In this document: one piece after another, positions 1 through 64,000 of the stretch
Layout: each line of letters begins with the position of its first letter
Position numbering within the stretch: position 1 is the stretch's first letter
Assembly: GCF_009671205.1 (NCBI RefSeq)
Contig: NZ_CP045309.1
Coordinates: forward strand, 1,488,001-1,552,000
Direction: 5' to 3'
Source of the DNA: Micromonospora terminaliae
GTDB lineage: Bacteria > Actinomycetota > Actinomycetes > Mycobacteriales > Micromonosporaceae
DNA length: 64,000 nucleotides
The notes under the pieces: generated by a model
Database searches by the model: none
Told to the model about the DNA's origin: nothing
What the model saw: the letters and a program-made list of their open reading frames with translations, nothing else
Program-made: the position numbers and the translations under genes

Positions 1-51
1 CAGCAGGGCAGCCAGATCAGCCAACCGCCGACGCAGGCAGGCGCGGTTCAT
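1..51 (-). CDS. Partial small protein, N-terminus only
   Basis: Only the first 17 codons are inside the window (MNRACLRRRLADLAALL, running off the left edge). The ATG at 51-49 overlaps the TGA of the preceding gene (50-48) as ATGA, the usual arrangement for translational coupling, which is the main support for calling it. The visible residues are basic and probably helical. No function can be assigned. It continues the minus-strand run of small genes at this end. Confidence 0.45.
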   Translation of the reverse strand, partial: MNRACLRRRLADLAALL

Positions 52-359
52 GATCCATCACCGCCCAGCAGATCATCAGGGATCGTGTCGGGCGGGCCGT
101 CGGTCGTCCACTCCTCCTCGTCGTAGCCCAGCCGCTGCACCAGGCTGCGGCACATATCAGCCGCCCGATCGGCGGTGCGCTGGTGCACCAAATCGTCGGC
201 GGTGCGCCCGTTGGCCGTCAGCAGATCAGCCGCCCGCAGGTACTCGTCGCGGGCCGTCAGCAGCGCATCGATGATCAGCTCCACCTCGTCGCCGGACATC
301 GCGATCAGCCCTGGCCGCCGGGGCGGCGGGGTGGCGTCGCCCCAGTCGCGCTCAAACAT
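48..359 (-). CDS. Small hypothetical protein of putative integrated element
   Basis: A 103-residue protein starting MFERDWGDATPPP. The ATG at 359 is preferred over a longer upstream frame because it overlaps the end of the preceding gene by 8 bases, and because the longer version would add an arginine-rich stretch typical of out-of-frame GC-rich DNA. The central part (about residues 20-80) is a predicted two-helix segment rich in Asp, Ala and Arg, and the tail is acidic (DDLLGGDGS). There are no cysteines forming a metal site and no signal peptide. I do not recognise the family. The context suggests an accessory gene of a conjugative or integrative element. Confidence 0.6.
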   Translation of the reverse strand: MFERDWGDATPPPRRPGLIAMSGDEVELIIDALLTARDEYLRAADLLTANGRTADDLVHQRTADRAADMCRSLVQRLGYDEEEWTTDGPPDTIPDDLLGGDGS

Positions 360-681
360 CACCCGGCCTCCGCCCCTGCTCGTTGGCGGTGGCGCTGCGG
401 TACAGGCTGCCCCCGATCCGGCGCTGGTTGATCGGGTGGCGCGGGCGGCGCGGCGGCGGGTAGCCGATCGGATCGGCGCTGTCGAACATGAACCAGGCCA
501 GGGCATCCCGCAGCGCTGGCAGGTCGCGGCCCTGCGCCTGCGGCCACCCGTAGTAGTTCAGGCACGCGGCCACAGCGCGCACCAGCCCATCCGTCAGCCG
601 GGGCAGATCATCGGGGGCGGGGCGGGGCACCGGGAAGGCACGGGGTGTCGGCCCGACCTGCGGTGGCATATCGTGATCCAT
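352..681 (-). CDS. Small hypothetical protein of putative integrated element
   Basis: A 109-residue protein starting MDHDMPPQVG. The start is fixed by a strong GAAGGAGG Shine-Dalgarno 7-8 bases upstream. The N-terminal 25 residues are proline-rich. A central helical part contains LVRAVAACLNYYGW and LRDALAWFMFDSADP. The C-terminus is basic (RRPRHPINQRR). It overlaps the downstream gene by 8 bases, so both are likely translated together. No recognised family; an element-encoded accessory protein is the best guess from position only. Confidence 0.6.
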   Translation of the reverse strand: MDHDMPPQVGPTPRAFPVPRPAPDDLPRLTDGLVRAVAACLNYYGWPQAQGRDLPALRDALAWFMFDSADPIGYPPPRRPRHPINQRRIGGSLYRSATANEQGRRPGDV

Positions 682-758
682 TGGGTCGCCTCCTTCGTAG
701 GCGATCAAGGGCGTTCGGCTGGTCTTCGCAGGGCAGCCGGACGCCCGCCTTGTTGGGG

Positions 759-968
759 CTACGACGCCGCCTGTGGGCGTCGTGGTGCCGGGGCGGCGGG
801 TGCCCCCCGGTCGCATCGCACGACGTGCGCATCCGGGGTGCCAGCACCCTGCACGTCGAACCACTCGTGATCTTCGAGCAGATCACCGCAGGCGGGGCAC
901 GGCCGGTCGGCCAGCAGCCGCGCCACCGCCCCCCGCAGGCGATCGTTCAAGATCAGGCGTTGGGCCAT
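759..968 (-). CDS. Small zinc-ribbon-like protein
   Basis: A 69-residue protein with CPACGDLLEDH at about residues 24-34 and a further Cys at about 52, suggesting a small metal-binding fold, although only three cysteines plus nearby His/Asp are present. The tail (APAAPAPRRPQAAS) is low-complexity. A GAAGGGGG Shine-Dalgarno lies about 10 bases before the ATG at 968. It sits downstream of a hairpin (995-1020) that probably ends the transcript from the next gene to the right. Function unknown; small zinc-ribbon proteins are frequent in actinomycete integrative elements and phages. Confidence 0.55.
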   Translation of the reverse strand: MAQRLILNDRLRGAVARLLADRPCPACGDLLEDHEWFDVQGAGTPDAHVVRCDRGAPAAPAPRRPQAAS

Positions 969-994
969 CTCGATCAGCCCCCTTCATGATCAGC

Positions 995-1020
995 GGGGGT
1001 GCCCCTGGGCGGGCACCCCC
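995..1020 (-). terminator. GC-rich hairpin between minus-strand genes
   Basis: A perfect 10-bp stem (gggggtgccc / gggcaccccc) with a 6-base loop, 12 bases after the stop of the minus-strand gene ending at 1033. There is no U-tract, which is normal for high-GC actinobacterial terminators. Confidence 0.6.
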
Positions 1021-1032
1021 TGCGCTGGGTGA

Positions 1033-1596
1033 TCAGTTGGCGGCAGCGGCCTTGCGGGTGCGCCGCGCGGCGGGCTTCGGGGCAGCGGCCAGCCGGTAGC
1101 GGCGCGGCTTGTCGCTGGTCTGCGCGATCTTGTCGGCGGCGGCCAGGCGGGCGCAGCAGTCGCGCACACCCAGCGGCTTACGTCCCTCGGGGGTGATCGC
1201 CCGGCTGATCGCGTACGGGCTGAACTCCTCGTTCGGGTGCGCCGCCAGGTAGGCCAGCACCATCTCGTCCTGGTTCAGCCGGGGCGTCGGCGCGGGCTTG
1301 GCGTCGGCGGGCTGTGCGGGCTGCTGCGGCTGCGGCTGCGCCGGGGCGGCCTTGCCCTTGCCCTTCGCGGCCTTCGGGGCGGCTGCGGGCTGCTGGGCGG
1401 GCTGCGCGGCGGCATCCTGGGCGGCGGCCTTGGTGCTGCGGCGGCGCGGCGCAGGCGCGGCCTTCGCCTCGCGGGCGGCCAGCTCGTCGGCCATCCGCTG
1501 CCCGTCGGCGATCACATCGGACTCGTCCAGATCACGGGGCAGCCCCTTGGGGGCGGTGTCGGCGGCGGCGGTGCGGGTGCGGGTGGTGGTGGCCAT
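1033..1596 (-). CDS. Basic low-complexity protein with C-terminal winged-helix-like domain
   Basis: A 187-residue protein starting MATTTRTRTAAAD. This ATG is preferred over one three codons upstream because an AGGGAG Shine-Dalgarno lies 7 bases before it. Residues about 45-105 are an Ala/Pro/Lys/Gln linker resembling histone-like tails. Residues about 107-170 (LNQDEMVLAYLAAHP, then FSPYAISRAI, then a basic RRYRL wing) read like a winged helix-turn-helix. The extreme C-terminus is again Lys/Arg/Ala-rich. It probably binds DNA, as a nucleoid-like or transcriptional protein of the putative element. The target is unknown. Confidence 0.65.
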   Translation of the reverse strand: MATTTRTRTAAADTAPKGLPRDLDESDVIADGQRMADELAAREAKAAPAPRRRSTKAAAQDAAAQPAQQPAAAPKAAKGKGKAAPAQPQPQQPAQPADAKPAPTPRLNQDEMVLAYLAAHPNEEFSPYAISRAITPEGRKPLGVRDCCARLAAADKIAQTSDKPRRYRLAAAPKPAARRTRKAAAAN

Positions 1597-1854
1597 TGTG
1601 ATCACTCCCTGGTCGGGCGGGCTGTGCTGCTGCCCTGCTAGGTGCCCCGGAGCGGGGCAAGGCGAGCTTCGGCGTGTCCGATTGCGACCAGGAAGCGAGT
1701 GACGCCCGGACTCGCGCCATCTGAATTACTGCGGCATAGCCCGCGCCGCGCGACGTGCCGCTACGCTGCGTAGTGCCCCGCAGGGCTAGTGCCGATAAAT
1801 GGCGCGGCCTCGGTAGACGCCCCAGCGCTGAAATGCCTGGTAGCTACAGCGGTA

Positions 1855-1934
1855 GCCGGGGCATACACAACTGCTACCGCGACTACGCCCAGCGCAACGC
1901 GACCACCCTGGCGGGCCTGCTCGACGCCGGCTGA
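1855..1934 (+). pseudogene. Orphan C-terminal gene fragment
   Basis: An open frame with good codon use ends at TGA 1932-1934 and reads NCYRDYAQRNATTLAGLLDAG just before the stop. It has no plausible start, and the frame upstream is not coding-like. It is followed 12 bases later by a perfect terminator-type hairpin, as if it were the true 3' end of a chromosomal gene separated from its 5' part by an insertion. The parent family is not recognised, and chance cannot be excluded. Confidence 0.3.
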
Positions 1935-1946
1935 CGAGTTCACCCG

Positions 1947-1973
1947 CTCCGGGTGAGGCCGCCTCATCCGGAG
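1947..1973 (+). terminator. Strong hairpin after orphan gene fragment
   Basis: A 12-bp stem with one G-T pair: ctccgggtgagg, a 3-base loop, then cctcatccggag. It begins 13 bases after the TGA at 1932-1934. Its strength and position suggest a genuine Rho-independent-type terminator for a gene read on the plus strand. Confidence 0.6.
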
Positions 1974-2044
1974 CACCGGCAGCCTGGACGGTGTGCGCGG
2001 TCCGTCCACCGGCGCGACCGCGCGGCCGAGGAGGAGGTGGGGTC

Positions 2045-2239
2045 ATGACGGTGCGGGTCGTAGCGGATCGCCGCCGCGGTGGGGTGCTGCACGTGATCGG
2101 GAACTCCGGCACACCCCGGCGGGGCGGCCGGCCCGGTCGGTTCAGCCCGACCCGGCTCTGGCGGGGGCCCAGCGGGCCACCGCGACGCACCGACGACCGA
2201 CGCTGGGAAACCGACGCACGGGGGTGGGCAGATGGCTGA
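2045..2239 (+). CDS. Small Arg/Gly-rich hypothetical protein
   Basis: A 64-residue basic protein (MTVRVVADRRRGGVLHVIG...). The ATG at 2045 follows a GAGGAGG Shine-Dalgarno by 7 bases, and the frame overlaps the next gene's ATG by 8 bases, so it is probably translated ahead of the DUF2267 gene. The C-terminal half is Arg/Gly/Pro/Trp-rich and likely unstructured. No family is recognised. The strong ribosome-binding site and the overlap are the evidence for coding; composition alone would not be enough. Confidence 0.45.
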   Translation: MTVRVVADRRRGGVLHVIGNSGTPRRGGRPGRFSPTRLWRGPSGPPRRTDDRRWETDARGWADG

Positions 2240-2660
2240 GCAGATGATTTCCGCGTTCGAGTCCTCGCTGGACAAGACCAACGTGATGCTCAAGGAGATC
2301 GAGTCGGCGTACGGCTGGCCGAAGGAGCAGCGCAACCAGTCCTACGCGGCGATGCGCACGGTGCTGCACCTGCTGCGGGACCGGATGCCGGTGGGGCAGA
2401 GCGTCGAGTTCGCCCAGCAGTTGCCGGTGCTGCTGCGGGGCGTCTACTTCGACGGGTGGCAGCCGGAGAACGTGCCGATCAAGCTGAACCGCGAGGACTT
2501 CCTCTACGAGGTCCGCCAGGGCTTCCCGTACGACGTGGAGGGCGGTACCGAGCGGGTGGTGCAGGTGGTGCTGGACACCCTGCGCAAGCACGTGACCCAG
2601 GGCGAATGGGAGGACGTCAAGTCGGCGATGCCGAAGGACCTGGGTCGGATGATCCCGTGA
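2232..2660 (+). CDS. DUF2267 family protein
   Basis: A 142-residue all-helical cytosolic protein of the DUF2267 family, full length for the family. Recognisable features are the opening LDKTNVMLKEIESAYGW, the segment SYAAMRTVLHLLRDRMP and the C-terminal EWEDVKSAMPKDLGRMI. Members occur widely in bacteria, often with stress genes, and their biochemical role is unknown. The last 44 bases overlap, tail to tail, the DUF72 gene on the other strand. No strong Shine-Dalgarno is visible, so translation may depend on the upstream small ORF. Confidence 0.85.
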   Translation: MAEQMISAFESSLDKTNVMLKEIESAYGWPKEQRNQSYAAMRTVLHLLRDRMPVGQSVEFAQQLPVLLRGVYFDGWQPENVPIKLNREDFLYEVRQGFPYDVEGGTERVVQVVLDTLRKHVTQGEWEDVKSAMPKDLGRMIP

Positions 2661-3453
2661 CCCCACCGTCCCCGGCCCGTTCCGCCAGCCCGGCGGGGCG
2701 GGCCGGCGGCGTGCGGGTGACCGGCAGCCCCGCCCGCCGGGCCAGCGCCGCGAAGGCCACCGCGTCGACGATCGCCGCGCCGCCGGGGTCGTTGTTGAAG
2801 TAGACGTACGCCGGTTCGCCCGCCGGGAAGGCGGAGGCGAGCCGGCGCACCCAGGTGGCCAGCGCGGCGCGGCCGTAGCGGGGCCACGGCCGGGCCCGGC
2901 CCTCGTGCAGCCGCAGGTAGCCGAAGTCGGTGGTGCGCCACAGCGGGGTGATCGGCCGGCTCAGCCGGTCCGCCCAGACCAGCGCCGCCCGGTGGCGTTC
3001 CAGGACGCGCCGGGTGTCGTCGGTCCACCAGGACGGGTGCCGGGGCTCAACGGCCACCCGCACCTCGACGGGAAACAGGCGCAGTGTCGCCGCCAAGGCG
3101 TCCGGGTCGGCCCGCATGGTGGGTGGGAGTTGGATCAGCACCGGGCCGAGCCGGTCGCCCAGCCCGGTGGCCCGGTCCAGGAAGCGGGCCACCGGCTCGG
3201 CCGGCTCCCGCAGCCGCTTGATGTGGGTCAGGTAGCGGCTCATCTTCACCGCCACGCAGAAGTCGTCCGGCGTGCGGTCGCGCCAGGCCACGAAGGTGTC
3301 CCGCTCGGGCAGCCGGTAGAAGGCGTTGTTGACCTCGACCGTGGCGAACCGCTCGGCGAAGTGCTCCAGCCAGAGCCGCTGCGGCAGCTTCGCCGGATAG
3401 AAGCGCTCCCGCCAGTCCCGGTACTGCCAGCCCGACGTGCCGACCAGGATCAT
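2617..3453 (-). CDS. DUF72 (YecE-like) TIM-barrel protein
   Basis: A 278-residue protein of the DUF72/YecE family, a TIM-barrel fold of unknown activity. The opening ILVGTSGWQYRDWRERFYP is the family signature. Further family segments are VEVNNAFYRLP, FCVAVKMSRYLTHIKRL, GPVLIQLPP, VAVEPRHPSWW and the C-terminal AYVYFNNDPGGAAIVDA. The last 40 or so residues (Pro/Gly-rich) extend beyond the usual end and cover the convergent overlap with DUF2267. It starts 9 bases after the PIG-L family gene and is probably cotranscribed with it. Confidence 0.85.
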   Translation of the reverse strand: MILVGTSGWQYRDWRERFYPAKLPQRLWLEHFAERFATVEVNNAFYRLPERDTFVAWRDRTPDDFCVAVKMSRYLTHIKRLREPAEPVARFLDRATGLGDRLGPVLIQLPPTMRADPDALAATLRLFPVEVRVAVEPRHPSWWTDDTRRVLERHRAALVWADRLSRPITPLWRTTDFGYLRLHEGRARPWPRYGRAALATWVRRLASAFPAGEPAYVYFNNDPGGAAIVDAVAFAALARRAGLPVTRTPPARPAGLAERAGDGGVTGSSDPGPSASPT

Positions 3454-3462
3454 CCCGGCCGC

Positions 3463-4206
3463 CTACGCGAGGTCGATCCGGAACACCTCGAAGGCGGCCC
3501 CGTACCGGACGCCCAGCCGGGCGCCGGCCGGGCGGGCCAGCCCCTCGAGGAACTCCTCGGCATCGAAGCCGCCGTCGCCGAGCCCGCTCAGGTACGCCCC
3601 GTGCGCCCGCAGCGACGCCACCCCGCGGTCGAAGCTGGCCGTCACGTCCACCCCGTGCCGGGCCTGCGGGGAGGCGGCCGCCCACACCTCGCGGACCCGG
3701 GACCACGGCTGCACCCCGTCGGTGAGCTGCTCAGGGAAGATCCACCGGTTGCCGGCGTCGCGGACCGCGTCCAGCGTGGCCCGGCCGCAGGCGATGTGGT
3801 CGGCCTGGTTGAGCGCGTACGCCCCGTCCCAGGTGTCCCGGAAGTTGTTCGTGAGCACGATGTCCGGGCGGTGCCGGCGCACCACCGCGGCGATCTCGCG
3901 GCGCAGCGCCACGCCGTACTCCAGCAGCCCGTCGGGGAGGCCGAGGAACTCCACGGTGTCCACCCCGACCACGGCGGCGGAGGCCCGCTGCTCCTCCTCC
4001 CGCAGCACCCGGCTGCGCTCCGGCGGCATCGCGTCGATGCCCGCCTCGCCGCTGGTGAGCAGGCAGTAGACGACCTGCTTGCCCTGCCCGGTCCAGCGGG
4101 ACACCGCGGCGGCCGCGCCGAACTCCAGGTCGTCCGGGTGGGCCACCACGGCGAGCGCCCGCTGCCAGTCCTCGGCCAGCGGCGTCAACGGCTCCGGCTG
4201 CCCCAC
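3463..4206 (-). CDS. PIG-L family deacetylase
   Basis: A 247-residue LmbE/PIG-L fold protein, a zinc-dependent family that removes acetyl groups from N-acetylglucosamine-type substrates. Actinobacterial members include MshB and Mca of mycothiol metabolism. The metal motif AVVAHPDDLEFG is near residue 20. The second part (ALNQADHIACGRATLDAV) supplies the downstream His, and LTNNFRDTWD is also family-typical. I chose the GTG at 4206 because a GGAAGGGGG Shine-Dalgarno ends 5 bases before it; the longer frame from 4248 overlaps that site. The substrate is unknown; it is not an obvious MshB, and mshC is 22 kb away. Confidence 0.85.
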   Translation of the reverse strand: MGQPEPLTPLAEDWQRALAVVAHPDDLEFGAAAAVSRWTGQGKQVVYCLLTSGEAGIDAMPPERSRVLREEEQRASAAVVGVDTVEFLGLPDGLLEYGVALRREIAAVVRRHRPDIVLTNNFRDTWDGAYALNQADHIACGRATLDAVRDAGNRWIFPEQLTDGVQPWSRVREVWAAASPQARHGVDVTASFDRGVASLRAHGAYLSGLGDGGFDAEEFLEGLARPAGARLGVRYGAAFEVFRIDLA

Positions 4207-4405
4207 GGCCACCCCCTTCCGCCCGCGCCCTTCCCGCCATCCTGGCACCGGACGCGACCCGCCGCCCGGCGAGCGGCGCGGGGCCCGGCGAACCGTCCGT
4301 ACGGCACGTCCCGGGCGTCTACGGTGTGGTTAGAGAAAATCGGGCGTGGGGTACCACCCGCTGCACACGGACCCCGACGACGGGGCGGCACACCGAGGGA
4401 GACCC

Positions 4406-4693
4406 ATGGCACTCAACGACGACGACATGCAGACCACCGGTGGCGGCGGTGCCGAGGGCCCGGCCGACGGTGGCGCGACCCCGGGCCAGCAGGACGGCGG
4501 CGCCGACGGCGGCGCGGACCGCGGCGCCGAGCGCGGCCGGGACCAGGGTGCCGACGCCGGCGCGGAGGGCCCGGCCGACGGTGGCGCGACCCCGGGCCAG
4601 CACGACGGCGGGGCGGACGGCAGCGCCGAGGGCCCGGCCGACGGCGGTGCGACCCCCGGTCAGCGCGACGGCGGCGCCGACGGCAGCGCCTGA
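4406..4693 (+). CDS. Acidic Gly/Ala/Asp repeat peptide, candidate substrate of adjacent oxygenase
   Basis: A 95-residue protein. The leader (MALNDDDMQTTGGGG) is followed by three copies of AEGPADGGATPGQ-x-DGGADG at residues 16-36, 53-73 and 74-94, with a charged spacer (ADRGAERGRDQGADAG) between copies 1 and 2. It has no Cys or aromatic residue and is strongly acidic. The ATG follows a GAGGGAG Shine-Dalgarno by 4 bases, favoured over an upstream in-frame ATG at 4346. Only 3 bases separate its stop from the JmjC/cupin gene. I infer a disordered protein or precursor peptide whose repeated Asp, Pro or Gln residues may be hydroxylated by that enzyme. No characterised family is recognised. Confidence 0.75.
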   Translation: MALNDDDMQTTGGGGAEGPADGGATPGQQDGGADGGADRGAERGRDQGADAGAEGPADGGATPGQHDGGADGSAEGPADGGATPGQRDGGADGSA

Positions 4694-4696
4694 CGG

Positions 4697-5974
4697 ATGG
4701 CCGTGACGCACCTCGACCCGCCGGGCGGCCACGGCCGCCCGGCGGTTCCGTCTTCCGCGGCCGACGCCCTGGCGCGCTGTGTGGCGGTCGAGCCCGCCAA
4801 GTTCGCCGCCGACCACTGGGGGCGCAGCCCGCTGCTGTCCCGGGCGGCCGAGCTGCCCAACCCGGCGGGCTTCACCGACCTGCTCAGCCCCGCCGACGCC
4901 GACGAGCTGCTGAGCCGGCGCGGCCTGCGTACCCCGTTCCTGCGGGTCGCCCAGGACGGCCAGCTCGTGCCCGCGGCGCGTTTCACCGGCGGCGGCGGGG
5001 CGGGCGCCGAGATCGGCGACCAGGTCCTCGACGAGAAGGTCCTGTCCCTGTACGCCGACGGCGCCACCCTGGTCCTCCAGGGCCTGCACCGCATCTGGCC
5101 GGCGCTTGTCGACTTCGCCCGCGACCTGGGCACCGCGCTGGCCCAGCCGCTGCAGGTGAACGCCTACCTGACCCCGGCCGGCAACCAGGGCTTCGCCACC
5201 CACTACGACACCCACGACGTGTTCGTGCTCCAGGTGGACGGCCGCAAGCACTGGCGGATCCACCCGCCGGTGCTGCCCGACCCGCTGGAGAAGCAGCCCT
5301 GGGGCGGCCGGGCCGACGAGGTCTCCGCCGTGGCCGAGGGCCGGCCCGCGCTGGACGTGGTGCTCGAACCCGGCGACGCGCTGTACCTGCCGCGCGGCTG
5401 GCTGCACAGCGCGCAGGCGCAGGAGCGCAGCTCGCTGCACCTGACCGTCGGCATCCGCGCGCTGACCCGGTACGCCCTGGTCGAGGAGCTGCTGGGGCTC
5501 GCCGCCGAGGACGCCCGGCTGCGCGCCGGGCTGCCGTTCGGCGTCGACGTGGCCGACCCGGACGCCATCGAGCCGGAGCTGACCGAGACGGTCGAGGCGC
5601 TGCGCGACTGGCTCCTGCGGGCCGACCCCGCGGCGGTGGCCGCGCGGCTGCGCGCCCGGGCCTGGCCGGCCGCCCGCCCGGCGCCGATCCGGCCCCTCGC
5701 CCAGGCCGCCGCCCTGGCCACCCTGGACGCGGACAGCCGCGTCGCGCCCCGCGCCGGGCTGCGCTGGCAGCTCACCCCGACCGGCGACGGCACGGTGGCG
5801 CTGCGCCTGTTCGACCGCACCATCACCCTGCCCGGCACCTGCGAGCCGGCGCTGCGCGCGCTGCTGGCCGGCGAGGTGACCCGGGTCGGCGACCTGCCCG
5901 GCCTGGACGACGACGCCGACCGCCTGGTCCTGACCCGCCGCCTCCTGAAGGAAGCCGTCCTGACCCCGGCCTGA
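4697..5974 (+). CDS. JmjC/cupin-fold 2-oxoglutarate oxygenase
   Basis: A 425-residue member of the cupin_4/JmjC ribosomal-oxygenase-like family (YcfD/RoxA, MINA53, NO66), Fe(II)- and 2-oxoglutarate-dependent protein hydroxylases. The Fe triad is visible as H169-x-D171 in THYDTHDVFVLQ and H237 in LYLPRGWLHSAQ. The region GRKHWRIH carries conserved basic residues after the HxD motif. The C-terminal half (about 260-425) is the dimerisation and winged-helix-like part found in ribosomal oxygenases. It lies 3 bases after the repeat peptide gene without its own clear Shine-Dalgarno, implying translational coupling. A ribosomal protein target is an alternative; the linkage favours the neighbouring peptide. 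Confidence 0.85.
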   Translation: MAVTHLDPPGGHGRPAVPSSAADALARCVAVEPAKFAADHWGRSPLLSRAAELPNPAGFTDLLSPADADELLSRRGLRTPFLRVAQDGQLVPAARFTGGGGAGAEIGDQVLDEKVLSLYADGATLVLQGLHRIWPALVDFARDLGTALAQPLQVNAYLTPAGNQGFATHYDTHDVFVLQVDGRKHWRIHPPVLPDPLEKQPWGGRADEVSAVAEGRPALDVVLEPGDALYLPRGWLHSAQAQERSSLHLTVGIRALTRYALVEELLGLAAEDARLRAGLPFGVDVADPDAIEPELTETVEALRDWLLRADPAAVAARLRARAWPAARPAPIRPLAQAAALATLDADSRVAPRAGLRWQLTPTGDGTVALRLFDRTITLPGTCEPALRALLAGEVTRVGDLPGLDDDADRLVLTRRLLKEAVLTPA

Positions 5975-5989
5975 CCCTCCCGCGTCCCG

Positions 5990-6661
5990 TCAGCGGGTTG
6001 CGGTCAGGGTCAGCAGGAGTGCGGTCGTGGCCAGGCCGGTCGCGGCGACCAGGAGGATCGGGCGGGGGGTCAGCACGGCGTGGCGGCGGTCCGCCAGCAG
6101 CCGGGCCGGCGCCAGGCCGACCAGCGGGCCGAGCAGCGTCACCACGAGGGCCAGTACCGGCATGCCGACCGCCAGGTCCCCGCCCGAGCCGGCGCCCAGC
6201 GCGCGTGCCCCCGCGCCCAGGGCGTACGCCACCAGCGCGCCGCCGATGCCGAAGCCGACCAGGAGCGGGTTCGCCGAGCCCGGCAGCTCGCCCGGCTGGC
6301 GGGTGCGGTCCAGCAGCTCGCGCACCCCGCGCAGCAGCGGCAGCGGGTCGCCCGTGGCGTCGCGGGCCGGGCCGGGCGGGTCACCCAGCCGCCGCCCGCC
6401 GGCGCCGATCCGGGCCCGGAGCTGGCCCCACAGGTGCGCGGCCTCGCCGTCGACGCGTTCGACCATCCGCTGCGCCTCGGCCACCTCCGCCTCGGCCCGC
6501 CGCACCTGCTCGGCGGCCTCGGCCACGGCACGGTCGGCGGCGGCGACCTGCTGCGCGTACCAGCCGTGCGCCTCGGCACGCTGGGCAGCCACCCGGGCGG
6601 TCAGCTCGGCGAGCCGGCGGACCTGGGCGGCGTACGTCTCACTGGCGACCGGTTCGTTCAT
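5990..6661 (-). CDS. Coiled-coil membrane protein, last gene of FtsK-like cassette
   Basis: A 223-residue protein. Residues about 8-80 form a long Ala/Glu/Arg heptad coiled coil. A Pro/Gly/Arg-rich linker follows, then four hydrophobic segments (two around NPLLVGFGIGGALVAYALGAG, one around AVGMPVLALVVTLLG, and a C-terminal ILLVAATGLATTALLLTLT). The ATG at 6661 overlaps the ATPase stop as ATGA, so it is translationally coupled. The topology (cytosolic coiled coil plus a small membrane bundle) suits a membrane anchor or channel component for the upstream FtsK-like ATPase. No family name is recognised. Confidence 0.75.
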   Translation of the reverse strand: MNEPVASETYAAQVRRLAELTARVAAQRAEAHGWYAQQVAAADRAVAEAAEQVRRAEAEVAEAQRMVERVDGEAAHLWGQLRARIGAGGRRLGDPPGPARDATGDPLPLLRGVRELLDRTRQPGELPGSANPLLVGFGIGGALVAYALGAGARALGAGSGGDLAVGMPVLALVVTLLGPLVGLAPARLLADRRHAVLTPRPILLVAATGLATTALLLTLTATR

Positions 6662-9330
6662 CGGGAGGGACCATAGGGGATGATCACCTGTCCCGTGCGG
6701 TGCACCGCCCGGTCGAAGTAGAGGCCGCGCCACGGGCGGGGGTACCAGTCCGGCCCGCCGGTGCCCGGGTAGAGCGAGGAGCCCAGCTCGGCGCCCTGCA
6801 CGTCGAGCGCGACCCAGGCGCCGATCTGGTCGGTGCGTGCCGCCGGCCCGCCCAGGTCGACGCGCATCCGGGCCACGCCGCGCCACCAGGCCAGCACGTG
6901 GGTACGCCGTTCGGGCCCGTCGTGCAGGATCCGGCGCAGCTGCTCCAGCCCGGTCCGCCGGCCGGCCTTCCCGGCGAGCTGCCCGGCCGCCGCGTCGACG
7001 GCGTACAGCAGCAGGAAGTGCGGGGTCTGCGGGGTACCCGGAGCGCCGAGGGTGTCACCCACCTCGGCCATCAGCTCGGGCACCGTCTCCTCGTCGTACC
7101 AGGCGGCGTCGTCGGCCAGATCCTCGTAGAGGGCACGGGCGGCCGGGTCGGCGTCGGGGTCGAGGCAGGCGATGGAGAACCGGGCGGTGCCGGGCCGGTA
7201 CTGCCGGGCGAGGGAGCGGGCGGCGGCGTCGAGCACCGCGCACGCCTCGTCGACCCGGGTACCGAGCACGGCCAGGTTCCGCCCGGGGGCCCGGGGCAAC
7301 CGCAGCGCCGCCGAGCGCGCCTGCACGTCGATGAGCTCGCCGAGCAGGGCCACCGGGGTGCGCGGGACCCCCTGCTCGGGGGCGGTCAGCGCCCGGAAGT
7401 CGGGCGCCTCGGCCAGCCTCGGGACGGCGTCGCCGTCGAAGAGCCGCGCGGGAGCGGCGTCCTGCGGGCGCATCCGCCACAGCCGGTGCTGGAGCTGGCT
7501 CCACGTCTCCCAGTCGCCGGCGAGGGGGATGCGGGCCACCTCGTTCCCCTCGGCCAGCCCGGACTCGGCGTTGACCACGGCGTGGTGCCGGGGCAGCGAC
7601 TGCGCCGCGTCGTTGCGTTCGGCCAGGATCCGCAACGCCTTGGGCAGGGCGATGCGCAGGGTGAACTGGGCGACCAGGGCGGGCCGCCCCCACAGCGCCT
7701 CGATGCCGCGCACGTCCTGCGAGGCGAGCACCAGGTGGATGCCCTGCGACCGGCCCCGCCGGGCCAGGTCCTCCAGCAGGTCGGCGGCCTCGCGGGCGAC
7801 CACGTCGCGGCCGGCGAGCAGCGCCTGGAACTCGTCGACCACGGCCACGATCCGCGGCCAGTGCCCGGTGGGGTCCACGGCGCGCAGCTCGGCCAGCTTG
7901 GTGACCTCGTGCTTCTTCGCCGCGTCGGCGCGTCGGCGCAGCTCCTCGGCGAGGAACCGCAGCAGCGCCAGCCCGAACTCCCGGTCGGTGTTGACGTTGA
8001 TCCCGACCAGCCGCATGTGCGGCAGCCAGCTCGGGTCCCGCCGGCCCTGCGCGAACCGGGCGAAGGACACCCCCTCCTTGAAGTCGAGCAGGTAGAACTC
8101 CAGCTCGGTGGGGGAGTAGCGGGCGGCCAGCGCGCCGATCCACGCGAAGATCAGGTTGGTCTTGCCGGTGCCGGACGGGCCGCCGATCAGCGCGTGCGGC
8201 GGGTAATCGCCGAGGGTGAGCAGCACCGGCCGGCCGTGCGGGCCCTCGCCGATGGGCGCCGTGAGCCCGTGCGCCGAGTCCTCCCGCCAGTACTCCCCGG
8301 TCGGGGGGAGCAGGTCGGTGAAGGGCGCCGGCGGCGGGCCGGCGTTGACCCGGGAGGCCACCTCGCGGCAGGTCTCGGTGACCAGCCCGGCCGGCGGTGG
8401 GGCGTCGAGCGCCACGGGCAGCCCGCCGATCCGGGCGTCGTCCGGGTCGACCACCACCCGGATGACGGTCGGCCCGTCGGGCAGGTCGATGCCGCGGACC
8501 ACCAGGTGCACGCCGCAGGCCGCCCCGGTACGCACGACCCGGTCCAGCTGGCCGCGCTCGTGCCGGGACAGCTCGTCGCCGCCGAGCAGCACCGCGACCC
8601 GCCAGGGCTCGGGCCGCCGGCCGGTCGCGGCGGCCAGCTCGCGCAGCGACGCGTACTCGCCGGCCAGCACCGTCTCGTTGATCCGGCGGATCTGCTCCAC
8701 CAGGTCGTCGAGCAGCCGGCCCAGGCCGCCCGGGCCGACGAAGGTGAGCAGCCCGGCGGTGCCGAGGGGGGCGAACCCGGCCAGCCCGCCGCCCAGGTGC
8801 TCGGGGTCGTACCCGAAGAGCCGGACCGCGCCGGGGTCGGCCCGGCCGACCGAGCGCAGCAGCAGCGCGGGCACGACCGCGGCGACGCCCTCCCGGTCGC
8901 TGCCGGCGAGGTGCACGTGCCCGGCGTCGAGCAGCGGGACCAGGGCCGGGACCGGCTCGGCGCCGGTGATGCGTACCGTGCCGATCCGGACCGCGCCGGG
9001 TGGCTCGGACCGCCCGGCGGGGGTGGCCTGCCAGCGGTCCCACGGCGCGGACGCCGCGCCCGGCGCCTCCCGCCCGGCCGCCGCGGCGGCCCGGCGGGCC
9101 AGCTCGGCGATCCGGGCGGCGTGCCGGGTGTCGATCTCGGCGAGGCGGCGGTCCCGCTGCGCGCCCACCCGTTCGGGTACGGCCGCGGCGGCGCGCCGCA
9201 CCCGGGCCAGCCGGTCGCGGCCGGCGGCCAGGTCGGCGTCGGCGGCGGCGAGCCGGGTACGGGTGGCGCCCAGGGCCTCGGAGAGCATCCCCCGGACCCG
9301 CGTCACCAGTTGCGCGCGGACGTCAGCCAC
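6658..9330 (-). CDS. FtsK/SpoIIIE (EccC-like) multi-module ATPase
   Basis: An 890-residue P-loop ATPase. It has an N-terminal coiled coil (about 10-85). A first FtsK-like module (about 110-340) lacks a Walker A. The active module has Walker A GPSGTGKT at 384-391 and Walker B VAVVDEF with D499/E500, followed by the FtsK-type HLVLASQDVRG. A third module (about 655-890) has a degenerate P-loop (PGRNLAVLGT, no GK[ST]) and a Walker-B-like FLLLYAVDA. One active and two degenerate modules recall EccC of type VII secretion rather than the DNA translocase FtsK. There is no obvious transmembrane segment; the neighbouring gene supplies one. It overlaps the upstream gene by 8 bases. The cargo (DNA or protein) is unknown. 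Confidence 0.85.
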   Translation of the reverse strand: MADVRAQLVTRVRGMLSEALGATRTRLAAADADLAAGRDRLARVRRAAAAVPERVGAQRDRRLAEIDTRHAARIAELARRAAAAAGREAPGAASAPWDRWQATPAGRSEPPGAVRIGTVRITGAEPVPALVPLLDAGHVHLAGSDREGVAAVVPALLLRSVGRADPGAVRLFGYDPEHLGGGLAGFAPLGTAGLLTFVGPGGLGRLLDDLVEQIRRINETVLAGEYASLRELAAATGRRPEPWRVAVLLGGDELSRHERGQLDRVVRTGAACGVHLVVRGIDLPDGPTVIRVVVDPDDARIGGLPVALDAPPPAGLVTETCREVASRVNAGPPPAPFTDLLPPTGEYWREDSAHGLTAPIGEGPHGRPVLLTLGDYPPHALIGGPSGTGKTNLIFAWIGALAARYSPTELEFYLLDFKEGVSFARFAQGRRDPSWLPHMRLVGINVNTDREFGLALLRFLAEELRRRADAAKKHEVTKLAELRAVDPTGHWPRIVAVVDEFQALLAGRDVVAREAADLLEDLARRGRSQGIHLVLASQDVRGIEALWGRPALVAQFTLRIALPKALRILAERNDAAQSLPRHHAVVNAESGLAEGNEVARIPLAGDWETWSQLQHRLWRMRPQDAAPARLFDGDAVPRLAEAPDFRALTAPEQGVPRTPVALLGELIDVQARSAALRLPRAPGRNLAVLGTRVDEACAVLDAAARSLARQYRPGTARFSIACLDPDADPAARALYEDLADDAAWYDEETVPELMAEVGDTLGAPGTPQTPHFLLLYAVDAAAGQLAGKAGRRTGLEQLRRILHDGPERRTHVLAWWRGVARMRVDLGGPAARTDQIGAWVALDVQGAELGSSLYPGTGGPDWYPRPWRGLYFDRAVHRTGQVIIPYGPSR

Positions 9331-10204
9331 GGGACGGCTCCCGGTCGTCGGTGTCCCTGGGCAGGTCGCGTCCGAGCCGGTCGAGCAGCACCCCAGTGAC
9401 CACGCCGGCGGTGACGGCCGGGTCGGCGGCGTGCGGTTGCTCCTGGTCGGCGCCGCGGCGCGGCGGGGGCATCCGGCAGACCCGGGTGAGCAGGGTGTCC
9501 AGCACCGGTGGCGGCAGGCCGGGCAGCAGGTCGCGGACCCGCCCGTCCAGCTCCCGGCGCAGCCGGCCCAGGTCGTCGGCGCGCGGCGGGTGGCCGAGCA
9601 GCTCGCCGGCCAGGCCGCGCAGCATCGGCGGGGCGATCGCGGCCAGCCCCAGACCGACGTCGGCGTGGGCGCGGCGCAGCTCCCGGTGCAGCCGGTCCCG
9701 GTCGCCCGCGCGGATCCCGGTCACCACCCGGCGCAGCAGTTCGCGGGAGTCCTCGACCCGCTCGTCCGGCTCGTCGGGCGCGCCTTCCCGGCCGCCGGTC
9801 AGCTCCGCCACCCGCACCGCCCACCAGCGCCGCACGGCCGGCTGCTCGTCGCGGTCGGGTCCGGCGCCCGGCGCCGGGGGCGCCACCTCGCCGCGGGGCG
9901 CGTCGTGCTTCGGCCGGCGGTCCGTGGCCTTCGGTGCGGGCGCGCCGTCGGCGGCCAGCCCGATCGCCGCCAGGTACGCCGACAGCTGCTCCTGCGCCAC
10001 CCGCAGCGCGTAGCCGGCGGTCTCGGCGTGCTCGGTCGCGGCGGAGAGCTCCGGCACCCCCATGGGGTTGGCCGATTCCTGGCGCACCCAGCGCAGCCGC
10101 TCGGTGGCCTGGCCGAACTTCTCCAGGGCGGCGGCGAGCTGGGCCAGGGGCAGTTCCTCGGCGGCGGCGCGGACCTGCGCGCCGATGTCCTCGACGATGG
10201 ACAC
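9323..10204 (-). CDS. Hypothetical protein of FtsK-like cassette
   Basis: A 293-residue cytosolic-looking protein. The N-terminal 85 residues are helical (MSIVEDIGAQVRAAAEELPL, then EHAETAGYALRVAQEQLSAYLAAIG) and resemble small helical-hairpin proteins. A charged Pro-rich linker (about 87-125) leads to a second helical domain (about 125-265) rich in Arg, Leu and Asp. It overlaps the ATPase start by 8 bases and follows the 86-residue helical protein by 9 bases. No family is recognised; an adaptor between the small helical protein and the ATPase would be consistent with the layout. Confidence 0.7.
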   Translation of the reverse strand: MSIVEDIGAQVRAAAEELPLAQLAAALEKFGQATERLRWVRQESANPMGVPELSAATEHAETAGYALRVAQEQLSAYLAAIGLAADGAPAPKATDRRPKHDAPRGEVAPPAPGAGPDRDEQPAVRRWWAVRVAELTGGREGAPDEPDERVEDSRELLRRVVTGIRAGDRDRLHRELRRAHADVGLGLAAIAPPMLRGLAGELLGHPPRADDLGRLRRELDGRVRDLLPGLPPPVLDTLLTRVCRMPPPRRGADQEQPHAADPAVTAGVVTGVLLDRLGRDLPRDTDDREPSRG

Positions 10205-10213
10205 GACCGGTCC

Positions 10214-10474
10214 TCAGAGGGTGGCGACGTAGAGCTGCGCCTGCTCGACCGCCACCAGCGTGGCGGCGAGACACTCCTCCAGCTCCTGGCTGGCCTGGGT
10301 CAGCGAGGCCTGGGCCGCCTCGACGGTCTCGTGGCCGCTGCCCTCCAGCGCGCCGGCCAGGGTCTGCTGCGCCTCGGCCAGCTTCTCGCCGGCCGCCTGC
10401 ACCGCTGTCTGCCCGTCTCCTATCTGCTGGAGAGCGACATCGATCGCTGCCTTCAGCTCGGCGACGCTCGCCAC
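10214..10474 (-). CDS. Small all-helical protein, first gene of FtsK-like cassette
   Basis: An 86-residue protein starting at a GTG (10474) with a clear AGGAGG Shine-Dalgarno. The longer frame to 10537 would add a non-coding-like stretch. The sequence is two long amphipathic helices (VAELKAAIDVALQQIGDGQ and a C-terminal half around ASLTQASQELEECLAATLVAVEQAQ). It is about the size and shape of WXG100/Esx helical hairpins but lacks the WxG turn. Position at the head of the operon, ahead of an EccC-like ATPase, makes a substrate or subunit role plausible. That is inference from architecture, not from sequence identity. Confidence 0.7.
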   Translation of the reverse strand: MASVAELKAAIDVALQQIGDGQTAVQAAGEKLAEAQQTLAGALEGSGHETVEAAQASLTQASQELEECLAATLVAVEQAQLYVATL

Positions 10475-10675
10475 GGGGGACCTCCTGGGGGCGGGGGAGA
10501 TCTCCATTACAACCCATCCCGACGGGTGGGCGAACATCCGCCCTCGCGGTGTTCCTACCCGGCTGTCCGATTACGGCGCTGACGTGCGGAAAGGCGCTCC
10601 CTGACGGCCCCGCCGGTCCCGCCCGGGGTCCCTCGGGTCCCGCCGACGGGACGCCGCCGCCCTTCCGGGGGCCGC

Positions 10676-11053
10676 TCAGCGGGGCAGCCGGCGCGGGCCG
10701 TACACCTCGGCGCCGAGCGCGCCCACGCGGGCCCGCAGCTCCCGGTCGGCGGTCACGACCGCCCGGCGCCGCTCGGGCGCCGCCGCGACCAGCGCCACGA
10801 TGGTGTCGTCGCCGGAACCGGGCGCGGAGACCACGGCGACCCCGGGCACCGCCGGGACGTCCCGGGCCGCGCCCTCCACCACCAGCACCACCTCCAGCGG
10901 CGGCGGCAGCTCCGGCGGCACCCCCGCCGCGGCGACGGGCACCAGCGCGTCGCGCAGCCGGGCGGCCGCCCCGGCCCGGTCCCGCCACCAGCCGTCCGGC
11001 CGCGAACCGACCACGTTCGCGCCGTCGACGATCAGCAGGGGCGTGGTCTCCAT
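10676..11053 (-). CDS. NYN-domain (PIN-like) ribonuclease
   Basis: A 125-residue protein of the NYN/YacP-like PIN superfamily. The metal-binding acidic residues are visible in LLIVDGANVVGS (residues 6-17), in GSGDDTIVALVA and in VVTADRELRARV near the C-terminus. The length suits a stand-alone nuclease domain. The ATG at 11053 was chosen because conserved sequence begins at once after it; the much longer open frame is antisense to the ClpC-like gene. It is divergent from the ClpC-like ATPase, separated by about 120 bases that must hold both promoters. The likely activity is endoribonucleolytic cleavage of structured RNA; the target is unknown. Confidence 0.8.
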   Translation of the reverse strand: METTPLLIVDGANVVGSRPDGWWRDRAGAAARLRDALVPVAAAGVPPELPPPLEVVLVVEGAARDVPAVPGVAVVSAPGSGDDTIVALVAAAPERRRAVVTADRELRARVGALGAEVYGPRRLPR

Positions 11054-11171
11054 GCCCCCAGCGTGCCACCCGCCCGCGTTTGTCGCGCCGACCGCGGGGT
11101 AGCCACCGCCGGACCGTGCCGCGCCATGTCGCGCCCCGGCGGCCGTGCCGACCGACTGCGGAGGAGAACTG

Positions 11172-13718
11172 ATGGGACCCGGTGACTTCGGCAACGACCC
11201 GTGGGACGAGTTCCTGGCCCGGTACTTCGGGCGGGGCGAGGGGGGACGCCGGCCGGCGCACCGGGTCGACATCACCCGCCTCATGACCGCGGACGCGCGG
11301 GAGATGCTGGCCGACGCGGCCCGCCGCGCGGCGCAGAAGCACAGCAACGACCTGGACACCGACCACCTGTTGTGGGCGGCGTTGCAGCGCGAGCCGCTGC
11401 GGGACCTGGTCCGGCGGGCCGGCGCCGACCCGGACGCGCTGGTCAACGCCCTCGGCGGGCGCGGCGACGGCGCGCCCCGGGGTGAGGTCCCGCCCAACCT
11501 GTCGCTCACCCCGGCGGCCAAGCGGGCCCTGCTCGACGCGCACCAGCTCTCCCGGGCCATGGGCGCCAACTACATCGGTCCTGAGCACATCCTCATGGCC
11601 CTGCCGCTCAACCCCGAGTCGCCGGCCGGCCGGATGCTCGCCGCCGGGCGGATCCAGCCCGAGTCGCTCCAGGCGGCCAACGCCGAGCGCGGTCCCATGA
11701 CCGGCCCGAAGCCCGACCGCGGCACCCCCACCCTCGACCAGTACGGCCAGGACCTCACCGATCTGGCCCGGATGGACCAGATCGACCCGGTGATCGGCCG
11801 GGCCGACGAGATCGAGCAGGCCGTGGAGATCCTGTCCCGGCGCACCAAGAACAACCCGGTGCTCATCGGCGAGGCCGGTGTGGGCAAGACCGCCATCGTG
11901 GAGGGGCTCGCCGAGCGGATCTGCGACGGCGACGTGCCGCAGACCCTGATCGGCAAGCGGGTCATCCAGCTCGACCTGGCCGGCCTGGTCGCGGGCACCC
12001 GCTACCGGGGCGACTTCGAGGAACGGCTCAAGAAGGTGATCGACGAGATCCGTGCGCACCGCGAGGAGCTGATCATCTTCCTGGACGAGATCCACACCCT
12101 GGTCGGCGCGGGCGGCGCCGGCAGCGAGGGCGGCATGGACGCGTCCAACATGCTCAAGCCCGCCCTGGCCCGCGGCGAGCTGCGGGTGATCGGCGCGACC
12201 ACGCTGGACGAGTACCGCAAGAGCATCGAGAAGGACGCGGCCCTGGCCCGCCGGTTCCAGCCGGTGCTGGTTCCCGAGCCCAGTGTCGAGGACACCGTGT
12301 CCATCCTGCGCGGCCTGCGCGACCGGTACGAGGCCCACCACCAGGTCCGGTTCACCGACGAGGCGCTGGTCGCCGCCGCCGAGCTGTCCGACCGGTACGT
12401 CACCGACCGGTACCTGCCGGACAAGGCCATCGACCTCATCGACCAGGCCGGCGCCCGCGTGCGGCTGCGCACCCGCACGCCCGCCGCCGACGTGCGCGAC
12501 CTGGAGCAGCAGCTCGACGAGGTACGCCGGGACAAGGAGCAGGCCGTCTCCGACGAGCAGTACGAGCGGGCGTCCACCCTGCGCGACCGGATCGCCGAAC
12601 TGGAGGACCAGGTCCGCCGCGCCCGCGGCGACGAGGGCCCCAGCCACGTGCCCGAGGTCGGGCCGCGGGAGATCGCCGAGGTGGTCTCCCGGGCCACCGG
12701 CATCCCGGTCAACCAGCTCACCGAGGAGGAACGGGACCGGCTGCTGCGCCTGGAGGGGCACCTGCACGAGAAGGTCGTGGGCCAGGACGAGGCGGTCAGC
12801 GCGGTGGCCGAGGCGGTCCGCCGCTCGCGTACCGGGCTGGCCGACCCCGACCGGCCCATGGGCAGCTTCCTCTTCCTCGGCCCCACCGGCGTCGGCAAGA
12901 CCGAGCTGGCCCGGGCGCTCGCCGAGGCGCTGTTCGGCGAGGCCGACCGGATGGTCCGGGTGGACATGAGCGAGTTCCAGGAGCGGCACACGGTCAGCCG
13001 CCTGGTCGGCGCGCCCCCCGGGTACGTCGGCTACGAGGAGGCCGGACAGCTCACCGAGGCGGTCCGCCGCCGCCCGTACGCAGTGGTGCTGCTCGACGAG
13101 ATCGAGAAGGCCCACCCGGACGTGTTCAACATCCTGCTCCAGGTGCTCGACGACGGCCGGCTCACCGACAGCCAGGGCCGTACGGTGAACTTCAAGAACA
13201 CCGTACTGATCATGACGAGCAACCTCGGTTCGGAGCTGATCACCGGTACCCAGCGCACCGTCGGCTTCGGCGCCGGTGAGCCCGGCGAGCAGGAGACCAG
13301 CGAACTGCGCGAGCGCCTCATGCGCCGCCTGCAGGAGAACTTCCGGCCCGAGTTCATCAACCGCATCGACGAGGTGATCATCTTCCAGCGGCTGGAGGCC
13401 GAGCAGCTGCGCCAGATCACCGGGCTGCTGCTGGAGGAGACCCGCCGCCGGCTGCACGCCCAGGACATCCAGGTCGACTTCACCACCGCCGGCGTGGACT
13501 GGCTGGCCGAACACGGCTACCAGCCCGAGTTCGGCGCCCGGCCGCTGCGCCGGGTCATCCAGCGCGAGGTCGACAACCGGCTGTCCCGGATGCTGCTGGA
13601 GAACCAGATCTCGCCCGGGCAGCGGATCACCGTCGACGCGCGGGAGGGTCAGCTTGCCTTCGACGTGACCGCCGGCGACCGCGGCTACACCACCGCGGCG
13701 ACGTCCCATCCGCGATGA
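11172..13718 (+). CDS. ClpC-like Hsp100 AAA+ unfoldase
   Basis: An 848-residue class I Clp/Hsp100 ATPase. After a short extension ([17 protein letters not shown]) comes the double Clp N-domain (about 30-175). D1 has Walker A GEAGVGKT (233-240) and Walker [14 protein letters not shown]-like middle stretch ([21 protein letters not shown]) replaces the long ClpB coiled coil. D2 has GPTGVGKTE and [15 protein letters not shown]. The C-terminus is the usual D2-small domain ending basic. The ATG at 11172 follows GGAGGAG; an ATG 27 bases upstream lacks this. With a short middle domain it is ClpC-type, expected to feed ClpP or act as a chaperone. It may be a second paralogue rather than the essential ClpC1. 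Confidence 0.9.
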
Positions 13719-13756
13719 GGGAAGACGCCCCAGCCCCGACGGATCGGAGGGCGGAC

Positions 13757-13930
13757 ATGACCGAACCGGAGGAGAACCGGGAGGACCCCGAGCGCACCGA
13801 ACCCATCGTCGCGCCCCCGACGGCCAACCCGGCCCGGGTCAAGGTGCCGCCGGAGGGCTTGAAGCAGCACACCGACAAGGGCGAGGGCGATCCGACGCCG
13901 TCCGGGTCGCCGTCGGGAGAGGAGGCGTGA
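13757..13930 (+). CDS. Small disordered acidic protein
   Basis: A 57-residue protein, MTEPEENREDPERTEP..., rich in Glu, Pro, Asp and Gly and almost certainly disordered. The ATG at 13757 follows GGAGGGCGGAC. Its TGA (13928-13930) shares its last base with the ATG of the DUF3140 gene (TGATG), so the two are coupled. Its middle contains KVPPEGLKQHTDKGEGD, which looks like a short conserved motif of hypervariable Gram-positive small proteins; I cannot name the family. Confidence 0.65.
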   Translation: MTEPEENREDPERTEPIVAPPTANPARVKVPPEGLKQHTDKGEGDPTPSGSPSGEEA

Positions 13931-14280
13931 TGGTACGCGAGGCGCGACTCGATCCGGAGGTCGAGGTGATCTGGGACGACTTCCACGCCGAGGTGAACGT
14001 CCCCTCCGAGCAGCTGCGACAGTGGCTGCTCACCCGCGGCTCGGGGGAGGAGGCGTTCGGCCCGAACCCGGACCTCGACCTGCCCGAGCCCGGGCGGCGG
14101 ATCCTCCAGGTGCTCACGAAGCGCAAGGTGGACCTCACCCCGGAGGACATCGAGGTGATGCGGGACGCCATCGACCGGATCCGGGAGCTCAGCGCCGCCA
14201 AGCCGAGCCGGGGCAACGCCGACGACGAGTGGCGGCACTCCCTGCTCGACCTGGGCCACGACGTCCTCATCGAACGCTGA
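13930..14280 (+). CDS. DUF3140 family protein
   Basis: A 116-residue soluble protein matching DUF3140: an N-terminal EVEVIWDDFHAEVNVPSEQL, then LRQWLLTRGSGEEAFG, and a C-terminal DEWRHSLLDLGHDVL. The function is unknown; related proteins have been described as DNA-binding in other bacteria, but that is not shown here. The ATG at 13930 lies 4 bases after a GGAGG; a GTG one codon upstream is too close to it. It is cotranscribed with the disordered 57-residue protein and ends at a strong bidirectional hairpin. Confidence 0.85.
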   Translation: MVREARLDPEVEVIWDDFHAEVNVPSEQLRQWLLTRGSGEEAFGPNPDLDLPEPGRRILQVLTKRKVDLTPEDIEVMRDAIDRIRELSAAKPSRGNADDEWRHSLLDLGHDVLIER

Positions 14281-14293
14281 CGGGATCGCCATG

Positions 14294-14324
14294 GCGGCAC
14301 CCGGGACGTGGTCCCGGGTGCCGC
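14294..14324. terminator. Bidirectional terminator between convergent genes
   Basis: A perfect 14-bp stem (gcggcacccgggac / gtcccgggtgccgc) with a 3-base gtg loop, 13 bases after the DUF3140 stop and 7 bases before the end of the convergent minus-strand gene at 14332. It can serve both strands. Confidence 0.85.
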
Positions 14325-14331
14325 CGCCGGT

Positions 14332-14571
14332 CTAGTCCGTCGACTCCATGCTGGGCAGTTGCAGCCCGGCGGCGTCGGCCGCGTCCTGCCGCTCGCCGCG
14401 GGCCCGCTCCTCCCGGCTGAGCAGGTTGGCGAATTCCGTGATGTCGGCCGGCTCGGGCACCTCCGGCAACCGGCGCAGGAACGCCTCCAGGTCGGCGGAG
14501 GCGGCGGTGTGCGCGGCGGCCGCCTGGCGCAGCAGCTCCCGCTGGTCGGCGGCCGGGTACAGATCAGTCAT
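14332..14571 (-). CDS. Small hypothetical helical protein
   Basis: A 79-residue soluble protein, MTDLYPAADQRELLRQAAAAH..., mostly helix, with a Glu/Pro-rich central segment (RLPEVPEPADITEFANLLSREER). It ends at the shared terminator and lies 19 bases downstream of the LysR gene, so it could be cotranscribed with it. No recognised domain and no membrane segment. Codon use matches its neighbours, which supports coding. Confidence 0.65.
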   Translation of the reverse strand: MTDLYPAADQRELLRQAAAAHTAASADLEAFLRRLPEVPEPADITEFANLLSREERARGERQDAADAAGLQLPSMESTD

Positions 14572-14590
14572 GCCGCCCAGATACCCGCGC

Positions 14591-15577
14591 TCAGGCGGTT
14601 CGCACCCCGCCCGCCGTGGTCGGCTGCACGCCGAAGTCCGGGTGCGCCAGCAGCCAGGCCAGATAGTCCGGGTGGTTCGCCAGCGCGTCGGTGTACGCCG
14701 CCACCGCCGTCTCCAGCACCGGCTCGGCGACCCGGGCCGCCGGGGCGTCCGGGTGCCAGCCGAGCAGCAGCCGCCAGCGCAGCGGCGTCCCGGCGAGCCG
14801 GCGGGTCACCAGGCCGGCCACCGGGCGGAACGTGGCCTGGCACAGCGCCACCGCCTCGCCCGCGTCGACGAGGTCGAGGCAGCCCCGCACGTCGGCCTCG
14901 TAGACCTTGCGGGGCGTGAAGCCGGCGCGGGCGCAGGCCGCCGCGAAGCAGTCGCCGAAGCAGCCGTCCCCGGGCGCGGCCACCCACTGTTCGCGGCGCA
15001 GGTCGACGAGGCGCACCTCGTCCCGGCCGGCCATCGGGTGGGTCTGCGGCAGCAGCACGAAGACCGGGTCGACGGCCACCTCCCGCCAGCTCAGCCCGGA
15101 CTCCGCCGACGGGGTGGCGTCGCCGCACACCCCGGTGAGGGCGAAGTCCAGCCGCCCGCCCGCCACCAGCTGCGCCAGCTCGTCCACCGACCACGACGCG
15201 TACGTGGTGATCTGCACCTCGGGGCGCTCGGCGGCGAGCCGGTGCACCAGCCGGCCGAGGATCGGGCTGTTCACCCCGCCGAACCGGTACCGGCTCAGCG
15301 GGTCGCCCGCACCGGCCAGCCGCGCCGCCTCGTCCTGCAGGCCCTTCATGGCCGGCAGCAGCACCCGGGCCCGGTCGAGGACCAGCTCGCCCAGGGCGGT
15401 GGGCCGGGCGCCCCGGCGGTCCCGCTCGAACAGCGGCCCGCCCAGGGCCCGCTCGATGCGCTGGAGCTGGGCGGTCAGCGCCGGCTGGGCCAGGCCGAGC
15501 GTCGAGGCCGCCTTGGTGACGCTCCCCGTCTCCGCGATCGCGCAGACCACCCGCAGGTGTCGCAGCTCCAGATTCAT
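14591..15577 (-). CDS. LysR-family transcriptional regulator
   Basis: A 328-residue LysR regulator. The N-terminal helix-turn-helix is clear (LRHLRVVCAIAETGSVTKAA, then LGLAQPALTAQLQRIERALG and LFERDRRG, residues about 4-60). The effector-binding domain follows (about 90-300) with FVLLPQTHPMAG and DALANHPDYLAWLLAHPDF. The start at 15577 is where family similarity begins; a long frame continues upstream but is not coding-like. The upstream 74 bases contain a cggaag-ggt-cttccg dyad (15609-15623) and a TATA-like stretch. The regulated gene is unknown; the neighbouring hemerythrin-like gene on the same strand is a candidate. Confidence 0.85.
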   Translation of the reverse strand: MNLELRHLRVVCAIAETGSVTKAASTLGLAQPALTAQLQRIERALGGPLFERDRRGARPTALGELVLDRARVLLPAMKGLQDEAARLAGAGDPLSRYRFGGVNSPILGRLVHRLAAERPEVQITTYASWSVDELAQLVAGGRLDFALTGVCGDATPSAESGLSWREVAVDPVFVLLPQTHPMAGRDEVRLVDLRREQWVAAPGDGCFGDCFAAACARAGFTPRKVYEADVRGCLDLVDAGEAVALCQATFRPVAGLVTRRLAGTPLRWRLLLGWHPDAPAARVAEPVLETAVAAYTDALANHPDYLAWLLAHPDFGVQPTTAGGVRTA

Positions 15578-15651
15578 ACGGTGACGGTAGGACCACGGAA
15601 CGGCCGTACGGAAGGGTCTTCCGGTATCGGTATATCTGTATGGCGCAATGG

Positions 15652-16266
15652 TCAGTCGCGGGGGCGCTCCAGGTCCGCGAGGCGGGTCCGCCGCCCGGTG
15701 ACCACGTCGCGCACCTTGTCCAGCACACCCACCGCCGGCTCGACGATCTTGTTCCACGGCGGGGTGGCCGGGGTCCCCGGGTGCGGGCGGGTGGGCGCGG
15801 CCTCCTCGGCGATCTCCCAGCGGTTGCCCAGCCGGATCAACTCGGCGTCGCTGGCCACCTCGCGCAGCGGGGTCACCAGCGCGGCGACCCGGCTCACGTG
15901 CCGGCGTACCCGCTCGGCGACGTCGGCCACCGCCGGGTCGTCCGCTCCGGACAGTCCCTTCAGCGCAGCCAGCAGGGCGGCGTCGGCCTCGATCTCCCGG
16001 TCCACCAGTTCGGCGCTCTCCGGGACCGCGGCCCGAGCGGCCGGGAAGAGGTACTGCTCCTCGGCGGAGAGGTGCCGGGACACCGCGGCCGTGAGCACGT
16101 CCAGCACCTCGCGGCGGCGTGCCGGTTCCAGGCCCGCGTCGGTCACCTGCGCGGCCAGCCCGAGCAGCGCCCGGTGCTCCCGGTCCACGAGGTCGGCCAG
16201 GCTCCGGCCGCCCGGCCGGTACGCGTCGTCGGCGGTGGGCGGCAACGGCGGCAGGGGGACGGTCAT
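15652..16266 (-). CDS. Hemerythrin HHE-domain protein
   Basis: A 204-residue protein with a hemerythrin-like four-helix bundle (about 20-130). The iron-ligand pattern is visible as DREHRALLG, RHLSAEEQYLFP and VRRHVSRVAAL. The C-terminal 65 residues are a Pro-rich linker and a basic tail. Such proteins bind a di-iron centre and act in oxygen, NO or peroxide sensing or iron handling. A GGAGG lies 5 bases before the ATG. It shares a strand with the LysR gene. The exact function is unknown. Confidence 0.85.
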   Translation of the reverse strand: MTVPLPPLPPTADDAYRPGGRSLADLVDREHRALLGLAAQVTDAGLEPARRREVLDVLTAAVSRHLSAEEQYLFPAARAAVPESAELVDREIEADAALLAALKGLSGADDPAVADVAERVRRHVSRVAALVTPLREVASDAELIRLGNRWEIAEEAAPTRPHPGTPATPPWNKIVEPAVGVLDKVRDVVTGRRTRLADLERPRD

Positions 16267-16382
16267 GGTGCCCTCCGGGATCGACGGGTGTGGCGGTCCG
16301 GCGGTACCCGCGCGCGCGATCCGCGAAACCGCACCCCGACCGGGGGCGACCGGCCGCCCGGGCCGGCTGGTATGAAGAAGCG

Positions 16383-17711
16383 ATGACGAGCGACCCCGCC
16401 TCCGCCCGACCCGAGCCCACCGACGAGGTCGTGGACCTCTGCCGCGACCTGCTGCGCATCGACACCACCAACACCGGGGACAACGACACGAGCGTCGGGG
16501 AGCGCCGGGCCGCCGAGTACGTCGCGGAGAAGCTCGCCGAGGTCGGCGTCGAGGCGGAACTCATCGAGTCGGCGCCGGGCCGCGCCAACCTGGTCGCCCG
16601 GATCCCCGGCACCGACCCGGGCCGGGACGCGCTGCTCGTGCACGGCCACCTCGACGTGGTGCCCGCCGACCCCGAGGAGTGGTCGGTGCACCCGTTCTCC
16701 GGTGAGATCCGCGACGGCTACCTGTGGGGCCGTGGCGCCATCGACATGAAGGACTTCGACGCCATGGTGCTGGCCGTGGTGCGCGGCTGGCAGCGCGCCG
16801 GGATCCGCCCGTCCCGCGACGTCGTGCTCGCCTTCACCGCCGACGAGGAGGCCGGCAGCGACTACGGCGCGCACTTCCTCGCCCAGCGGCACCGGCACCT
16901 CTTCGAGGGCTGCACCGAGGCGATCGGCGAGGTCGGCGGCTTCTCCTACTCCGTCGACGAGCAGCGGCGGCTCTACCTCATCGAGACCGCCGAGAAGGGC
17001 ATCGACTGGCTGCGCCTGCACGCCAAGGGCCGCCCCGGCCACGGCTCGATGGTGCACGACGACAACGCCGTCACCGCGCTCGCCGAGGCGGTCGCCCGGA
17101 TCGGCGGGCACCGCTTCCCGGTCGTCATGACCGACACGGTGCGGGCGTTCCTGGCCGAGGTCTCCGACGTCCTCGGCATCGACATCGACCCGGACGACCC
17201 GGAGACGGCGATCGGCAAGCTCGGGCCGATCGCCAACATCATCGGCGCGACCATCCGCAACACCGCCAACCCGACCCGGCTGACCGCCGGCTACAAGGAC
17301 AACGTCATCCCGGGCCGGGCCACCGCCACCATCGACTGCCGGAGCCTGCCGGGGCAGAGCGAGGTGCTGGAGCGGCAGCTGCGCGAGCTGGTCGGGCCGG
17401 ACATCGCCATCGAGTACATCCAGCGCCAGCCCGCCCTGGAGACCACCTTCGACGGCGACCTCGTCGAGGCCATGTCCGCCGCGCTGCGCGCCGAGGACCC
17501 GGGGGCCCGGCCGGTGCCGTACATGCTCTCCGGCGGCACCGACGCCAAGGCGTTCTCCCAGCTCGGCATCCGCTGCTTCGGCTTCGCGCCGCTGCGCCTG
17601 CCCGCCGACCTCAATTTCTCCGGCCTGTTCCATGGCATCGACGAGCGGGTTCCCCTGGACGGACTACAGTTCGGCGTGCGGGTTCTCGACCGCTTTCTCC
17701 GCAGCTGCTGA
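16383..17711 (+). CDS. M20 family metallopeptidase (ArgE/DapE-like)
   Basis: A 442-residue zinc-dependent aminoacylase or dipeptidase of family M20. Metal-site motifs are in order: LLVHGHLDVVP, GRGAIDMKDF, FTADEEAGSDYG (the catalytic Glu pair) and, near the C-terminus, SGLFHGIDERV with the last His ligand. The dimerisation domain spans about residues 205-325. It is longer than DapE (about 375) and matches the 430-450-residue actinobacterial M20 group. The start has GAAGAAG immediately upstream and a TATGAA box at 16371, so leaderless initiation is possible. The substrate is not defined. The next gene begins 59 bases later. Confidence 0.88.
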   Translation: MTSDPASARPEPTDEVVDLCRDLLRIDTTNTGDNDTSVGERRAAEYVAEKLAEVGVEAELIESAPGRANLVARIPGTDPGRDALLVHGHLDVVPADPEEWSVHPFSGEIRDGYLWGRGAIDMKDFDAMVLAVVRGWQRAGIRPSRDVVLAFTADEEAGSDYGAHFLAQRHRHLFEGCTEAIGEVGGFSYSVDEQRRLYLIETAEKGIDWLRLHAKGRPGHGSMVHDDNAVTALAEAVARIGGHRFPVVMTDTVRAFLAEVSDVLGIDIDPDDPETAIGKLGPIANIIGATIRNTANPTRLTAGYKDNVIPGRATATIDCRSLPGQSEVLERQLRELVGPDIAIEYIQRQPALETTFDGDLVEAMSAALRAEDPGARPVPYMLSGGTDAKAFSQLGIRCFGFAPLRLPADLNFSGLFHGIDERVPLDGLQFGVRVLDRFLRSC

Positions 17712-17770
17712 CGGTGCCCCCGCGCCGCCGGCCGGCGCGGAACCTCCCCATCGCGAAGGGACTGCCTCAC

Positions 17771-18424
17771 ATGACCGACCAGCACGGTGAGCTGGACGCC
17801 GCCCTCGAGCGGGTGATCGACGCCGCCCGCGCGCACCTGGCCGCCGTCCGCGCCGCCCAGGGCCGGATCGACGACGACGCCGTCTGGCAGGCGTACGTCA
17901 CTTTGAACAATGCCTCGTTCGCCTACGACGAGCAGCTGCTCGACGCGTTCGGCGAGGTGACACCCTGGGACGTCGAGTCGATCGACCCGGACGAGGCCGA
18001 CGAGCGCTTCGGCGGGGCCGAGGGCGTCGAGGCGACCGACCCGCACCCGCGGGTGATCTCGGTGCGGCAGCGGCGGGACTACCGGGTGCCGAGCGTCTCC
18101 GCGCTGATCCGCGCGGCCGAGGCGGCCCGCCGCGAGGGCACCCCGGAGGAGGACGAGCCGGCCGCGGTCGAGGGGGTCGGCGAGGCCGTGCTGGAGCTGC
18201 TGCAGAGCGGTGACGGCTCGCTCTCCGCGCTGGACGTGCCCGAGCTGGAGCCGCTCGACGGCGTGGTCATGGTCAGCGAGGTCGGCACCCCGGTCGACCT
18301 GGAGTCGTTCGACGACGACGACCCGGTGGGGCCGTTCCAGCCGGCCGCCGACGACCGGCTCGTCGGCCGGCTCGACGAGCACCCGTTCCTGGAGCTCGAC
18401 GAGGAACACGACCACGCCCACTAG
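17771..18424 (+). CDS. Acidic conserved hypothetical protein
   Basis: A 217-residue strongly acidic soluble protein. Residues 1-60 are a helical domain (LDAALERVIDAARAHLAAV, then WQAYVTLNNASFAYDEQLLDAFGE). A basic patch ([26 protein letters not shown]) lies around 95-120 and the rest is acidic and low-complexity, ending DEEHDHAH. Start ATG 17771, with an AAGGGA about 10 bases upstream. It follows the M20 peptidase and ends at a strong hairpin, so the two form a unit. No function is recognised. Confidence 0.75.
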   Translation: MTDQHGELDAALERVIDAARAHLAAVRAAQGRIDDDAVWQAYVTLNNASFAYDEQLLDAFGEVTPWDVESIDPDEADERFGGAEGVEATDPHPRVISVRQRRDYRVPSVSALIRAAEAARREGTPEEDEPAAVEGVGEAVLELLQSGDGSLSALDVPELEPLDGVVMVSEVGTPVDLESFDDDDPVGPFQPAADDRLVGRLDEHPFLELDEEHDHAH

Positions 18425-18433
18425 CCGGCGAGG

Positions 18434-18464
18434 CCCCGGGGCCGCCCACGTGGTGGCCCCGGGG
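18434..18464 (+). terminator. GC-rich terminator hairpin
   Basis: A 10-bp stem ccccggggcc / ggccccgggg around an 11-base loop that itself contains ccacgtgg, 10 bases after the stop at 18424. It lies between convergent genes (the next ends at 18485) and may work in both directions. Confidence 0.75.
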
Positions 18465-18484
18465 ACCGTGCGGCCCGGGCGCCG

Positions 18485-18676
18485 TCAGTAGGAAAGACCC
18501 GGCTGCGGCTGGTTGACCCGCCGACGGCGCAGCATGACCTGCCGCGTGCCGTCCCGGTACAGCCGCACCCGGGCCAACTCCCAGCCGGAGAACTCCGCCT
18601 GGATCGCCAGCTGCGCCGCGGCGGTCAACCGATCGACATTCGAAGGCAACCGCAGCGGCGCGTATTCGTAGTCCAT
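18485..18676 (-). CDS. DUF5703 family small protein
   Basis: A 63-residue protein (MDYEYAPLRLPSNVDRLTAA...). The core FSGWELARVRLYRDGTRQVMLRRR is characteristic of the actinobacterial DUF5703 family, whose function is unknown. The fold is probably a compact alpha-beta unit. Assignment to the family is from memory of its consensus. It is a monocistronic minus-strand gene convergent with the acidic protein gene. Confidence 0.75.
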   Translation of the reverse strand: MDYEYAPLRLPSNVDRLTAAAQLAIQAEFSGWELARVRLYRDGTRQVMLRRRRVNQPQPGLSY

Positions 18677-18769
18677 GGCCTCTATGCTGCCCAGCCCGGC
18701 AGCCCACCGCCACCCCCTGACGGTGACCCGCGTCGCCCTCTTCGCCGCCCCGGGCCCGGCCGGTCGGGC

Positions 18770-19741
18770 TCAGCCGTCCCGTTCCGGGTAGCCGACCGGC
18801 ACCGCCGCGACGTCGTCCAGCGCGGTGACGATCTCCTCCGGCAGGGTCATCCGCTCCACCTGGAGCGCGCCGAGGAGCTGCCCCACGGTGCGGGCGCCGA
18901 GGATCGGCGCGGTCACCCCGGGCCGGTCCCGGACCCAGGCCAGCGCCACCTCCAGCGGCGACACGCCCAGGCCGCCGGCCGCGATGGCGACCGCCTCCAC
19001 GATGCTGGAGCAGCGCGGCTCCAGGTAGGTGGCGACGAAGCGCTCGAAGTGCGGCGACACGGCCCGGGAGTCCGCCGGGCGGCCGTTGCGGTACTTGCCG
19101 GTGAGCACCCCGCGGCCCAGCGGCGACCAGGGCAGCACGCCCAGCCCCATGGCCTCGCAGGCGGGCAGCACCTCGCGCTCCACGCCCCGCTCCAGCAGCG
19201 AGTACTCGACCTGGGCGGCGACCACGGGGGCCCGCCCCGGCCACGCGGCCTGCCAGGCGGCGGCGCGGGCGGTCTGCCAGCCGGCGAAGTTCGACACCCC
19301 GACGTACCGGGCCTTGCCGCTGGACACCGCGTGGTCGAGCGCGGAGAGAGTCTCCTCCAGCGGGGTGTGCGGGTCGTACCCGTGCACCTGCCACAGGTCG
19401 ACGTGGTCGGTGCCGAGCCGGCGCAGCGACGCCTCCAGGGTTTGCAGCAGGTGCCCCCGGGAGCCGTCCCGGCGGCGGCCGCTGCCCGGCCGCAGCCCCG
19501 CCTTCGTGGCGATGAGCAGGTCGTCGCGGGGCACCAGGCTGCCCAGCAGGGAGCCGATCACCGACTCCGCGTCGCCGTCGGCGTACACGTCGGCGGTGTC
19601 CACGAGGTTGCCGCCCGCGTCGAGGTAACTCTTCAGCTGGGCGGCCGCGTCGTCGGCATCGGTGTCCCGTCCCCAGGTCATGGTGCCGAGCGCGAGCCGC
19701 GAAACCGCCAGCCCGCTTCGGCCGAGCGGTCGCTGTTGCAT
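18770..19741 (-). CDS. Aldo/keto reductase
   Basis: A 323-residue NADPH-dependent aldo/keto reductase (AKR superfamily TIM barrel). The catalytic Asp and Tyr are in NLVDTADVYADG, the Lys in LIATKAG, and the His region in DLWQVHGYDPHTPLEE. The NADP-binding end is at APILGARTVGQL. Length is typical. It probably reduces aldehydes or ketones in the cytosol; the substrate is unknown. It is divergent from the F420 oxidoreductase gene across a 165-base spacer. Confidence 0.88.
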   Translation of the reverse strand: MQQRPLGRSGLAVSRLALGTMTWGRDTDADDAAAQLKSYLDAGGNLVDTADVYADGDAESVIGSLLGSLVPRDDLLIATKAGLRPGSGRRRDGSRGHLLQTLEASLRRLGTDHVDLWQVHGYDPHTPLEETLSALDHAVSSGKARYVGVSNFAGWQTARAAAWQAAWPGRAPVVAAQVEYSLLERGVEREVLPACEAMGLGVLPWSPLGRGVLTGKYRNGRPADSRAVSPHFERFVATYLEPRCSSIVEAVAIAAGGLGVSPLEVALAWVRDRPGVTAPILGARTVGQLLGALQVERMTLPEEIVTALDDVAAVPVGYPERDG

Positions 19742-19906
19742 GGGTGAACCTTATTTCGAACCCGGCTTCACGGATATCCTCGCCGCAGTCAACTTCCCGC
19801 GCGACCTCCCGCGGGTGTGACGTGTTCGAGGGTGAGCCGGTGGTCCGCGCGGCCACGGGCATTGCGTAACCTGATGCGACCTGTGGTGCGGATGGTGGGA
19901 GGACCA

Positions 19907-20959
19907 GTGCGACTCGGGCTCAGCCTCGGATACCAGACGGCGTGGAGCACGCCGGCCGACCACCTGGCGCTGGCCCAGGAGGCGGATCGGCTCGGCTACT
20001 CGGTGGTGTGGGCGGCGGAGGCCTACGGCTCCGACTCGCCGAGCATGCTGGCCTGGATGGCCGGCCAGACCGAGCGGATCGACGTGGGCGCCGCGGTGAT
20101 GCAGATCCCCGCCCGCACCCCGGCCATGACCGCGATGACGGCGGCGACCATCGACGCTCTCTCCGGCGGCCGGTTCCGGCTCGGCCTGGGCGTCTCCGGC
20201 CCGCAGGTCTCCGAGGGCTGGCACGGCGTCCGCTTCGCCAAGCCCCTGGCCCGCACCCGGGAGTACGTCGACATCGTGAAGCTGGCCGTGGCCCGCAAGG
20301 AGGTCGCGTACGACGGCGAGCACTACACGCTGCCGCTGCCGGACGGCCCCGGCAAGGCCCTGCGGCTGGGCTTCCACCCGCCGCGCGAGCACATCCCGAT
20401 CTACCTGGCCGCCGTCGGCCCGAAGAACCTCGAGCTGGCCGGCGAGATCGCCGACGGCTGGCTCGCCGTCTTCTACGCCCCCGAGTTCGCCGAAGAGCAG
20501 CTCGCCTCGGTGCGGGCCGGCCGGGCGAAGGCCGGCAAGGAGCTGGCCGGCTTCGACGTCGTCCCGTCGGTGCCCGTGGTGGTCGGCGACGACATCGCCA
20601 CCTGCGCCGAGCTGGTCCGCTGGTACGCCGCCCTCTACGTCGGCGGCATGGGCAGCCGGCAGCAGAACTTCTACAACCAGCTCGCCACCCGGATGGGCTA
20701 CGGCGACGCCGCCCGCGAGGTGCAGGACCTCTACCTGGCCAAACGGCAGCGCGACGCGGCCGCCGCGGTGCCCATGGAGTTCATCGACCGCACCTCGCTG
20801 CTCGGCCCGAAGGAGCGCATCGCCGAGCGGATGCGGGAGTACGCCGCTGCCGGTGTCACCACCCTGTCGGTGACGCTCTTCGTGGCCGACCGGGACAGCG
20901 GCGTGCAGACCCTGCGGACCGTCGCCGAGGCGCTGGAGCTCTCCGGAGTCGGCGAGTGA
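19907..20959 (+). CDS. LLM-class F420-dependent oxidoreductase
   Basis: A 350-residue luciferase-like TIM-barrel oxidoreductase (LLM class), using coenzyme F420 in actinobacteria. Family segments: [78 protein letters not shown] and [23 protein letters not shown] chose the GTG at 19907 because GGGAGG lies 4 bases upstream and the conserved strand begins directly after it. The frame continues upstream without support. Its stop overlaps the GTG of uppP by 4 bases (GTGA), so the two are coupled. Confidence 0.88.
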
Positions 20960-21792
20960 CCTGGGTCGAGGCCATCGTCCTGGGCATCGTCCAGGGGCTC
21001 ACGGAGTTCCTGCCGGTCTCGTCCTCCGGGCACCTGCGGATCACCTCGGCGATCTTCTTCGGCCGGGACGCCGGAGCGTCGTTCACCGCGGTGACCCAGC
21101 TGGGCACCGAGGCGGCCGTGCTCATCTTCTTCTTCAAGGACATCTGGCGGATCGTGCGCACCTGGTGCCTCGGTCTGGTCGACCGCTCGGTGCGCTCCAG
21201 CCTCGACTACCGCATGGGCTGGTACGTCATCGTCGGCACCATCCCGATCGGCATCTTCGGGCTGCTGTTCAAGGACCAGATCCGCACCGCCGGGCGGAAC
21301 CTGTGGCTGATCTCGTTCACGCTGATCTTCTTCGGCCTGGTGCTGGCCTTCGCCGAGTACTGGGGGCGGCAGACCCGCACGCTGGAGAACTTCCGGATGC
21401 GCGACGGCGTCATCATGGGCTTCGCCCAGGCCGCGGCGCTGATCCCGGGTGTCTCCCGCTCCGGCGGGACGCTCACCGCCGGCCTGCTGCTCAACCTCAC
21501 CCGCGAGACGGCGGCACGCTACTCGTTCCTGCTGGCCATCCCGGCCGTGGTGATCTCCGGCGTGTTCAGCATCCCGGACGTGTTCGAGCCGTCCGCGCCG
21601 GGCACCGCCGCGCCGAGCGTCGCGCAGATGGTCGTCGCCACGGTGATCGCGTTCGCCATCGGGTACGCGGCCATCGCCTGGCTGCTGCGCTACGTCGCGC
21701 ACCACACCCTGTACCTGTTCGTCCTCTACCGGGTGGCGCTCGGTTCCCTGGTCCTCTGCCTGCTCCTCACCGGCACGATCAACGCCACCTGA
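20956..21792 (+). CDS. uppP: Undecaprenyl-diphosphatase
   Basis: A 278-residue polytopic membrane enzyme that recycles the cell-wall lipid carrier by converting undecaprenyl diphosphate to the monophosphate; the family is also linked to bacitracin resistance. The signature motifs are [16 protein letters not shown] near the N-terminus and [14 protein letters not shown] around residue 160, with about eight hydrophobic helices. The GTG start at 20956 overlaps the upstream TGA and has GGAG 7 bases before it. A 19-bp terminator hairpin follows the stop. Confidence 0.95.
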
Positions 21793-21806
21793 GCTGATCC
21801 GGATAC

Positions 21807-21849
21807 GCCGCTGGCCGGCACCCCGTTGTTCGGGGTGCCGGCCAGCGGC
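21807..21849. terminator. 19-bp terminator between convergent genes
   Basis: A perfect 19-bp inverted repeat (first arm gccgctggccggcaccccg) with a 5-base loop, followed on the plus strand by a T-rich stretch (ttgttgctt). It starts 14 bases after uppP and ends 12 bases before the end of the minus-strand secreted protein gene, so it probably stops both transcripts. Confidence 0.92.
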
Positions 21850-21861
21850 TTGTTGCTTGGG

Positions 21862-22410
21862 TCAGCTGTTCCAGTGCTGGTGGACGATGTCGGTGGCCTG
21901 CTGCTCCCACTGGGCGTAGGCGTCGGGGTAGGCCGAGACCTGCACGGTCTGGGCGGCCTCGGTCAGCGGCATGTCCTGCCAGCCGTCGACCTGCTTCAGG
22001 CCCTTCTCGAACGCCAGGGTGGCGTACTCGGGGTCGGTGATCTGCTCCGGCGTGCCCCAACCACTGGACGGGCGCTGCTGGAACAGGCCCAGCGAGTCGT
22101 GGTCGTTGGCGTCACCGAGGTGGCCCAGGTTCTCCAGCTTCGACTCCTGCAGCGACGTGGCGATCGAGATGACCGCCGCCCGCTCCGGCAGACCGGCCTT
22201 CTTCGTCGCGGCGATGATCGCCTTGGCGTTGGCCAGCTGCTCGTCGTTCAGGTCGATCTTCGACTGCGCGCCCTGCACGGTCGCCACCGCGACCGGCTTG
22301 CTGTCGTGCATCGGCTCCGCCGCGTGGGCGGCGACCGGACCGGCGAAGATCCCACCGGTGAAAGCCAGACCAGCAATACCCAGCACGCTCTTGCGCAGCA
22401 TCGTGTTCAT
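21862..22410 (-). CDS. Secreted transglycosylase-like protein
   Basis: A 182-residue exported protein. The signal peptide is clear: MNTMLRKSVLGIAGLAFTG, then a hydrophobic stretch and cleavage near AAHAAEP (about residue 30). The mature part contains AAVISIATSLQESKLENLG and DSLGLFQQRPSSGWGT, which resemble the lysozyme-like cores of small actinobacterial secreted proteins that open with a helix bearing a Glu (E in SLQESKL). I infer a peptidoglycan-associated or lytic-transglycosylase-like protein. The ATG at 22410 has GAGGAGC 6 bases upstream; an ATG 54 bases earlier lacks support. It faces a 1.36-kb repeat-rich region that must hold its promoter. Confidence 0.8.
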   Translation of the reverse strand: MNTMLRKSVLGIAGLAFTGGIFAGPVAAHAAEPMHDSKPVAVATVQGAQSKIDLNDEQLANAKAIIAATKKAGLPERAAVISIATSLQESKLENLGHLGDANDHDSLGLFQQRPSSGWGTPEQITDPEYATLAFEKGLKQVDGWQDMPLTEAAQTVQVSAYPDAYAQWEQQATDIVHQHWNS

Positions 22411-22544
22411 GAGAAAGCTCCTCGGGGGTTGGCGCACACGCCGATGGGGGTCGGCTGCGCGCAAGCACCACGTCAGGCGCTCAAAGGAAAGTCTTGGGGG
22501 ATCATCGGCGCGCGGGGCAAAGGCCGCTTCGCAGCGCCGGGACC

Positions 22545-22697
22545 ATGTACAACGACCGGCGGCCCACCATCATTCCGGGACCGGCACACCCACCTGCGGC
22601 GAGCGGGTCCGGGGGGCCGGCCACCCCGACCCGCGGGGCGCCTTCCTCGGTCGTGCACCGGGTATAACGACCCCCGGCCGCCGGCCATTCCGGCGCC
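22545..22697. repeat. Imperfect direct repeat pair
   Basis: Two related blocks about 113 bases apart: 22545-22583 contains tacaacgaccggcggcc then cattccgggaccgg, and 22658-22697 contains tataacgacccccggcc then cattccggcgccgg. They match at most positions with a 3-base length difference. They lie upstream of the secreted-protein gene and could be duplicated regulatory sites. Confidence 0.45.
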
Positions 22698-22768
22698 GGG
22701 ATGCCGCCAGTCACGGCCGCGATCCGGACATTCACCCCACACCGCGCGATGGTCGTCGCCCCGGCTGC

Positions 22769-22817
22769 AGATCTTGGACAGTTACCGTTCGCTGCTAACA
22801 GCAACTGTCCAAGATCT
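22769..22817. repeat. 15-bp perfect inverted repeat (palindromic element)
   Basis: Arms agatcttggacagtt (22769-22783) and aactgtccaagatct (22803-22817) are perfect complements. The 19-base loop contains an inner gctg-ctaa-cagc hairpin (22791-22802). The arms are AT-richer than their surroundings, unlike a typical local terminator, which suggests a dispersed palindromic element. Confidence 0.8.
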
Positions 22818-23106
22818 CGACGGGGCGGGCGGGAGAGCCGCACGCGCGAGGCCCGGTCCGGGGGTCAGTGGAACACCATGGGTTTATCCGGGCCTCGGAG
22901 ACACCCATAGCGCTGCACTCACCGCCGTCCACCACAGCGCAAATCGGCCATCCATCCCAGACCAAGAGTGACGTGTGCGCGGCCACCAACGTGATGACGT
23001 GAACGGACCGCCGCGGCCGCCATCAGATCGTGTCCTCTCGGATGCCTGTCGACCTGACGTCGACAACGACTCAACAGCGAGCGCGCGGGCAAGCGGAAAA
23101 CGGCTA

Positions 23107-23205
23107 CCCAGCCCCTCGCCCCACCCAGCCCCTCGCCCCACCCAGCCCCTCGCCCCACCCAGCCCCTCGCCCCACCCAGCCCCTCGCCCACCCAGCCCGT
23201 CGCCC
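23107..23205. repeat. 17-base tandem repeat
   Basis: About six head-to-tail copies of cccagcccctcgcccca. The first four are exact, the fifth has lost one base and the sixth is diverged (cccagcccgtcgccc). Confidence 0.9.
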
Positions 23206-23220
23206 GCCAGGCTCGCTCGC

Positions 23221-23287
23221 CTTGCTCTGCAGCCACGGAAGCAACACCTGCGCGCCGCGGGCGCTGCGTCGGTGGCTGCAGAGCAAG
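23221..23287. repeat. 16-bp perfect inverted repeat
   Basis: Arms cttgctctgcagccac (23221-23236) and gtggctgcagagcaag (23272-23287) are separated by 35 bases. It lies between the 17-base and 43-base tandem repeats, about 500 bases from either gene, so it is not an ordinary gene-end terminator. Confidence 0.8.
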
Positions 23288-23301
23288 AGCGGCCGCGAAG
23301 A

Positions 23302-23509
23302 GGGGCGCGGCGCAGGGCAACAGCGCCCGATGCGCAGCGGGAAGGGGCGCAGACAACAGCGCCGGCCGCCTGGTGCGCAGGGGGAAGGGGCGCAGACAAC
23401 GGCGCCGCCCGCCTGATGTGCAGCGGGAGGGGGCGCAGGCAACGGTGCCGCCGGCCTGATATGCAGCGGGATGGGGCGTAGACAACAGCGCCGCCCGCCC
23501 CCGGAGGGG
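23302..23509. repeat. 43-base tandem repeat
   Basis: Nearly five copies of a 43-base unit, each opening ggggcgcagacaac (variants in copies 1, 4 and 5) and ending with gcagcggga or similar. Copies begin at 23302, 23344, 23387, 23430 and 23473; the last is truncated. There are no unique spacers, so it is a minisatellite rather than a CRISPR array. Confidence 0.88.
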
Positions 23510-23753
23510 ACGGACGGCGCTGAAGGGGTGTCGGTGTGCAGGTCGCCTCTCGGCGAGTGGCGCGACGCGGCTCCAGCCGGACGGTATTCCGCGAAGGCAA
23601 TTTAGGTGAGGCCCGGGGACACTGGGCACACCGACGCTCTGCACAACGGCCCGACCGGCTCCGCTGTTCCGGGCCGAGGCGTGTCCGCCGTCACAACCCC
23701 GCCGCGATACCGCCACATGCCGTGGTGCAGTCGATCAAGAGGTGGGGAGCGCC

Positions 23754-23759
23754 TAGGGT
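23754..23759 (+). promoter_or_regulatory. -10 box of leaderless promoter (histidine phosphatase)
   Basis: TAGGGT ends exactly 7 bases before the GTG at 23767, with no Shine-Dalgarno, matching the leaderless arrangement common in actinobacteria. Confidence 0.6.
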
Positions 23760-23766
23760 GGTCTGC

Positions 23767-24471
23767 GTGGCGACCCTCCTGCTTCTGCGACACGGCCGGA
23801 CCACCGCGAACGCCGACGGTGGCCTGGCCGGCCGGCAACCGGTCGAGCTCGACGAGACCGGGCGCGCCCAGGCCGCGGCGGTCGGCGAACGGCTCAAGGG
23901 GCTGCCCCTCGCGGCGGTGGTGACCAGCCCGCTGATCCGGTGCCGGCAGACCCTGGAGCTGGCCCTGCCCGCCGCCGAGCCGGTGGTCGAGGAGGGTCTG
24001 ATCGAGTGCGGCTACGGCGCCTGGGAGGGGCAGCCGCTGAAGAAGTTGGCCAAGGAGCCGCTCTGGCCGGTGGTGCAGCAGCACCCGAGCGCCGCCGTCT
24101 TCCCGGAGGGGGAGTCCATGGCGGCCATGTCGGCTCGGGCGGTCGCCGCGGTGCGCGCCTGGGACGCTCGGGTCAGCGCCGAGCACGGACCCGAGGCGGT
24201 CTGGCTGGCGTGCAGCCACGGCGATGTGATCAAGGCGATCGTGGCCGACGCGCTGGGCGTACACCTGGATCTTTTTCAGCGGATCGTGGCCGACCCGGCG
24301 TCGGTGACCGCGATCCGCTACACGCCGCTGCGGCCCTTCCTGGTCCGGCTCAACGACACCGGCGGCGACCTCGCCGGGCTGGTCCCGCCGCCGCGCAAGC
24401 GGCGCCGGCGGGCGACCCGGGCGACCGACTCGGACGCGGCGGTGGGTGGCGGCGCGGGGGCGACCCGGTGA
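23767..24471 (+). CDS. Histidine phosphatase family protein
   Basis: A 234-residue phosphoglycerate-mutase-like phosphatase. The phosphohistidine motif is LLLLRHGRTTANADG at the N-terminus, followed by VTSPLIRCRQTLELAL, the acidic ECGYGAWEGQPLKKL and the second-His segment WLACSHGDVIKAIVADALG. The last 35 residues are a basic, disordered tail (KRRRRATRATDSD). The GTG at 23767 was chosen because conserved sequence begins two codons later and a TAGGGT box lies 7 bases upstream. It heads the conserved block histidine phosphatase - DUF3090 - SCO1664 family - mshC. The substrate is unknown. Confidence 0.88.
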   Translation: MATLLLLRHGRTTANADGGLAGRQPVELDETGRAQAAAVGERLKGLPLAAVVTSPLIRCRQTLELALPAAEPVVEEGLIECGYGAWEGQPLKKLAKEPLWPVVQQHPSAAVFPEGESMAAMSARAVAAVRAWDARVSAEHGPEAVWLACSHGDVIKAIVADALGVHLDLFQRIVADPASVTAIRYTPLRPFLVRLNDTGGDLAGLVPPPRKRRRRATRATDSDAAVGGGAGATR

Positions 24472-24570
24472 GCCGCCGCGCCACGCCCGGCACCGGCGGG
24501 GCCGGGCCCTGGCGTTTCGCCCTGGGCGGATTCGGCGTCGGTGCGCTGCGCGACGGTTCCGCGCGCCGGA

Positions 24571-24576
24571 TAGGGT
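24571..24576 (+). promoter_or_regulatory. -10 box of leaderless promoter (DUF3090 gene)
   Basis: TAGGGT ends 7 bases before the ATG at 24584 and no Shine-Dalgarno is present. Confidence 0.6.
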
Positions 24577-24583
24577 CGTGGGT

Positions 24584-25162
24584 ATGACCCACCAGGTGCA
24601 CGCCTTCGAGCCGCCGGAGCGGTTCGTCGCCGGAACCGTCGGCCCGCCGGGGGAGCGCACGTTCTTCCTCCAGGCGCGCGGCGGAGGCCGGCTGGTCAGC
24701 GTCGCGCTGGAGAAGGTCCAGGTGTCCCTGCTCGCCGAGAAGCTGGAGGAGCTGCTCTCCGAGGCGCAGCGCCGGTTCGGCGTCGAGCTTCCCGAGGCCG
24801 CCCCGGTGACCGGCGACAACGACCCCCTCGACACCCCGGTCGACGAGGAGTTCCGGGTCGGCACCCTGGGCCTGGCCTTCGACGTCGACTCCGCGACCGT
24901 GGTGATCGAGGCGATCGCCGCCGGTGAGACGGAGGTCGAGGTCGAGCTGGGCGACGCGGACGACGACGCCGACGAGGACCCGGACGAGCCGGACGACGAC
25001 CTCGACCGGCTCCGGGTCCGGTTGACCCCCGAGGCGACCCGCGCGTTCATCGAGCGGGCCCGCCGGGTGGTCAACGCGGGCCGCCCGCCCTGCCCGCTCT
25101 GCGGCCAGCCGCTCGACCCCGCCGGTCACCTCTGCCCCCGGCACAACGGCTACCACCGGTGA
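24584..25162 (+). CDS. DUF3090 family protein
   Basis: A 192-residue soluble actinobacterial protein of the DUF3090 family. It starts MTHQVHAFEPPERFVAGTVG, continues with RTFFLQARGGGRLVSVALEK and LLAEKLEELL, has an acidic central loop (DADDDADEDPDEPDDD, about 125-142), and ends with a zinc-knuckle-like CPLCGQPLDPAGHLCPRHNGY. The function is unknown, but its conserved place between the phosphatase and the SCO1664-family gene near mshC suggests a shared pathway. It appears to be leaderless, and its TGA overlaps the next GTG by 4 bases. Confidence 0.9.
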   Translation: MTHQVHAFEPPERFVAGTVGPPGERTFFLQARGGGRLVSVALEKVQVSLLAEKLEELLSEAQRRFGVELPEAAPVTGDNDPLDTPVDEEFRVGTLGLAFDVDSATVVIEAIAAGETEVEVELGDADDDADEDPDEPDDDLDRLRVRLTPEATRAFIERARRVVNAGRPPCPLCGQPLDPAGHLCPRHNGYHR

Positions 25163-25977
25163 CCTCGTCCGAACTTCAGCCCCGACAGGACGGCACCGCC
25201 TCGCTGCGACTGCTCAGCGACGGTGAACTCACCCTGGAGGGGCGGCTGGTCGACGCCTCCAACACCACCCTGCGCGGCATCCTCACCCTCGGCGGGGCGA
25301 CCGCGCGCTGCGTCTACAAGCCGGTCCGCGGCGAGCGCCCGCTCTGGGACTTCCCGGACGGGACGCTCGCCGGCCGGGAGGTCTCGGCCTACCTGGTCTC
25401 CCGGGCCACCGGCTGGGACCTGGTGCCGCCGACCGTGCTGCGGGACGGGCCGTTCGGGCCCGGCTCCTGCCAGCTCTGGATCGACGAGCCGGAGGACGCC
25501 GAGCCGCTGGTCGGCTTCGTGCCGGCCGAGGCGGTGCCGCCGCGCTGGTTCCCGGTCGCCGCGGCGCGCGACGACGACGGGGCCGCGTACGCGCTGGCGC
25601 ACGCCGACGATCCGCGCCTGGCCCGGCTGGCCGTCCTCGACGCTGTGATCAACAACGCCGACCGCAAGGGCGGCCACGTGCTCGTCGGCCCCGACGACCG
25701 GATCTACGGGGTGGACCACGGGGTCTGCTTCCACGTCGAGGAGAAGCTGCGCACGGTGCTCTGGGGCTGGGCCGGCCGGCAGCTCCCGCCGGACGCCGTG
25801 GAGATGCTCGACGGCCTGGCCGGGCAGCTCACCGGTGCGCTCGGCCACGAGCTGGCCGACCACCTCACCATCAGCGAGGTCGCCGAGGTGGCGGCCCGGG
25901 TGGACCGGCTGCGCGAGACCGGGCGGTTCCCGCTGCCCCCGGAGGAGTGGCCGGCCATGCCCTGGCCGCCCATGTGA
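25159..25977 (+). CDS. SCO1664 family protein (HipA/PI-kinase-like)
   Basis: A 272-residue protein of the SCO1664 family, which has a protein/lipid-kinase-like fold. Supporting segments are ARCVYKPVRGERPLWDFPDG (putative nucleotide-binding Lys), VSAYLVSRATGWDLVPPTV, the catalytic-loop-like LDAVINNADRKGGHVL and the metal-binding-like IYGVDHGVCFHVE. The GTG start overlaps the DUF3090 stop (GTGA). The substrate is unknown; the location directly before mshC is conserved in actinobacteria. Kinase activity is an inference from these motifs. Confidence 0.85.
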   Translation: MTSSELQPRQDGTASLRLLSDGELTLEGRLVDASNTTLRGILTLGGATARCVYKPVRGERPLWDFPDGTLAGREVSAYLVSRATGWDLVPPTVLRDGPFGPGSCQLWIDEPEDAEPLVGFVPAEAVPPRWFPVAAARDDDGAAYALAHADDPRLARLAVLDAVINNADRKGGHVLVGPDDRIYGVDHGVCFHVEEKLRTVLWGWAGRQLPPDAVEMLDGLAGQLTGALGHELADHLTISEVAEVAARVDRLRETGRFPLPPEEWPAMPWPPM

Positions 25978-26031
25978 GCTGCTGTCGCGTTGATCACCCG
26001 AGGCGCGCCACCCGAGGCCCTGACGGATCGT

Positions 26032-26037
26032 TAGGCT
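26032..26037 (+). promoter_or_regulatory. -10 box of leaderless promoter (mshC)
   Basis: TAGGCT ends 7 bases before the ATG at 26045 and no Shine-Dalgarno is present. Confidence 0.6.
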
Positions 26038-26044
26038 GGCAATC

Positions 26045-27283
26045 ATGGAGTCTTGGGCGGGACATGAGGTGCCACGGCTGCCGGGCGAGGGCACGCCACT
26101 GAGGTTGTACGACTCGGCGCGGCAAGGCCTCCATCCCAGTCAGCCCGACGGCGCGGCAAGCATGTACGTCTGCGGCATCACCCCGTACGACGCGACCCAC
26201 CTGGGCCACGCCGCCACCATGATCACGTTCGACCTGGTGCAGCGGATGTGGCGGGACGCCGGCCTGACCGTGCGCTACGTGCAGAACGTCACCGACATCG
26301 ACGACCCGCTGCTGGAGCGGGCCGAGCGCGACGGCGAGGACTGGAAGGTCCTGGCCATGCGCGAGACCGCCCTGTTCCGCGAGGACATGGAGGCGCTGCG
26401 GATCATCCCGCCGGAGCACTACGTGGGCGCGGTCGAGTCGATCCCGGACATCGCCGAGAAGGTCCTCGTCCTGCTCAAGGACGGCGCGGCCTACCGGCTC
26501 GACGACGGCACCGGCGACGTCTACTTCGACGTGGCGGCCGCACCCGCGTTCGGCTACGAGTCCAACCTGAGCCGCGAGCAGATGCTGGAGATCTTCCCGG
26601 AGCGCGGCGGCGACCCGGACCGGGCCGGCAAGCGCGACCCGCTCGACCCGCTGCTGTGGCGCGGCGCCCGCGAGGGCGAGCCGTCCTGGCCGGGCGGTGA
26701 GCTGGGCGCCGGCCGCCCCGGCTGGCACATCGAGTGCGCGGTCATCGCGCTCAACCTGCTCGGCGACCGGATCGCCGTGCAGGGTGGCGGCAACGACCTG
26801 CTCTTCCCGCACCACGAGTGTTCGGCGGCGCACGCCGAGCGGCTGACCGGCCAGGCGCCGTTCGCCGACCACTACGTGCACGCCGGCATGATCGGCATGG
26901 ACGGCGAGAAGATGTCGAAGTCCCGGGGCAACCTGGTCTTCGTCTCGCGGCTGCGGGCCGACCACGTCGACCCGATGGCCGTGCGGCTGGCGCTGCTCAG
27001 CGGCCACTACCGCAGCGACCGCTCGTGGACCGACGAGCTGCTCACCGAGGCGCAGGAGCGACTGGCCCGCTGGCGCCGGGCCGCCGCCGCGCCGGCCGGC
27101 CCGTCCGGCCACGAGCTCCTGGCCGGGGTACGCGCCCGCCTCGCCGACGACCTCGACACTCCCGGCGCCCTGGCGGTCGTGGACGAGTGGGTGGCTCAGA
27201 CGCTCGCCGGGGTGGCCGACGACGCCGAGGCGCCGAAGCTCTTCGCCGACACGGTCGACGCCCTCCTCGGCATCCGCCTGTAA
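26045..27283 (+). CDS. mshC: Mycothiol ligase MshC (Cys:GlcN-Ins ligase)
   Basis: A 412-residue ATP-dependent ligase that joins cysteine to glucosaminyl-inositol, the third step of mycothiol synthesis. It belongs to the class I aminoacyl-tRNA synthetase fold, close to CysRS but shorter. The HIGH-type motif is [11 protein letters not shown] (about 44-54), zinc and cysteine-binding residues are in MYVCGI and [11 protein letters not shown] and in [10 protein letters not shown], and the KMSKS loop is EKMSKSRGN. The C-terminus is a short helical domain. Length fits MshC, which lacks the CysRS anticodon domain. It identifies the organism as a mycothiol-producing actinobacterium. Confidence 0.96.
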
Positions 27284-27311
27284 CCCCTCACCCGCTCGGC
27301 CACCCGCCGGG

Positions 27312-27381
27312 CGATCATGGAGTTGTGGCGGTCATCCTGCCCGGTTCGCGGCTCTCGTCCACCACCACAAGTCCATGATCG
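27312..27381. repeat. 17-bp inverted repeat between convergent genes
   Basis: Arms cgatcatggagttgtgg (27312-27328) and ccacaagtccatgatcg (27365-27381) pair with one mismatch around a 36-base loop. It lies between mshC and the convergent GntR gene, so it may terminate both transcripts, but its AT-richer arms and long loop resemble a dispersed palindromic element. Confidence 0.8.
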
Positions 27382-27395
27382 GCTGGTTCGAGCGG

Positions 27396-28187
27396 TCAGC
27401 CGAGGACGAGGCCGGGGTCCGGGTCGGGCTCCGCCTGCGGGGCGGGGATCCGGTACTCCTCGGTGAGCGTGGTCATCGGGCCGGGCCAGGTGGCGTGGGC
27501 GACCTCGATCGGCTTGCGCTGGGCGTCGTAGGCGACGTGCAGGAGGTGCAGCACCGGGGTGTCCGGCCGGATCTGAAGGATCTCGGCCTCCTCCCGGCTG
27601 GGCTGGCGGGCGCTGATCGTGTCGGTCGCCGTGACGTACCGGCGGCCGGTGGCCTCCTCGGCCTCCTGGTAGAGCGGGCGGCCGAACGCCTCGGCCCGTT
27701 CCAGCGAGGTGCCGGCGGTGTCGGCGGGCAGGAACCAGGAGGCGCCCACCTCGACGGGGGAGTCGTCGGTGCGGACCAGGTGCCGCCGGCAGAGCAGTTC
27801 GGTGCCGTCGGCCACCCCGAACGCGTCGGCCACCTCGGGCGGGGCGGGCGCGCGGCCCACCGAGACGAGCTGCTGCCGGTACCGGGCGGCCAGGTCGGTG
27901 TGGTAGCCGCGGAAGCCGCCGTACCGGCCCCGGGAGAGCCGGTTGAGGCGGCGCCGGGTGCCCCGGACGTACGTACCCGAGCCGGGCTTCGTGATCAGGA
28001 TGCCCTCGACCCGCAGCTGGTCGACGGCGCGTTGCACGGTCTGCTTGGCGACGCCGAACATCTCGGCGATGGCCGGGATGGACGGCAGCCGCTCGCCCGG
28101 CCCCCAGTCGCCGCGGCGGACCTGGGCCTTGAGCTGCGCGGCGATCTGCCGGTGCGGGAACTCGGCCGCGCCGGGATTGATCTGCAT
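27396..28187 (-). CDS. GntR/HutC-type transcriptional regulator (UTRA domain)
   Basis: A 263-residue GntR regulator of the HutC subfamily. The winged helix-turn-helix spans about 10-75 (YPHRQ-like opening, LPSIPAIAEMFGVAKQTVQRAVDQL, ILITKPGSGTYVRG). The UTRA effector domain spans about 90-250 (LLCRRHLVRTDDSPVEVGASWFLP-type strands, PVLHLLHVAYDAQRKPIEVA). The ATG at 28187 follows GAGGAGG. A CTAG-rich dyad 20 bases upstream is a likely autoregulatory operator. The effector is unknown; HutC-type domains commonly bind sugar phosphates or small acids. Confidence 0.88.
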   Translation of the reverse strand: MQINPGAAEFPHRQIAAQLKAQVRRGDWGPGERLPSIPAIAEMFGVAKQTVQRAVDQLRVEGILITKPGSGTYVRGTRRRLNRLSRGRYGGFRGYHTDLAARYRQQLVSVGRAPAPPEVADAFGVADGTELLCRRHLVRTDDSPVEVGASWFLPADTAGTSLERAEAFGRPLYQEAEEATGRRYVTATDTISARQPSREEAEILQIRPDTPVLHLLHVAYDAQRKPIEVAHATWPGPMTTLTEEYRIPAPQAEPDPDPGLVLG

Positions 28188-28206
28188 GCCCGCCTCCTCA
28201 TCACAG

Positions 28207-28228
28207 CTAGGTTCCTAGGATGCCCTAG
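28207..28228 (-). promoter_or_regulatory. Candidate GntR operator
   Basis: ctag (28207-28210), cctagg (28214-28219) and ctag (28225-28228) form an evenly spaced near-palindrome 20-41 bases upstream of the GntR start codon. The position suits autorepression; binding is inferred. Confidence 0.5.
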
Positions 28229-28258
28229 CCGGGGTGACCTCGCCACCCCGGACACGCG

Positions 28259-28289
28259 GAAGGCCGGGTCCACGGGGGACCCGGCCTTC
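28259..28289 (-). terminator. Terminator hairpin after PAC2 gene
   Basis: A perfect 13-bp stem (gaaggccgggtcc / ggacccggccttc) with a 5-base loop, 13 bases downstream of the minus-strand stop at 28303. Confidence 0.85.
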
Positions 28290-28302
28290 GTGGCAGAGCG
28301 GC

Positions 28303-29172
28303 TTACCAGGAGCCGGCGGTGGGGCCGGCGGAGCCGCCCCGGCGGCGCAGGTACTTCTCGAACTCCTGGGCGATCTCGTCCCCGGTCAGCGGGGTGATGC
28401 CGGCGTCGCCGACCCGTTCCTCCAGCTCACGCACGTACTCGCCCAGCTCGGCGTCCTGCTCGGCGGCGCTGCGCACCCGCTGCTCCCACTCGGCGGCCTC
28501 CTCGGCCAGGTCGGCCATGGGCACCGGCAGGTCGAGCACCTCCTCGACGCGGTGCAGCAGGGCCAGGGTGGCCTTGGGGCAGGGCGGGTTGTTGGCGTAG
28601 TGCGGCACGTGCACCCAGAACGACACGGCGTCCACCTCGGCGCGGGTGCACGCGTCGTGCAGCACGCCGACGATGCCGGTCGGCCCGTCGTACCGGGTCG
28701 GGGTGAGCTGGTAGCGCTTCGCGGCGTCGGCGTCCGAGGCGCTGCCGCTGATCGGCAGGGGCCGGGTGTACGGCACGTCGGCCAGCAGCGCGCCGAGCAG
28801 CACCACCCGCTCGACCTCCAGGCTGTGGCAGATCTCCAGCACCTGCTCACAGAAGGTGCGCCAGCGCATGCTCGGCTCGATGCCCCGGATCAGCACCACG
28901 TCCCGCTCGGTGCCCTCGGGGCTGGCCACCATGAAGCGGGTGGTCGGCCACTCGACCCGCCGGGTCTCGCCGTCGGCCATCGTGATGGTCGGCCGGCTCA
29001 CCTGGAAGTCGTAGAAGTCCTCCGGGTCCAGCTCGGTCACCTGCCGGGCCTGCCAGACCTGCTCCAGGTGCTCCACGGCGGCGGTCGAGGCGTCGGCGGC
29101 GTCGTTCCACCCCTCGAAGGCCGCGATGGCGACCGGGGACCGCAGCACCGGCAGTCCGTCGAACTCGGTCAC
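28303..29172 (-). CDS. PAC2 family (proteasome-assembly-chaperone-like) protein
   Basis: A 289-residue soluble protein of the PAC2 family, conserved in actinobacteria. The fold resembles eukaryotic proteasome-assembly chaperone 2. Visible segments are PVAIAAFEGWNDAADASTAA at the start, RDVVLIRGIEPSMRW, VVLLGALLADVPYTRP and FWVHVPHYANNPPCPKATLAL. The C-terminal 70 residues are a charged helix. The start is GTG at 29172. Despite the name, a link to the Pup-proteasome has not been established, and the proteasome cluster lies 25 kb away. It is divergent from metH. Confidence 0.9.
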   Translation of the reverse strand: MTEFDGLPVLRSPVAIAAFEGWNDAADASTAAVEHLEQVWQARQVTELDPEDFYDFQVSRPTITMADGETRRVEWPTTRFMVASPEGTERDVVLIRGIEPSMRWRTFCEQVLEICHSLEVERVVLLGALLADVPYTRPLPISGSASDADAAKRYQLTPTRYDGPTGIVGVLHDACTRAEVDAVSFWVHVPHYANNPPCPKATLALLHRVEEVLDLPVPMADLAEEAAEWEQRVRSAAEQDAELGEYVRELEERVGDAGITPLTGDEIAQEFEKYLRRRGGSAGPTAGSW

Positions 29173-29375
29173 GCCGTCACCCCACCCGTCGCACGGTCGC
29201 GTCGCTGTTGTCCTTCACGTCCGCCAGCCTACGTGCCGCCGCGGGACGCGGCCCGTCGGCCGCGCCGGTCGGCCGGCCCGACCAGTCGGGCGAACCGGAT
29301 GAAAGGTACGCGGTGATCCCGCTGACAGTATGTGGGAAGGCGAGGTTGCGGTGACCCGTCCACGCCGGGCCGCAC

Positions 29376-29381
29376 TAACCT
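29376..29381 (+). promoter_or_regulatory. -10 box of leaderless promoter (metH)
   Basis: TAACCT ends 6 bases before the GTG at 29388; no Shine-Dalgarno and no visible cobalamin-riboswitch B12 box in the 215-base spacer. Confidence 0.5.
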
Positions 29382-29387
29382 GGCCCT

Positions 29388-32300
29388 GTGCGGACTTCGT
29401 TGCTCGATGTGCTGGCGGACCGGATCCTGATCGCCGACGGGGCGATGGGGACGATGCTGCAGGCGGCCGACCTGACCCTGGACGACTTCGACGGCCTCGA
29501 GGGTTGCAACGAGATCCTCAACGTCACGCGGCCGGACGTGGTCCGCGGCGTGCACGAGGCCTACCTGGCGGCCGGCGCGGACTGCGTCGAGACCAACACC
29601 TTCGGCGCGAACCTGCCCAACCTGGCCGAGTACGGGATCGCCGAGCGGATCCGCGAGCTGTCCGAGGCCGGCGCGCGGCTCGCCCGGGAGGCCGCCGACG
29701 CGTACGCGACGCCGGAGCAGCCGCGGTTCGTGCTCGGCTCGATGGGGCCCGGCACGAAGCTGCCCACTCTCGGGCACGCCGCGTACGCGACGCTGCGGGA
29801 CGCGTACCAGGAGAACGCCGCCGGCCTCATCGCCGGCGGGGCGGACGCGCTGATCATCGAGACCTGCCAGGACCTGCTCCAGGTCAAGGCCGCCGTGGTC
29901 GGCGCGAAGCGGGCCCGCACGGAGCTCGGGCGGGACGTCCCGATCATCTGCCAGGTGGCCGTCGAGACCACCGGCACCATGCTGCTGGGCAGCGAGATCG
30001 GTGCGGCGCTGACCGCGATCGAGCCGCTCGGCGTCGACCTGATCGGCCTCAACTGCTCGACCGGCCCGGCCGAGATGGGTGAGCACCTGCGCTACCTGTC
30101 CCAGCACTCGCGTATCCCGATCTCGGTGATGCCGAACGCCGGCCTGCCTGTGCTGACCGCCGACGGCGCCTACTTCCCGCTGAGCCCGGCCGAGCTGGCC
30201 GACGCGCTGGACCAGTTCGTCACCGACTACGGCGTGGCCCTGGTCGGCGGTTGCTGCGGCACCACCCCGGAGCACATCCGGGTGCTGGTCGAGCGGCTGC
30301 GCGGCCGCCGGCCGGTGGCCCGGGAGCCGCGCCCCGAGGCGGGCGTCTCGTCGATCTACCACCACGTGCCGTTCGCGCAGGACGCCAGCATCCTCATGGT
30401 GGGGGAGCGTTCCAACGCCAACGGTTCCAAGGCGTTCCGCGAGGCGATGCTCGCCGCCGACTGGCAGGCCTGCGTCGAGATCGCCCGCGGCCAGGCCCGG
30501 GACGGTTCGCACCTGCTGGACCTCTGCGTCGACTACGTGGGCCGGGACGGCACGCAGGACATGCGCGAGCTGGCCGGCCGGTTCGCGACCGCGTCCACCC
30601 TGCCGATCATGCTGGACTCCACCGAGCCGGCGGTGGTCGAGGCGGGGCTGGAGATGCTCGGCGGCCGCTGCGTCGTCAACTCGGTCAACTTCGAGGACGG
30701 CGACGGCCCGGAGTCCCGCTACGCCCGGGTCATGCCGGTGGTCCGGGAGCACGGCGCCGCCGTGGTGGCGCTGCTCATCGACGAGGAGGGCCAGGCCCGC
30801 ACGCGCGACTGGAAGGTACGCGTGGCGTGCCGGCTCATCGACGACCTGACCGGCCGCTGGGGGCTGCGCCGGGAGGACATCCTCATCGACGCGCTGACCT
30901 TCCCGATCGCCACCGGGCAGGAGGAGACCCGCCGCGACGGCATCGAGACGATCGAGGCGATCCGGGAGATCGCCGCCCGCTACCCGGGAATCAACTTCAC
31001 CCTGGGCATCTCGAACGTCTCCTTCGGCCTGAACCCGGCGGCCCGGCAGGTGCTCAACTCGGTGTTCCTGCACGAGTGCGCGCAGGCGGGCCTCACCTCG
31101 GCCATCGTGCACGCCAGCAAGATCCTGCCGATGTCGAAGATCCCCGACGAGCAGCGCGAGATCGCGCTCGACCTCGTCTACGACCGGCGCCGCGAGGGCT
31201 ACGACCCGGTGCAGCGGTTCATCGAGGTCTTCGAGGGCGTCGACGCCGCCTCGGCGCGGGCCACCCGGGCCGAGGAACTGGCCGCGCTGCCGCTGGACGA
31301 GCGGCTCAAGCGGCGGATCATCGACGGCGAGCGCAACGGCCTGGAGGCCGACCTGGACACGGCGATGGCCGAGGGGCGCACGCCGCTGTCCATCATCAAC
31401 GACCTGCTGCTCGACGGCATGAAGGTGGTCGGTGAGCTGTTCGGCTCCGGCCAGATGCAGCTGCCGTTCGTGCTCCAGTCCGCCGAGGTGATGAAGACCG
31501 CGGTGGCCTACCTGGAGCCGCACATGGAGAAGACCGACGACGACGGCAAGGGGCGGATCGTGCTCGCCACCGTGAAGGGCGACGTGCACGACATCGGCAA
31601 GAACCTGGTCGACATCATCCTGTCCAACAACGGCTACGACGTCGTCAACATCGGCATCAAGCAGCCGATCAACGCGATCCTCGACGCCGCCGAGGAGCAC
31701 CGGGCCGACGCCATCGGCATGTCCGGGCTGCTGGTCAAGAGCACGGTCATCATGAAGGAGAACCTGGCCGAGATGGCCGCGCGCGGGGTCGCCGAGCGCT
31801 GGCCGGTGCTGCTGGGTGGCGCGGCGCTCACCCGGGCGTACGTGGAGGACGACCTGCGGTCGGTGTTCCCCGGGCAGGTGCACTACGCCCGGGACGCGTT
31901 CGAGGGGCTGTCCCTCATGGACCGGGTGATGACGGCCAAGCGGGGCGGCGCGCCGGTGGTCGACCCGGAGCGGGAGGCCGCCCTGGCGGCCCGCCGGGAG
32001 CGGCGGGAGCGGCAGCGGGCCCTGGTCCGCGAGGCGCTGCCGGAGCTGGACGACGCGTCGGTCCGCTCCGACGTGGCCGCCGACGTGGAGGTGCCGACGC
32101 CGCCGTTCTTCGGCACCCGGGTGGTCAAGGGCATCCCGCTGGCCGACTACGCGGCGCTGCTCGACGAGCGGGCCACCTTCCTGGGGCAGTGGGGGCTGCG
32201 CGGCGCCCGGGGCGGCACGGGCCCGTCCTATGAGGAGCTGGTGGAGACCGAGGGCCGGCCGCGGCTGCGCTACTGGCTGGACCGGCTCATCGCCGACCAG

Positions 32301-32903
32301 ATCCTCGAGGCCGCCGTGGTCTACGGCTACTTCCCGGCGTACTCCGAGGGCAACGACCTCGTGGTGCTGGACGAGAACGGGCACTCCGAGCGGGCCCGGT
32401 TCTCGTTCCCCCGCCAGCGGCAGGAACGCCGGCTGTGCCTGGCCGACTTCTTCCGCCCGAAGGGCGAGCAGCTGGACGTGGTGGCGTTGCAGCTGGTCAC
32501 CGTCGGGCAGCCGATCAGCGAGTACACGGCGAAGATGTTCGCCGGCAACGAGTACCGCGACTACCTGGAGGTGCACGGCCTGTCGGTGCAGCTCACCGAG
32601 GCGCTGGCCGAGTACTGGCACCGGCGGATCCGCGCCGAGCTGGTCCTGCCCGGCGGGCGTACGGTCGCCGACGAGGACCCGGCGGACGTGGCCGGCCTGC
32701 TGCGCACCGACTACCGGGGCTGCCGGTACGCGTTCGGCTACCCGGCCTGCCCCGACCTGGAGGACCGGGCGAAGATCGTGGAGCTGCTCGGCGCGGAGCG
32801 GATCAACGTCCAGCTCTCCGAGGAGTTCCAGCTCGTCCCCGAGCAGGCCACCGACGCGATCGTCGTCCACCACCCCGAGGCGAACTACTTCAACGCCAAG
32901 TAA
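29388..32903 (+). CDS. metH: Cobalamin-dependent methionine synthase
   Basis: A 1171-residue enzyme that methylates homocysteine using methyl-tetrahydrofolate through cobalamin. All four modules are visible. The homocysteine domain (1-310) has zinc cysteines C223 (NCSTGP) and C289/C290 (GGCCGTTPEH). The folate domain (about 320-600) opens MVGERSNANGSKAFR. The B12 cap and Rossmann domain (about 620-850) has the base-off motif DVHDIG with H734. The SAM-dependent reactivation domain (about 900-1171) has YGYFPAYSEGNDL near residue 980. Length is close to the usual 1180-1230. The GTG start at 29388 has a TAACCT box 6 bases upstream. Confidence 0.97.
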   Translation: MRTSLLDVLADRILIADGAMGTMLQAADLTLDDFDGLEGCNEILNVTRPDVVRGVHEAYLAAGADCVETNTFGANLPNLAEYGIAERIRELSEAGARLAREAADAYATPEQPRFVLGSMGPGTKLPTLGHAAYATLRDAYQENAAGLIAGGADALIIETCQDLLQVKAAVVGAKRARTELGRDVPIICQVAVETTGTMLLGSEIGAALTAIEPLGVDLIGLNCSTGPAEMGEHLRYLSQHSRIPISVMPNAGLPVLTADGAYFPLSPAELADALDQFVTDYGVALVGGCCGTTPEHIRVLVERLRGRRPVAREPRPEAGVSSIYHHVPFAQDASILMVGERSNANGSKAFREAMLAADWQACVEIARGQARDGSHLLDLCVDYVGRDGTQDMRELAGRFATASTLPIMLDSTEPAVVEAGLEMLGGRCVVNSVNFEDGDGPESRYARVMPVVREHGAAVVALLIDEEGQARTRDWKVRVACRLIDDLTGRWGLRREDILIDALTFPIATGQEETRRDGIETIEAIREIAARYPGINFTLGISNVSFGLNPAARQVLNSVFLHECAQAGLTSAIVHASKILPMSKIPDEQREIALDLVYDRRREGYDPVQRFIEVFEGVDAASARATRAEELAALPLDERLKRRIIDGERNGLEADLDTAMAEGRTPLSIINDLLLDGMKVVGELFGSGQMQLPFVLQSAEVMKTAVAYLEPHMEKTDDDGKGRIVLATVKGDVHDIGKNLVDIILSNNGYDVVNIGIKQPINAILDAAEEHRADAIGMSGLLVKSTVIMKENLAEMAARGVAERWPVLLGGAALTRAYVEDDLRSVFPGQVHYARDAFEGLSLMDRVMTAKRGGAPVVDPEREAALAARRERRERQRALVREALPELDDASVRSDVAADVEVPTPPFFGTRVVKGIPLADYAALLDERATFLGQWGLRGARGGTGPSYEELVETEGRPRLRYWLDRLIADQILEAAVVYGYFPAYSEGNDLVVLDENGHSERARFSFPRQRQERRLCLADFFRPKGEQLDVVALQLVTVGQPISEYTAKMFAGNEYRDYLEVHGLSVQLTEALAEYWHRRIRAELVLPGGRTVADEDPADVAGLLRTDYRGCRYAFGYPACPDLEDRAKIVELLGAERINVQLSEEFQLVPEQATDAIVVHHPEANYFNAK

Positions 32904-32993
32904 TCACCGGAGGCGGTCTGGCCCGGGGCTGAGCACCCGGAACACCTGAGCACGCGTCGCGGTAAAGCGGGTGCATCGGCGAGGTGCCGGCCC

Positions 32994-32999
32994 TAGGTT
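32994..32999 (+). promoter_or_regulatory. -10 box of leaderless promoter (phosphotransferase)
   Basis: TAGGTT ends 7 bases before the GTG at 33007, with no Shine-Dalgarno. Confidence 0.55.
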
Positions 33000-33006
33000 G
33001 CGTGGG

Positions 33007-33930
33007 GTGGACCTCGCACATCTCGGCGCGCCGGTCGGTCCGATGATCCGTGTCCACGGCGGGTTCGGCAACCGGATGTACCGGCTCGACACCGACCAGG
33101 GGTCGTTCGCGGTGAAGGAGTTGAACCTCTCCGATCGCCGTTGGGCCTACCGCGCCGAGGACGTGTTCAGGTTCGAGCGGGCGGCCTTCGCCGCCGGCAT
33201 CCCGATGCCGGAGCCGATCTCGGCCGGCCAGCACACGCTCGTCCACCGGTGGGTCGAGGGCGAGAAGATGCCCGAGGCGCCCGTGTCGCCGGCGTACGGG
33301 TTCGAGATCGGTGAGATTCTCGCGCGGATCCACGCGCTCGACGTCGCGTGGCCCCACGTCTCGATCGGGGACCCGGCGCCACGGGACTGGCCCGACCTCG
33401 CCGGGCGGGCGACGGCGACCGGACAGCCGTGGGCCGGCGAACTCAGCTCTCAGGTGCAGACGTTCCTCGCGATCGCCGACTTCGTCGACACCTGTGAACG
33501 GCCAGGCCCCGTCGTGTTGACCCACCGGGACATCCAGCCGTGGAACCTGCTCGCTCGGGAGGGGCGGCCGGTGGTGCTCGACTGGGAGCTCTCGGGATTG
33601 CTCGACCTGTCCGGTGAGCTCGGCTCGACCGCGCTGAGCCTCGCGAAGGGACCGGGCTTCGACGACATTCGGCCCGCCATCTTCGGTTCGGTCCTCGACG
33701 GCTACGTTGCCGGGGGCGGAGCGCTGCCGCCGTGGGGTCCAAGTTGGTTCGTGTTCCTGATCGGCGGCTGGCTGGGGTTCACGAGGTGGAACATCCTCCG
33801 CTGCCTCGCCGGTGTCGAGGCGAGCACCGGCCCTGACCTCGCGCTGTCACACCAGTCCGTGCGCAACGGGGTGCGCGGCCTCCCCGAACTGTTCGGCCGG
33901 CTTCCCGAGCTCGTCGCGCTGCTCAGGTGA
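33007..33930 (+). CDS. Aminoglycoside phosphotransferase-family kinase
   Basis: A 307-residue APH/choline-kinase-fold protein. The N-lobe has VHGGFGNRMYRLDTD and the ATP-binding Lys in SFAVKELNLS. The catalytic loop is LTHRDIQPWNLLA (Asp and Asn), followed by the metal-binding VVLDWELSGLLDLSGEL in place of DxD/DFG. Codon use is slightly less GC3-biased than its neighbours. The GTG at 33007 is chosen for its TAGGTT box. Members phosphorylate antibiotics, sugars or small alcohols; a resistance role cannot be deduced from sequence alone. Confidence 0.82.
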   Translation: MDLAHLGAPVGPMIRVHGGFGNRMYRLDTDQGSFAVKELNLSDRRWAYRAEDVFRFERAAFAAGIPMPEPISAGQHTLVHRWVEGEKMPEAPVSPAYGFEIGEILARIHALDVAWPHVSIGDPAPRDWPDLAGRATATGQPWAGELSSQVQTFLAIADFVDTCERPGPVVLTHRDIQPWNLLAREGRPVVLDWELSGLLDLSGELGSTALSLAKGPGFDDIRPAIFGSVLDGYVAGGGALPPWGPSWFVFLIGGWLGFTRWNILRCLAGVEASTGPDLALSHQSVRNGVRGLPELFGRLPELVALLR

Positions 33931-33996
33931 CAGGAGCGCCGGGTGGTGAGGTGGCGGGACAGCGCAGCGTGCCGTGATCCCGGCACACTGCTTGCT

Positions 33997-34521
33997 GTGA
34001 GAACGACCGGTTCCGGCAGCAGTGTCAGCCGCCTTCTCTGCATCGGCGCCGTGCTGACCCTGGTGGTTCGGCCCGTGACCTGGGTGCTGACCTTCGGATT
34101 CATCGGCCCGTTGTTCGGGTTCTTCGACTACCTCGCGTGGGACGCCTCGCGGAACATCGGACAGCGGCCGGTCATCATCGTCGAGTGGGCGGCCCCGGCC
34201 GTCGCTGTAGTGGTGGCGCTCAAGGTGGCCCAGCTCCTCTGGCAGGGATCGGAGCGGGCCGCGAAGGTCGTCCCCGCCCTGGGCCTCGCTTTCCTGGTGG
34301 CGACGGCGATCTACCTCATCAGTCTCGTGGTGCTGGCCGTGGTCTCGATGGCGACGGGCGGCACCGCTGGGCTCACGTGGCTCGCGGTGGTGGCCGTCGT
34401 GGCGGCTGTGCATCTCTACCTGCTGCGCCTGTCCTGGCGGATCTGGCGGTCCCGCCCGATTGCGGCGCGCGCTGACCGGTTCGGCGGACACCCCGAGGCG
34501 GCGGGCCGAGCACCCGGATGA
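33997..34521 (+). CDS. Four-helix integral membrane protein
   Basis: A 174-residue protein with four hydrophobic segments (about residues 11-40, 63-85, 97-125 and 132-155) and short charged loops, ending in a basic cytosolic tail. The GTG at 33997 has no Shine-Dalgarno, and a CACACT box ends 7 bases upstream, resembling the local leaderless pattern. I do not recognise the family. It lies 66 bases after the phosphotransferase gene and could be cotranscribed with it. Confidence 0.65.
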   Translation: MRTTGSGSSVSRLLCIGAVLTLVVRPVTWVLTFGFIGPLFGFFDYLAWDASRNIGQRPVIIVEWAAPAVAVVVALKVAQLLWQGSERAAKVVPALGLAFLVATAIYLISLVVLAVVSMATGGTAGLTWLAVVAVVAAVHLYLLRLSWRIWRSRPIAARADRFGGHPEAAGRAPG

Positions 34522-34618
34522 GTGGAGCGCCGCGCTGGAAGCGCGGGGCGCCCTCGCCGCTACGTCGCCGGCGCTTAATGGAGAGGACGATCGTCGGCCT
34601 GCCTGGCAGGGTGAGCTG

Positions 34619-35203
34619 GTGCCGGACATCGATGCCACCGACGGGGAGTACCTCCGCGAGATAGAGCTCCTTGCCAATGACGTCGTCAATCGGGCGCTGG
34701 ATGAAGGTTGGCTGACCTTCGATACGGATCCTGACGACGCGACACCCCTCCAGCGTGCCGTCAACGCGCTTGGGCGTCAGCTGCGGCAGTACCACTTCGA
34801 GGGTGACGGCTGCGTCGATCCGGACGCGCCGCTGGTCGGCCTGGCCGGAGCCCTCCTGGTTCGTCCCACGACCGTGCTCAGCGAGCAGGAGTACGCCGAC
34901 ATCTGCGAGCGGCTGGGCGTCGAGGCACGGCCGCAGGGGTGGGCGTTGTGGCACACCTGGGACCGGAAGGGCCGACCGATCACCATGGTCACCACCAGGA
35001 TCAGCACCACTGAAGGGATGCTGCTGGTCTGGTCGAAGGGCCGCCACATGGTCCCGGCCAGACCGCCACGTGCCGCGGTGGCAGCCATCGTCAGGGGCTG
35101 GCGTGGACCGGCGGTGCGTTCTCCCGGATACGTGGCCGAGACCGGAGTGGCGGAGGCGGCCGGCACCGAAGGAGCGGCTTCTGGGCTGAGCAGCTTCGGC
35201 TGA
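34619..35203 (+). CDS. Hypothetical protein
   Basis: A soluble protein of about 194 residues. The frame is open upstream to 34460, but I prefer the GTG at 34619, which has AGGG 7 bases before it and where ordered-looking sequence begins (VPDIDATDGEYLREIELLAND). A central alpha-beta part includes LLVRPTTVLSEQEYADICERLG and GWALWHTWDRKGRPITMVTTR. The tail is Ala/Gly-rich. No family is recognised. Codon use is less extreme than in the core genes, fitting a variable region. Confidence 0.55.
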   Translation: MPDIDATDGEYLREIELLANDVVNRALDEGWLTFDTDPDDATPLQRAVNALGRQLRQYHFEGDGCVDPDAPLVGLAGALLVRPTTVLSEQEYADICERLGVEARPQGWALWHTWDRKGRPITMVTTRISTTEGMLLVWSKGRHMVPARPPRAAVAAIVRGWRGPAVRSPGYVAETGVAEAAGTEGAASGLSSFG

Positions 35204-35260
35204 TCGGCGCATAGGCTGACGAGAGATCACGTTCTGTCCGACGGCTCAGGAGACGGCGAC

Positions 35261-36007
35261 ATGTCCGGCGCGCAGTTGTACGACACCATCGGAGCCACCT
35301 ACACCGTGACGCGGCGTACCGAGCCGCGGATCGCCGAGCAGCTCTGGGCCGCGCTCGGCGATGCGCGGACGGTCGTGAACGTCGGGGCGGGCACCGGCTC
35401 GTACGAGCCCGCCGACCGGGACGTCACCGCGGTGGAGCCGTCGGCGCTCATGCGTGCGCAGCGGCCCGTAGGCGCGGCGCCGTGCGTGGCTGCAGCTGCG
35501 GAGAGTCTCCCGTTCGAGGACCAGTCCTTCGACGCGGCGATGGGGTTCGCCACCCTCCATCACTGGCGGGACCCGATCGCGGGTCTGCGCGAGATGCGGC
35601 GTGTCGCTCGCCGGGTGGTGGTGTTCACGCACGACACCAGCGACGCCGGCTGGCGTCACCGGTTCTGGCTGACTCGCGACTACCTGCCCGAGGTCGCGGA
35701 CCTCGTTGCCGGCCGGCCGTCGCTGACCGAGCTGGCCGGTGCGATCGGGGCCCGCGTGGAGCCGGTGCCCGTGCCGTGGGACTGTGTGGACGGCTTCTTC
35801 GAGGCGTACTGGCGGCGGCCGGAGGCGTACCTGGACGAGAGCGTGCGTCGTGGGGTGTCGGTCTGGGCCCGGGTGGGGCCGGCGGCCGAGCAGCGGGCGG
35901 TGCACCGCCTCCGGGAGGATCTGGCGTCGGGTCGCTGGGCGGAGCGCAACCGCGATCTCGTCGATCTCGACGCGGCCGAGCTGGGTCTACGCCTGATCAT
36001 CGCCTGA
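35261..36007 (+). CDS. SAM-dependent methyltransferase (class I)
   Basis: A 248-residue class I methyltransferase. Motif I is VVNVGAGTGSYEP (about 38-50), motif II ends DVTAVEPSALM, and SLPFEDQSFDAAMGFATLHH holds the motif IV acid and is typical of the UbiE-like methyltransf_11 group. The C-terminal half contains the substrate lid. The ATG at 35261 lies in a 57-base leader that follows a TAGGCT box. It overlaps the end of the convergent minus-strand gene by 21 bases. The substrate is unknown. Confidence 0.82.
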   Translation: MSGAQLYDTIGATYTVTRRTEPRIAEQLWAALGDARTVVNVGAGTGSYEPADRDVTAVEPSALMRAQRPVGAAPCVAAAAESLPFEDQSFDAAMGFATLHHWRDPIAGLREMRRVARRVVVFTHDTSDAGWRHRFWLTRDYLPEVADLVAGRPSLTELAGAIGARVEPVPVPWDCVDGFFEAYWRRPEAYLDESVRRGVSVWARVGPAAEQRAVHRLREDLASGRWAERNRDLVDLDAAELGLRLIIA

Positions 36008-36595
36008 GCCGAGCGGGGCACCGCGCCATCGCCACTCGTGCCGGCGGGGGCGGCCGGGCAGCTCGATCCGGCCGGTGGACCATCGCAGCGCCGCCCACGG
36101 GTCCACCCCGGCCAGGTCCCGGGCCGCTTCGGGGAACAGCCGGGCGAGCACCCGGCGGCACGTGTCCCGTGGTGGGTCGATGGCGAGGCCGAGGCCGTGG
36201 GCGATGTCGTCGCCGTGCAGCAGGGTCTCCGCGCACCCCATCGCGGCGAAGCCCTCGGGATCGGCTCGGCCGCTGGGGTGGTAGGCCCGCGCGTCGGGTC
36301 CGGACGTGCGGAGCGTGGCGGCCAGGATCCGGCCGCCCGCCTCGGCGAACTCCAGTATCTCGGCGGCGGACGCGTCCTTGTCGGCGCTCGCCATGAAGCG
36401 CACGTACCGCTTCTCCGGCCGGGCCACGAGCTGGGCGGCGAACGACAGGAGGCAGTCGCCGACGTGCTCGGCGGTGTGCCAGCAGTCCCACTCCACGCTG
36501 CCCGCCCGCGCGGACCAGTCCAGGTCGGTCGCCGGTCGCAGGGTGGTGACGACGCTGGACAGCGCCGCGTCGAGATCGTCGGCGGTGACCGCCAC
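35987..36595 (-). CDS. Mycothiol-dependent maleylpyruvate-isomerase/DinB-like protein
   Basis: A 202-residue DinB-fold four-helix-bundle protein of the actinobacterial maleylpyruvate isomerase N-terminal group. The first metal-ligand His is in WDCWHTAEHVGDCLLSF (about 35-50), and a later GCAETLLHGDDIAHGLGL supplies the other histidines. Many members use mycothiol as thiol cofactor in S-transfer or isomerisation. The GTG at 36595 has GGAGG 5 bases upstream; the longer frame is unsupported. The substrate is unknown. Its 3' end overlaps the methyltransferase gene by 21 bases. Confidence 0.75.
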   Translation of the reverse strand: MAVTADDLDAALSSVVTTLRPATDLDWSARAGSVEWDCWHTAEHVGDCLLSFAAQLVARPEKRYVRFMASADKDASAAEILEFAEAGGRILAATLRTSGPDARAYHPSGRADPEGFAAMGCAETLLHGDDIAHGLGLAIDPPRDTCRRVLARLFPEAARDLAGVDPWAALRWSTGRIELPGRPRRHEWRWRGAPLGSGDDQA

Positions 36596-36718
36596 GGTGC
36601 CTCCAGGTTCGTCGGGCCGGCACGCACCGGCCCCACCACCCTGCCCGGCGGGTACGACGATCTCGCGGGCGGGGATCCTGGAGAGCCGCCGATGCGGCAA
36701 CTCCCCAGGGTCCGAGCG

Positions 36719-37378
36719 TCAGTACGCGTACGTGACGGAGATGGTGGCGGCGGGGCAGTTGTTCGCCCAGCTGGTCAGGGCGCTCTTCTCCGCGCTGTCC
36801 ACGCTGAGCCGCCACCGCACCTTCACGGCGACCCACTCGCCGACGTAGCGGCAGCGGGCGGAGGCGTACGGCGGCAGCCAGGTGGCGGGGTCCTGGTCGC
36901 CCTTGGCCTGGTTGACGTTGTCGGTGACCGCGGCCAGCGCACGGGAGTCACCGAGGTCGTTGGCGTACGCCTGGCGGCGGCTGGTGGTCCACGAGCGGGC
37001 GCCGGAGTCCCACGCTTCGGCGAGCGGGACCATGTGGTCGATGTCGAGGTCGCCGGTGAGCGTCCAGTAGGCGTTGTCGTAGTAGGAGTACCAGCGGCCG
37101 CCGGACAGGGTGCACGTGCCGCTGATCGTGGGCTTGGTGGTGGCCTCGGCGTAGAGGACCTCGTTGCGGGTGTTGCAGCCGTCGCCGTCGGCGTCGATCC
37201 AGTGTGGGAAGAGGTCGCGGCTGTAGCCGGTGCGCACCTCGGTGGCGACGGGCAGGCCGGCGACGGCGGTGGTGAGGGATGCGGAGTAGCCGGCGGCCGA
37301 GGCGGGCTGGGTGAGGCCGAGGGTGGCGGCCAGGATCGCGGCGAGGCTGATGGCCGTGGCGCGCAGGGTGCGGGTCAT
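36719..37378 (-). CDS. Secreted HNH-family nuclease (DUF1524-like)
   Basis: A 219-residue exported protein. The signal peptide (MTRTLRATAISLAAILAATL and following) ends near PASAAG (about 28). An acidic DADGDGCNTRNEVLYAE may bind calcium. The HNH core is LTGDLDIDHMVPLAEAWDSGA (His-Met variant of DHxxPL), continuing RQAYANDLGDSRALAAVTDNVNQAKGDQDPATWLPP, which holds the Asn and Lys of the family. Two cysteine pairs probably form disulfides. It most likely degrades extracellular DNA or RNA. A DasR-like box lies 60 bases upstream of its start. Confidence 0.85.
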   Translation of the reverse strand: MTRTLRATAISLAAILAATLGLTQPASAAGYSASLTTAVAGLPVATEVRTGYSRDLFPHWIDADGDGCNTRNEVLYAEATTKPTISGTCTLSGGRWYSYYDNAYWTLTGDLDIDHMVPLAEAWDSGARSWTTSRRQAYANDLGDSRALAAVTDNVNQAKGDQDPATWLPPYASARCRYVGEWVAVKVRWRLSVDSAEKSALTSWANNCPAATISVTYAY

Positions 37379-37437
37379 GGGACTCCATCCGGATGGGATT
37401 GCCAGGTGTTGGCACCCATATAGACAGAGCTGGAAGT

Positions 37438-37453
37438 AATGGTCTAGATCAAG
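37438..37453. promoter_or_regulatory. Candidate DasR-type (dre) operator
   Basis: aatggtctagatcaag matches the known dre consensus (actggtctagaccagt) at 12 of 16 positions with a near-perfect tggtct/agatca dyad. It lies between the divergent secreted-nuclease and GH15 genes and could control either. Confidence 0.45.
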
Positions 37454-37591
37454 TTCTGTGAACAGTGGATGACCGGAACCGGACGAACGCCCCGACGAAC
37501 GCCGGACCGGGCGACAGGCGGTCCCTCAGGTGTGTGGCGGCGGGACCGGGGTAGACGCGGGAGGCAGCGGTGCGACGAGGTGGGAGGTCCG

Positions 37592-39421
37592 GTGGACTCG
37601 TACCCCGCGGTGGAGGACCACGGCCTGATCGGTGACCTGCAGACGGCGGCTCTCGTCACGAAGGACGGCATGCTGGACTGGTTCTGCGCGCCCCGCTTCG
37701 ACTCGCCGAGCGTCTTCGGCAGCCTGCTGGACCGGCATCGCGGCGGCTTCTTCCAGGTCACGCCGGACGGTGTCGACTACACCAGCAAGCAGCTCTACCT
37801 CCCCGGGACACCGATCCTCATCACCCGCTTTCTCAGCACCGACGGAGTCGGCGAGCTGGTGGACTTCATGCCGGTCGCGGGTGACCGGGCCACCAGTCAG
37901 CACCGTCTGGTCCGGATGCTGCGGGTCGTGCGCGGCACCATGCGGTTCCGGGTGGACTGCCGGCCCGGGTTCAACTACGGGCGGGACCGGCACGAGCTGG
38001 AGAGGCACCCGGACGGCATGATCTTCCGCAGCGCCGGGCTCTCCCTCACGTTGAACGTGGTCCGCTACGCCGACCGGCTCACCGGGATGGCCGAGCGTCG
38101 CGAGACCGACGGCGGCGTCTGCGTCGTCGTCACCCTGCGGGAGGGCGAGGCCGGCGGCGTGGTCGTGGAGACCGATTCCCCGCAGCCGCCCCGTCCCTAT
38201 TCCCCCGAGGAGACGCGTGAGTTGCTGGAACAGACCCGCGACTTCTGGCGGCGCTGGCTCGGTCGCTCCTGCTATCGCGGACGCTGGCGGGAGATGGTCG
38301 AGCGGTCGGCCATGACGCTCAAGCTCATGACGTACGCGCCGACCGGCGCGCTGATCGCCGCCCCCACCGCGGGGCTGCCGGAGCGGGTGGGCGGCCAACG
38401 CAACTGGGACTACCGCTACACCTGGATCCGGGACGCGTCCTTCTCGGTGCACGCCCTGCTGAGCCTGGGTTTCACCGAGGAGGCCTGGAACTACCTGCAG
38501 TGGGTGGAGGACCGGATGCGGGACGCCCGGTCCGGCGGCGTGCCGCTGCAGATCATGTATCGGGTGGACGGCTCACCGGACATAGCCGAGGAGGTGCTGG
38601 ACCACCTCGAGGGCTACCGGGGCTCCGCGCCGGTGCGCATCGGCAACGGCGCGGCGAATCAACTGCAGCTCGACATCTACGGCGAGATGCTCAATTCGCT
38701 GCACCTTGCGTACGACCACGGCCTGGAGGGCTCCCACGCGGGCTGGCGGGATCTTGCCGGGCTGATGGACTGGCTCTGCGCGCACTGGGACCAGCCCGAG
38801 GACGGGATCTGGGAGACGCGCGCCGGCCGTCGCGACTTCACCTACGGGCGCCTGATGTCCTGGGTGGCCCTCGACCGTGCCGTCCGGCTGGCCCACCGGC
38901 ACGGCCGGCCCGGCGACATCGTCCGGTGGACGGAGACCAGAAACCAGATCTACGAGCAGATCATGGCCTCCGGCTACCACCCCGGACGCCGGGCCTTCGT
39001 GCAGCACTACGCCACGGACACGCTCGACGCGTCGCTGCTCGCCATGCCCTCGCTCGGCTTCGTGGCGCCCACCGATCCGATGTGGCAGTCGACGCTGCGG
39101 GCCATCGACGGCGAGCTGGTCTCCGACAGCCTCGTCTACCGGTACGACCCGGGCGCCACGGCGGACGGCCTCGCCGGCGAGGAGAGCACGTTCACCATGT
39201 GCACCTTCTGGTACGTCCAGGCCCTCGCGGAGGCCGGCCGGCTCGACGACGCGCAGCTGACCTTCGAGAAGATGCTCACCTACAGCAGCCAGCTCGGCCT
39301 CTACGCCGAGGAGATCACCCCGGCCGGGGAGCAGGCCGGCAACTTCCCGCAGGCGTTCAGCCACCTCTCCCTCATCAGCACCGCGGCGAACCTCGATCGG
39401 CTCCTCGACGCCGCCGGCTGA
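37592..39421 (+). CDS. GH15 family glycosidase (glucoamylase/trehalase-like)
   Basis: A 609-residue cytosolic GH15 enzyme. The N-terminal beta-sandwich starts SYPAVEDHGLIGDLQTAALV and includes LDWFCAPRFDSPSVFGSLL. The catalytic (alpha/alpha)6 barrel (about 235-600) carries NWDYRYTWIRDASFSVHALL, GEESTFTMCTFWYVQAL and GLYAEEITP, which holds the usual catalytic Glu. There is no signal peptide. Several actinobacterial members of this architecture hydrolyse trehalose, so trehalase is a good alternative to glucoamylase. The GTG at 37592 has GGGAGG 4 bases upstream, replacing a longer frame from 37469. Confidence 0.9.
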   Translation: MDSYPAVEDHGLIGDLQTAALVTKDGMLDWFCAPRFDSPSVFGSLLDRHRGGFFQVTPDGVDYTSKQLYLPGTPILITRFLSTDGVGELVDFMPVAGDRATSQHRLVRMLRVVRGTMRFRVDCRPGFNYGRDRHELERHPDGMIFRSAGLSLTLNVVRYADRLTGMAERRETDGGVCVVVTLREGEAGGVVVETDSPQPPRPYSPEETRELLEQTRDFWRRWLGRSCYRGRWREMVERSAMTLKLMTYAPTGALIAAPTAGLPERVGGQRNWDYRYTWIRDASFSVHALLSLGFTEEAWNYLQWVEDRMRDARSGGVPLQIMYRVDGSPDIAEEVLDHLEGYRGSAPVRIGNGAANQLQLDIYGEMLNSLHLAYDHGLEGSHAGWRDLAGLMDWLCAHWDQPEDGIWETRAGRRDFTYGRLMSWVALDRAVRLAHRHGRPGDIVRWTETRNQIYEQIMASGYHPGRRAFVQHYATDTLDASLLAMPSLGFVAPTDPMWQSTLRAIDGELVSDSLVYRYDPGATADGLAGEESTFTMCTFWYVQALAEAGRLDDAQLTFEKMLTYSSQLGLYAEEITPAGEQAGNFPQAFSHLSLISTAANLDRLLDAAG

Positions 39422-39611
39422 CCGGGAAACCCGCTGTGCGACGAGGTCCCGACCGCTACGGTGACCGGAGTGCGGGTTACCGGCCCGTGCCGGGCGGGTA
39501 AGCGCCCCCGACCAGCAGTCGGGCCGCGGCCACCGTCCACGGCGGCGCAGCCCGGGAGATGCGGCTGTGACGTCCGAGGACGAGCATGGGGGTACGACGA
39601 AAGGGGCGGAG

Positions 39612-39791
39612 ATGACCGACGACATCGCTTCGAAGGTTCCGCCGGACCCGGCCCCCGTGCTGAACCCGCCGGCCGGTCCACCGCCCGTCGGCCCGCCGAG
39701 CAGCCTGGACCTGTGGGCCCGGGCGCAGACGCTGCACCGCTGCTTCGGCGACGACGACGGCGAACCGCACATCATGCGCGGCCTGGACTGA
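39612..39791 (+). CDS. Small proline-rich hypothetical protein
   Basis: A 59-residue protein, MTDDIASKVPPDPAPVLN..., rich in Pro and ending LWARAQTLHRCFGDDDGEP-HIMRGLD. The ATG at 39612 follows AAAGGGG by 5 bases. A GTG at 39567 with GGGAG upstream would give 74 residues and is a real alternative. The conserved-looking C-terminal part suggests a genuine protein. Function unknown. Confidence 0.5.
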   Translation: MTDDIASKVPPDPAPVLNPPAGPPPVGPPSSLDLWARAQTLHRCFGDDDGEPHIMRGLD

Positions 39792-39873
39792 GGTCAGGCC
39801 ACACCGCAGGCGCCCCGCGCGGGGCGCCCGGATCCGCGCGTACCCGTGCGAACAGTGAAGGGACGCCGCCCGG

Positions 39874-41103
39874 TCAACCGGCGAGCCGGGCCGCCCGGGC
39901 GTGCAGGTAGCGCTGCTGGGCCAGGTTCATCGACCGGCGGGCCGCCGCCAGGTAGGCGACCCGGGCCGCATCGGGCTCCCCGGCCAGCTCCAGCAGGTGG
40001 GCCCGGGCCGCGTGGCGGCGGTGGTCGTCGGCAACCCGGCGGTCGGCGCCCAGCGCGTCGAGCAGCGCCAGGCCGGCCTGCGGGCCGTCCGCCATGGCCA
40101 CCGCCACGGCGTGGTTCAGCCGGACCACCGGGTTGTCGTGCAGGGCCAGCAGCATCTCGTAGAGCGCGACGATCTGCGGCCAGTCCGTCGCCTCGACGCT
40201 GGGCGCCTCGTCGTGCAGCGCGGCGATCGCCGCTTGGAGCTGGTACGGCCCGACCGCGCCGCGGGGCAGCGTCGCGGCGACCAGCGCCGTCCCCTCGGCG
40301 ATCCGGCCGGCCCGCCAGCACCGCCGGTCCTGCTCGGCCATCGGCACCAGCGTCCCGTCCGGACCGGCCCGCGCCGGGGTACGCGCGTCGGTGAGCAGCA
40401 TCAGCGCCAGCAGCCCGGCGACCTCCGGGTCGTCGGTGAGCCGGTGCAGCAACCGGGCCAGCCGGATGGCCTCGGCGCACAGGTCGGGCCGGTGCAGCCG
40501 CTCACCGGCGGTGCTCGCGTACCCCTCGTTGAAGATCAGGTAGAGCACGTGCAGCACCGCGTCGAGCCGGGCGGCCCGCTCCGCGCCGGCCGGCGGGGCG
40601 AACGGCAGCCCGCTGTCCCGGATGCGCTGCTTGGCCCGGGTGATCCGCCGGGTCATGGTCGCCTCCGGCACCAGGAACGCCCGGGCCACCTCGGCGGTGC
40701 TCAGCCCGCCGACCGCGCGCAGGGTCAGCGCGATCTGCCCGGCCGGCGGCAGCGACGGGTGGCAGCACAGGAACAGCAGGACGAGGCTGTCGTCGGCGTC
40801 GTCCGGCACGCTGTCCGCGGGCGGCGCCACCCAGCGGCCCGCCTCCCGGGCCACGCCGTCCTCCCGCCGGCGCCGGGCCTGCTCGGCCCGGAGCAGGTCG
40901 GTGAGCCGGCGGGACGCCACGGTGATGAGCCACGCCTTCGGGTCCTCCGGCAGCCCGTCGGCGGGCCAGCGGGTCGCCGCCGTGAGCAGCGCCTCCTGGG
41001 TGGCGTCCTCGGCGGTGTCGAAGTGCCCGTACCGGCGGACGAGCGCGCCGAGGACCTGCGGCGCCAGGGGGCGCAGCAGGTCCTCGACGCTGCCGGTGGG
41101 CAC
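39874..41103 (-). CDS. ECF sigma factor with C-terminal TPR-like extension (ECF42 type)
   Basis: A 409-residue RNA polymerase sigma factor. Region 2 includes GHFDTAEDATQEALLTAATRWP and PKAWLITVASRRLTDLLR. Region 4 includes LPPAGQIALTLRAVGGLSTAEVARAFLVPEATM with RRITRAKQRI. A 220-residue helical, TPR-like extension follows, the hallmark of the ECF42 group. These are typically encoded next to DGPF/YCII proteins rather than anti-sigma factors, as here. The GTG start lies 3 bases after the upstream stop, so the pair is an operon. The regulon is unknown. Confidence 0.9.
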   Translation of the reverse strand: MPTGSVEDLLRPLAPQVLGALVRRYGHFDTAEDATQEALLTAATRWPADGLPEDPKAWLITVASRRLTDLLRAEQARRRREDGVAREAGRWVAPPADSVPDDADDSLVLLFLCCHPSLPPAGQIALTLRAVGGLSTAEVARAFLVPEATMTRRITRAKQRIRDSGLPFAPPAGAERAARLDAVLHVLYLIFNEGYASTAGERLHRPDLCAEAIRLARLLHRLTDDPEVAGLLALMLLTDARTPARAGPDGTLVPMAEQDRRCWRAGRIAEGTALVAATLPRGAVGPYQLQAAIAALHDEAPSVEATDWPQIVALYEMLLALHDNPVVRLNHAVAVAMADGPQAGLALLDALGADRRVADDHRRHAARAHLLELAGEPDAARVAYLAAARRSMNLAQQRYLHARAARLAG

Positions 41104-41106
41104 CGG

Positions 41107-41508
41107 TCAGCCCTGGAGTTCCTCGATGCCGTCCACGACCGGCCGCACGTCGACGTACTCGCCCTCGGCGTCGGGGTTGACGAACCGGGCGGCGATCTCG
41201 GTGGCCCGGTCGAAGCTCGCGCACTCGACCATCGTGTAACCGGCCAGCACCTCCTGGGTCTCCGCGTACGGGCCGTCGGTGACCACGGGCGCGCCGGCGC
41301 GCAGCCGGACCCGGCGGGCGTGCACCGGCGCGGACAACCCCTGCGCGTCGACGAGTTCCCCGGTCTCGGCCAGCTCCTTGTGGATCGCCTCCATGTGGAC
41401 GTGCATCGCGGCGAGCTGCTCCGGGCTCATCGGCGGCTGGTCGCCGGGCCGCCCGGCCATGACGTCGTAGTCCCGCTGGCTGCCGTAGAGCATGATCAGG
41501 TACTTCAC
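41107..41508 (-). CDS. YCII/DGPF-domain protein, sigma-factor partner
   Basis: A 133-residue ferredoxin-like-fold protein of the YCII-related (DGPF) family. It starts KYLIMLYGSQRDYDV and has the signature VVTDGPYAETQEVLAGYTMVE, where DGPY is the DGPF motif. It ends with the strand YVDVRPVVDG. In actinobacteria such genes accompany ECF42 sigma factors and are often part of the sigma regulon. The GTG start at 41508 follows GAGGAGA by 5 bases. The biochemical activity is unknown. Confidence 0.9.
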   Translation of the reverse strand: MKYLIMLYGSQRDYDVMAGRPGDQPPMSPEQLAAMHVHMEAIHKELAETGELVDAQGLSAPVHARRVRLRAGAPVVTDGPYAETQEVLAGYTMVECASFDRATEIAARFVNPDAEGEYVDVRPVVDGIEELQG

Positions 41509-41596
41509 GGGTGTCTCCTCTCGGCCGGCGCCCCGCGGCGCCGCTCACCCGGTACGTCGGAGCCGCGCGGCCGCCCCGGACACAGCCTAGGGCCGG

Positions 41597-42412
41597 TCAG
41601 CCGACCCGGGCCGAGGCGAGCAGCGCGGCGGTGGGCAGTGCCAGGCTGCCGTCGGGCTGCCGGTAGGGGGCGGCGAGCCGGTCGTACTCCCGGCGGACGC
41701 GCTCGCGCACGGCCGGCGGCTGCCGCTGCAGCACCAGGCCGATGGCGCTGATGCCGGCCGCCGGGCCGGCCCACCAGTCCTCCGGGTCGGCGCGGTGCGC
41801 CCAGGTCAGCGTCACGCACCGGACGTCGGCGAGCCCGGCCGCGGCCAGCAGGCCGGCGAAACCCGCCTCGGTGCGGGGGAAGTCCCGCTCGGGCGGGAGG
41901 CGGGGCAGGTCGGCCGGCGTCGCGACGCCGGCGGCGGCGAGGGCCGTACCCCAGAGCCCCTGCAGCGGCGGGTGCGGGACGGGCCAGACGGTCACCGCGA
42001 CGCGGCCGCCGGGGCGGACCACCCGGCGCAGCTCGGCCACGCCGGCGGCCGGATCACCGACGTGGTTGAGCACGAAGTTCGCCACGGCCGCGTCGAATCC
42101 GCCGGTCGGGACCGGCAGGTCCGGCAGCGCCGCGGCGCGGACGTCGGCGCCGGGTGCGTTCCGCCGGGCCGCGTCGAGCATGCTCGGCTCCGCGTCGACC
42201 GCCACCACCTCGGCGCCCCGGCCCAGGGCCAGTGCCGCGACGGTGCCCGGGCCGGTGCCCACGTCGATCACCCGCCGTCCGGCCCGCACGCCCGCCGCGT
42301 CCAGCAGCGCCTCCGCCGGGTACGCGCAGAGCCGGCCGAAGCTGCGCGCGTACGCCTCGGCGCGGCCCGCCCACCGGGACCGTTCGTGGGCGTCGAAGTC
42401 AGTGTCGACCAT
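41597..42412 (-). CDS. SAM-dependent methyltransferase (class I)
   Basis: A 271-residue class I methyltransferase. Motif I is VIDVGTGPGTVAALALGRG (about 48-66), motif II VVAVDAEPSML, motif IV GGFDAAVANFVLNH and motif V VVRPGGRVAVTVW. These fit the UbiE/methyltransf_11 group; a C-terminal lid follows. The ATG at 42412 has a TACGCT box 6 bases upstream and no Shine-Dalgarno, so it is probably leaderless. It is divergent from the small membrane-protein gene. The substrate is unknown. Confidence 0.82.
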   Translation of the reverse strand: MVDTDFDAHERSRWAGRAEAYARSFGRLCAYPAEALLDAAGVRAGRRVIDVGTGPGTVAALALGRGAEVVAVDAEPSMLDAARRNAPGADVRAAALPDLPVPTGGFDAAVANFVLNHVGDPAAGVAELRRVVRPGGRVAVTVWPVPHPPLQGLWGTALAAAGVATPADLPRLPPERDFPRTEAGFAGLLAAAGLADVRCVTLTWAHRADPEDWWAGPAAGISAIGLVLQRQPPAVRERVRREYDRLAAPYRQPDGSLALPTAALLASARVG

Positions 42413-42418
42413 CGCCGC

Positions 42419-42424
42419 AGCGTA
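42419..42424 (-). promoter_or_regulatory. -10 box of leaderless promoter (methyltransferase)
   Basis: On the minus strand, TACGCT ends 6 bases before the ATG at 42412. Confidence 0.5.
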
Positions 42425-42451
42425 GCGGTGGCCCGGGGTGCGCGGCGGTCC

Positions 42452-42457
42452 TACCGT
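42452..42457 (+). promoter_or_regulatory. -10 box of leaderless promoter (small membrane protein)
   Basis: TACCGT ends 7 bases before the ATG at 42465, and no Shine-Dalgarno is present. It lies 28 bases from the divergent TACGCT box. Confidence 0.5.
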
Positions 42458-42464
42458 GGCGGGC

Positions 42465-42674
42465 ATGACGACGGTGCTGGTGACACTGGCGGTGGTGGCC
42501 GCGGTCGTGGCCGTGATGGTGGGGTTCGTCTCCTGGCGGGACCGGCGGCGGGCCGCTGAGGAGGACCCGGCGGCGGTCCGGGCGGCCAGGGCGGAGCGGC
42601 ACCGGCGGGCGGCCGAGCGGGAGCACGCGCAGCATGACGGCTGGAACAACGGGGGTCACGGCTTCACCGGCTGA
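42465..42674 (+). CDS. Single-pass membrane protein
   Basis: A 69-residue protein. Residues 3-23 (TTVLVTLAVVAAVVAVMVGFV) are one transmembrane helix, followed by a highly charged cytosolic helix (RDRRRAAEEDPAAVRAARAERHRRAAER) and a Gly-rich end (HDGWNNGGHGFTG). There is no signal-peptidase site, so it is likely N-out/C-in anchored. No family is recognised. Confidence 0.6.
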   Translation: MTTVLVTLAVVAAVVAVMVGFVSWRDRRRAAEEDPAAVRAARAERHRRAAEREHAQHDGWNNGGHGFTG

Positions 42675-42834
42675 CGCCGTCCGGCGCGGCGCGGCGTCCA
42701 GCGGCTGCCCGGTGACCCGCATTCACCGCCCTCGGCTGAACGAAGGCCGGCGCGCGCCCGTGATCTCCGGTGGGCATCAACGGCGCACCGCCGGGGTACT
42801 GCGTCCACGACAGCGACTCAGCCGGGAGGCAACG

Positions 42835-43584
42835 GTGGGGGAGAAGGCGGTACGTCGGCGGCCAGGACCGCTCGCCGGGCTGCTGGTGGCGCTGGTGGTG
42901 GCGGCCGGCTGCATGGGCGGCGGGCTGGACCAGGGCGAGCCGGAGCAGCCCCGTCCCCGGCAGAGCGGCCGGCCGGCCTCCCCGGGGGCGGACGCGACCC
43001 GGGCCGACGGCACCACCAGCGTGGCCGAGTTCAAGCAGGACTTCTCCGACGCCGTCGGCATCGCCGAGCAGTACTGGACGGCGCAGTTCCGCGGCTCCGG
43101 CAAGCAGTTCCAGCCCATCCGCCGGGTCGTGCCGTACACGAGGTCGGGCGAGGTGTCGTGCGGCGGCCAGGGACTGCCCCGCAACAACGCGGTCTACTGC
43201 TCGGCCGGTGACTTCATCGCCTACGACGTGAACTGGTCGGTGGCGGCCTTCCGCCAGGTCGGCGACGCCTTCCTGTTCTACCTGCTCGGCCACGAGTACG
43301 CCCACGGCGTCCAGGTCCGCCTCGGCATCCGCTACAACTTCACCATCCAGCAGGAGCTGCAGGCGGACTGCATGGCCGGGGCGTACATCGGTGACAACGT
43401 GCGCTCGGGGACGCTGACGCTGGCCGAGGGCGACCTGGACGAGTTCCGGGAGGGGCTGCTGGCGGTCGGCGACGACCCGGACCAGCCCTGGTTCGCCGAG
43501 GGCTCGCACGGCACGGCCGAGCAGCGCAGCGAATCGTTCTTCCGCGGCTACGAGAAGTCCCTGGACGCCTGCGACCTCGGGTGA
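42835..43584 (+). CDS. Lipoprotein neutral zinc metallopeptidase (YpfJ-like)
   Basis: A 249-residue exported protein. The N-terminus has basic residues, a hydrophobic stretch and a lipobox VVAAGC, so it should be anchored to the outer face of the membrane. After a Pro-rich linker (about 35-60) comes the putative neutral zinc metallopeptidase domain with HEYAH at H153-E154-H157 and a downstream ELQADCMAGAYIG that provides the third ligand region. The GTG at 42835 lies 5 bases after GGGAGG. The substrate is unknown. Confidence 0.85.
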   Translation: MGEKAVRRRPGPLAGLLVALVVAAGCMGGGLDQGEPEQPRPRQSGRPASPGADATRADGTTSVAEFKQDFSDAVGIAEQYWTAQFRGSGKQFQPIRRVVPYTRSGEVSCGGQGLPRNNAVYCSAGDFIAYDVNWSVAAFRQVGDAFLFYLLGHEYAHGVQVRLGIRYNFTIQQELQADCMAGAYIGDNVRSGTLTLAEGDLDEFREGLLAVGDDPDQPWFAEGSHGTAEQRSESFFRGYEKSLDACDLG

Positions 43585-43674
43585 TGCCGCAGGTCACCCT
43601 CGCCGGGGACGGTGACCGCCCGGCAGGGCGCGGCTGAGAGGATCGGTGGGTACCCGCACCGAGGGAGGCCCCCG

Positions 43675-44346
43675 CTGAGCAGCAGACACCCCGCCGCCGT
43701 GCTCTTCGACATGGACGGCACCCTGGTCGACAGCGAGAAGCTCTGGGACGTCGCGTTGCAGGAGCTCGCGGCCGTCTACGGCGGCACCCTCTCCGAGGCG
43801 GCACGCCGGGCGATCATCGGCACCAGCATGGCCGTCTCCATGCGCATCGTGCACGACGACCTGGGCCAGCCGGAGCGGGACCCGCAGGCCAGCGCCGACT
43901 GGATCAACGCCCGGATCCTGGAGCTGTTCCGCGACGGGCTGCGCTGGCGGCCGGGAGCGCTGGCCCTGCTGCGCGCGGTCCGCGCCGCGGGCATCCCCAC
44001 CGCCCTGGTCACCTCCAGCACCCGGCCGCTGGTCGAGGTCGCCCTCGACACGCTGGGCCGGGACAGCTTCGACGCGGTGGTCTGCGGCGACGAGGTGGGC
44101 GCGGCCAAGCCGCACCCGGAGCCGTACCTGACCGCGGCGCAGCTGCTCGGTGTGCCGATCGAGCGGTGCGTGGCCATCGAGGACTCGCCGACCGGGGTGG
44201 CCAGCGCCCTCGCGGCCGGTGCCGCCGTGCTGGCCGTACCGGCCGAGGTGCCGCTGGCGCCGGTCGACGGCGTACACCAGCTGGAGAGCCTGACCGCGGC
44301 GGACCTGGAGCTGCTGTCCGCCCTGCTCGGCGAACGCCCCGCCTGA
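43675..44346 (+). CDS. HAD-superfamily phosphatase
   Basis: A 223-residue HAD hydrolase of the beta-phosphoglucomutase-like group. Motif I is LFDMDGTLVDSEKLW, motif II LVTSSTRPL, motif III the Lys in GAAKPHPEPY, and motif IV IEDSPTGVASALAAG. The cap is helical (about 17-85). The start is unusual: the only strong Shine-Dalgarno (GAGGGAGG, 43661-43668) lies 6 bases before an in-frame CTG at 43675. The alternative is a GTG at 43612 with a poor GGGGA just 2 bases away, adding 21 unsupported residues. The substrate is probably a sugar or small phosphate. Confidence 0.8.
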   Translation: MSSRHPAAVLFDMDGTLVDSEKLWDVALQELAAVYGGTLSEAARRAIIGTSMAVSMRIVHDDLGQPERDPQASADWINARILELFRDGLRWRPGALALLRAVRAAGIPTALVTSSTRPLVEVALDTLGRDSFDAVVCGDEVGAAKPHPEPYLTAAQLLGVPIERCVAIEDSPTGVASALAAGAAVLAVPAEVPLAPVDGVHQLESLTAADLELLSALLGERPA

Positions 44347-44350
44347 CCGG

Positions 44351-44734
44351 TCAGCGGGCCTCGCCGAACACCGCCACGGCGATCTGGTAGCTGTCGAACG
44401 CGCGGGCGGCGCCCGCGTAGGCGGCCAGGTGGATGAACAGCTCGACGATCTCCTCCCGGGTCACCCCGGAGTGCAGGGCGATCCGCAGCTGCCCGCGCAG
44501 CGGCTCGTGAGTGCCCAGCGCCGCGGCGATCGCCACCGACACCAGGCACCGGGAGCGCAGGTCCAGGCCCTCGCGGGGCCACACGTCGCCGAAGGTGTGC
44601 TCGGTGGCCAGCCGGCGGAAGTCCGCGCCGGCCGCCGGCTCGCCGGGGCCGAGCGGAAGGGTGAGCGGCTGGCCGAGCAGCCGCTCGGCGTTCTCCAGCG
44701 CCCGCGCGTAGGCGTCATCCGGCACGTCCCTCAC
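44351..44734 (-). CDS. Carboxymuconolactone decarboxylase-family protein
   Basis: A 127-residue CMD/AhpD-fold protein, all helical. Core segments are LPLGPGEPAAGADFRRLATEH, DLRSRCLVSVAIAAALGTHEPLRGQLRIALHSGVTREEIVELFIHLAAYAG in successive helices, with the conserved His in ALHSGVT and the family-typical AAYAGAARAFDSY. It lacks the CxxC pair of peroxidase AhpD, so it is closer to gamma-carboxymuconolactone decarboxylase. The GTG start is at 44734. The reaction is not defined by context. Confidence 0.85.
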   Translation of the reverse strand: MRDVPDDAYARALENAERLLGQPLTLPLGPGEPAAGADFRRLATEHTFGDVWPREGLDLRSRCLVSVAIAAALGTHEPLRGQLRIALHSGVTREEIVELFIHLAAYAGAARAFDSYQIAVAVFGEAR

Positions 44735-44782
44735 CCCCGTAACCCGAGTGTGGCAGCGGGCGCGGTGCCGGCGGGAACGGAA

Positions 44783-44816
44783 ACGGCCCCCGCCACACTC
44801 CCGTGGCGGGGGCCGT
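44783..44816 (-). terminator. Terminator of ABC exporter operon
   Basis: A perfect 14-bp stem (acggcccccgccac / gtggcgggggccgt) with a 6-base loop, 10 bases after the minus-strand stop at 44827. Confidence 0.9.
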
Positions 44817-44826
44817 CCTGCGTGCG

Positions 44827-47376
44827 TCAGTCGTGGGCGATGGCGCCCAGCACGTTGATCCGCGCGGCGCGGATGGCGGGCAGCACCGCGGCGACCACGC
44901 CGATGATCGCCGCCAGGACCAGGAAGGTCCCCATCTGGCTCCAGGGCAGGACCAGGTCGGTGATGCCCTCGTCCTTGAGGGCCCGGACCACGGCCGCGCC
45001 GAGGCCGGTGCCGACCACGACGCCCAGCAGCGCGCCGAAGATCGAGATCACCACCGCCTCCACGGTGATCATCCGCATGGTCTGGGCCCGACGCAGGCCG
45101 ATGGCCCGCAGCAGGCCCAGCTCCCGGGTCCGCTCCAGCACCGACAGGGCCAGGGTGTTGATGATGCCCAGCACCGCGATCACGATGGCCAGCGCCAGCA
45201 GGATCTGGATCATCCGCAGCGGGGTGTCCAGCTGGCTGGTCTGCTGCTTGATGAACGCGGCCCGGTCCGCGACCGACACCTCGGGGCTGTCGGCGAGCAG
45301 CCGTTCGATCTGCGGCTGCACCGCGGCGACCGAGGTGCCCGGGGCGAGCTGCACGAAGCCCTGGATGGGCTGCGGGATGGCGAAGTCGGCGGCCGCCTGC
45401 GGCGGCAGCACCACCGGGTTGGTCAGCTGCGAGCTCTCGTAGACGCCGCTGACCGTGTAGGTGCGGGCCTCACCCCGGGACAGCTGCACGGTGACCGTCG
45501 AGCCGACCGACAGGTTGCGGGACTTCGCGGTGTCCGAGCTGAGCAGCATCTGGTCCGGGTTCAGCCGGCTGATGTCACCGGCGTTCGCCTTCGCTCCGAA
45601 GATCTGCCCCAGCGCGGCCACGTTGCTGGACGCGGCCACCCAGGTCCGCTGGCCGTTCAGCGTGGCCATGTCGCCGTACTCGCCGTCGACCAGCCGCACC
45701 CCCGGGATGGCGGCGGCCTTCTCCAGCACCGCCGGGTCGAAGCTCGGCGGGCGGGGGCCGGCCTGGGCGCCGGAGATCACCAGTTCGGCCTTGATGGTGT
45801 CCTCCGCCAGGGCGCTGATGCTGCCCTTGGCCGAGTCGAGGATCACCGTCACCCCGGTCACCAGCGCGATGCCGACCATCAGCGCGGCGGCCGTGATCGC
45901 CGTGCGGCGAGGGTTGCGGCCGGAGTTCAGCCGGCCCAGCTTGCCGGGCACCGACCAGGCGAACAGCGTGCCCAGCAGGGCGACGACCGGCCGGCTGATC
46001 AGCGGGGTGAGCAGCGCCACGCCGATGAACGCGAACAGCACGCCGCCCAGGATGGTGGCCAGGGTGTTGTCGCCGGCGTGGCCGCCGAGCCCGAGGAACA
46101 GCAGGCCCGCGCCGATCGCGGTGACCACGGATCCGCCGATGGTCACCTTGGTCAGCGGCCGGTCCGGCGTGGCGACGTCCTGCATGGCGGCGATCGGCGG
46201 GATGCGCGAGGCGCGCAGCGCGGGCAGCAGCGCCGCCACCACCGTGATCACCGTGCCCACGGCGAAGGCGCCGATGACCGCCGCCGGGGGCACGCCCAGG
46301 CCGGCCAGGGTGAGCCCGCCGGCGAGCTTGCCGAACAGGTACGCCAGCAGCGCGCCGACCCCGATGCCGGCGGCGAGGCCGAGCACCGAGGCGATCAGGC
46401 CGACCGCCACGGCCTCCAGCACCACCGAGCCGATGATCTGCCGCCCGCTCGCGCCGATGGCCCGCATGAGCGCCAGCTCGCGGGTGCGCTGCGCCACGAT
46501 GATCGAGAAGGTGTTGAGGATCAGGAAGGTGCCGACGAGCAGCGCCACCGCGGCGAAGCCGAGCAGGATCTTGTTGAAGAAGGACAGGCCCTCCTTCAGC
46601 CCGGCGGACGCGTCGTCCGCGAGCTGCTTGCCGGTCTTCACCTCGTAGTCCGCGCCGAGGGTGCGGGCCACGTCGTCGCGCAGCGCCTCCGGCGTGGTGC
46701 CGTCGGCGGCCTTCGCGGTCACGTTGGAGAACACGTCCGGCTTGCCGAGCATCAGCTGCTGGGCCACCGGGGTCGTGAACATCACCTCGTTGACCCCGCC
46801 GACCGAGTCCCGGCCGCCGCTGTAGCCGAAGACGCCCACCAGGGTGAACTCCTTCTTCGGCGCCAGGGTCAGTACGCCCACCCGGTCGCCGACCTTCACC
46901 TTGGCCGCGTCGGCGAGCGCCGCGTTGACCACGATCTCGTCGTCGGCCCGCGGCGCGCGCCCCTCGCGCAGCTTGAGCAGGTCGCCCTCGCCGAGCCAGT
47001 TCTCGCCGAGCTGCGGCGGGCCGAACGAGGTGACCACCTTGCCGTTGCTGCCGATGAGCCGGGCCCCGTCGGCGTTGACCACGCCTTGGACGTCGGTCAC
47101 GCCCGGCACCGCCTTGACCCGGTCGACGACCGACGCGGGCACCGGGGCGGCCACCTGCTCGCCCTCGACCTCGGACAGGGCGACCTTGGGCTTCGCGGCC
47201 ACGTTGACGTCGACCTCGGAGAACGCGTCGGCGAAGACCGCGTCGAAGGAACGGCCGAGGGTGTCGGTGAGCACGAACGCGCCGGAGACGAACATGACGC
47301 CGAGCACCACCGCGAGGCCGGACAGCAGCAGGCGCACCTTCCGCGCCAGCAGGCTCTTCAGAGTGGCCCGGAACAT
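44827..47376 (-). CDS. FtsX/MacB-type ABC transporter permease
   Basis: An 849-residue membrane protein with a duplicated FtsX architecture. The first helix (about 15-40, [21 protein letters not shown]) is followed by an extracellular MacB periplasmic-core-like domain (about 40-255). Three transmembrane helices follow (about 270-410) with [14 protein letters not shown] further helix pair leads to a second extracellular domain, and the final FtsX bundle ends with [15 protein letters not shown] and [10 protein letters not shown]. Such permeases drive mechanotransmission or export of peptides, lipids or antibiotics. The ATG overlaps the ATPase stop by one base (TGATG). Confidence 0.93.
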
Positions 47377-48143
47377 CAGTTGCCCACCTCGGCCGGCGCG
47401 TCGAGCTTCTTCATGGTGTCCAGCACCGTGTCGGCGGTCGGCTCGATCAGCTCGGAGACGATCTGGCCGTCGGCGAGGAAGACCACCCGGTCGGCGTACG
47501 CGGCGGCCGTCGGGTCGTGGGTGACCATGACGATGGTCTGGCCGTGCTCCCGGACCGAGTTGCGCAGGAAGTTGAGCACCTCGGCGCCGGAGCGGGAGTC
47601 CAGGTTGCCGGTCGGCTCGTCGGCGAAGATCACCTCGGGGCGGGCCACGAGGGCGCGGGCGCACGCCACCCGCTGCTGCTGGCCGCCGGAGAGCTGCGCC
47701 GGGCGGTGCCCGAGGCGCTCGCGCAGGCCGACCGTGTCGATCACGGTGTCGTACCAGGCCGGGTCGGGCTTGCGGCCGGCGATGGACAGCGGCAGCAGGA
47801 TGTTCTCCTGCGCGGTGAGCGTGGGAAGCAGGTTGAACTGCTGGAAGATGAAGCCCACCTTGTCGCGGCGCAGCTTCGTCAGGCCGGCGTCGCCCAGCCC
47901 GGTCACCGTGGTGTCACCGATCATGACGGTGCCCCGGGTCACCGAGTCCAGGCCCGCCAGGCAGTGCATGAGCGTCGACTTGCCCGAGCCGGACGGGCCC
48001 ATGATCGCGGTGAACCGGCCCCGCTCGAACTCGGCGCTCACCCCCCGCAGCGCGATGACCTGCGCCTCGCCGCTGCCGTACACCTTCCACACGTCGCTGG
48101 CCCGGGCCGCGGCCTGCGCCTGCTGCCCTACCGTCGCGGTCAC
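47376..48143 (-). CDS. ABC transporter ATP-binding protein (MacB/LolD type)
   Basis: A 255-residue ABC ATPase partner of the FtsX permease. Walker A is [11 protein letters not shown] (K55), the Q-loop [16 protein letters not shown], the signature [15 protein letters not shown], Walker [14 protein letters not shown], and the switch His is in [11 protein letters not shown] chose the GTG at 48143 with AAGAGG 8 bases upstream; the longer frame to 48209 is unsupported. A dyad tcaggg-tcat-ccctga 150 bases upstream is a likely binding site for the neighbouring response regulator. Confidence 0.93.
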
Positions 48144-48293
48144 GTCATCTACCTCTTCCGTCAGCCTGCTATCCGCAACCGCCCCCGCTGGCCGGTGCGG
48201 CAGATCCATCCTCGGCGCCGCCGGGCGCGGATCCGTCCACCCCCGGGCGGAACCGTCGCCGAACTTTCCGTTGGGGTCGCCCCCGAGGCCGAC

Positions 48294-48309
48294 TCAGGGT
48301 CATCCCTGA
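48294..48309. promoter_or_regulatory. Candidate response-regulator operator
   Basis: tcaggg-tcat-ccctga is a perfect 6-bp dyad with a 4-base centre in the 257-base spacer upstream of the ABC operon and downstream of the LuxR response-regulator gene. Position and symmetry suit a dimeric NarL-type regulator. Confidence 0.55.
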
Positions 48310-48400
48310 CCGGCCGGCGCCGCCGACGCTAGGACCTCACGTCGCGTCATGGTCAACCCCGCCGCGCCGCCGATGGTCACGGTAGGTGACCGGCGCCACC

Positions 48401-49084
48401 TCACCCGCCGGGGCGGACCAGGCCCGTCTCGTACGCCAGCACCACGGCCTGCACCCGGTCGCGCAGCCCCAGCTTGGTCAGGACGTGCCCGACGTGGGTC
48501 TTCACGGTGGTCTCGCTCACCGACAGTTCCCGGGCGATCTCGGCGTTGGACAACCCGCGCGCCACCTGCACGAGCACCTCCCGCTCCCGTTCGGTCAGCG
48601 CGTCGAGGGCCTTCGGCGGGGTGGCCGCCGGGTCGGGCAGCACGTCGGCGAAGCGGTCCAGCAGCCGGCGCAGGATCCGCGGGGCCACCACCGCCTCACC
48701 GGCCGCCACCGTCCGGATCGCGGTCACCAGGTCCTCGGCCGGAACGTCCTTGGCCAGGAAGCCGCTGGCGCCGGCGCGCAGCGCGCCGACCACGTACTCG
48801 TCGAGGTCGAAGGTGGTGAGGATGAGCACCCGCACGGGCAGCCGGGCGTCCACGATCGCCCGGGTGGCCGCGACCCCGTCCATCCGCGGCATCCGGATGT
48901 CCATGAGCACCACGTCGGGCAGCAGCCGCCGGGACAGCTCCACCGCCTCCACCCCGTCGCCGGCTTCGGCCACGATGTCCAGGTCGTCCTCGGTGCCCAG
49001 CACCATCCGGAAGCCGGTACGCAGCAGCGGCTGGTCGTCGGCCAGCAGGATCCGCACCGGTCGGCCGGCGGTGCTGTCGGTCAT
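48401..49084 (-). CDS. NarL/LuxR-type response regulator
   Basis: A 227-residue two-component response regulator. The receiver domain (about 9-130) has the acid pair in ILLADDQPL, the phosphoacceptor D62 in VVLMDIRMPRMDG, Thr in LILTTFD and Lys in FLAKDVPAE. The LuxR-type helix-turn-helix (about 158-222) has LTEREREVLVQVARGLSNAEIA and SETTVKTHVGHVLTKLGLRDR. The ATG at 49084 has GAGGGAG 4 bases upstream. It is encoded directly after its cognate histidine kinase and probably controls the adjacent ABC exporter. Confidence 0.93.
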   Translation of the reverse strand: MTDSTAGRPVRILLADDQPLLRTGFRMVLGTEDDLDIVAEAGDGVEAVELSRRLLPDVVLMDIRMPRMDGVAATRAIVDARLPVRVLILTTFDLDEYVVGALRAGASGFLAKDVPAEDLVTAIRTVAAGEAVVAPRILRRLLDRFADVLPDPAATPPKALDALTEREREVLVQVARGLSNAEIARELSVSETTVKTHVGHVLTKLGLRDRVQAVVLAYETGLVRPGG

Positions 49085-49112
49085 CGGTCTCCCTCGTTCG
49101 GCCGGGTGCCGG

Positions 49113-50306
49113 TCACGCCGGGACCGCCCCGGCGGGCTCCAGCGGGATCCGCGCGTACACCCGGAAGCCGCCGCCCGGGCGCGGGCCGGTCCGCAGGATC
49201 CCACCGTAGAGGGCGACCCGTTCCCGCATGCCGACCAGCCCGTGACCGATCCGGTCGGCCGCCGGCGCCGGGCCGCGCCCGGTGTCGGTGACCTCCACGG
49301 CCAGGAAGCCGTCGGCGAGGGTGAGCCGCACCAGCGCCGTGGCCCGGCCGGCGTGCTTGAGCGCGTTGGTCAGCGCCTCCTGCACGATCCGGTAGACGGT
49401 GAGCGCCACCCCGTCCTCCATCGGCCCGGGCGTGCCGTCGACCCGCAGCGTGACCGGTAGCCCGGCCTCGCGGACCTGCTCGACCAGGGCCTCGATGCCG
49501 GTCAGCCCCGGCTGCGGGGTCAGCTCGGCGGCCGGTTCGGCGTCGGTACGCAGCACGTCGAGCAGCCGGCGCAGCTCCCGCAGGGTGGCCCGGCCGGTCT
49601 CCTCGACGGTGGCCATCGCCTCGTCGGCGGCGTCCGGGTCCCGGCGCAGCACCCGGCGCGCCCCGGTGGCCAGGACGCCCATCACGCTGACGTGGTGGGC
49701 CACCACGTCGTGCAGCTCCCGGGCGATCCGGCGCCGCTCGTCGGCCACCGCCTGCTCGGTCAGCGACCGCTGCGTGGCCTCGGCGACGCGGGCGCGCTCC
49801 CGCAGCATCCGGGTGGACTGCCGGCGGGCCTGCACGGCGCGGCCCACCGCGTACGCCACCGACGCGGTGAGCAGGTTGTTGAGCACCAGCACCCCGGGGC
49901 CCATGGTGAGCACGCCGTCCAGGGGCGCGACCAGGTTCGCCAGCACCACCGGCACCCAGAGCAGCACCGCGGCGAGGCCGGCCTGGCGCAGCGGCCGGTG
50001 CGCCGCCATGGTGTAGGTGAGGACGACGAAGGCCAGCCCCTGCGTGGTGGGCGCGTGGTGGAACAGCACCGGCACGGCGAGGGTGGCCACCGCCGCGCCC
50101 ACCGCCGGCCACGGCGCGGCCCGCCGGATCGCCACCGGGGCGGCGCACAGCACACTCCAGCCCAGCGCCGCCCAGAGCTGCTCGGGCCGCAGCTCCCGCG
50201 GTGTCAGCAGCAGGAACGCCGCGTCCACCAGCGCCAGCGCGACGGCCGTGGCGGCGTCCACGGCCAGCGGCCGGTCCCGCGCCCACGCGCGCAGCCGGTT
50301 GGTCAT
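49113..50306 (-). CDS. Sensor histidine kinase (NarX/DesK type)
   Basis: A 397-residue membrane histidine kinase. Several hydrophobic segments lie in residues about 15-155 with little extracellular sequence, so it probably senses within the membrane. A linker helix leads to the HisKA_3 dimerisation domain with RRIARELHDVVAHHVSVM (H199). The ATPase part has TVYRIVQEALTNALKHA (N-box) and VTDTGRGPAPA with HGLVGMRERVALYGG. The stop lies 28 bases before the response regulator start. Such pairs often sense cell-envelope stress and control MacB-like exporters. Confidence 0.93.
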   Translation of the reverse strand: MTNRLRAWARDRPLAVDAATAVALALVDAAFLLLTPRELRPEQLWAALGWSVLCAAPVAIRRAAPWPAVGAAVATLAVPVLFHHAPTTQGLAFVVLTYTMAAHRPLRQAGLAAVLLWVPVVLANLVAPLDGVLTMGPGVLVLNNLLTASVAYAVGRAVQARRQSTRMLRERARVAEATQRSLTEQAVADERRRIARELHDVVAHHVSVMGVLATGARRVLRRDPDAADEAMATVEETGRATLRELRRLLDVLRTDAEPAAELTPQPGLTGIEALVEQVREAGLPVTLRVDGTPGPMEDGVALTVYRIVQEALTNALKHAGRATALVRLTLADGFLAVEVTDTGRGPAPAADRIGHGLVGMRERVALYGGILRTGPRPGGGFRVYARIPLEPAGAVPA

Positions 50307-50383
50307 GCGTCGACGCTAGCCGCCGCCCGGCGCCGGCCGGTCGTCGCCGATGCCGAACCCGGTCTCCTCCGTGGGGAGGATGC

Positions 50384-51292
50384 TCACTCGTCCGCGCCGG
50401 GCGCGGCCGGCCGGGACCGCGCGTCGGTGAGCGGGTCGGCCGGGCCGGCGACCGGGAACGGCGGCGGGGTGCCGCCGAAGCTCGGGCAGAGCGCCTGGTG
50501 GCTGCACCAGTCGCAGAGGCGGCTCGGCCGGGGCCGGAAATCCTGCCGGGCGGTGGCCTGCTCGATGGCCTGCCAGAGCGCCACGATCGTGCGCTCGAAG
50601 CGCAGCAGCTCGTCGGCGTCGGGGGAGTAGTCGCACACCTCGGCGTCGCGCAGGTAGAGCAGCCGCAGCACCCGCGGCACCACCCCGCGGGTGCGCCACA
50701 GCACCAGCGCGTAGAACTTCAGCTGGAACAGCGCCCGCGCTTCGAACGCCTCCCTCGGGGCGCCGCCGGTCTTGTAGTCGACCACCCGCAGCGCGCCGTC
50801 GGGCGCCACGTCGAGACGGTCGAGGTAGCCCCGGATGAGCAGCTCGTCGTCGACCACCGCGGAGATCAGCGCCTCCCGCTCGGCCGGCTCCAGCCGGCGC
50901 GGGTCCTCCACCGCGAAGTAGCCCTCCAGCAGCCCCGCCGCCGAGCGGAGGAAGCCGTCGACCGCGGCCGCGTCGCCCTCGGCGAACAGCGTCGCGAGCT
51001 CCGGCTGCTCGGTGACCAGCCGGTCCCACTGCGGGGCGACCAGGTCGCCGGCCGACTCCGGGGTGCGGGCCGCCGCCGGCAGGTCGAACAGGCGCTCCAG
51101 AACGGCGTGGACCAGCGTGCCCCGCACCTGCTCGACGGTGGGTCGCTCGGGCAGCCGGTCGATGCTGCGGAACCGGTAGAGCAGCGGGCAGGTCTTGAAA
51201 TCGGCCGCACGCGACGGCGACAGCGACGCCCGCACCGTGGGCGGAGTGGCCGTCGGGTCGGGCTGCGTGTCGATCACCGGTTCCGCCGTCAT
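50384..51292 (-). CDS. RecB-family (PD-(D/E)XK) exonuclease with Fe-S-like cysteines
   Basis: A 302-residue nuclease of the RecB/Cas4-like PD-(D/E)XK group (PDDEXK_1). Motifs in order: SPSRAADFKTCPLLYRFRSID (Cys at about 34), RGTLVHAVLERLF, LIRGYLDRLDVAP and RVVDYKTGGAPRE (catalytic D and K), and the C-terminal CDWCSHQALCPSF. One N-terminal and three C-terminal cysteines match the iron-sulfur staple of AddB/Cas4-type nucleases. The gene is conserved beside the proteasome region in actinobacteria; its DNA-repair role is inferred. The ATG is at 51292. Confidence 0.9.
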   Translation of the reverse strand: MTAEPVIDTQPDPTATPPTVRASLSPSRAADFKTCPLLYRFRSIDRLPERPTVEQVRGTLVHAVLERLFDLPAAARTPESAGDLVAPQWDRLVTEQPELATLFAEGDAAAVDGFLRSAAGLLEGYFAVEDPRRLEPAEREALISAVVDDELLIRGYLDRLDVAPDGALRVVDYKTGGAPREAFEARALFQLKFYALVLWRTRGVVPRVLRLLYLRDAEVCDYSPDADELLRFERTIVALWQAIEQATARQDFRPRPSRLCDWCSHQALCPSFGGTPPPFPVAGPADPLTDARSRPAAPGADE

Positions 51293-51397
51293 GCCCGGAA
51301 GGTTAGGGCACCGGTGTGACAGGGCCGCCGTCGCCGCACCGGTGCATGATCGGCGCCCTCCTGCGTTCGCCACTGCGGGCTCGCAGACCCGCTCACG

Positions 51398-53506
<2,109 letters not shown>

Positions 53507-53525
53507 CCCCGCGGCGCGGGCGGGT

Positions 53526-53588
53526 ATGAGCGGGCGGATCATGGGTCCCGGCGTGGACGACACCGAGCGGGTGGAGACGGTGGCATGA
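53526..53588 (+). CDS. 20-residue mini-ORF
   Basis: ATG-AGC-GGG-CGG-ATC opens a 20-codon frame (MSGRIMGPGVDDTERVETVA). Its TGA overlaps the ATG of the next mini-ORF as ATGA. It has no clear Shine-Dalgarno. It is called only because of the two-step coupled arrangement leading to the gene at 53671; it could equally be a chance result of a local duplication. Confidence 0.25.
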   Translation: MSGRIMGPGVDDTERVETVA

Positions 53589-53674
53589 GCGAGCGGATCG
53601 GGGCACGCGGCGCGGACCGCGCCCGCCCCGGCGGTCCGGACCGGCGGCGCGCGGGCCGGGAGGCGGCGGCATGA
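53585..53674 (+). CDS. 29-residue mini-ORF coupled to downstream gene
   Basis: A 29-codon Arg/Gly/Ala-rich frame (MSERIGARGADRARPGG...) beginning with nearly the same 15 bases as the preceding mini-ORF (atgagcg-gcggatc). Its TGA overlaps the ATG of the 190-residue gene as ATGA. A GTGGAGACGG lies before its ATG. It may serve as a translational leader; a translated product is uncertain. Confidence 0.3.
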   Translation: MSERIGARGADRARPGGPDRRRAGREAAA

Positions 53675-54243
53675 GCAGGCCCGGCTACGGCAACGGCGAC
53701 CTGCCCGCCGTCTTCCCCGACTGGTCGCCCTACACCGACCTGGAGTCGGCCGCCCGGGCCTACCTGCGCGACCCCGACATCGCCCTGGACGCCCTGGGCA
53801 GGGTGCTGCGCGGCGCCTCCGTGCTCGGCTTCACGCTGGAACGCTTCGTCAACGAGGTCAACGGGGTGTGGCAGGAGGTCGTCGTCTGCGACGGCAGCCG
53901 GCTCGTGCTCTGGCACGGCGAGGACGTCCCGCCGGGGGAGGGGCCGCCCGGCTCGATGACCTCCTCGCTGCGGGTGGTGCCGGTCTCCACGGTGACCGAG
54001 GTCGGCTGCCGCCGGCGGCTCACCCGCTCCGACACCGGCGAGGTCCGGGTCGACAGCATCGACGTCTACCTGCTGCTCAGCTCGCTGGACGAGGCGCCGC
54101 CCAGCGACGAGGTGGTCGGCGCGCCCCGGCACGACGCCCTGCGCTTCGGCAAGACCCTCGACGACGGCGGCGCCGGGCAGATCGCCCGGCTGGAGGAGTT
54201 CGCCCGGCTGGTCGCCTCGGTCGTCGGCCGCCCGATGCTCTGA
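53671..54243 (+). CDS. Conserved hypothetical protein of proteasome region
   Basis: A 190-residue soluble protein. It begins MSRPGYGNGDLPAVFPDWSP, has LESAARAYLRDPDIALDALG, then FTLERFVNEVNGVWQEVVVCD and a beta-rich half ending RVDSIDVYLLLSSLDEAPP and a C-terminal helix EEFARLVASVVGRP. A GGGAGG lies about 9 bases before its ATG. Its position between trmI and the ferredoxin/arc genes suggests a conserved neighbourhood gene. I do not recognise a characterised family. Confidence 0.75.
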   Translation: MSRPGYGNGDLPAVFPDWSPYTDLESAARAYLRDPDIALDALGRVLRGASVLGFTLERFVNEVNGVWQEVVVCDGSRLVLWHGEDVPPGEGPPGSMTSSLRVVPVSTVTEVGCRRRLTRSDTGEVRVDSIDVYLLLSSLDEAPPSDEVVGAPRHDALRFGKTLDDGGAGQIARLEEFARLVASVVGRPML

Positions 54244-54254
54244 CGAGACGCCAC

Positions 54255-54282
54255 GGGCCGGGGACCATCCGGTCCCCGGCCC
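54255..54282. terminator. Bidirectional terminator hairpin
   Basis: A perfect 12-bp stem (gggccggggacc / ggtccccggccc) with loop atcc, 11 bases after the stop at 54243 and 15 bases before the convergent ferredoxin stop. Confidence 0.88.
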
Positions 54283-54297
54283 GCGGCGATCCGTCCG

Positions 54298-54591
54298 TCA
54301 GTCCTCGGCCTCCGGGCCGGCCACCTCCGTGCCGTCGGAGGCGCGCACCACGTGTATGCACTCGCCCGGGCACTCCTTCGCCGAGTCGATCACCTCGAGG
54401 CGCAGGTGCTCCGGCACGTCGACCCGGGCGCCCGGCGCCTGCCGCAGCTCGCCGTCGGGCCCCTTGACGTACGCCAGGCCGTCGACGTCGAACTCGAAGA
54501 CCTCCGGCGCGTACTGCACGCACAGCCCGTCACCCGTGCACAGGTCCTGATCCACCCAGACCTGCAGCTGGTCCGTCGCGACGTCGGTCAC
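54298..54591 (-). CDS. Ferredoxin
   Basis: A 97-residue small iron-sulfur protein. The first cysteines are in [19 protein letters not shown] (C18 and C24) and the last pair in [12 protein letters not shown]. With only four cysteines in the CxxxxxC...CPxxC spacing, it resembles the actinobacterial 3Fe-4S/4Fe-4S single-cluster ferredoxins that serve P450s and other oxidoreductases. The gene is conserved in this location beside the proteasome ATPase. The electron-transfer partner is unknown. Confidence 0.85.
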
Positions 54592-54768
54592 GAAGCACCC
54601 CCCATGTTCTCCCGTCCCACGCTCCGACGGTACCCGAACGCCCGTACCCGCCCGACGACCAGCCCTTGGCGATCAAGCTTCGGTGACGAGCGCGTTGCGG
54701 AGGACCGAATCGGGCTCATAGCGGCTAGTGTTAGCTCAGAACGTTCAAGCCCCCCGGGGAGGTGGGAC

Positions 54769-56550
54769 GTGGCACGCAGCGACGACGCGGACTCGCGCGC
54801 CGCACGGTGGGAGAAGGAGGCCCACGATCTCTCCACGCAGGTCGCGTTCCTTCAAGAGGAACTCGCTCTGGTGCGGCGCAAGTTGACCGAAAGCCCCCGA
54901 CACGTCCGGCAGCTCGAGGAGCGGCTGGCGGCCACCCAGGCGCAGTTGGCGCGGCTGACCGAGAACAACGAACGGCTCGTGAGCACCCTCAAGGAGGCTC
55001 GCGCGCAGATCGTGACGCTCAAGGAGGAGATCGACCGCCTCGCCCAGCCGCCGAGCGGCTACGGCGTCTTCCTGGCGAAGCACGACGACGGCACGGTGGA
55101 CGTGTTCACCGGCGGGCGCAAGCTCCGGGTGGCCGTCTCGCCCTCACTCGAGGTCGACGAGCTGCGCCGGGGCCAGGAGGTCCTGCTCAACGACGCCCTC
55201 AACATCGTCGACGCGTTCGGCTACGAGCGGGTCGGCGAGGTCGTGATGCTCAAGGAGGTGCTCGCCGGGCCCGACGGCGCTCCGGGTGACCGGGCGCTCG
55301 TGGTCTCGCACTCCGACGAGGAGCGCATCGTGCACCTCGCGGAGACCCTGATCGGCACCGCGATCCGGGCCGGCGACTCGCTCATGATCGAGCCCCGCTC
55401 GGCGTACGCGTACGAGCGGATCCCGAAGAGCGAGGTCGAGGAGCTCGTCCTGGAGGAGGTGCCCGACGTCGACTACTCCGACATCGGTGGTCTCCACTCG
55501 CAGATCGAGCAGATCCGCGACGCGGTCGAGCTGCCGTTCCTGCACGCCGACCTGTTCCGCGAGCACCAGCTCCGGCCGCCGAAGGGCATCCTGCTCTACG
55601 GGCCGCCCGGCTGCGGCAAGACGCTGATCGCCAAGGCGGTGGCCAACTCGCTGGCCAAGAAGATCGCCGAGCGGCGGGGCGAGGAGAAGCACACCAGCTT
55701 CTTCCTCAACATCAAGGGCCCCGAGCTGCTCAACAAGTACGTCGGCGAGACCGAGCGGCACATCCGGCTGATCTTCCAGCGGGCGCGGGAGAAGGCCGGC
55801 GAGGGCACGCCGGTGATCGTGTTCTTCGACGAGATGGACTCGGTCTTCCGCACCCGCGGCTCCGGTGTCTCCTCGGACGTGGAGAACACCATCGTCCCGC
55901 AGCTGCTCAGCGAGATCGACGGCGTGGAGGGCCTGGAGAACGTCATCGTCATCGGCGCCTCCAACCGGGAAGACATGATCGACCCGGCGATCCTGCGCCC
56001 CGGCCGGCTCGACGTGAAGATCAAGATCGAGCGGCCGGACGCCGAGGCGGCCAAGGACATCTTCTCCAAGTACATCCTCTCCGGGCTGCCCCTGCACGCC
56101 GACGACCTGGCCGAGCACGGCGGCGACCCGCAGGCCACCGTGGCGGCGATGATCGACGCGGTCGTCCTGCGGATGTACTCGGAGACCGAGGAGAACCGCT
56201 TCCTCGAGGTCACCTACGCCAACGGCGACAAGGAAGTCCTCTACTTCAAGGACTTCAACTCCGGCGCGATGATCCAGAACATCGTCGACCGGGGCAAGAA
56301 GATGGCCATCAAGGAGTTCCTCACCTCCGGGCGCAAGGGGCTCCGGCTCCAGCACCTCCTCGACGCCTGCGTCGACGAGTTCCGCGAGAACGAGGACCTG
56401 CCCAACACCACCAACCCCGACGACTGGGCCCGCATCTCCGGCAAGAAGGGCGAGCGGATCGTCTACATCCGCACGCTCGTCTCCGGCGGCAAGGGCGCCG
56501 AGGCCGGCCGGTCCATCGAGACCGCCAGCAACACCGGCCAGTACCTGTAG
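54769..56550 (+). CDS. arc: Proteasome-associated AAA+ ATPase (Arc/Mpa)
   Basis: A 593-residue ring ATPase that binds Pup-tagged proteins and threads them into the 20S core. The N-terminal coiled coil (about 5-90, [20 protein letters not shown] and following) recognises Pup. Two OB folds follow (about 95-235). The AAA domain has Walker A GPPGCGKT (278-285) and Walker [11 protein letters not shown] (D354/E355), with arginine-finger region ILRPGRLD. The C-terminus GQYL is the docking tail for the alpha ring. The GTG at 54769 follows GGGAGG. A TAGTGT box lies at 54726. It is a monocistron with its own terminator. Confidence 0.97.
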
Positions 56551-56563
56551 TCCGACGGCACGA

Positions 56564-56598
56564 CGGAGGCCCGTGGCGCACCGCGCCGCGGGCCTCCG
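56564..56598 (+). terminator. Terminator after arc
   Basis: A two-part hairpin: outer 10-bp stem cggaggcccg / cgggcctccg and inner 5-bp stem ggcgc / gcgcc, 13 bases after the arc stop. Confidence 0.88.
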
Positions 56599-56730
56599 CG
56601 CGTCCGCGCCCGGCGCCGCCGCGCGCCGCCACACCGGACGCCCCCGGGCCGCCGCGCCACCATCCCGCGTGACGGCGACTACGCTCGACGTGACGGGGGA
56701 CCGGGACGGGCGAGCGGAGCGGGCAGGTCG

Positions 56731-58248
56731 ATGAGCGTTAGACGGATCATGGGCACCGAGGTCGAGTACGGCATCTCCGTGCCGGGCCAGGCCGGGGCCA
56801 ACCCGATGGTCACCTCCTCCCAGGTGGTCAACGCCTACGGGGCACGACCGGAACTCAACCGGGGCGGCCGGGCGCGCTGGGACTACGAGGAGGAGTCGCC
56901 GCTGCGCGACGCCCGCGGCTTCACCTACTCCGGGGCGGCCTACGACCCGGCCGAGGCGCTCGCCGACGAGGACCTCGGGCTGGCCAACGTCATACTCACC
57001 AACGGCGCACGGCTCTACGTCGACCACGCGCACCCCGAATACTCCACGCCCGAGGTGACCAACCCCCTCGACGTGGTGCGCTGGGACAAGGCCGGTGAAC
57101 GGGTGATGGCCGAGGCGTCCAGGCGGGCCGCCACCATCCCGGGCACCCACCCGATCCACCTCTACAAGAACAACACCGACAACAAGGGCGCCAGCTACGG
57201 CGCCCACGAGAACTACCTGATGCGGCGGCAGACCCCGTTCGCCGACATCGTGGCGTACCTGACGCCGTTCTTCGTCACCCGGCAGATCGTCTGCGGCGCC
57301 GGCCGGGTCGGCATCGGCCAGGACGGCGGCCAGAGCGGCTTCCAGATCTCCCAGCGCGCCGACTTCTTCGAGGTCGAGGTGGGGCTGGAGACCACCCTGA
57401 AGCGGCCCATCATCAACACCCGCGACGAGCCGCACGCGGACGCCGACAAGTACCGCCGGCTGCACGTCATCATCGGCGACGCCAACCTGTCCGAGATCTC
57501 CACGTACCTGAAGGTCGGCACCACGGCGCTGATCCTCACCATGATCGAGGAGAAGGCGCTCGGCCCCGACCTGGGCATCGCCGACCCGGTCAGCGAGCTG
57601 CGCGCGGTCAGCCACGACCCGGGGCTCAAGCACCTCATGCGGCTGCGCGACGGCCGGAAGCTGACCGCGCTGGACGTGCAGTGGGCGTACCTGGAGCGGG
57701 TCCGGTCCTTCGTGGACGACCGCTACGGCAGCGACGCCGACGCGCAGACCACCGACGTGCTCGACCGCTGGGAGAGCGTGCTGGACCGGCTCGGCCGCGA
57801 CGCCTTCCTCTGCGCCGACGAGCTGGACTGGGTGGCCAAGCTGCGGCTGCTGGAGGGCTACCGGGAGCGGGAGAAGCTCGGCTGGGGCTCACACAAGCTC
57901 CAGCTGGTCGACCTGCAGTACTCGGACGTGCGGCCCGAGAAGGGCCTCTACCACCGGCTGGTGCAGCGGGGCTCGATGAAGACCCTGCTGACCGACGAGC
58001 AGACCCGCTCGGCCATGACCGAGCCGCCGGAGGACACCCGGGCCTACTTCCGCGGCCGCTGCCTCGCCCAGTACGCCTCCGAGGTCGTCGCCGCGAGCTG
58101 GGACTCGGTCATCTTCGACGTGGGCCGGGAGTCGCTGGTCCGGGTGCCGATGATGGAGCCGGAGCGGGGCACCCGCGCCCACGTGGGGCAGCTGTTCGAC
58201 CGCTGCGAGAGCGCCAAGGACCTGCTGGAGATGCTGACCGGCGGCTGA
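56731..58248 (+). CDS. dop: Pup deamidase/depupylase Dop
   Basis: A 505-residue glutamine-synthetase-fold enzyme that converts the C-terminal Gln of Pup to Glu and also removes Pup from substrates. The N-terminal [12 protein letters not shown] holds the metal Glu (E10), [20 protein letters not shown] the catalytic region, and the Dop-specific loop (about 40-80) separates it from Paf[23 protein letters not shown] and [21 protein letters not shown] are shared with PafA. The length is typical of Dop. A TACGCT box about 50 bases upstream may be its promoter. It precedes pup by 106 bases. Confidence 0.97.
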
Positions 58249-58260
58249 GCCGCATGCCGG

Positions 58261-58303
58261 AAAGCCCGTCCCGTGCCGGAACCCGGCGCGCGACGGGCTT
58301 TTC
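58261..58303 (+). terminator. Terminator between dop and pup
   Basis: A 10-bp stem aaagcccgtc / gacgggcttt with a 21-base inner region and a following tttt run, one of the few classical U-tailed hairpins here. It lies 13 bases after the dop stop and before the pup promoter, so it could attenuate read-through. Confidence 0.8.
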
Positions 58304-58318
58304 GTCGTCGGCGCGAGG

Positions 58319-58324
58319 TAAGTT
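58319..58324 (+). promoter_or_regulatory. Candidate -10 box of pup promoter
   Basis: TAAGTT lies 30 bases before the pup ATG, just after the dop terminator. Between them is a GGAGGAGG Shine-Dalgarno, so this transcript would have a leader, unlike the leaderless genes. Confidence 0.45.
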
Positions 58325-58354
58325 GATCGCAGGCGATCGTGGAGGAGGCACACC

Positions 58355-58561
58355 ATGGCGACCCAAGAAGGCGGGCAGACCCAGTCCGGCAAGTCCCACG
58401 AGGAGGTCGAGGAGGTCACCGCGCAGGCCAACCCCGAGGTTGCCGAGCGGCACGCCGAGATCACCGAGGACGTCGACGACCTGCTCGACGAAATCGACTC
58501 CGTCCTGGAGGAGAACGCAGAAGAGTTCGTGAGGGGGTACGTCCAGAAAGGGGGTCAATGA
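58355..58561 (+). CDS. pup: Prokaryotic ubiquitin-like protein Pup
   Basis: A 68-residue intrinsically disordered tag that PafA attaches to substrate lysines, directing them to Arc and the proteasome. The C-terminal half (ITEDVDDLLDEIDSVLEENA) is the Arc-binding helix, followed by [13 protein letters not shown]. It ends GGQ, so Dop must deamidate it before use. A GGAGGAGG Shine-Dalgarno lies 6 bases upstream. Its TGA overlaps the next gene's ATG as ATGA, tying translation of the HNH protein to Pup. Confidence 0.98.
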   Translation: MATQEGGQTQSGKSHEEVEEVTAQANPEVAERHAEITEDVDDLLDEIDSVLEENAEEFVRGYVQKGGQ

Positions 58562-59235
58562 GGCTTATGTCCGATTTGCCGGAGGCGTCGGACAAGCCCT
58601 GCCCCCAGTGCGGCCGGTCGCTGCCCACATCGGCGTTCCACCGCAACCGGCGACGTGCGGACGGCTTGGCGTTCTACTGTAAAACCTGTGCGGCGGCCCG
58701 CTCCGAGGCGAGCCGCCGCAAGCGCGGGATCGAGCCGCAAAGGAAGGCCGCCGTGCCGGTGACGGACGGGCTGAAGTGGTGTCCTGACCGCGAGCAGATC
58801 AAACCGGTCGAGGACTTCCCTCGCACCACTAACGCGAGTGGACGGCACAGCTATTGCAAGCCCTGCCACAACGCCCGCGGCAGGGAGACGGCTCAGCGAT
58901 TCTACGGCGGCACCCGTGAATACCACCTGCGGAGGCGCTACGGCGTGGGGGAAGAGGAGTTTCAGGACCTTCTCGCTGAGCAGGGCGGCGTGTGCGCGAT
59001 CTGCGGCGGCGAAGATCCGCAACACCTGGACCACGATCATCGCACCGGATGGGTGCGCGGGATACTCTGCTTCAACTGCAACGGTGGTCTTGGTCAGTTC
59101 AAGGACAGCCCCGAGAGTCTGGCCAGGGCGATCACGTACCTGAGAGGAACCACGTGGCAGCGGGTTTTGATCCATCCGGGCGTCTTCCAGATGTGTTCAC
59201 CAACGCGGGGACGTCCTCCTTCACCGCGTTCCTGA
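58558..59235 (+). CDS. Endonuclease VII-like HNH protein in proteasome operon
   Basis: A 225-residue protein. Two tandem zinc-finger-like repeats come first: CPQC (15-18) with CKTC (41-44), and a partial copy with C75 and CKPC (100-103). The recombination-endonuclease-VII core (about 140-195) has CAIC (146-149), HLDHDH (156-161) and CFNC (171-174), all catalytic and zinc ligands present. The last 30 residues ([17 protein letters not shown]...) are encoded in the region shared with prcB. The ATG overlaps the pup stop and has AAAGGGGG 3 bases before it; an ATG three codons on is an alternative start. No known role in proteasome function; a structure-specific DNA nuclease is predicted. Confidence 0.88.
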
Positions 59236-59993
59236 GCAAGGTGGCTCCTGAAATGCTGCCCGGCCGTCGGCCGCTGCCGCCGGGCATGGCCGCCGACATG
59301 GCGCCGCACGCGACGACCATCGTGGCCATCTCGGCCAGCGGTGGTGTGGTCATGGCCGGCGACCGGCGCGCCACGATGGGCAACCTGATCGCCCAGCGGG
59401 ACATCGAGAAGGTGCACCCGGCCGACGCGTACTCGCTGGTCGGCATCGCCGGCACCGCGGGCATCGGCATCGAGCTGATGCGACTGTTCCAGGTGGAGCT
59501 GGAGCACTACGAGAAGATCGAGGGCGCCATGCTCTCGCTCGACGGCAAGGCCAACCGGCTGGCCTCGATGATCCGGGGCAACCTGGGCGCCGCCATGCAG
59601 GGCCTCGCCGTGATCCCGCTCTTCGCCGGCTTCGACCTGGCCGCCGCCGACCCGGCTCGGGCCGGGCGGATCTTCAGCTTCGACGTGACGGGCGGCCCCT
59701 ACGAGGAGACCGGCTACGACGCGATCGGCTCCGGTTCGCTGTTCGCCAAGTCGGCGCTGAAGAAGCGGTTCCGGGCGGGCCTGTCGATCGACGACGCGAC
59801 CCGGCTGGCCGTCGAGGCGCTCTACGACGCGGCCGACGATGACACCGCGACCGGTGGCCCGGACCTGACCCGCCGGATCTACCCGGTGGTGATGACCGCG
59901 ACGGCCGAGGGCACGCACCGGCTCACCGACGCCGAGACGGCGGCGATCGCCGAGGGCGTGGTGTCCGGCCGGATGGAGAACCCGGGCGGCTGA
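59154..59993 (+). CDS. prcB: Proteasome beta subunit
   Basis: A 279-residue precursor of the catalytic 20S subunit. A propeptide of about 53 residues is removed at [10 protein letters not shown], exposing Thr54 (codon at 59313) as the catalytic nucleophile. The mature chain has [15 protein letters not shown] with the supporting Asp and Lys-equivalent residues, and [18 protein letters not shown]. The GTG at 59154 follows GAGAGGA by 5 bases and lies 82 bases inside the HNH gene in another frame. It forms an operon with prcA 58 bases downstream. Confidence 0.96.
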
Positions 59994-60051
59994 CCCCGCT
60001 CCCACCTGAGTCAGCAGTCCGCAGCACAACGCCCGAAGGAGAACCGCCGCC

Positions 60052-60888
60052 GTGGCCATGCAGTTCTACGCCTCGCCCGAGCAGATCATGCGCGACCGCT
60101 CCGAGCTGGCCCGCAAGGGCATCGCCCGGGGCCGCAGCGCGGTGGTCCTGAGCTACGAGGGCGGGGTGCTCTTCGTCGCGGAGAACCTGTCCAGCACCCT
60201 GCACAAGGTCAGTGAGATCTACGACCGGATCGGCTTCGCCGCGGTGGGCCGGTACAACGAGTTCGAGAACCTGCGCCGGGCCGGGGTGCGGATGGCCGAC
60301 CTGAACGGCCTGAGCTACGACCGGCGGGACGTGACCGGGCTCGGCCTGGCGAACGCGTTCGCGCAGACCCTCGGCGCGATCTTCACGGAGCAGTCGAAGC
60401 CGTTCGAGGTGGAGATCTGCGTGGCCGAGGTGGGCGCCACGCCCGAGGACGACGCGCTCTACCGGCTGACCTACGACGGGTCGGTCAACGACGAGCCGGG
60501 CCGGATGGCGATGGGCGGTCAGGCCGAGGCGATCACCGGGGTGCTGAAGAACGAGCACCGGCCGGAGATGTCGCTTTCGGAGGCGGTCCGGGCCGCGGTG
60601 AAGGCGCTCAGCAGCGTCGGCGGCGAGGGCGGGGCGGCCCGCACGATCGCGGCGAACCAGCTGGAGGTGGCGGTCCTGGACCGGCGCCGGGTGGGGCGGA
60701 CGTTCCGGCGGATCACCGGGGCGGCCCTGACCGCGCTGCTGGACGGCGACGCGGGTGCGGACGCGGCGCCGGCGCCGGGGCGGGCGAAGACCCCGACGGT
60801 GCCGACCGAGGAGGCGAAGAAGCCGACGACGTCGGCGGGCTCGGCGGACCTGGAGGGCCAGTCGCAGGAGGAGCAGCCCGGCGACTGA
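60052..60888 (+). CDS. prcA: Proteasome alpha subunit
   Basis: A 278-residue alpha subunit of the 20S core, forming the gated outer rings. The N-terminal gate segment is [20 protein letters not shown], followed by [19 protein letters not shown]. Typical core segments are [20 protein letters not shown] and [18 protein letters not shown]. The C-terminal 45 residues are a disordered Pro/Thr/Glu-rich tail (about 235-278). I kept the GTG at 60052, 10 bases after AAGGAG; an ATG two codons later would also work. Confidence 0.96.
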
Positions 60889-60957
60889 CACCGGCGTGGT
60901 GGCGGTATCGCCGCGGGCTGGAAGCCGCCACTCGCCGACCTGGAGTCGATCACCGGC

Positions 60958-61935
60958 TCAGCGGTGCGGCTTCAGCGGCGTCCACCAGGCGCGGTTGGCC
61001 CGGTACCAGTCGACCGTGGCGGCCAGCCCGGCGTCGAGGTCGACCGTCGGGTGCCAGCCCAGCTCACGGCGGGTGGTGGTGGTGTCGAGGGCGTACCGGC
61101 GGTCGTGGCCCTTGCGGTCGGCGACCGGCCGGACGCGTTCCCAGCCGGCGCCGCAGGCGGCGAGCAGCCGGCCGGTGAGGTCCCGGTTGGTGAGTTCGTC
61201 GCCGCTGCCCAGGTGGTAGATGCCGCCGGCCCGGCCGCGGGTCTGCGCGAGCGCGACGCCGTGGCAGTGGTCGTCGACGTGCAGCCAGTCCCGGACGTTG
61301 CCGCCGTCGCCGTAGAGGGGCACGTCGTGCCCGTCGAGCAGGTTGGTGACGAACAGCGGGATGATCTTCTCGGGGTACTGGTAGGGCCCGTAGGTGTTGG
61401 CGCCGCGGGTGACCACGACGTCGAGGCCGTGGGTGCGGTGGTAGGCCAGGGCGAGCAGGTCCGCCGCGGCCTTGCTGGCCGAGTACGGGGAACTGGGGTC
61501 GAGGGCGGTCTGCTCGGTCCAGGCGCCGGTGGCGATGGAGCCGTACACCTCGTCGGTGGAGACCTGGACGAAGCGGCGCACGCCGTGGCGTAGGGCCGCG
61601 TCGAGCAGGATCTGGGTGCCGACCACGTTGGTGGTGACGAAGTCGGCGGCGGCGGCGATGGAGCGGTCCACGTGCGACTCGGCGGCGAAGTGCACGATGG
61701 TGTCGTGACCGGCGACGGTGGCGTCGACCAGGGCGGCGTCGCGGATGTCGCCGCGGACGATTCGCAGCCGCGGGTCGGCGCGGACCGGGTCGAGGGCGCC
61801 GTCGGTGGCGGCGTAGGTCCAGGCGTCGAGCACGGTGACGGCGCCGGGGGAGAGGTCCGGCTCGGCGCCGGTGAGCAGCCGCCGGACGTACGCCGACCCG
61901 ATGAAGCCGGCGCCGCCGGTGACGAGGATTCTCAC
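60958..61935 (-). CDS. dTDP-glucose 4,6-dehydratase-like SDR enzyme
   Basis: A 325-residue extended SDR of the RmlB type, catalysing 4,6-dehydration of dTDP-glucose for deoxysugar synthesis. The NAD motif is VTGGAGFIGSAYVRRL, and HFAAESHVDRSI, VQVSTDEVYGSI (Asp-Glu pair) and YSASKAAADLL (catalytic Tyr and Lys) are intact. The next block reads TRGANTYGPYQYPEK where classical RmlB has TRCSNNYGPYQ. It interrupts the otherwise plus-strand proteasome block between prcA and pafA. No other deoxysugar gene is adjacent. It could supply a housekeeping or secondary-metabolite sugar. Confidence 0.9.
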   Translation of the reverse strand: MRILVTGGAGFIGSAYVRRLLTGAEPDLSPGAVTVLDAWTYAATDGALDPVRADPRLRIVRGDIRDAALVDATVAGHDTIVHFAAESHVDRSIAAAADFVTTNVVGTQILLDAALRHGVRRFVQVSTDEVYGSIATGAWTEQTALDPSSPYSASKAAADLLALAYHRTHGLDVVVTRGANTYGPYQYPEKIIPLFVTNLLDGHDVPLYGDGGNVRDWLHVDDHCHGVALAQTRGRAGGIYHLGSGDELTNRDLTGRLLAACGAGWERVRPVADRKGHDRRYALDTTTTRRELGWHPTVDLDAGLAATVDWYRANRAWWTPLKPHR

Positions 61936-62041
61936 GGCTGGGACCGTACCCGGCGGTGGGATCCGCGGACGCGGGGAATGCCCGGCCCGGTACGGATGAG
62001 ACCACCGGGTTGAGCGCTGCCCATCCGGGGCTCCGGGCGGC

Positions 62042-62047
62042 TAATGT
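62042..62047 (+). promoter_or_regulatory. -10 box of leaderless promoter (pafA)
   Basis: TAATGT ends 6 bases before the pafA ATG at 62054; no Shine-Dalgarno. It gives pafA an independent promoter after the opposite-strand dehydratase gene. Confidence 0.6.
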
Positions 62048-62053
62048 CACATC

Positions 62054-63412
62054 ATGGAGCGGCGAATCTTCGGCCTCGAAACCGAGTACGGCGTCACCTG
62101 CACCTATCGCGGGCAACGCCGACTGTCCCCCGACGAGGTCGCGCGGTACCTGTTCCGGCGGGTGGTGTCGTGGGGCCGGTCGAGCAACGTGTTCCTGCGC
62201 AACGGAGCCCGCCTCTATCTGGACGTGGGCTCGCACCCGGAGTACGCGACGCCGGAGTGCGACTCGGTGACCGACCTGGTGGCCCACGACCGGGCGGGGG
62301 AGCGGATCCTGGAGGGGCTGCTCGTCGACGCGGAGAAGCGGCTGCACGACGAGGGCATCGCGGGTGAGATCTACCTGTTCAAGAACAACACCGACTCGGC
62401 CGGCAACTCGTACGGCTGCCACGAGAACTACCTGGTGTCCCGGCACGGCGAGTTCGGCCGCCTGGCCGACGTGCTGATCCCGTTCCTGGTCACCCGTCAG
62501 TTGATCTGCGGGGCGGGCAAGGTCCTCCAGACGCCGCGCGGAGCGGTCTACTGCCTGTCGCAGCGGGCCGAGCACATCTGGGAGGGCGTCTCCTCGGCGA
62601 CCACCCGCAGCCGGCCGATCATCAACACGCGGGACGAGCCGCACGCCGACGCCGAGCGCTACCGGCGGCTGCACGTGATCGTCGGCGACTCGAACATGAA
62701 CGAGGTCACGACGCTGCTGAAGGTCGGGACCGCCGACATCGTGCTGCGGATGATCGAGGCCGGTGTGGTGATGCGGGACCTCACGCTGGAGAACCCGATC
62801 CGGGCGATCCGCGAGGTGTCCCACGACATCACCGGCCGGCGGAAGGTGCGGCTGGCCTCCGGCAAGGAGGTCTCGGCGCTGGAGATCCAGCAGGAATACC
62901 TGGCGAAGGCGACGGAGTTCGTCGAGCGCCGGGGTGGGGACCAGACCGCGAAGCGGGTGGTGGAGCTCTGGGGCCGCGTGCTGCGGGCCGTGGAGACCGG
63001 TGACCTGGACCCGGTGGCCCGCGAGATCGACTGGGTGACGAAGCTGCGGCTGATCGAGCGCTACCAGCGCAAGCACGACCTGCCGCTGTCGCACCCCCGG
63101 GTCGCGCAGATGGACCTGGCCTACCACGACCTGCGGCGCGGCCGGGGCCTCTACGGGCTGCTGGAACGGCGCGGCGAGGTCGACCGGGTGGCCACCGACC
63201 CGGAGATCTTCGAGGCGAAGGAGACCCCGCCGCAGACCACCCGGGCGCGGCTGCGCGGCGAGTTCATCCGGCACGCCCAGGAGAAGCGGCGGGACTTCAC
63301 CGTGGACTGGGTGCACCTCAAGCTGAACGACCAGGCCCAGCGCACGGTGCTGTGCAAGGACCCGTTCCGGGCGTACGACGAGCGGGTGGAACGGCTCATC
63401 GCGAGCATGTGA
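62054..63412 (+). CDS. pafA: Pup ligase PafA
   Basis: A 452-residue glutamine-synthetase-like ligase that phosphorylates the C-terminal Glu of Pup and joins it to substrate lysines. [12 protein letters not shown] holds E9, [19 protein letters not shown] the catalytic Asp region, and HLY-type [21 protein letters not shown] and [22 protein letters not shown] line the ATP site. It lacks the Dop loop, which separates it from dop 5 kb upstream. The length is normal. The start is leaderless. Confidence 0.97.
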
Positions 63413-63475
63413 CCCGGGTTCGGCGGCCGGTGCCGGGGCGCCGGCCGCCGCACCCACGGGTACGCTGGCGTCGCG

Positions 63476-63697
63476 ATGAACACTTCCGAACCTGCCGGCC
63501 GCCCCGGCCGCGACACGCCCGCCGGCCGTGACGGCGGCACCGAGAAGCTCAACTGGATCGACCGGCGCCGGGAGAAGATCCGCGCCGAGATCGAGCGCAA
63601 CCGCCGCGGCGAGTTCACGGTGCCGACCTGGGTGCTGGCGGCGGCGCTGGTGCTGATCGTGGGCGCCTGGCTGGCGCTGATCTTCCTGGCCGGCTGA
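63476..63697 (+). CDS. Small single-pass membrane protein near pafA
   Basis: A 73-residue protein. The N-terminal half is disordered and basic (PAGRPGRDTPAGRDGG). A charged helix follows (WIDRRREKIRAEIERNRRG), and residues 50-72 (TWVLAAALVLIVGAWLALIFLAG) form a C-terminal transmembrane anchor. A TACGCT box ends 9 bases upstream. It follows pafA by 63 bases and may be cotranscribed. Function unknown. Confidence 0.7.
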   Translation: MNTSEPAGRPGRDTPAGRDGGTEKLNWIDRRREKIRAEIERNRRGEFTVPTWVLAAALVLIVGAWLALIFLAG

Positions 63698-63818
63698 GGC
63701 GCCAGTCGCCGAGCCGGGGCCTTGACGCCTCGCCGCGCACCATGCTCGGGTATGGCCCACGGGTGAACCGGCGGATGTCGCCGCGTGCTCCCGGCCGACG
63801 ACGAGGGAGCGTGACGTC

Positions 63819-64000
63819 ATCGCACACATCGACCTCGGCCTGGACGAGCAGGCCCACCCCGGCATCAACGGGCTGGCCCGCTACCGCCCCGAGACCGGCG
63901 CGCTGCTCCAGGACCTCGCCGACGCACTGCTGCACGCCCCGCATCCCACGCTGAGCCAGGGGGAGCGGGAACTCATCGCCGCGTACGTGTCGGATCTGAA
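63819..64000 (+). CDS. Partial CMD/AhpD-like protein without a normal start codon
   Basis: A clear coding frame (AHIDLGLDEQAHPGINGLAR, then YRPETGALLQDLADALL, then LSQGERELIAAYVSDL) runs off the right edge. It fits the N-terminus of carboxymuconolactone-decarboxylase/peroxidase-like proteins. No ATG, GTG, TTG or CTG occurs in this frame after the in-frame TGA at 63723. The likely initiation point is an ATC at 63819, 9 bases after GAGGGAG. This could be a rare ATC start, a point mutation of ATG or a sequencing error. Confidence 0.6.
   Translation, partial: MAHIDLGLDEQAHPGINGLARYRPETGALLQDLADALLHAPHPTLSQGERELIAAYVSDL

Follow-up and report, generated by a model that had tools for sequence, protein, structure and literature searches.

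An Acidic Repeat Peptide Paired with a JmjC_2 Oxygenase across Actinomycetota: A Candidate Two-Gene RiPP-Like Hydroxylation System

Introduction

Enzymes of the JmjC_2 fold hydroxylate the β-carbon of side chains, and within RiPP pathways the cinnamycin enzyme CinX is an Asp β-hydroxylase. Asp β-hydroxylation in a ribosomal peptide is also ascribed to SmaO, in work cited in a passage of PMC13097080. JmjC/cupin ornithine hydroxylases of biphenomycin-type RiPPs appear in passages of PMC12257519 (BpmG and PbsQ) and PMC12707348 (BipG). According to passages of PMC12710340, fish and algae have PF08007 joined to an RRE-like domain, and bacterial PF08007 homologues of ~30% identity lie in RiPP-like contexts; the passages of PMC13118837 have other cupins as their subject. 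The words cupin, JmjC, hydroxylase and oxygenase are absent from the texts of PMC7794033 and PMC7470986. No description of the repeat-peptide/JmjC_2 pair treated here was found in the open-licence literature, taken for broad queries at its top results, and DGGADG occurred there in a pig-breeding paper only.

Here we describe such a pair in the window, by which we mean the whole stretch of 64,000 nucleotides that was analysed, C1:1488001–1552000 of genome G000. We regard it as probable that the pair forms a two-gene RiPP-like system in which a leader-guided JmjC hydroxylase would produce poly-3-hydroxyaspartyl peptides; the chemistry and the role are what we infer from the genes.

The Peptide Gene and Its Surroundings

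The coordinates of the features are collected in Table 1. The initial annotation had described a 95-residue acidic reading frame with three repeats, devoid of Cys and aromatic residues, 3 bases 5′ of an oxygenase gene, and reading of the letters confirmed it. The peptide stop ends at 4693 and the oxygenase ATG lies at 4697; Cys, Phe, Trp and Tyr do not occur. The N-terminus reads MALNDDDMQTTGGGG, and the unit EGPADGGATPGQ-x-DGGADG is present three times in copies that differ at x only (Q, H, R). The DNA of the copies has changed mostly at synonymous sites, with 2–6 synonymous against 1–1.5 non-synonymous differences.

Table 1. Features of the peptide/oxygenase locus and its neighbours, in window positions.
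Feature	Positions	Strand	Basis or remark
95-aa acidic repeat peptide, proposed precursor/substrate	4406..4693	+	ATG start, TGA stop
Shine-Dalgarno-like GAGGGAGA before peptide start	4395..4402	+	Read from sequence
Leader motif LNDDDMQTT, proposed recognition sequence	4412..4438	+	Near family pattern L-x-[DE][DE][DE]-[I/M]-x-T
Core repeat 1, EGPADGGATPGQQDGGADG	4454..4510	+	Repeat comparison
Degenerate Asp/Gly/Ala/Arg stretch, 18 residues (GADRGAERGRDQGADAGA), separating repeats 1 and 2	4511..4564	+	
Core repeat 2, EGPADGGATPGQHDGGADG	4565..4621	+	Repeat comparison
Core repeat 3, EGPADGGATPGQRDGGADG	4628..4684	+	Repeat comparison
JmjC_2 Fe(II)/2OG oxygenase, 425 aa, NO66/ROX-like architecture, proposed peptide hydroxylase	4697..5974	+	Pfam, AF2, PDB matches
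Iron ligands H169 and D171 (HYD)	5201..5209	+	Identical in 162/162 peptide-linked relatives
K184, expected 2OG-binding lysine	5246..5248	+	Identical in 162/162 peptide-linked relatives
Iron ligand H237	5405..5407	+	Identical in 161/161 relatives with a letter there
C-terminal domain, residues 326–425, winged-helix/RRE-like fold, proposed leader-binding domain	5672..5971	+	
DUF72 neighbour	2617–3453	−	Not common to all 23 loci
PIG-L deacetylase, neighbour	3463–4248	−	Not common to all 23 loci
FtsK/SpoIIIE-like ATPase, neighbour	6658–9330	−	Not common to all 23 loci
ClpB/ClpC-like AAA protein, neighbour	11145–13718	+	Not common to all 23 loci

The window peptide is a real gene under purifying selection at the protein level. 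Comparison of 27 close peptide genes gave pN 0.109 and pS 0.407 (ratio 0.27), with pN below pS in 351/351 pairs. A Shine-Dalgarno-like 4-mer stands before the start in 194 of 202 peptides bearing the motif, whereas random positions have one in 37 of 202 cases. These figures, together with the recurrence across the phylum described below, go beyond what chance would give. No Pfam or NCBIfam model matched the window peptide, and the next matches in the same genome are weak (E 0.07 and 0.38). Antisense reading frames overlying the pair were rejected as mechanical.

Neighbouring genes were compared in 23 loci, namely the first 20 kb of the window and 22 loci of named genomes, each taken with roughly 10 kb of flanking sequence to either side. 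Among reading frames of at least 120 aa, the enzyme is common to 23/23 loci, and the peptide is present in all 23. A second group found in 23/23 consists largely of antisense readings of the enzyme; the next groups cover 14 and 13 loci, all from Micromonosporaceae. Neither an exporter or protease nor any other frame of at least 120 aa common to all 23 loci was seen, so the earlier remark that no such gene lies beside the pair holds at this scope.

This bareness has been weighed for the reading in which the acidic repeat protein needs no modification for its function, which could be to bind metal or to act as a spacer, and the linkage reflects co-regulation only. The peptides are polyanionic and of low complexity, with net charges from −6 to −38 over 206 distinct sequences, and this would suit such a reading, as would the lack of a maturation gene among frames of at least 120 aa in the 23 loci. 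Nevertheless, a two-gene linkage that spans the phylum with no larger neighbour common to the 23 loci, the leader/core layout of the peptides, and the residues retained in peptide-linked enzymes speak against it, and we consider it very improbable.

Pairing of Enzyme and Peptide across Actinomycetota

The peptide profile (A2) was built from 16 peptides. The sequence upstream of the enzyme was read in a family sample (78/83 orthologues and 12 paralogues), a class sample (67 loci of 118 matching genomes, best-scoring first) and a phylum sample (27 further loci of 58 matching genomes). The detector of Asp-rich frames is compositional. At the initial threshold of 20% Asp only 133/264 loci were found, and 17 loci were excluded there; loci were missed because DGGA-type cores contain 15–17.5% Asp. 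The threshold was then lowered post hoc to 12.5% and 15%, which gave equal counts, and the controls were scored alike.

With an enzyme cut of 180 bits, chosen after seeing the data, an Asp-rich small-residue frame directly precedes the enzyme, in the same orientation, at 161/167 loci of Actinomycetota genomes (family 76/80, class 63/64, phylum 22/23), while the antisense strand gave 3/167 and the downstream side 1/167. Extra loci, the best 80 of 559 found in named genomes and partly from the same species, were paired in 78/80 cases (controls 1 and 6). The initial annotation had asked whether homologous oxygenases consistently lack the peptide; the neighbourhood check came out the opposite way, with an Asp-rich neighbour in 239/247 of all loci combined (controls 4 and 7). 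Two of the loci counted, L225 and L232, have acidic frames that are not clearly repeats, and in L278 the detector scored the wrong frame although the repeat frame is present. The pairing of the acidic repeat peptide with the JmjC_2 enzyme is strongly supported. Below 180 bits, 4/17 loci passed the detector; one that passed, L082, was dropped as not being of the repeat-peptide type.

The misses among the 247 loci fall at contig ends (L016, L135, L269), in a frame that looks broken (L183), in distant enzymes (L079, L081, L236) and in L076 of genome G115, whose peptide lies elsewhere in the genome. There an intact peptide gene is found at L282:3731–4009 (−), 2.4 Mb from the enzyme; since both frames are open, adjacency is not strictly needed.

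The same partnership was found at the level of whole genomes. In 150 Micromonosporaceae genomes the enzyme was matched in 91 at E ≤ 1e-3, 83 of them at E ≤ 1e-90, and the peptide profile in 84 at E ≤ 1e-5. Both occur together in 83/150, while 66/150 have neither peptide (E ≤ 1e-5) nor enzyme (E ≤ 1e-90), G086 being counted among the latter. Two genomes break the pattern: G113 has a peptide without an enzyme, at a contig end, and in G086 there is just an enzyme fragment (E 1.8e-16), at a contig start. The Fisher value for co-occurrence is 2e-42 with shared ancestry ignored.

Organisms with the enzyme and an upstream peptide include Micromonospora, Salinispora, Actinoplanes, Asanoa, Catellatospora, Actinokineospora and Modestobacter; peptide matches alone add names from Amycolatopsis, Leifsonia, Mycolicibacterium and Streptomyces. 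The tree contains two peptide-linked clades of 137 and 26 tips without resolving whether they join in one group, and it therefore does not establish that the pairing arose once.

Some further peptides were noted. Genome G137 carries a second repeat-peptide copy at L283:2325–2543 (+), ~19 kb from the linked pair; the frames listed there over 1900–3400 include no oxygenase. In L079 (G058:C1:7571680–7574291) a distant JmjC_2 enzyme of 34% identity adjoins a precursor-like frame, which follows a GGAGGA site and ends ~17 nt before the enzyme match. The leader of this frame differs (LRLEDVEVV), and its core is rich in Asp and His with the end DPTDCCDH. After this example, other JmjC_2 enzymes may have peptide partners too. 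The frames before the enzyme in L225 and L232 have a common non-repeat end, DDPEL(A/S)GADL-EDQ-GP, and may represent a different precursor type within one family.

Leader and Core of the Peptide Family

The layout of a leader followed by a multi-copy core, proposed earlier from the window peptide, holds in the family as a candidate precursor design. A pattern like L-x-[DE]-[DE]-[DE]-[I/M]-x-T, in a loose form composed after viewing the sequences, occurs in 177/215 distinct peptides, a count that includes some wrong starts (e.g., L219, L222, L228, L229, L232, L278), whereas residue shuffles gave a mean of 1.9 and a maximum of 5. The motif is absent in a sub-lineage, 28/162 by the loose test, some of them mis-trimmed.

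Among 242 peptides the core is of DGGA type in 210, of DGTDGDAT or DADAVD type in 23 and of other types in 9. Core type tracks enzyme clade, with DGGA in 130/134 of one clade and non-DGGA in 25/26 of the other. In 75 distinct Micromonosporaceae peptides 2–6 DGGAD units are found per peptide. For composition, peptides longer than 200 aa, mostly with mis-trimmed starts, were removed, which reduced 215 to 206 distinct sequences. In none of the 206 distinct cores does Asp fall below 10.7%; this is partly built in by the Asp-rich detector that picked the peptides, although only a small number of loci failed it. Gly and Ala are also in every distinct core (minimum 1.4% and 4.8%), while Pro is found in 196, His in 151 and Gln in 125. 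The cores hold 4–34 Asp each, and the residue after Asp is Gly, Ser or Ala for 90% of the 2185 Asp in 183 distinct DGGA-type peptides.

Of the targets named in the initial annotation (Asp, Pro or Gln), the set can be narrowed to Asp, as Pro is absent from 10/206 cores and Gln from 81/206. Two points favour Asp: cores of widely differing design are rich in it, and the fold hydroxylates the side-chain β-carbon. That Asp is the main modification site is, in our estimate, rather likely. The peptide could instead be a substrate for other chemistry, such as further Asp oxidation, ring closure, backbone cleavage, or hydroxylation of His or Pro. Fe/2OG enzymes are chemically varied, His and Pro are in 151/206 and 196/206 cores, and for its RiPP-like contexts PMC12710340 cites refs 40–45, one of them a paper on α-ketoglutarate-dependent macrocyclisation. 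Some cores, however, are without His or Pro and none is without Asp, with the circularity of the detector in that count, and we find such other chemistry unlikely, if worth keeping in sight, beside hydroxylation of Asp.

The Oxygenase

The enzyme class proposed earlier is right, while the name cupin_4 gives way to the Pfam name JmjC_2 (PF08007, E 1.3e-30); Cupin_8 was matched also. The window oxygenase is the sole PF08007 match in the source genome at E ≤ 0.001. As read from the sequence, its active site is intact, with an HxD…H iron site and K184, the lysine expected in this family to bind 2OG. The Fe ligands H169, D171 and H237, already noted as intact, are invariant in the peptide-linked relatives that have a letter there, and Q128, R132, Q153 and H173 are retained in these relatives.

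The AF2 model (pLDDT 89.7) matches NO66 along its full length, and among solved structures the PDB comparison places the ribosomal oxygenases NO66, MINA53 and YcfD closest. The predicted architecture of JmjC domain, helical part and C-terminal winged helix is that of the ROX enzymes. The C-terminal domain of the model has a fold like the RRE PqqD and like TbiB1 and PbtF at modest Z. Another observation concerns Glu419 of this domain (window 5951–5953). It is Glu in 128/134 enzymes paired with leader-bearing peptides, while of the 28 enzymes scored without the leader motif 14 have Ala and 9 have Glu at this position. Glu419 is a possible leader contact, in a comparison that is confounded by ancestry and mis-trimmed starts.

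The closeness of the solved structures and the full-length architecture in common would also fit an ordinary ribosomal oxygenase acting on a ribosomal protein, with the peptide as a co-encoded regulator, decoy or chaperone. Against this stand the retention and loss of enzyme and peptide together (83/150 with both, 66 with neither), and a repeat number that varies and a core type that tracks enzyme clade, as for a substrate. The genome context suggests a peptide rather than a ribosomal substrate, and the ribosomal alternative is improbable in our view. That the repeat peptide is the dedicated substrate of the oxygenase we hold to be very likely.

Proposed Mechanism

In the mechanism we favour, the peptide would be translated before the oxygenase, and the C-terminal RRE-like domain of the enzyme would take hold of the peptide's leader (LNDDDMQTT here). 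The Fe(II)/2-oxoglutarate JmjC site would then hydroxylate side chains of the core, likeliest at the Asp β-carbon; in the window core the presumed Asp targets are flanked by small residues. The product would be a small, strongly anionic poly-3-hydroxyaspartyl peptide, most likely retained in the cell or exported by a housekeeping route, since no dedicated protease or exporter was found alongside. Its likeliest job might be to bind a metal, for instance Ca2+ or Fe3+, as a polyvalent ligand, a role that is speculative and that we rate as rather unlikely.

A wider proposition can be made, tentatively and with more doubt than confidence. The pairs may be an undescribed RiPP-like class spanning the phylum Actinomycetota, where a single JmjC enzyme with a fused RRE converts Asp-rich repeats into poly-3-hydroxyaspartyl metal ligands. 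As the same enzyme-plus-winged-helix architecture defines NO66 and MINA53, their winged helix may be a relic of an RRE, and their ancestor may be shared with peptide-modifying enzymes.

If the proposed system is real, many actinobacteria of several classes carry a nameless two-gene peptide-modification system, which escapes automated annotation through the low complexity of the peptide and its mostly being filed as hypothetical. The enzyme would be unusually simple for a JmjC/RRE peptide hydroxylase, might serve as a tool for multi-site Asp hydroxylation, and would give a testable link between RiPP enzymes and eukaryotic ribosomal oxygenases.

Comparison with Known Systems

In contrast to NO66, MINA53 and YcfD, which are likewise JmjC_2 (PF08007) proteins, the enzyme here travels with an acidic repeat peptide, and Q128, R132, Q153 and H173 are kept with that peptide. 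BatC protein is the database name on two listed peptides (Amycolatopsis, Leifsonia), but most of the named peptide matches are hypothetical proteins and the window peptide has no Pfam/NCBIfam model. The RRE fusions of PMC12710340 find a likeness in the C-terminal domain with its PqqD-, TbiB1- and PbtF-like fold at modest Z, for which leader binding is proposed; the JmjC passages of that paper name no peptide family or two-gene system.

By description, BpmG, BipG and PbsQ are alike in being JmjC-family or cupin-like hydroxylases that act on a ribosomal precursor peptide. According to the same passages, they provide a tailoring step beside an MNIO, a radical SAM enzyme, an arginase and a protease, whereas the present loci show no conserved enzyme besides the JmjC protein, and their core is a long repeat of Asp, Gly and Ala. 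CinX and SmaO, again likened by description and for SmaO from a passage citing it, share the Asp β-hydroxylation in a ribosomal peptide that is proposed here, but they belong to larger pathways, while the present cores offer 4–34 Asp. JmjC/cupin hydroxylases in RiPP pathways are thus known; what appears to be new is a two-gene repeat-peptide pair that resembles a RiPP system and whose membership would hinge on its chemistry.
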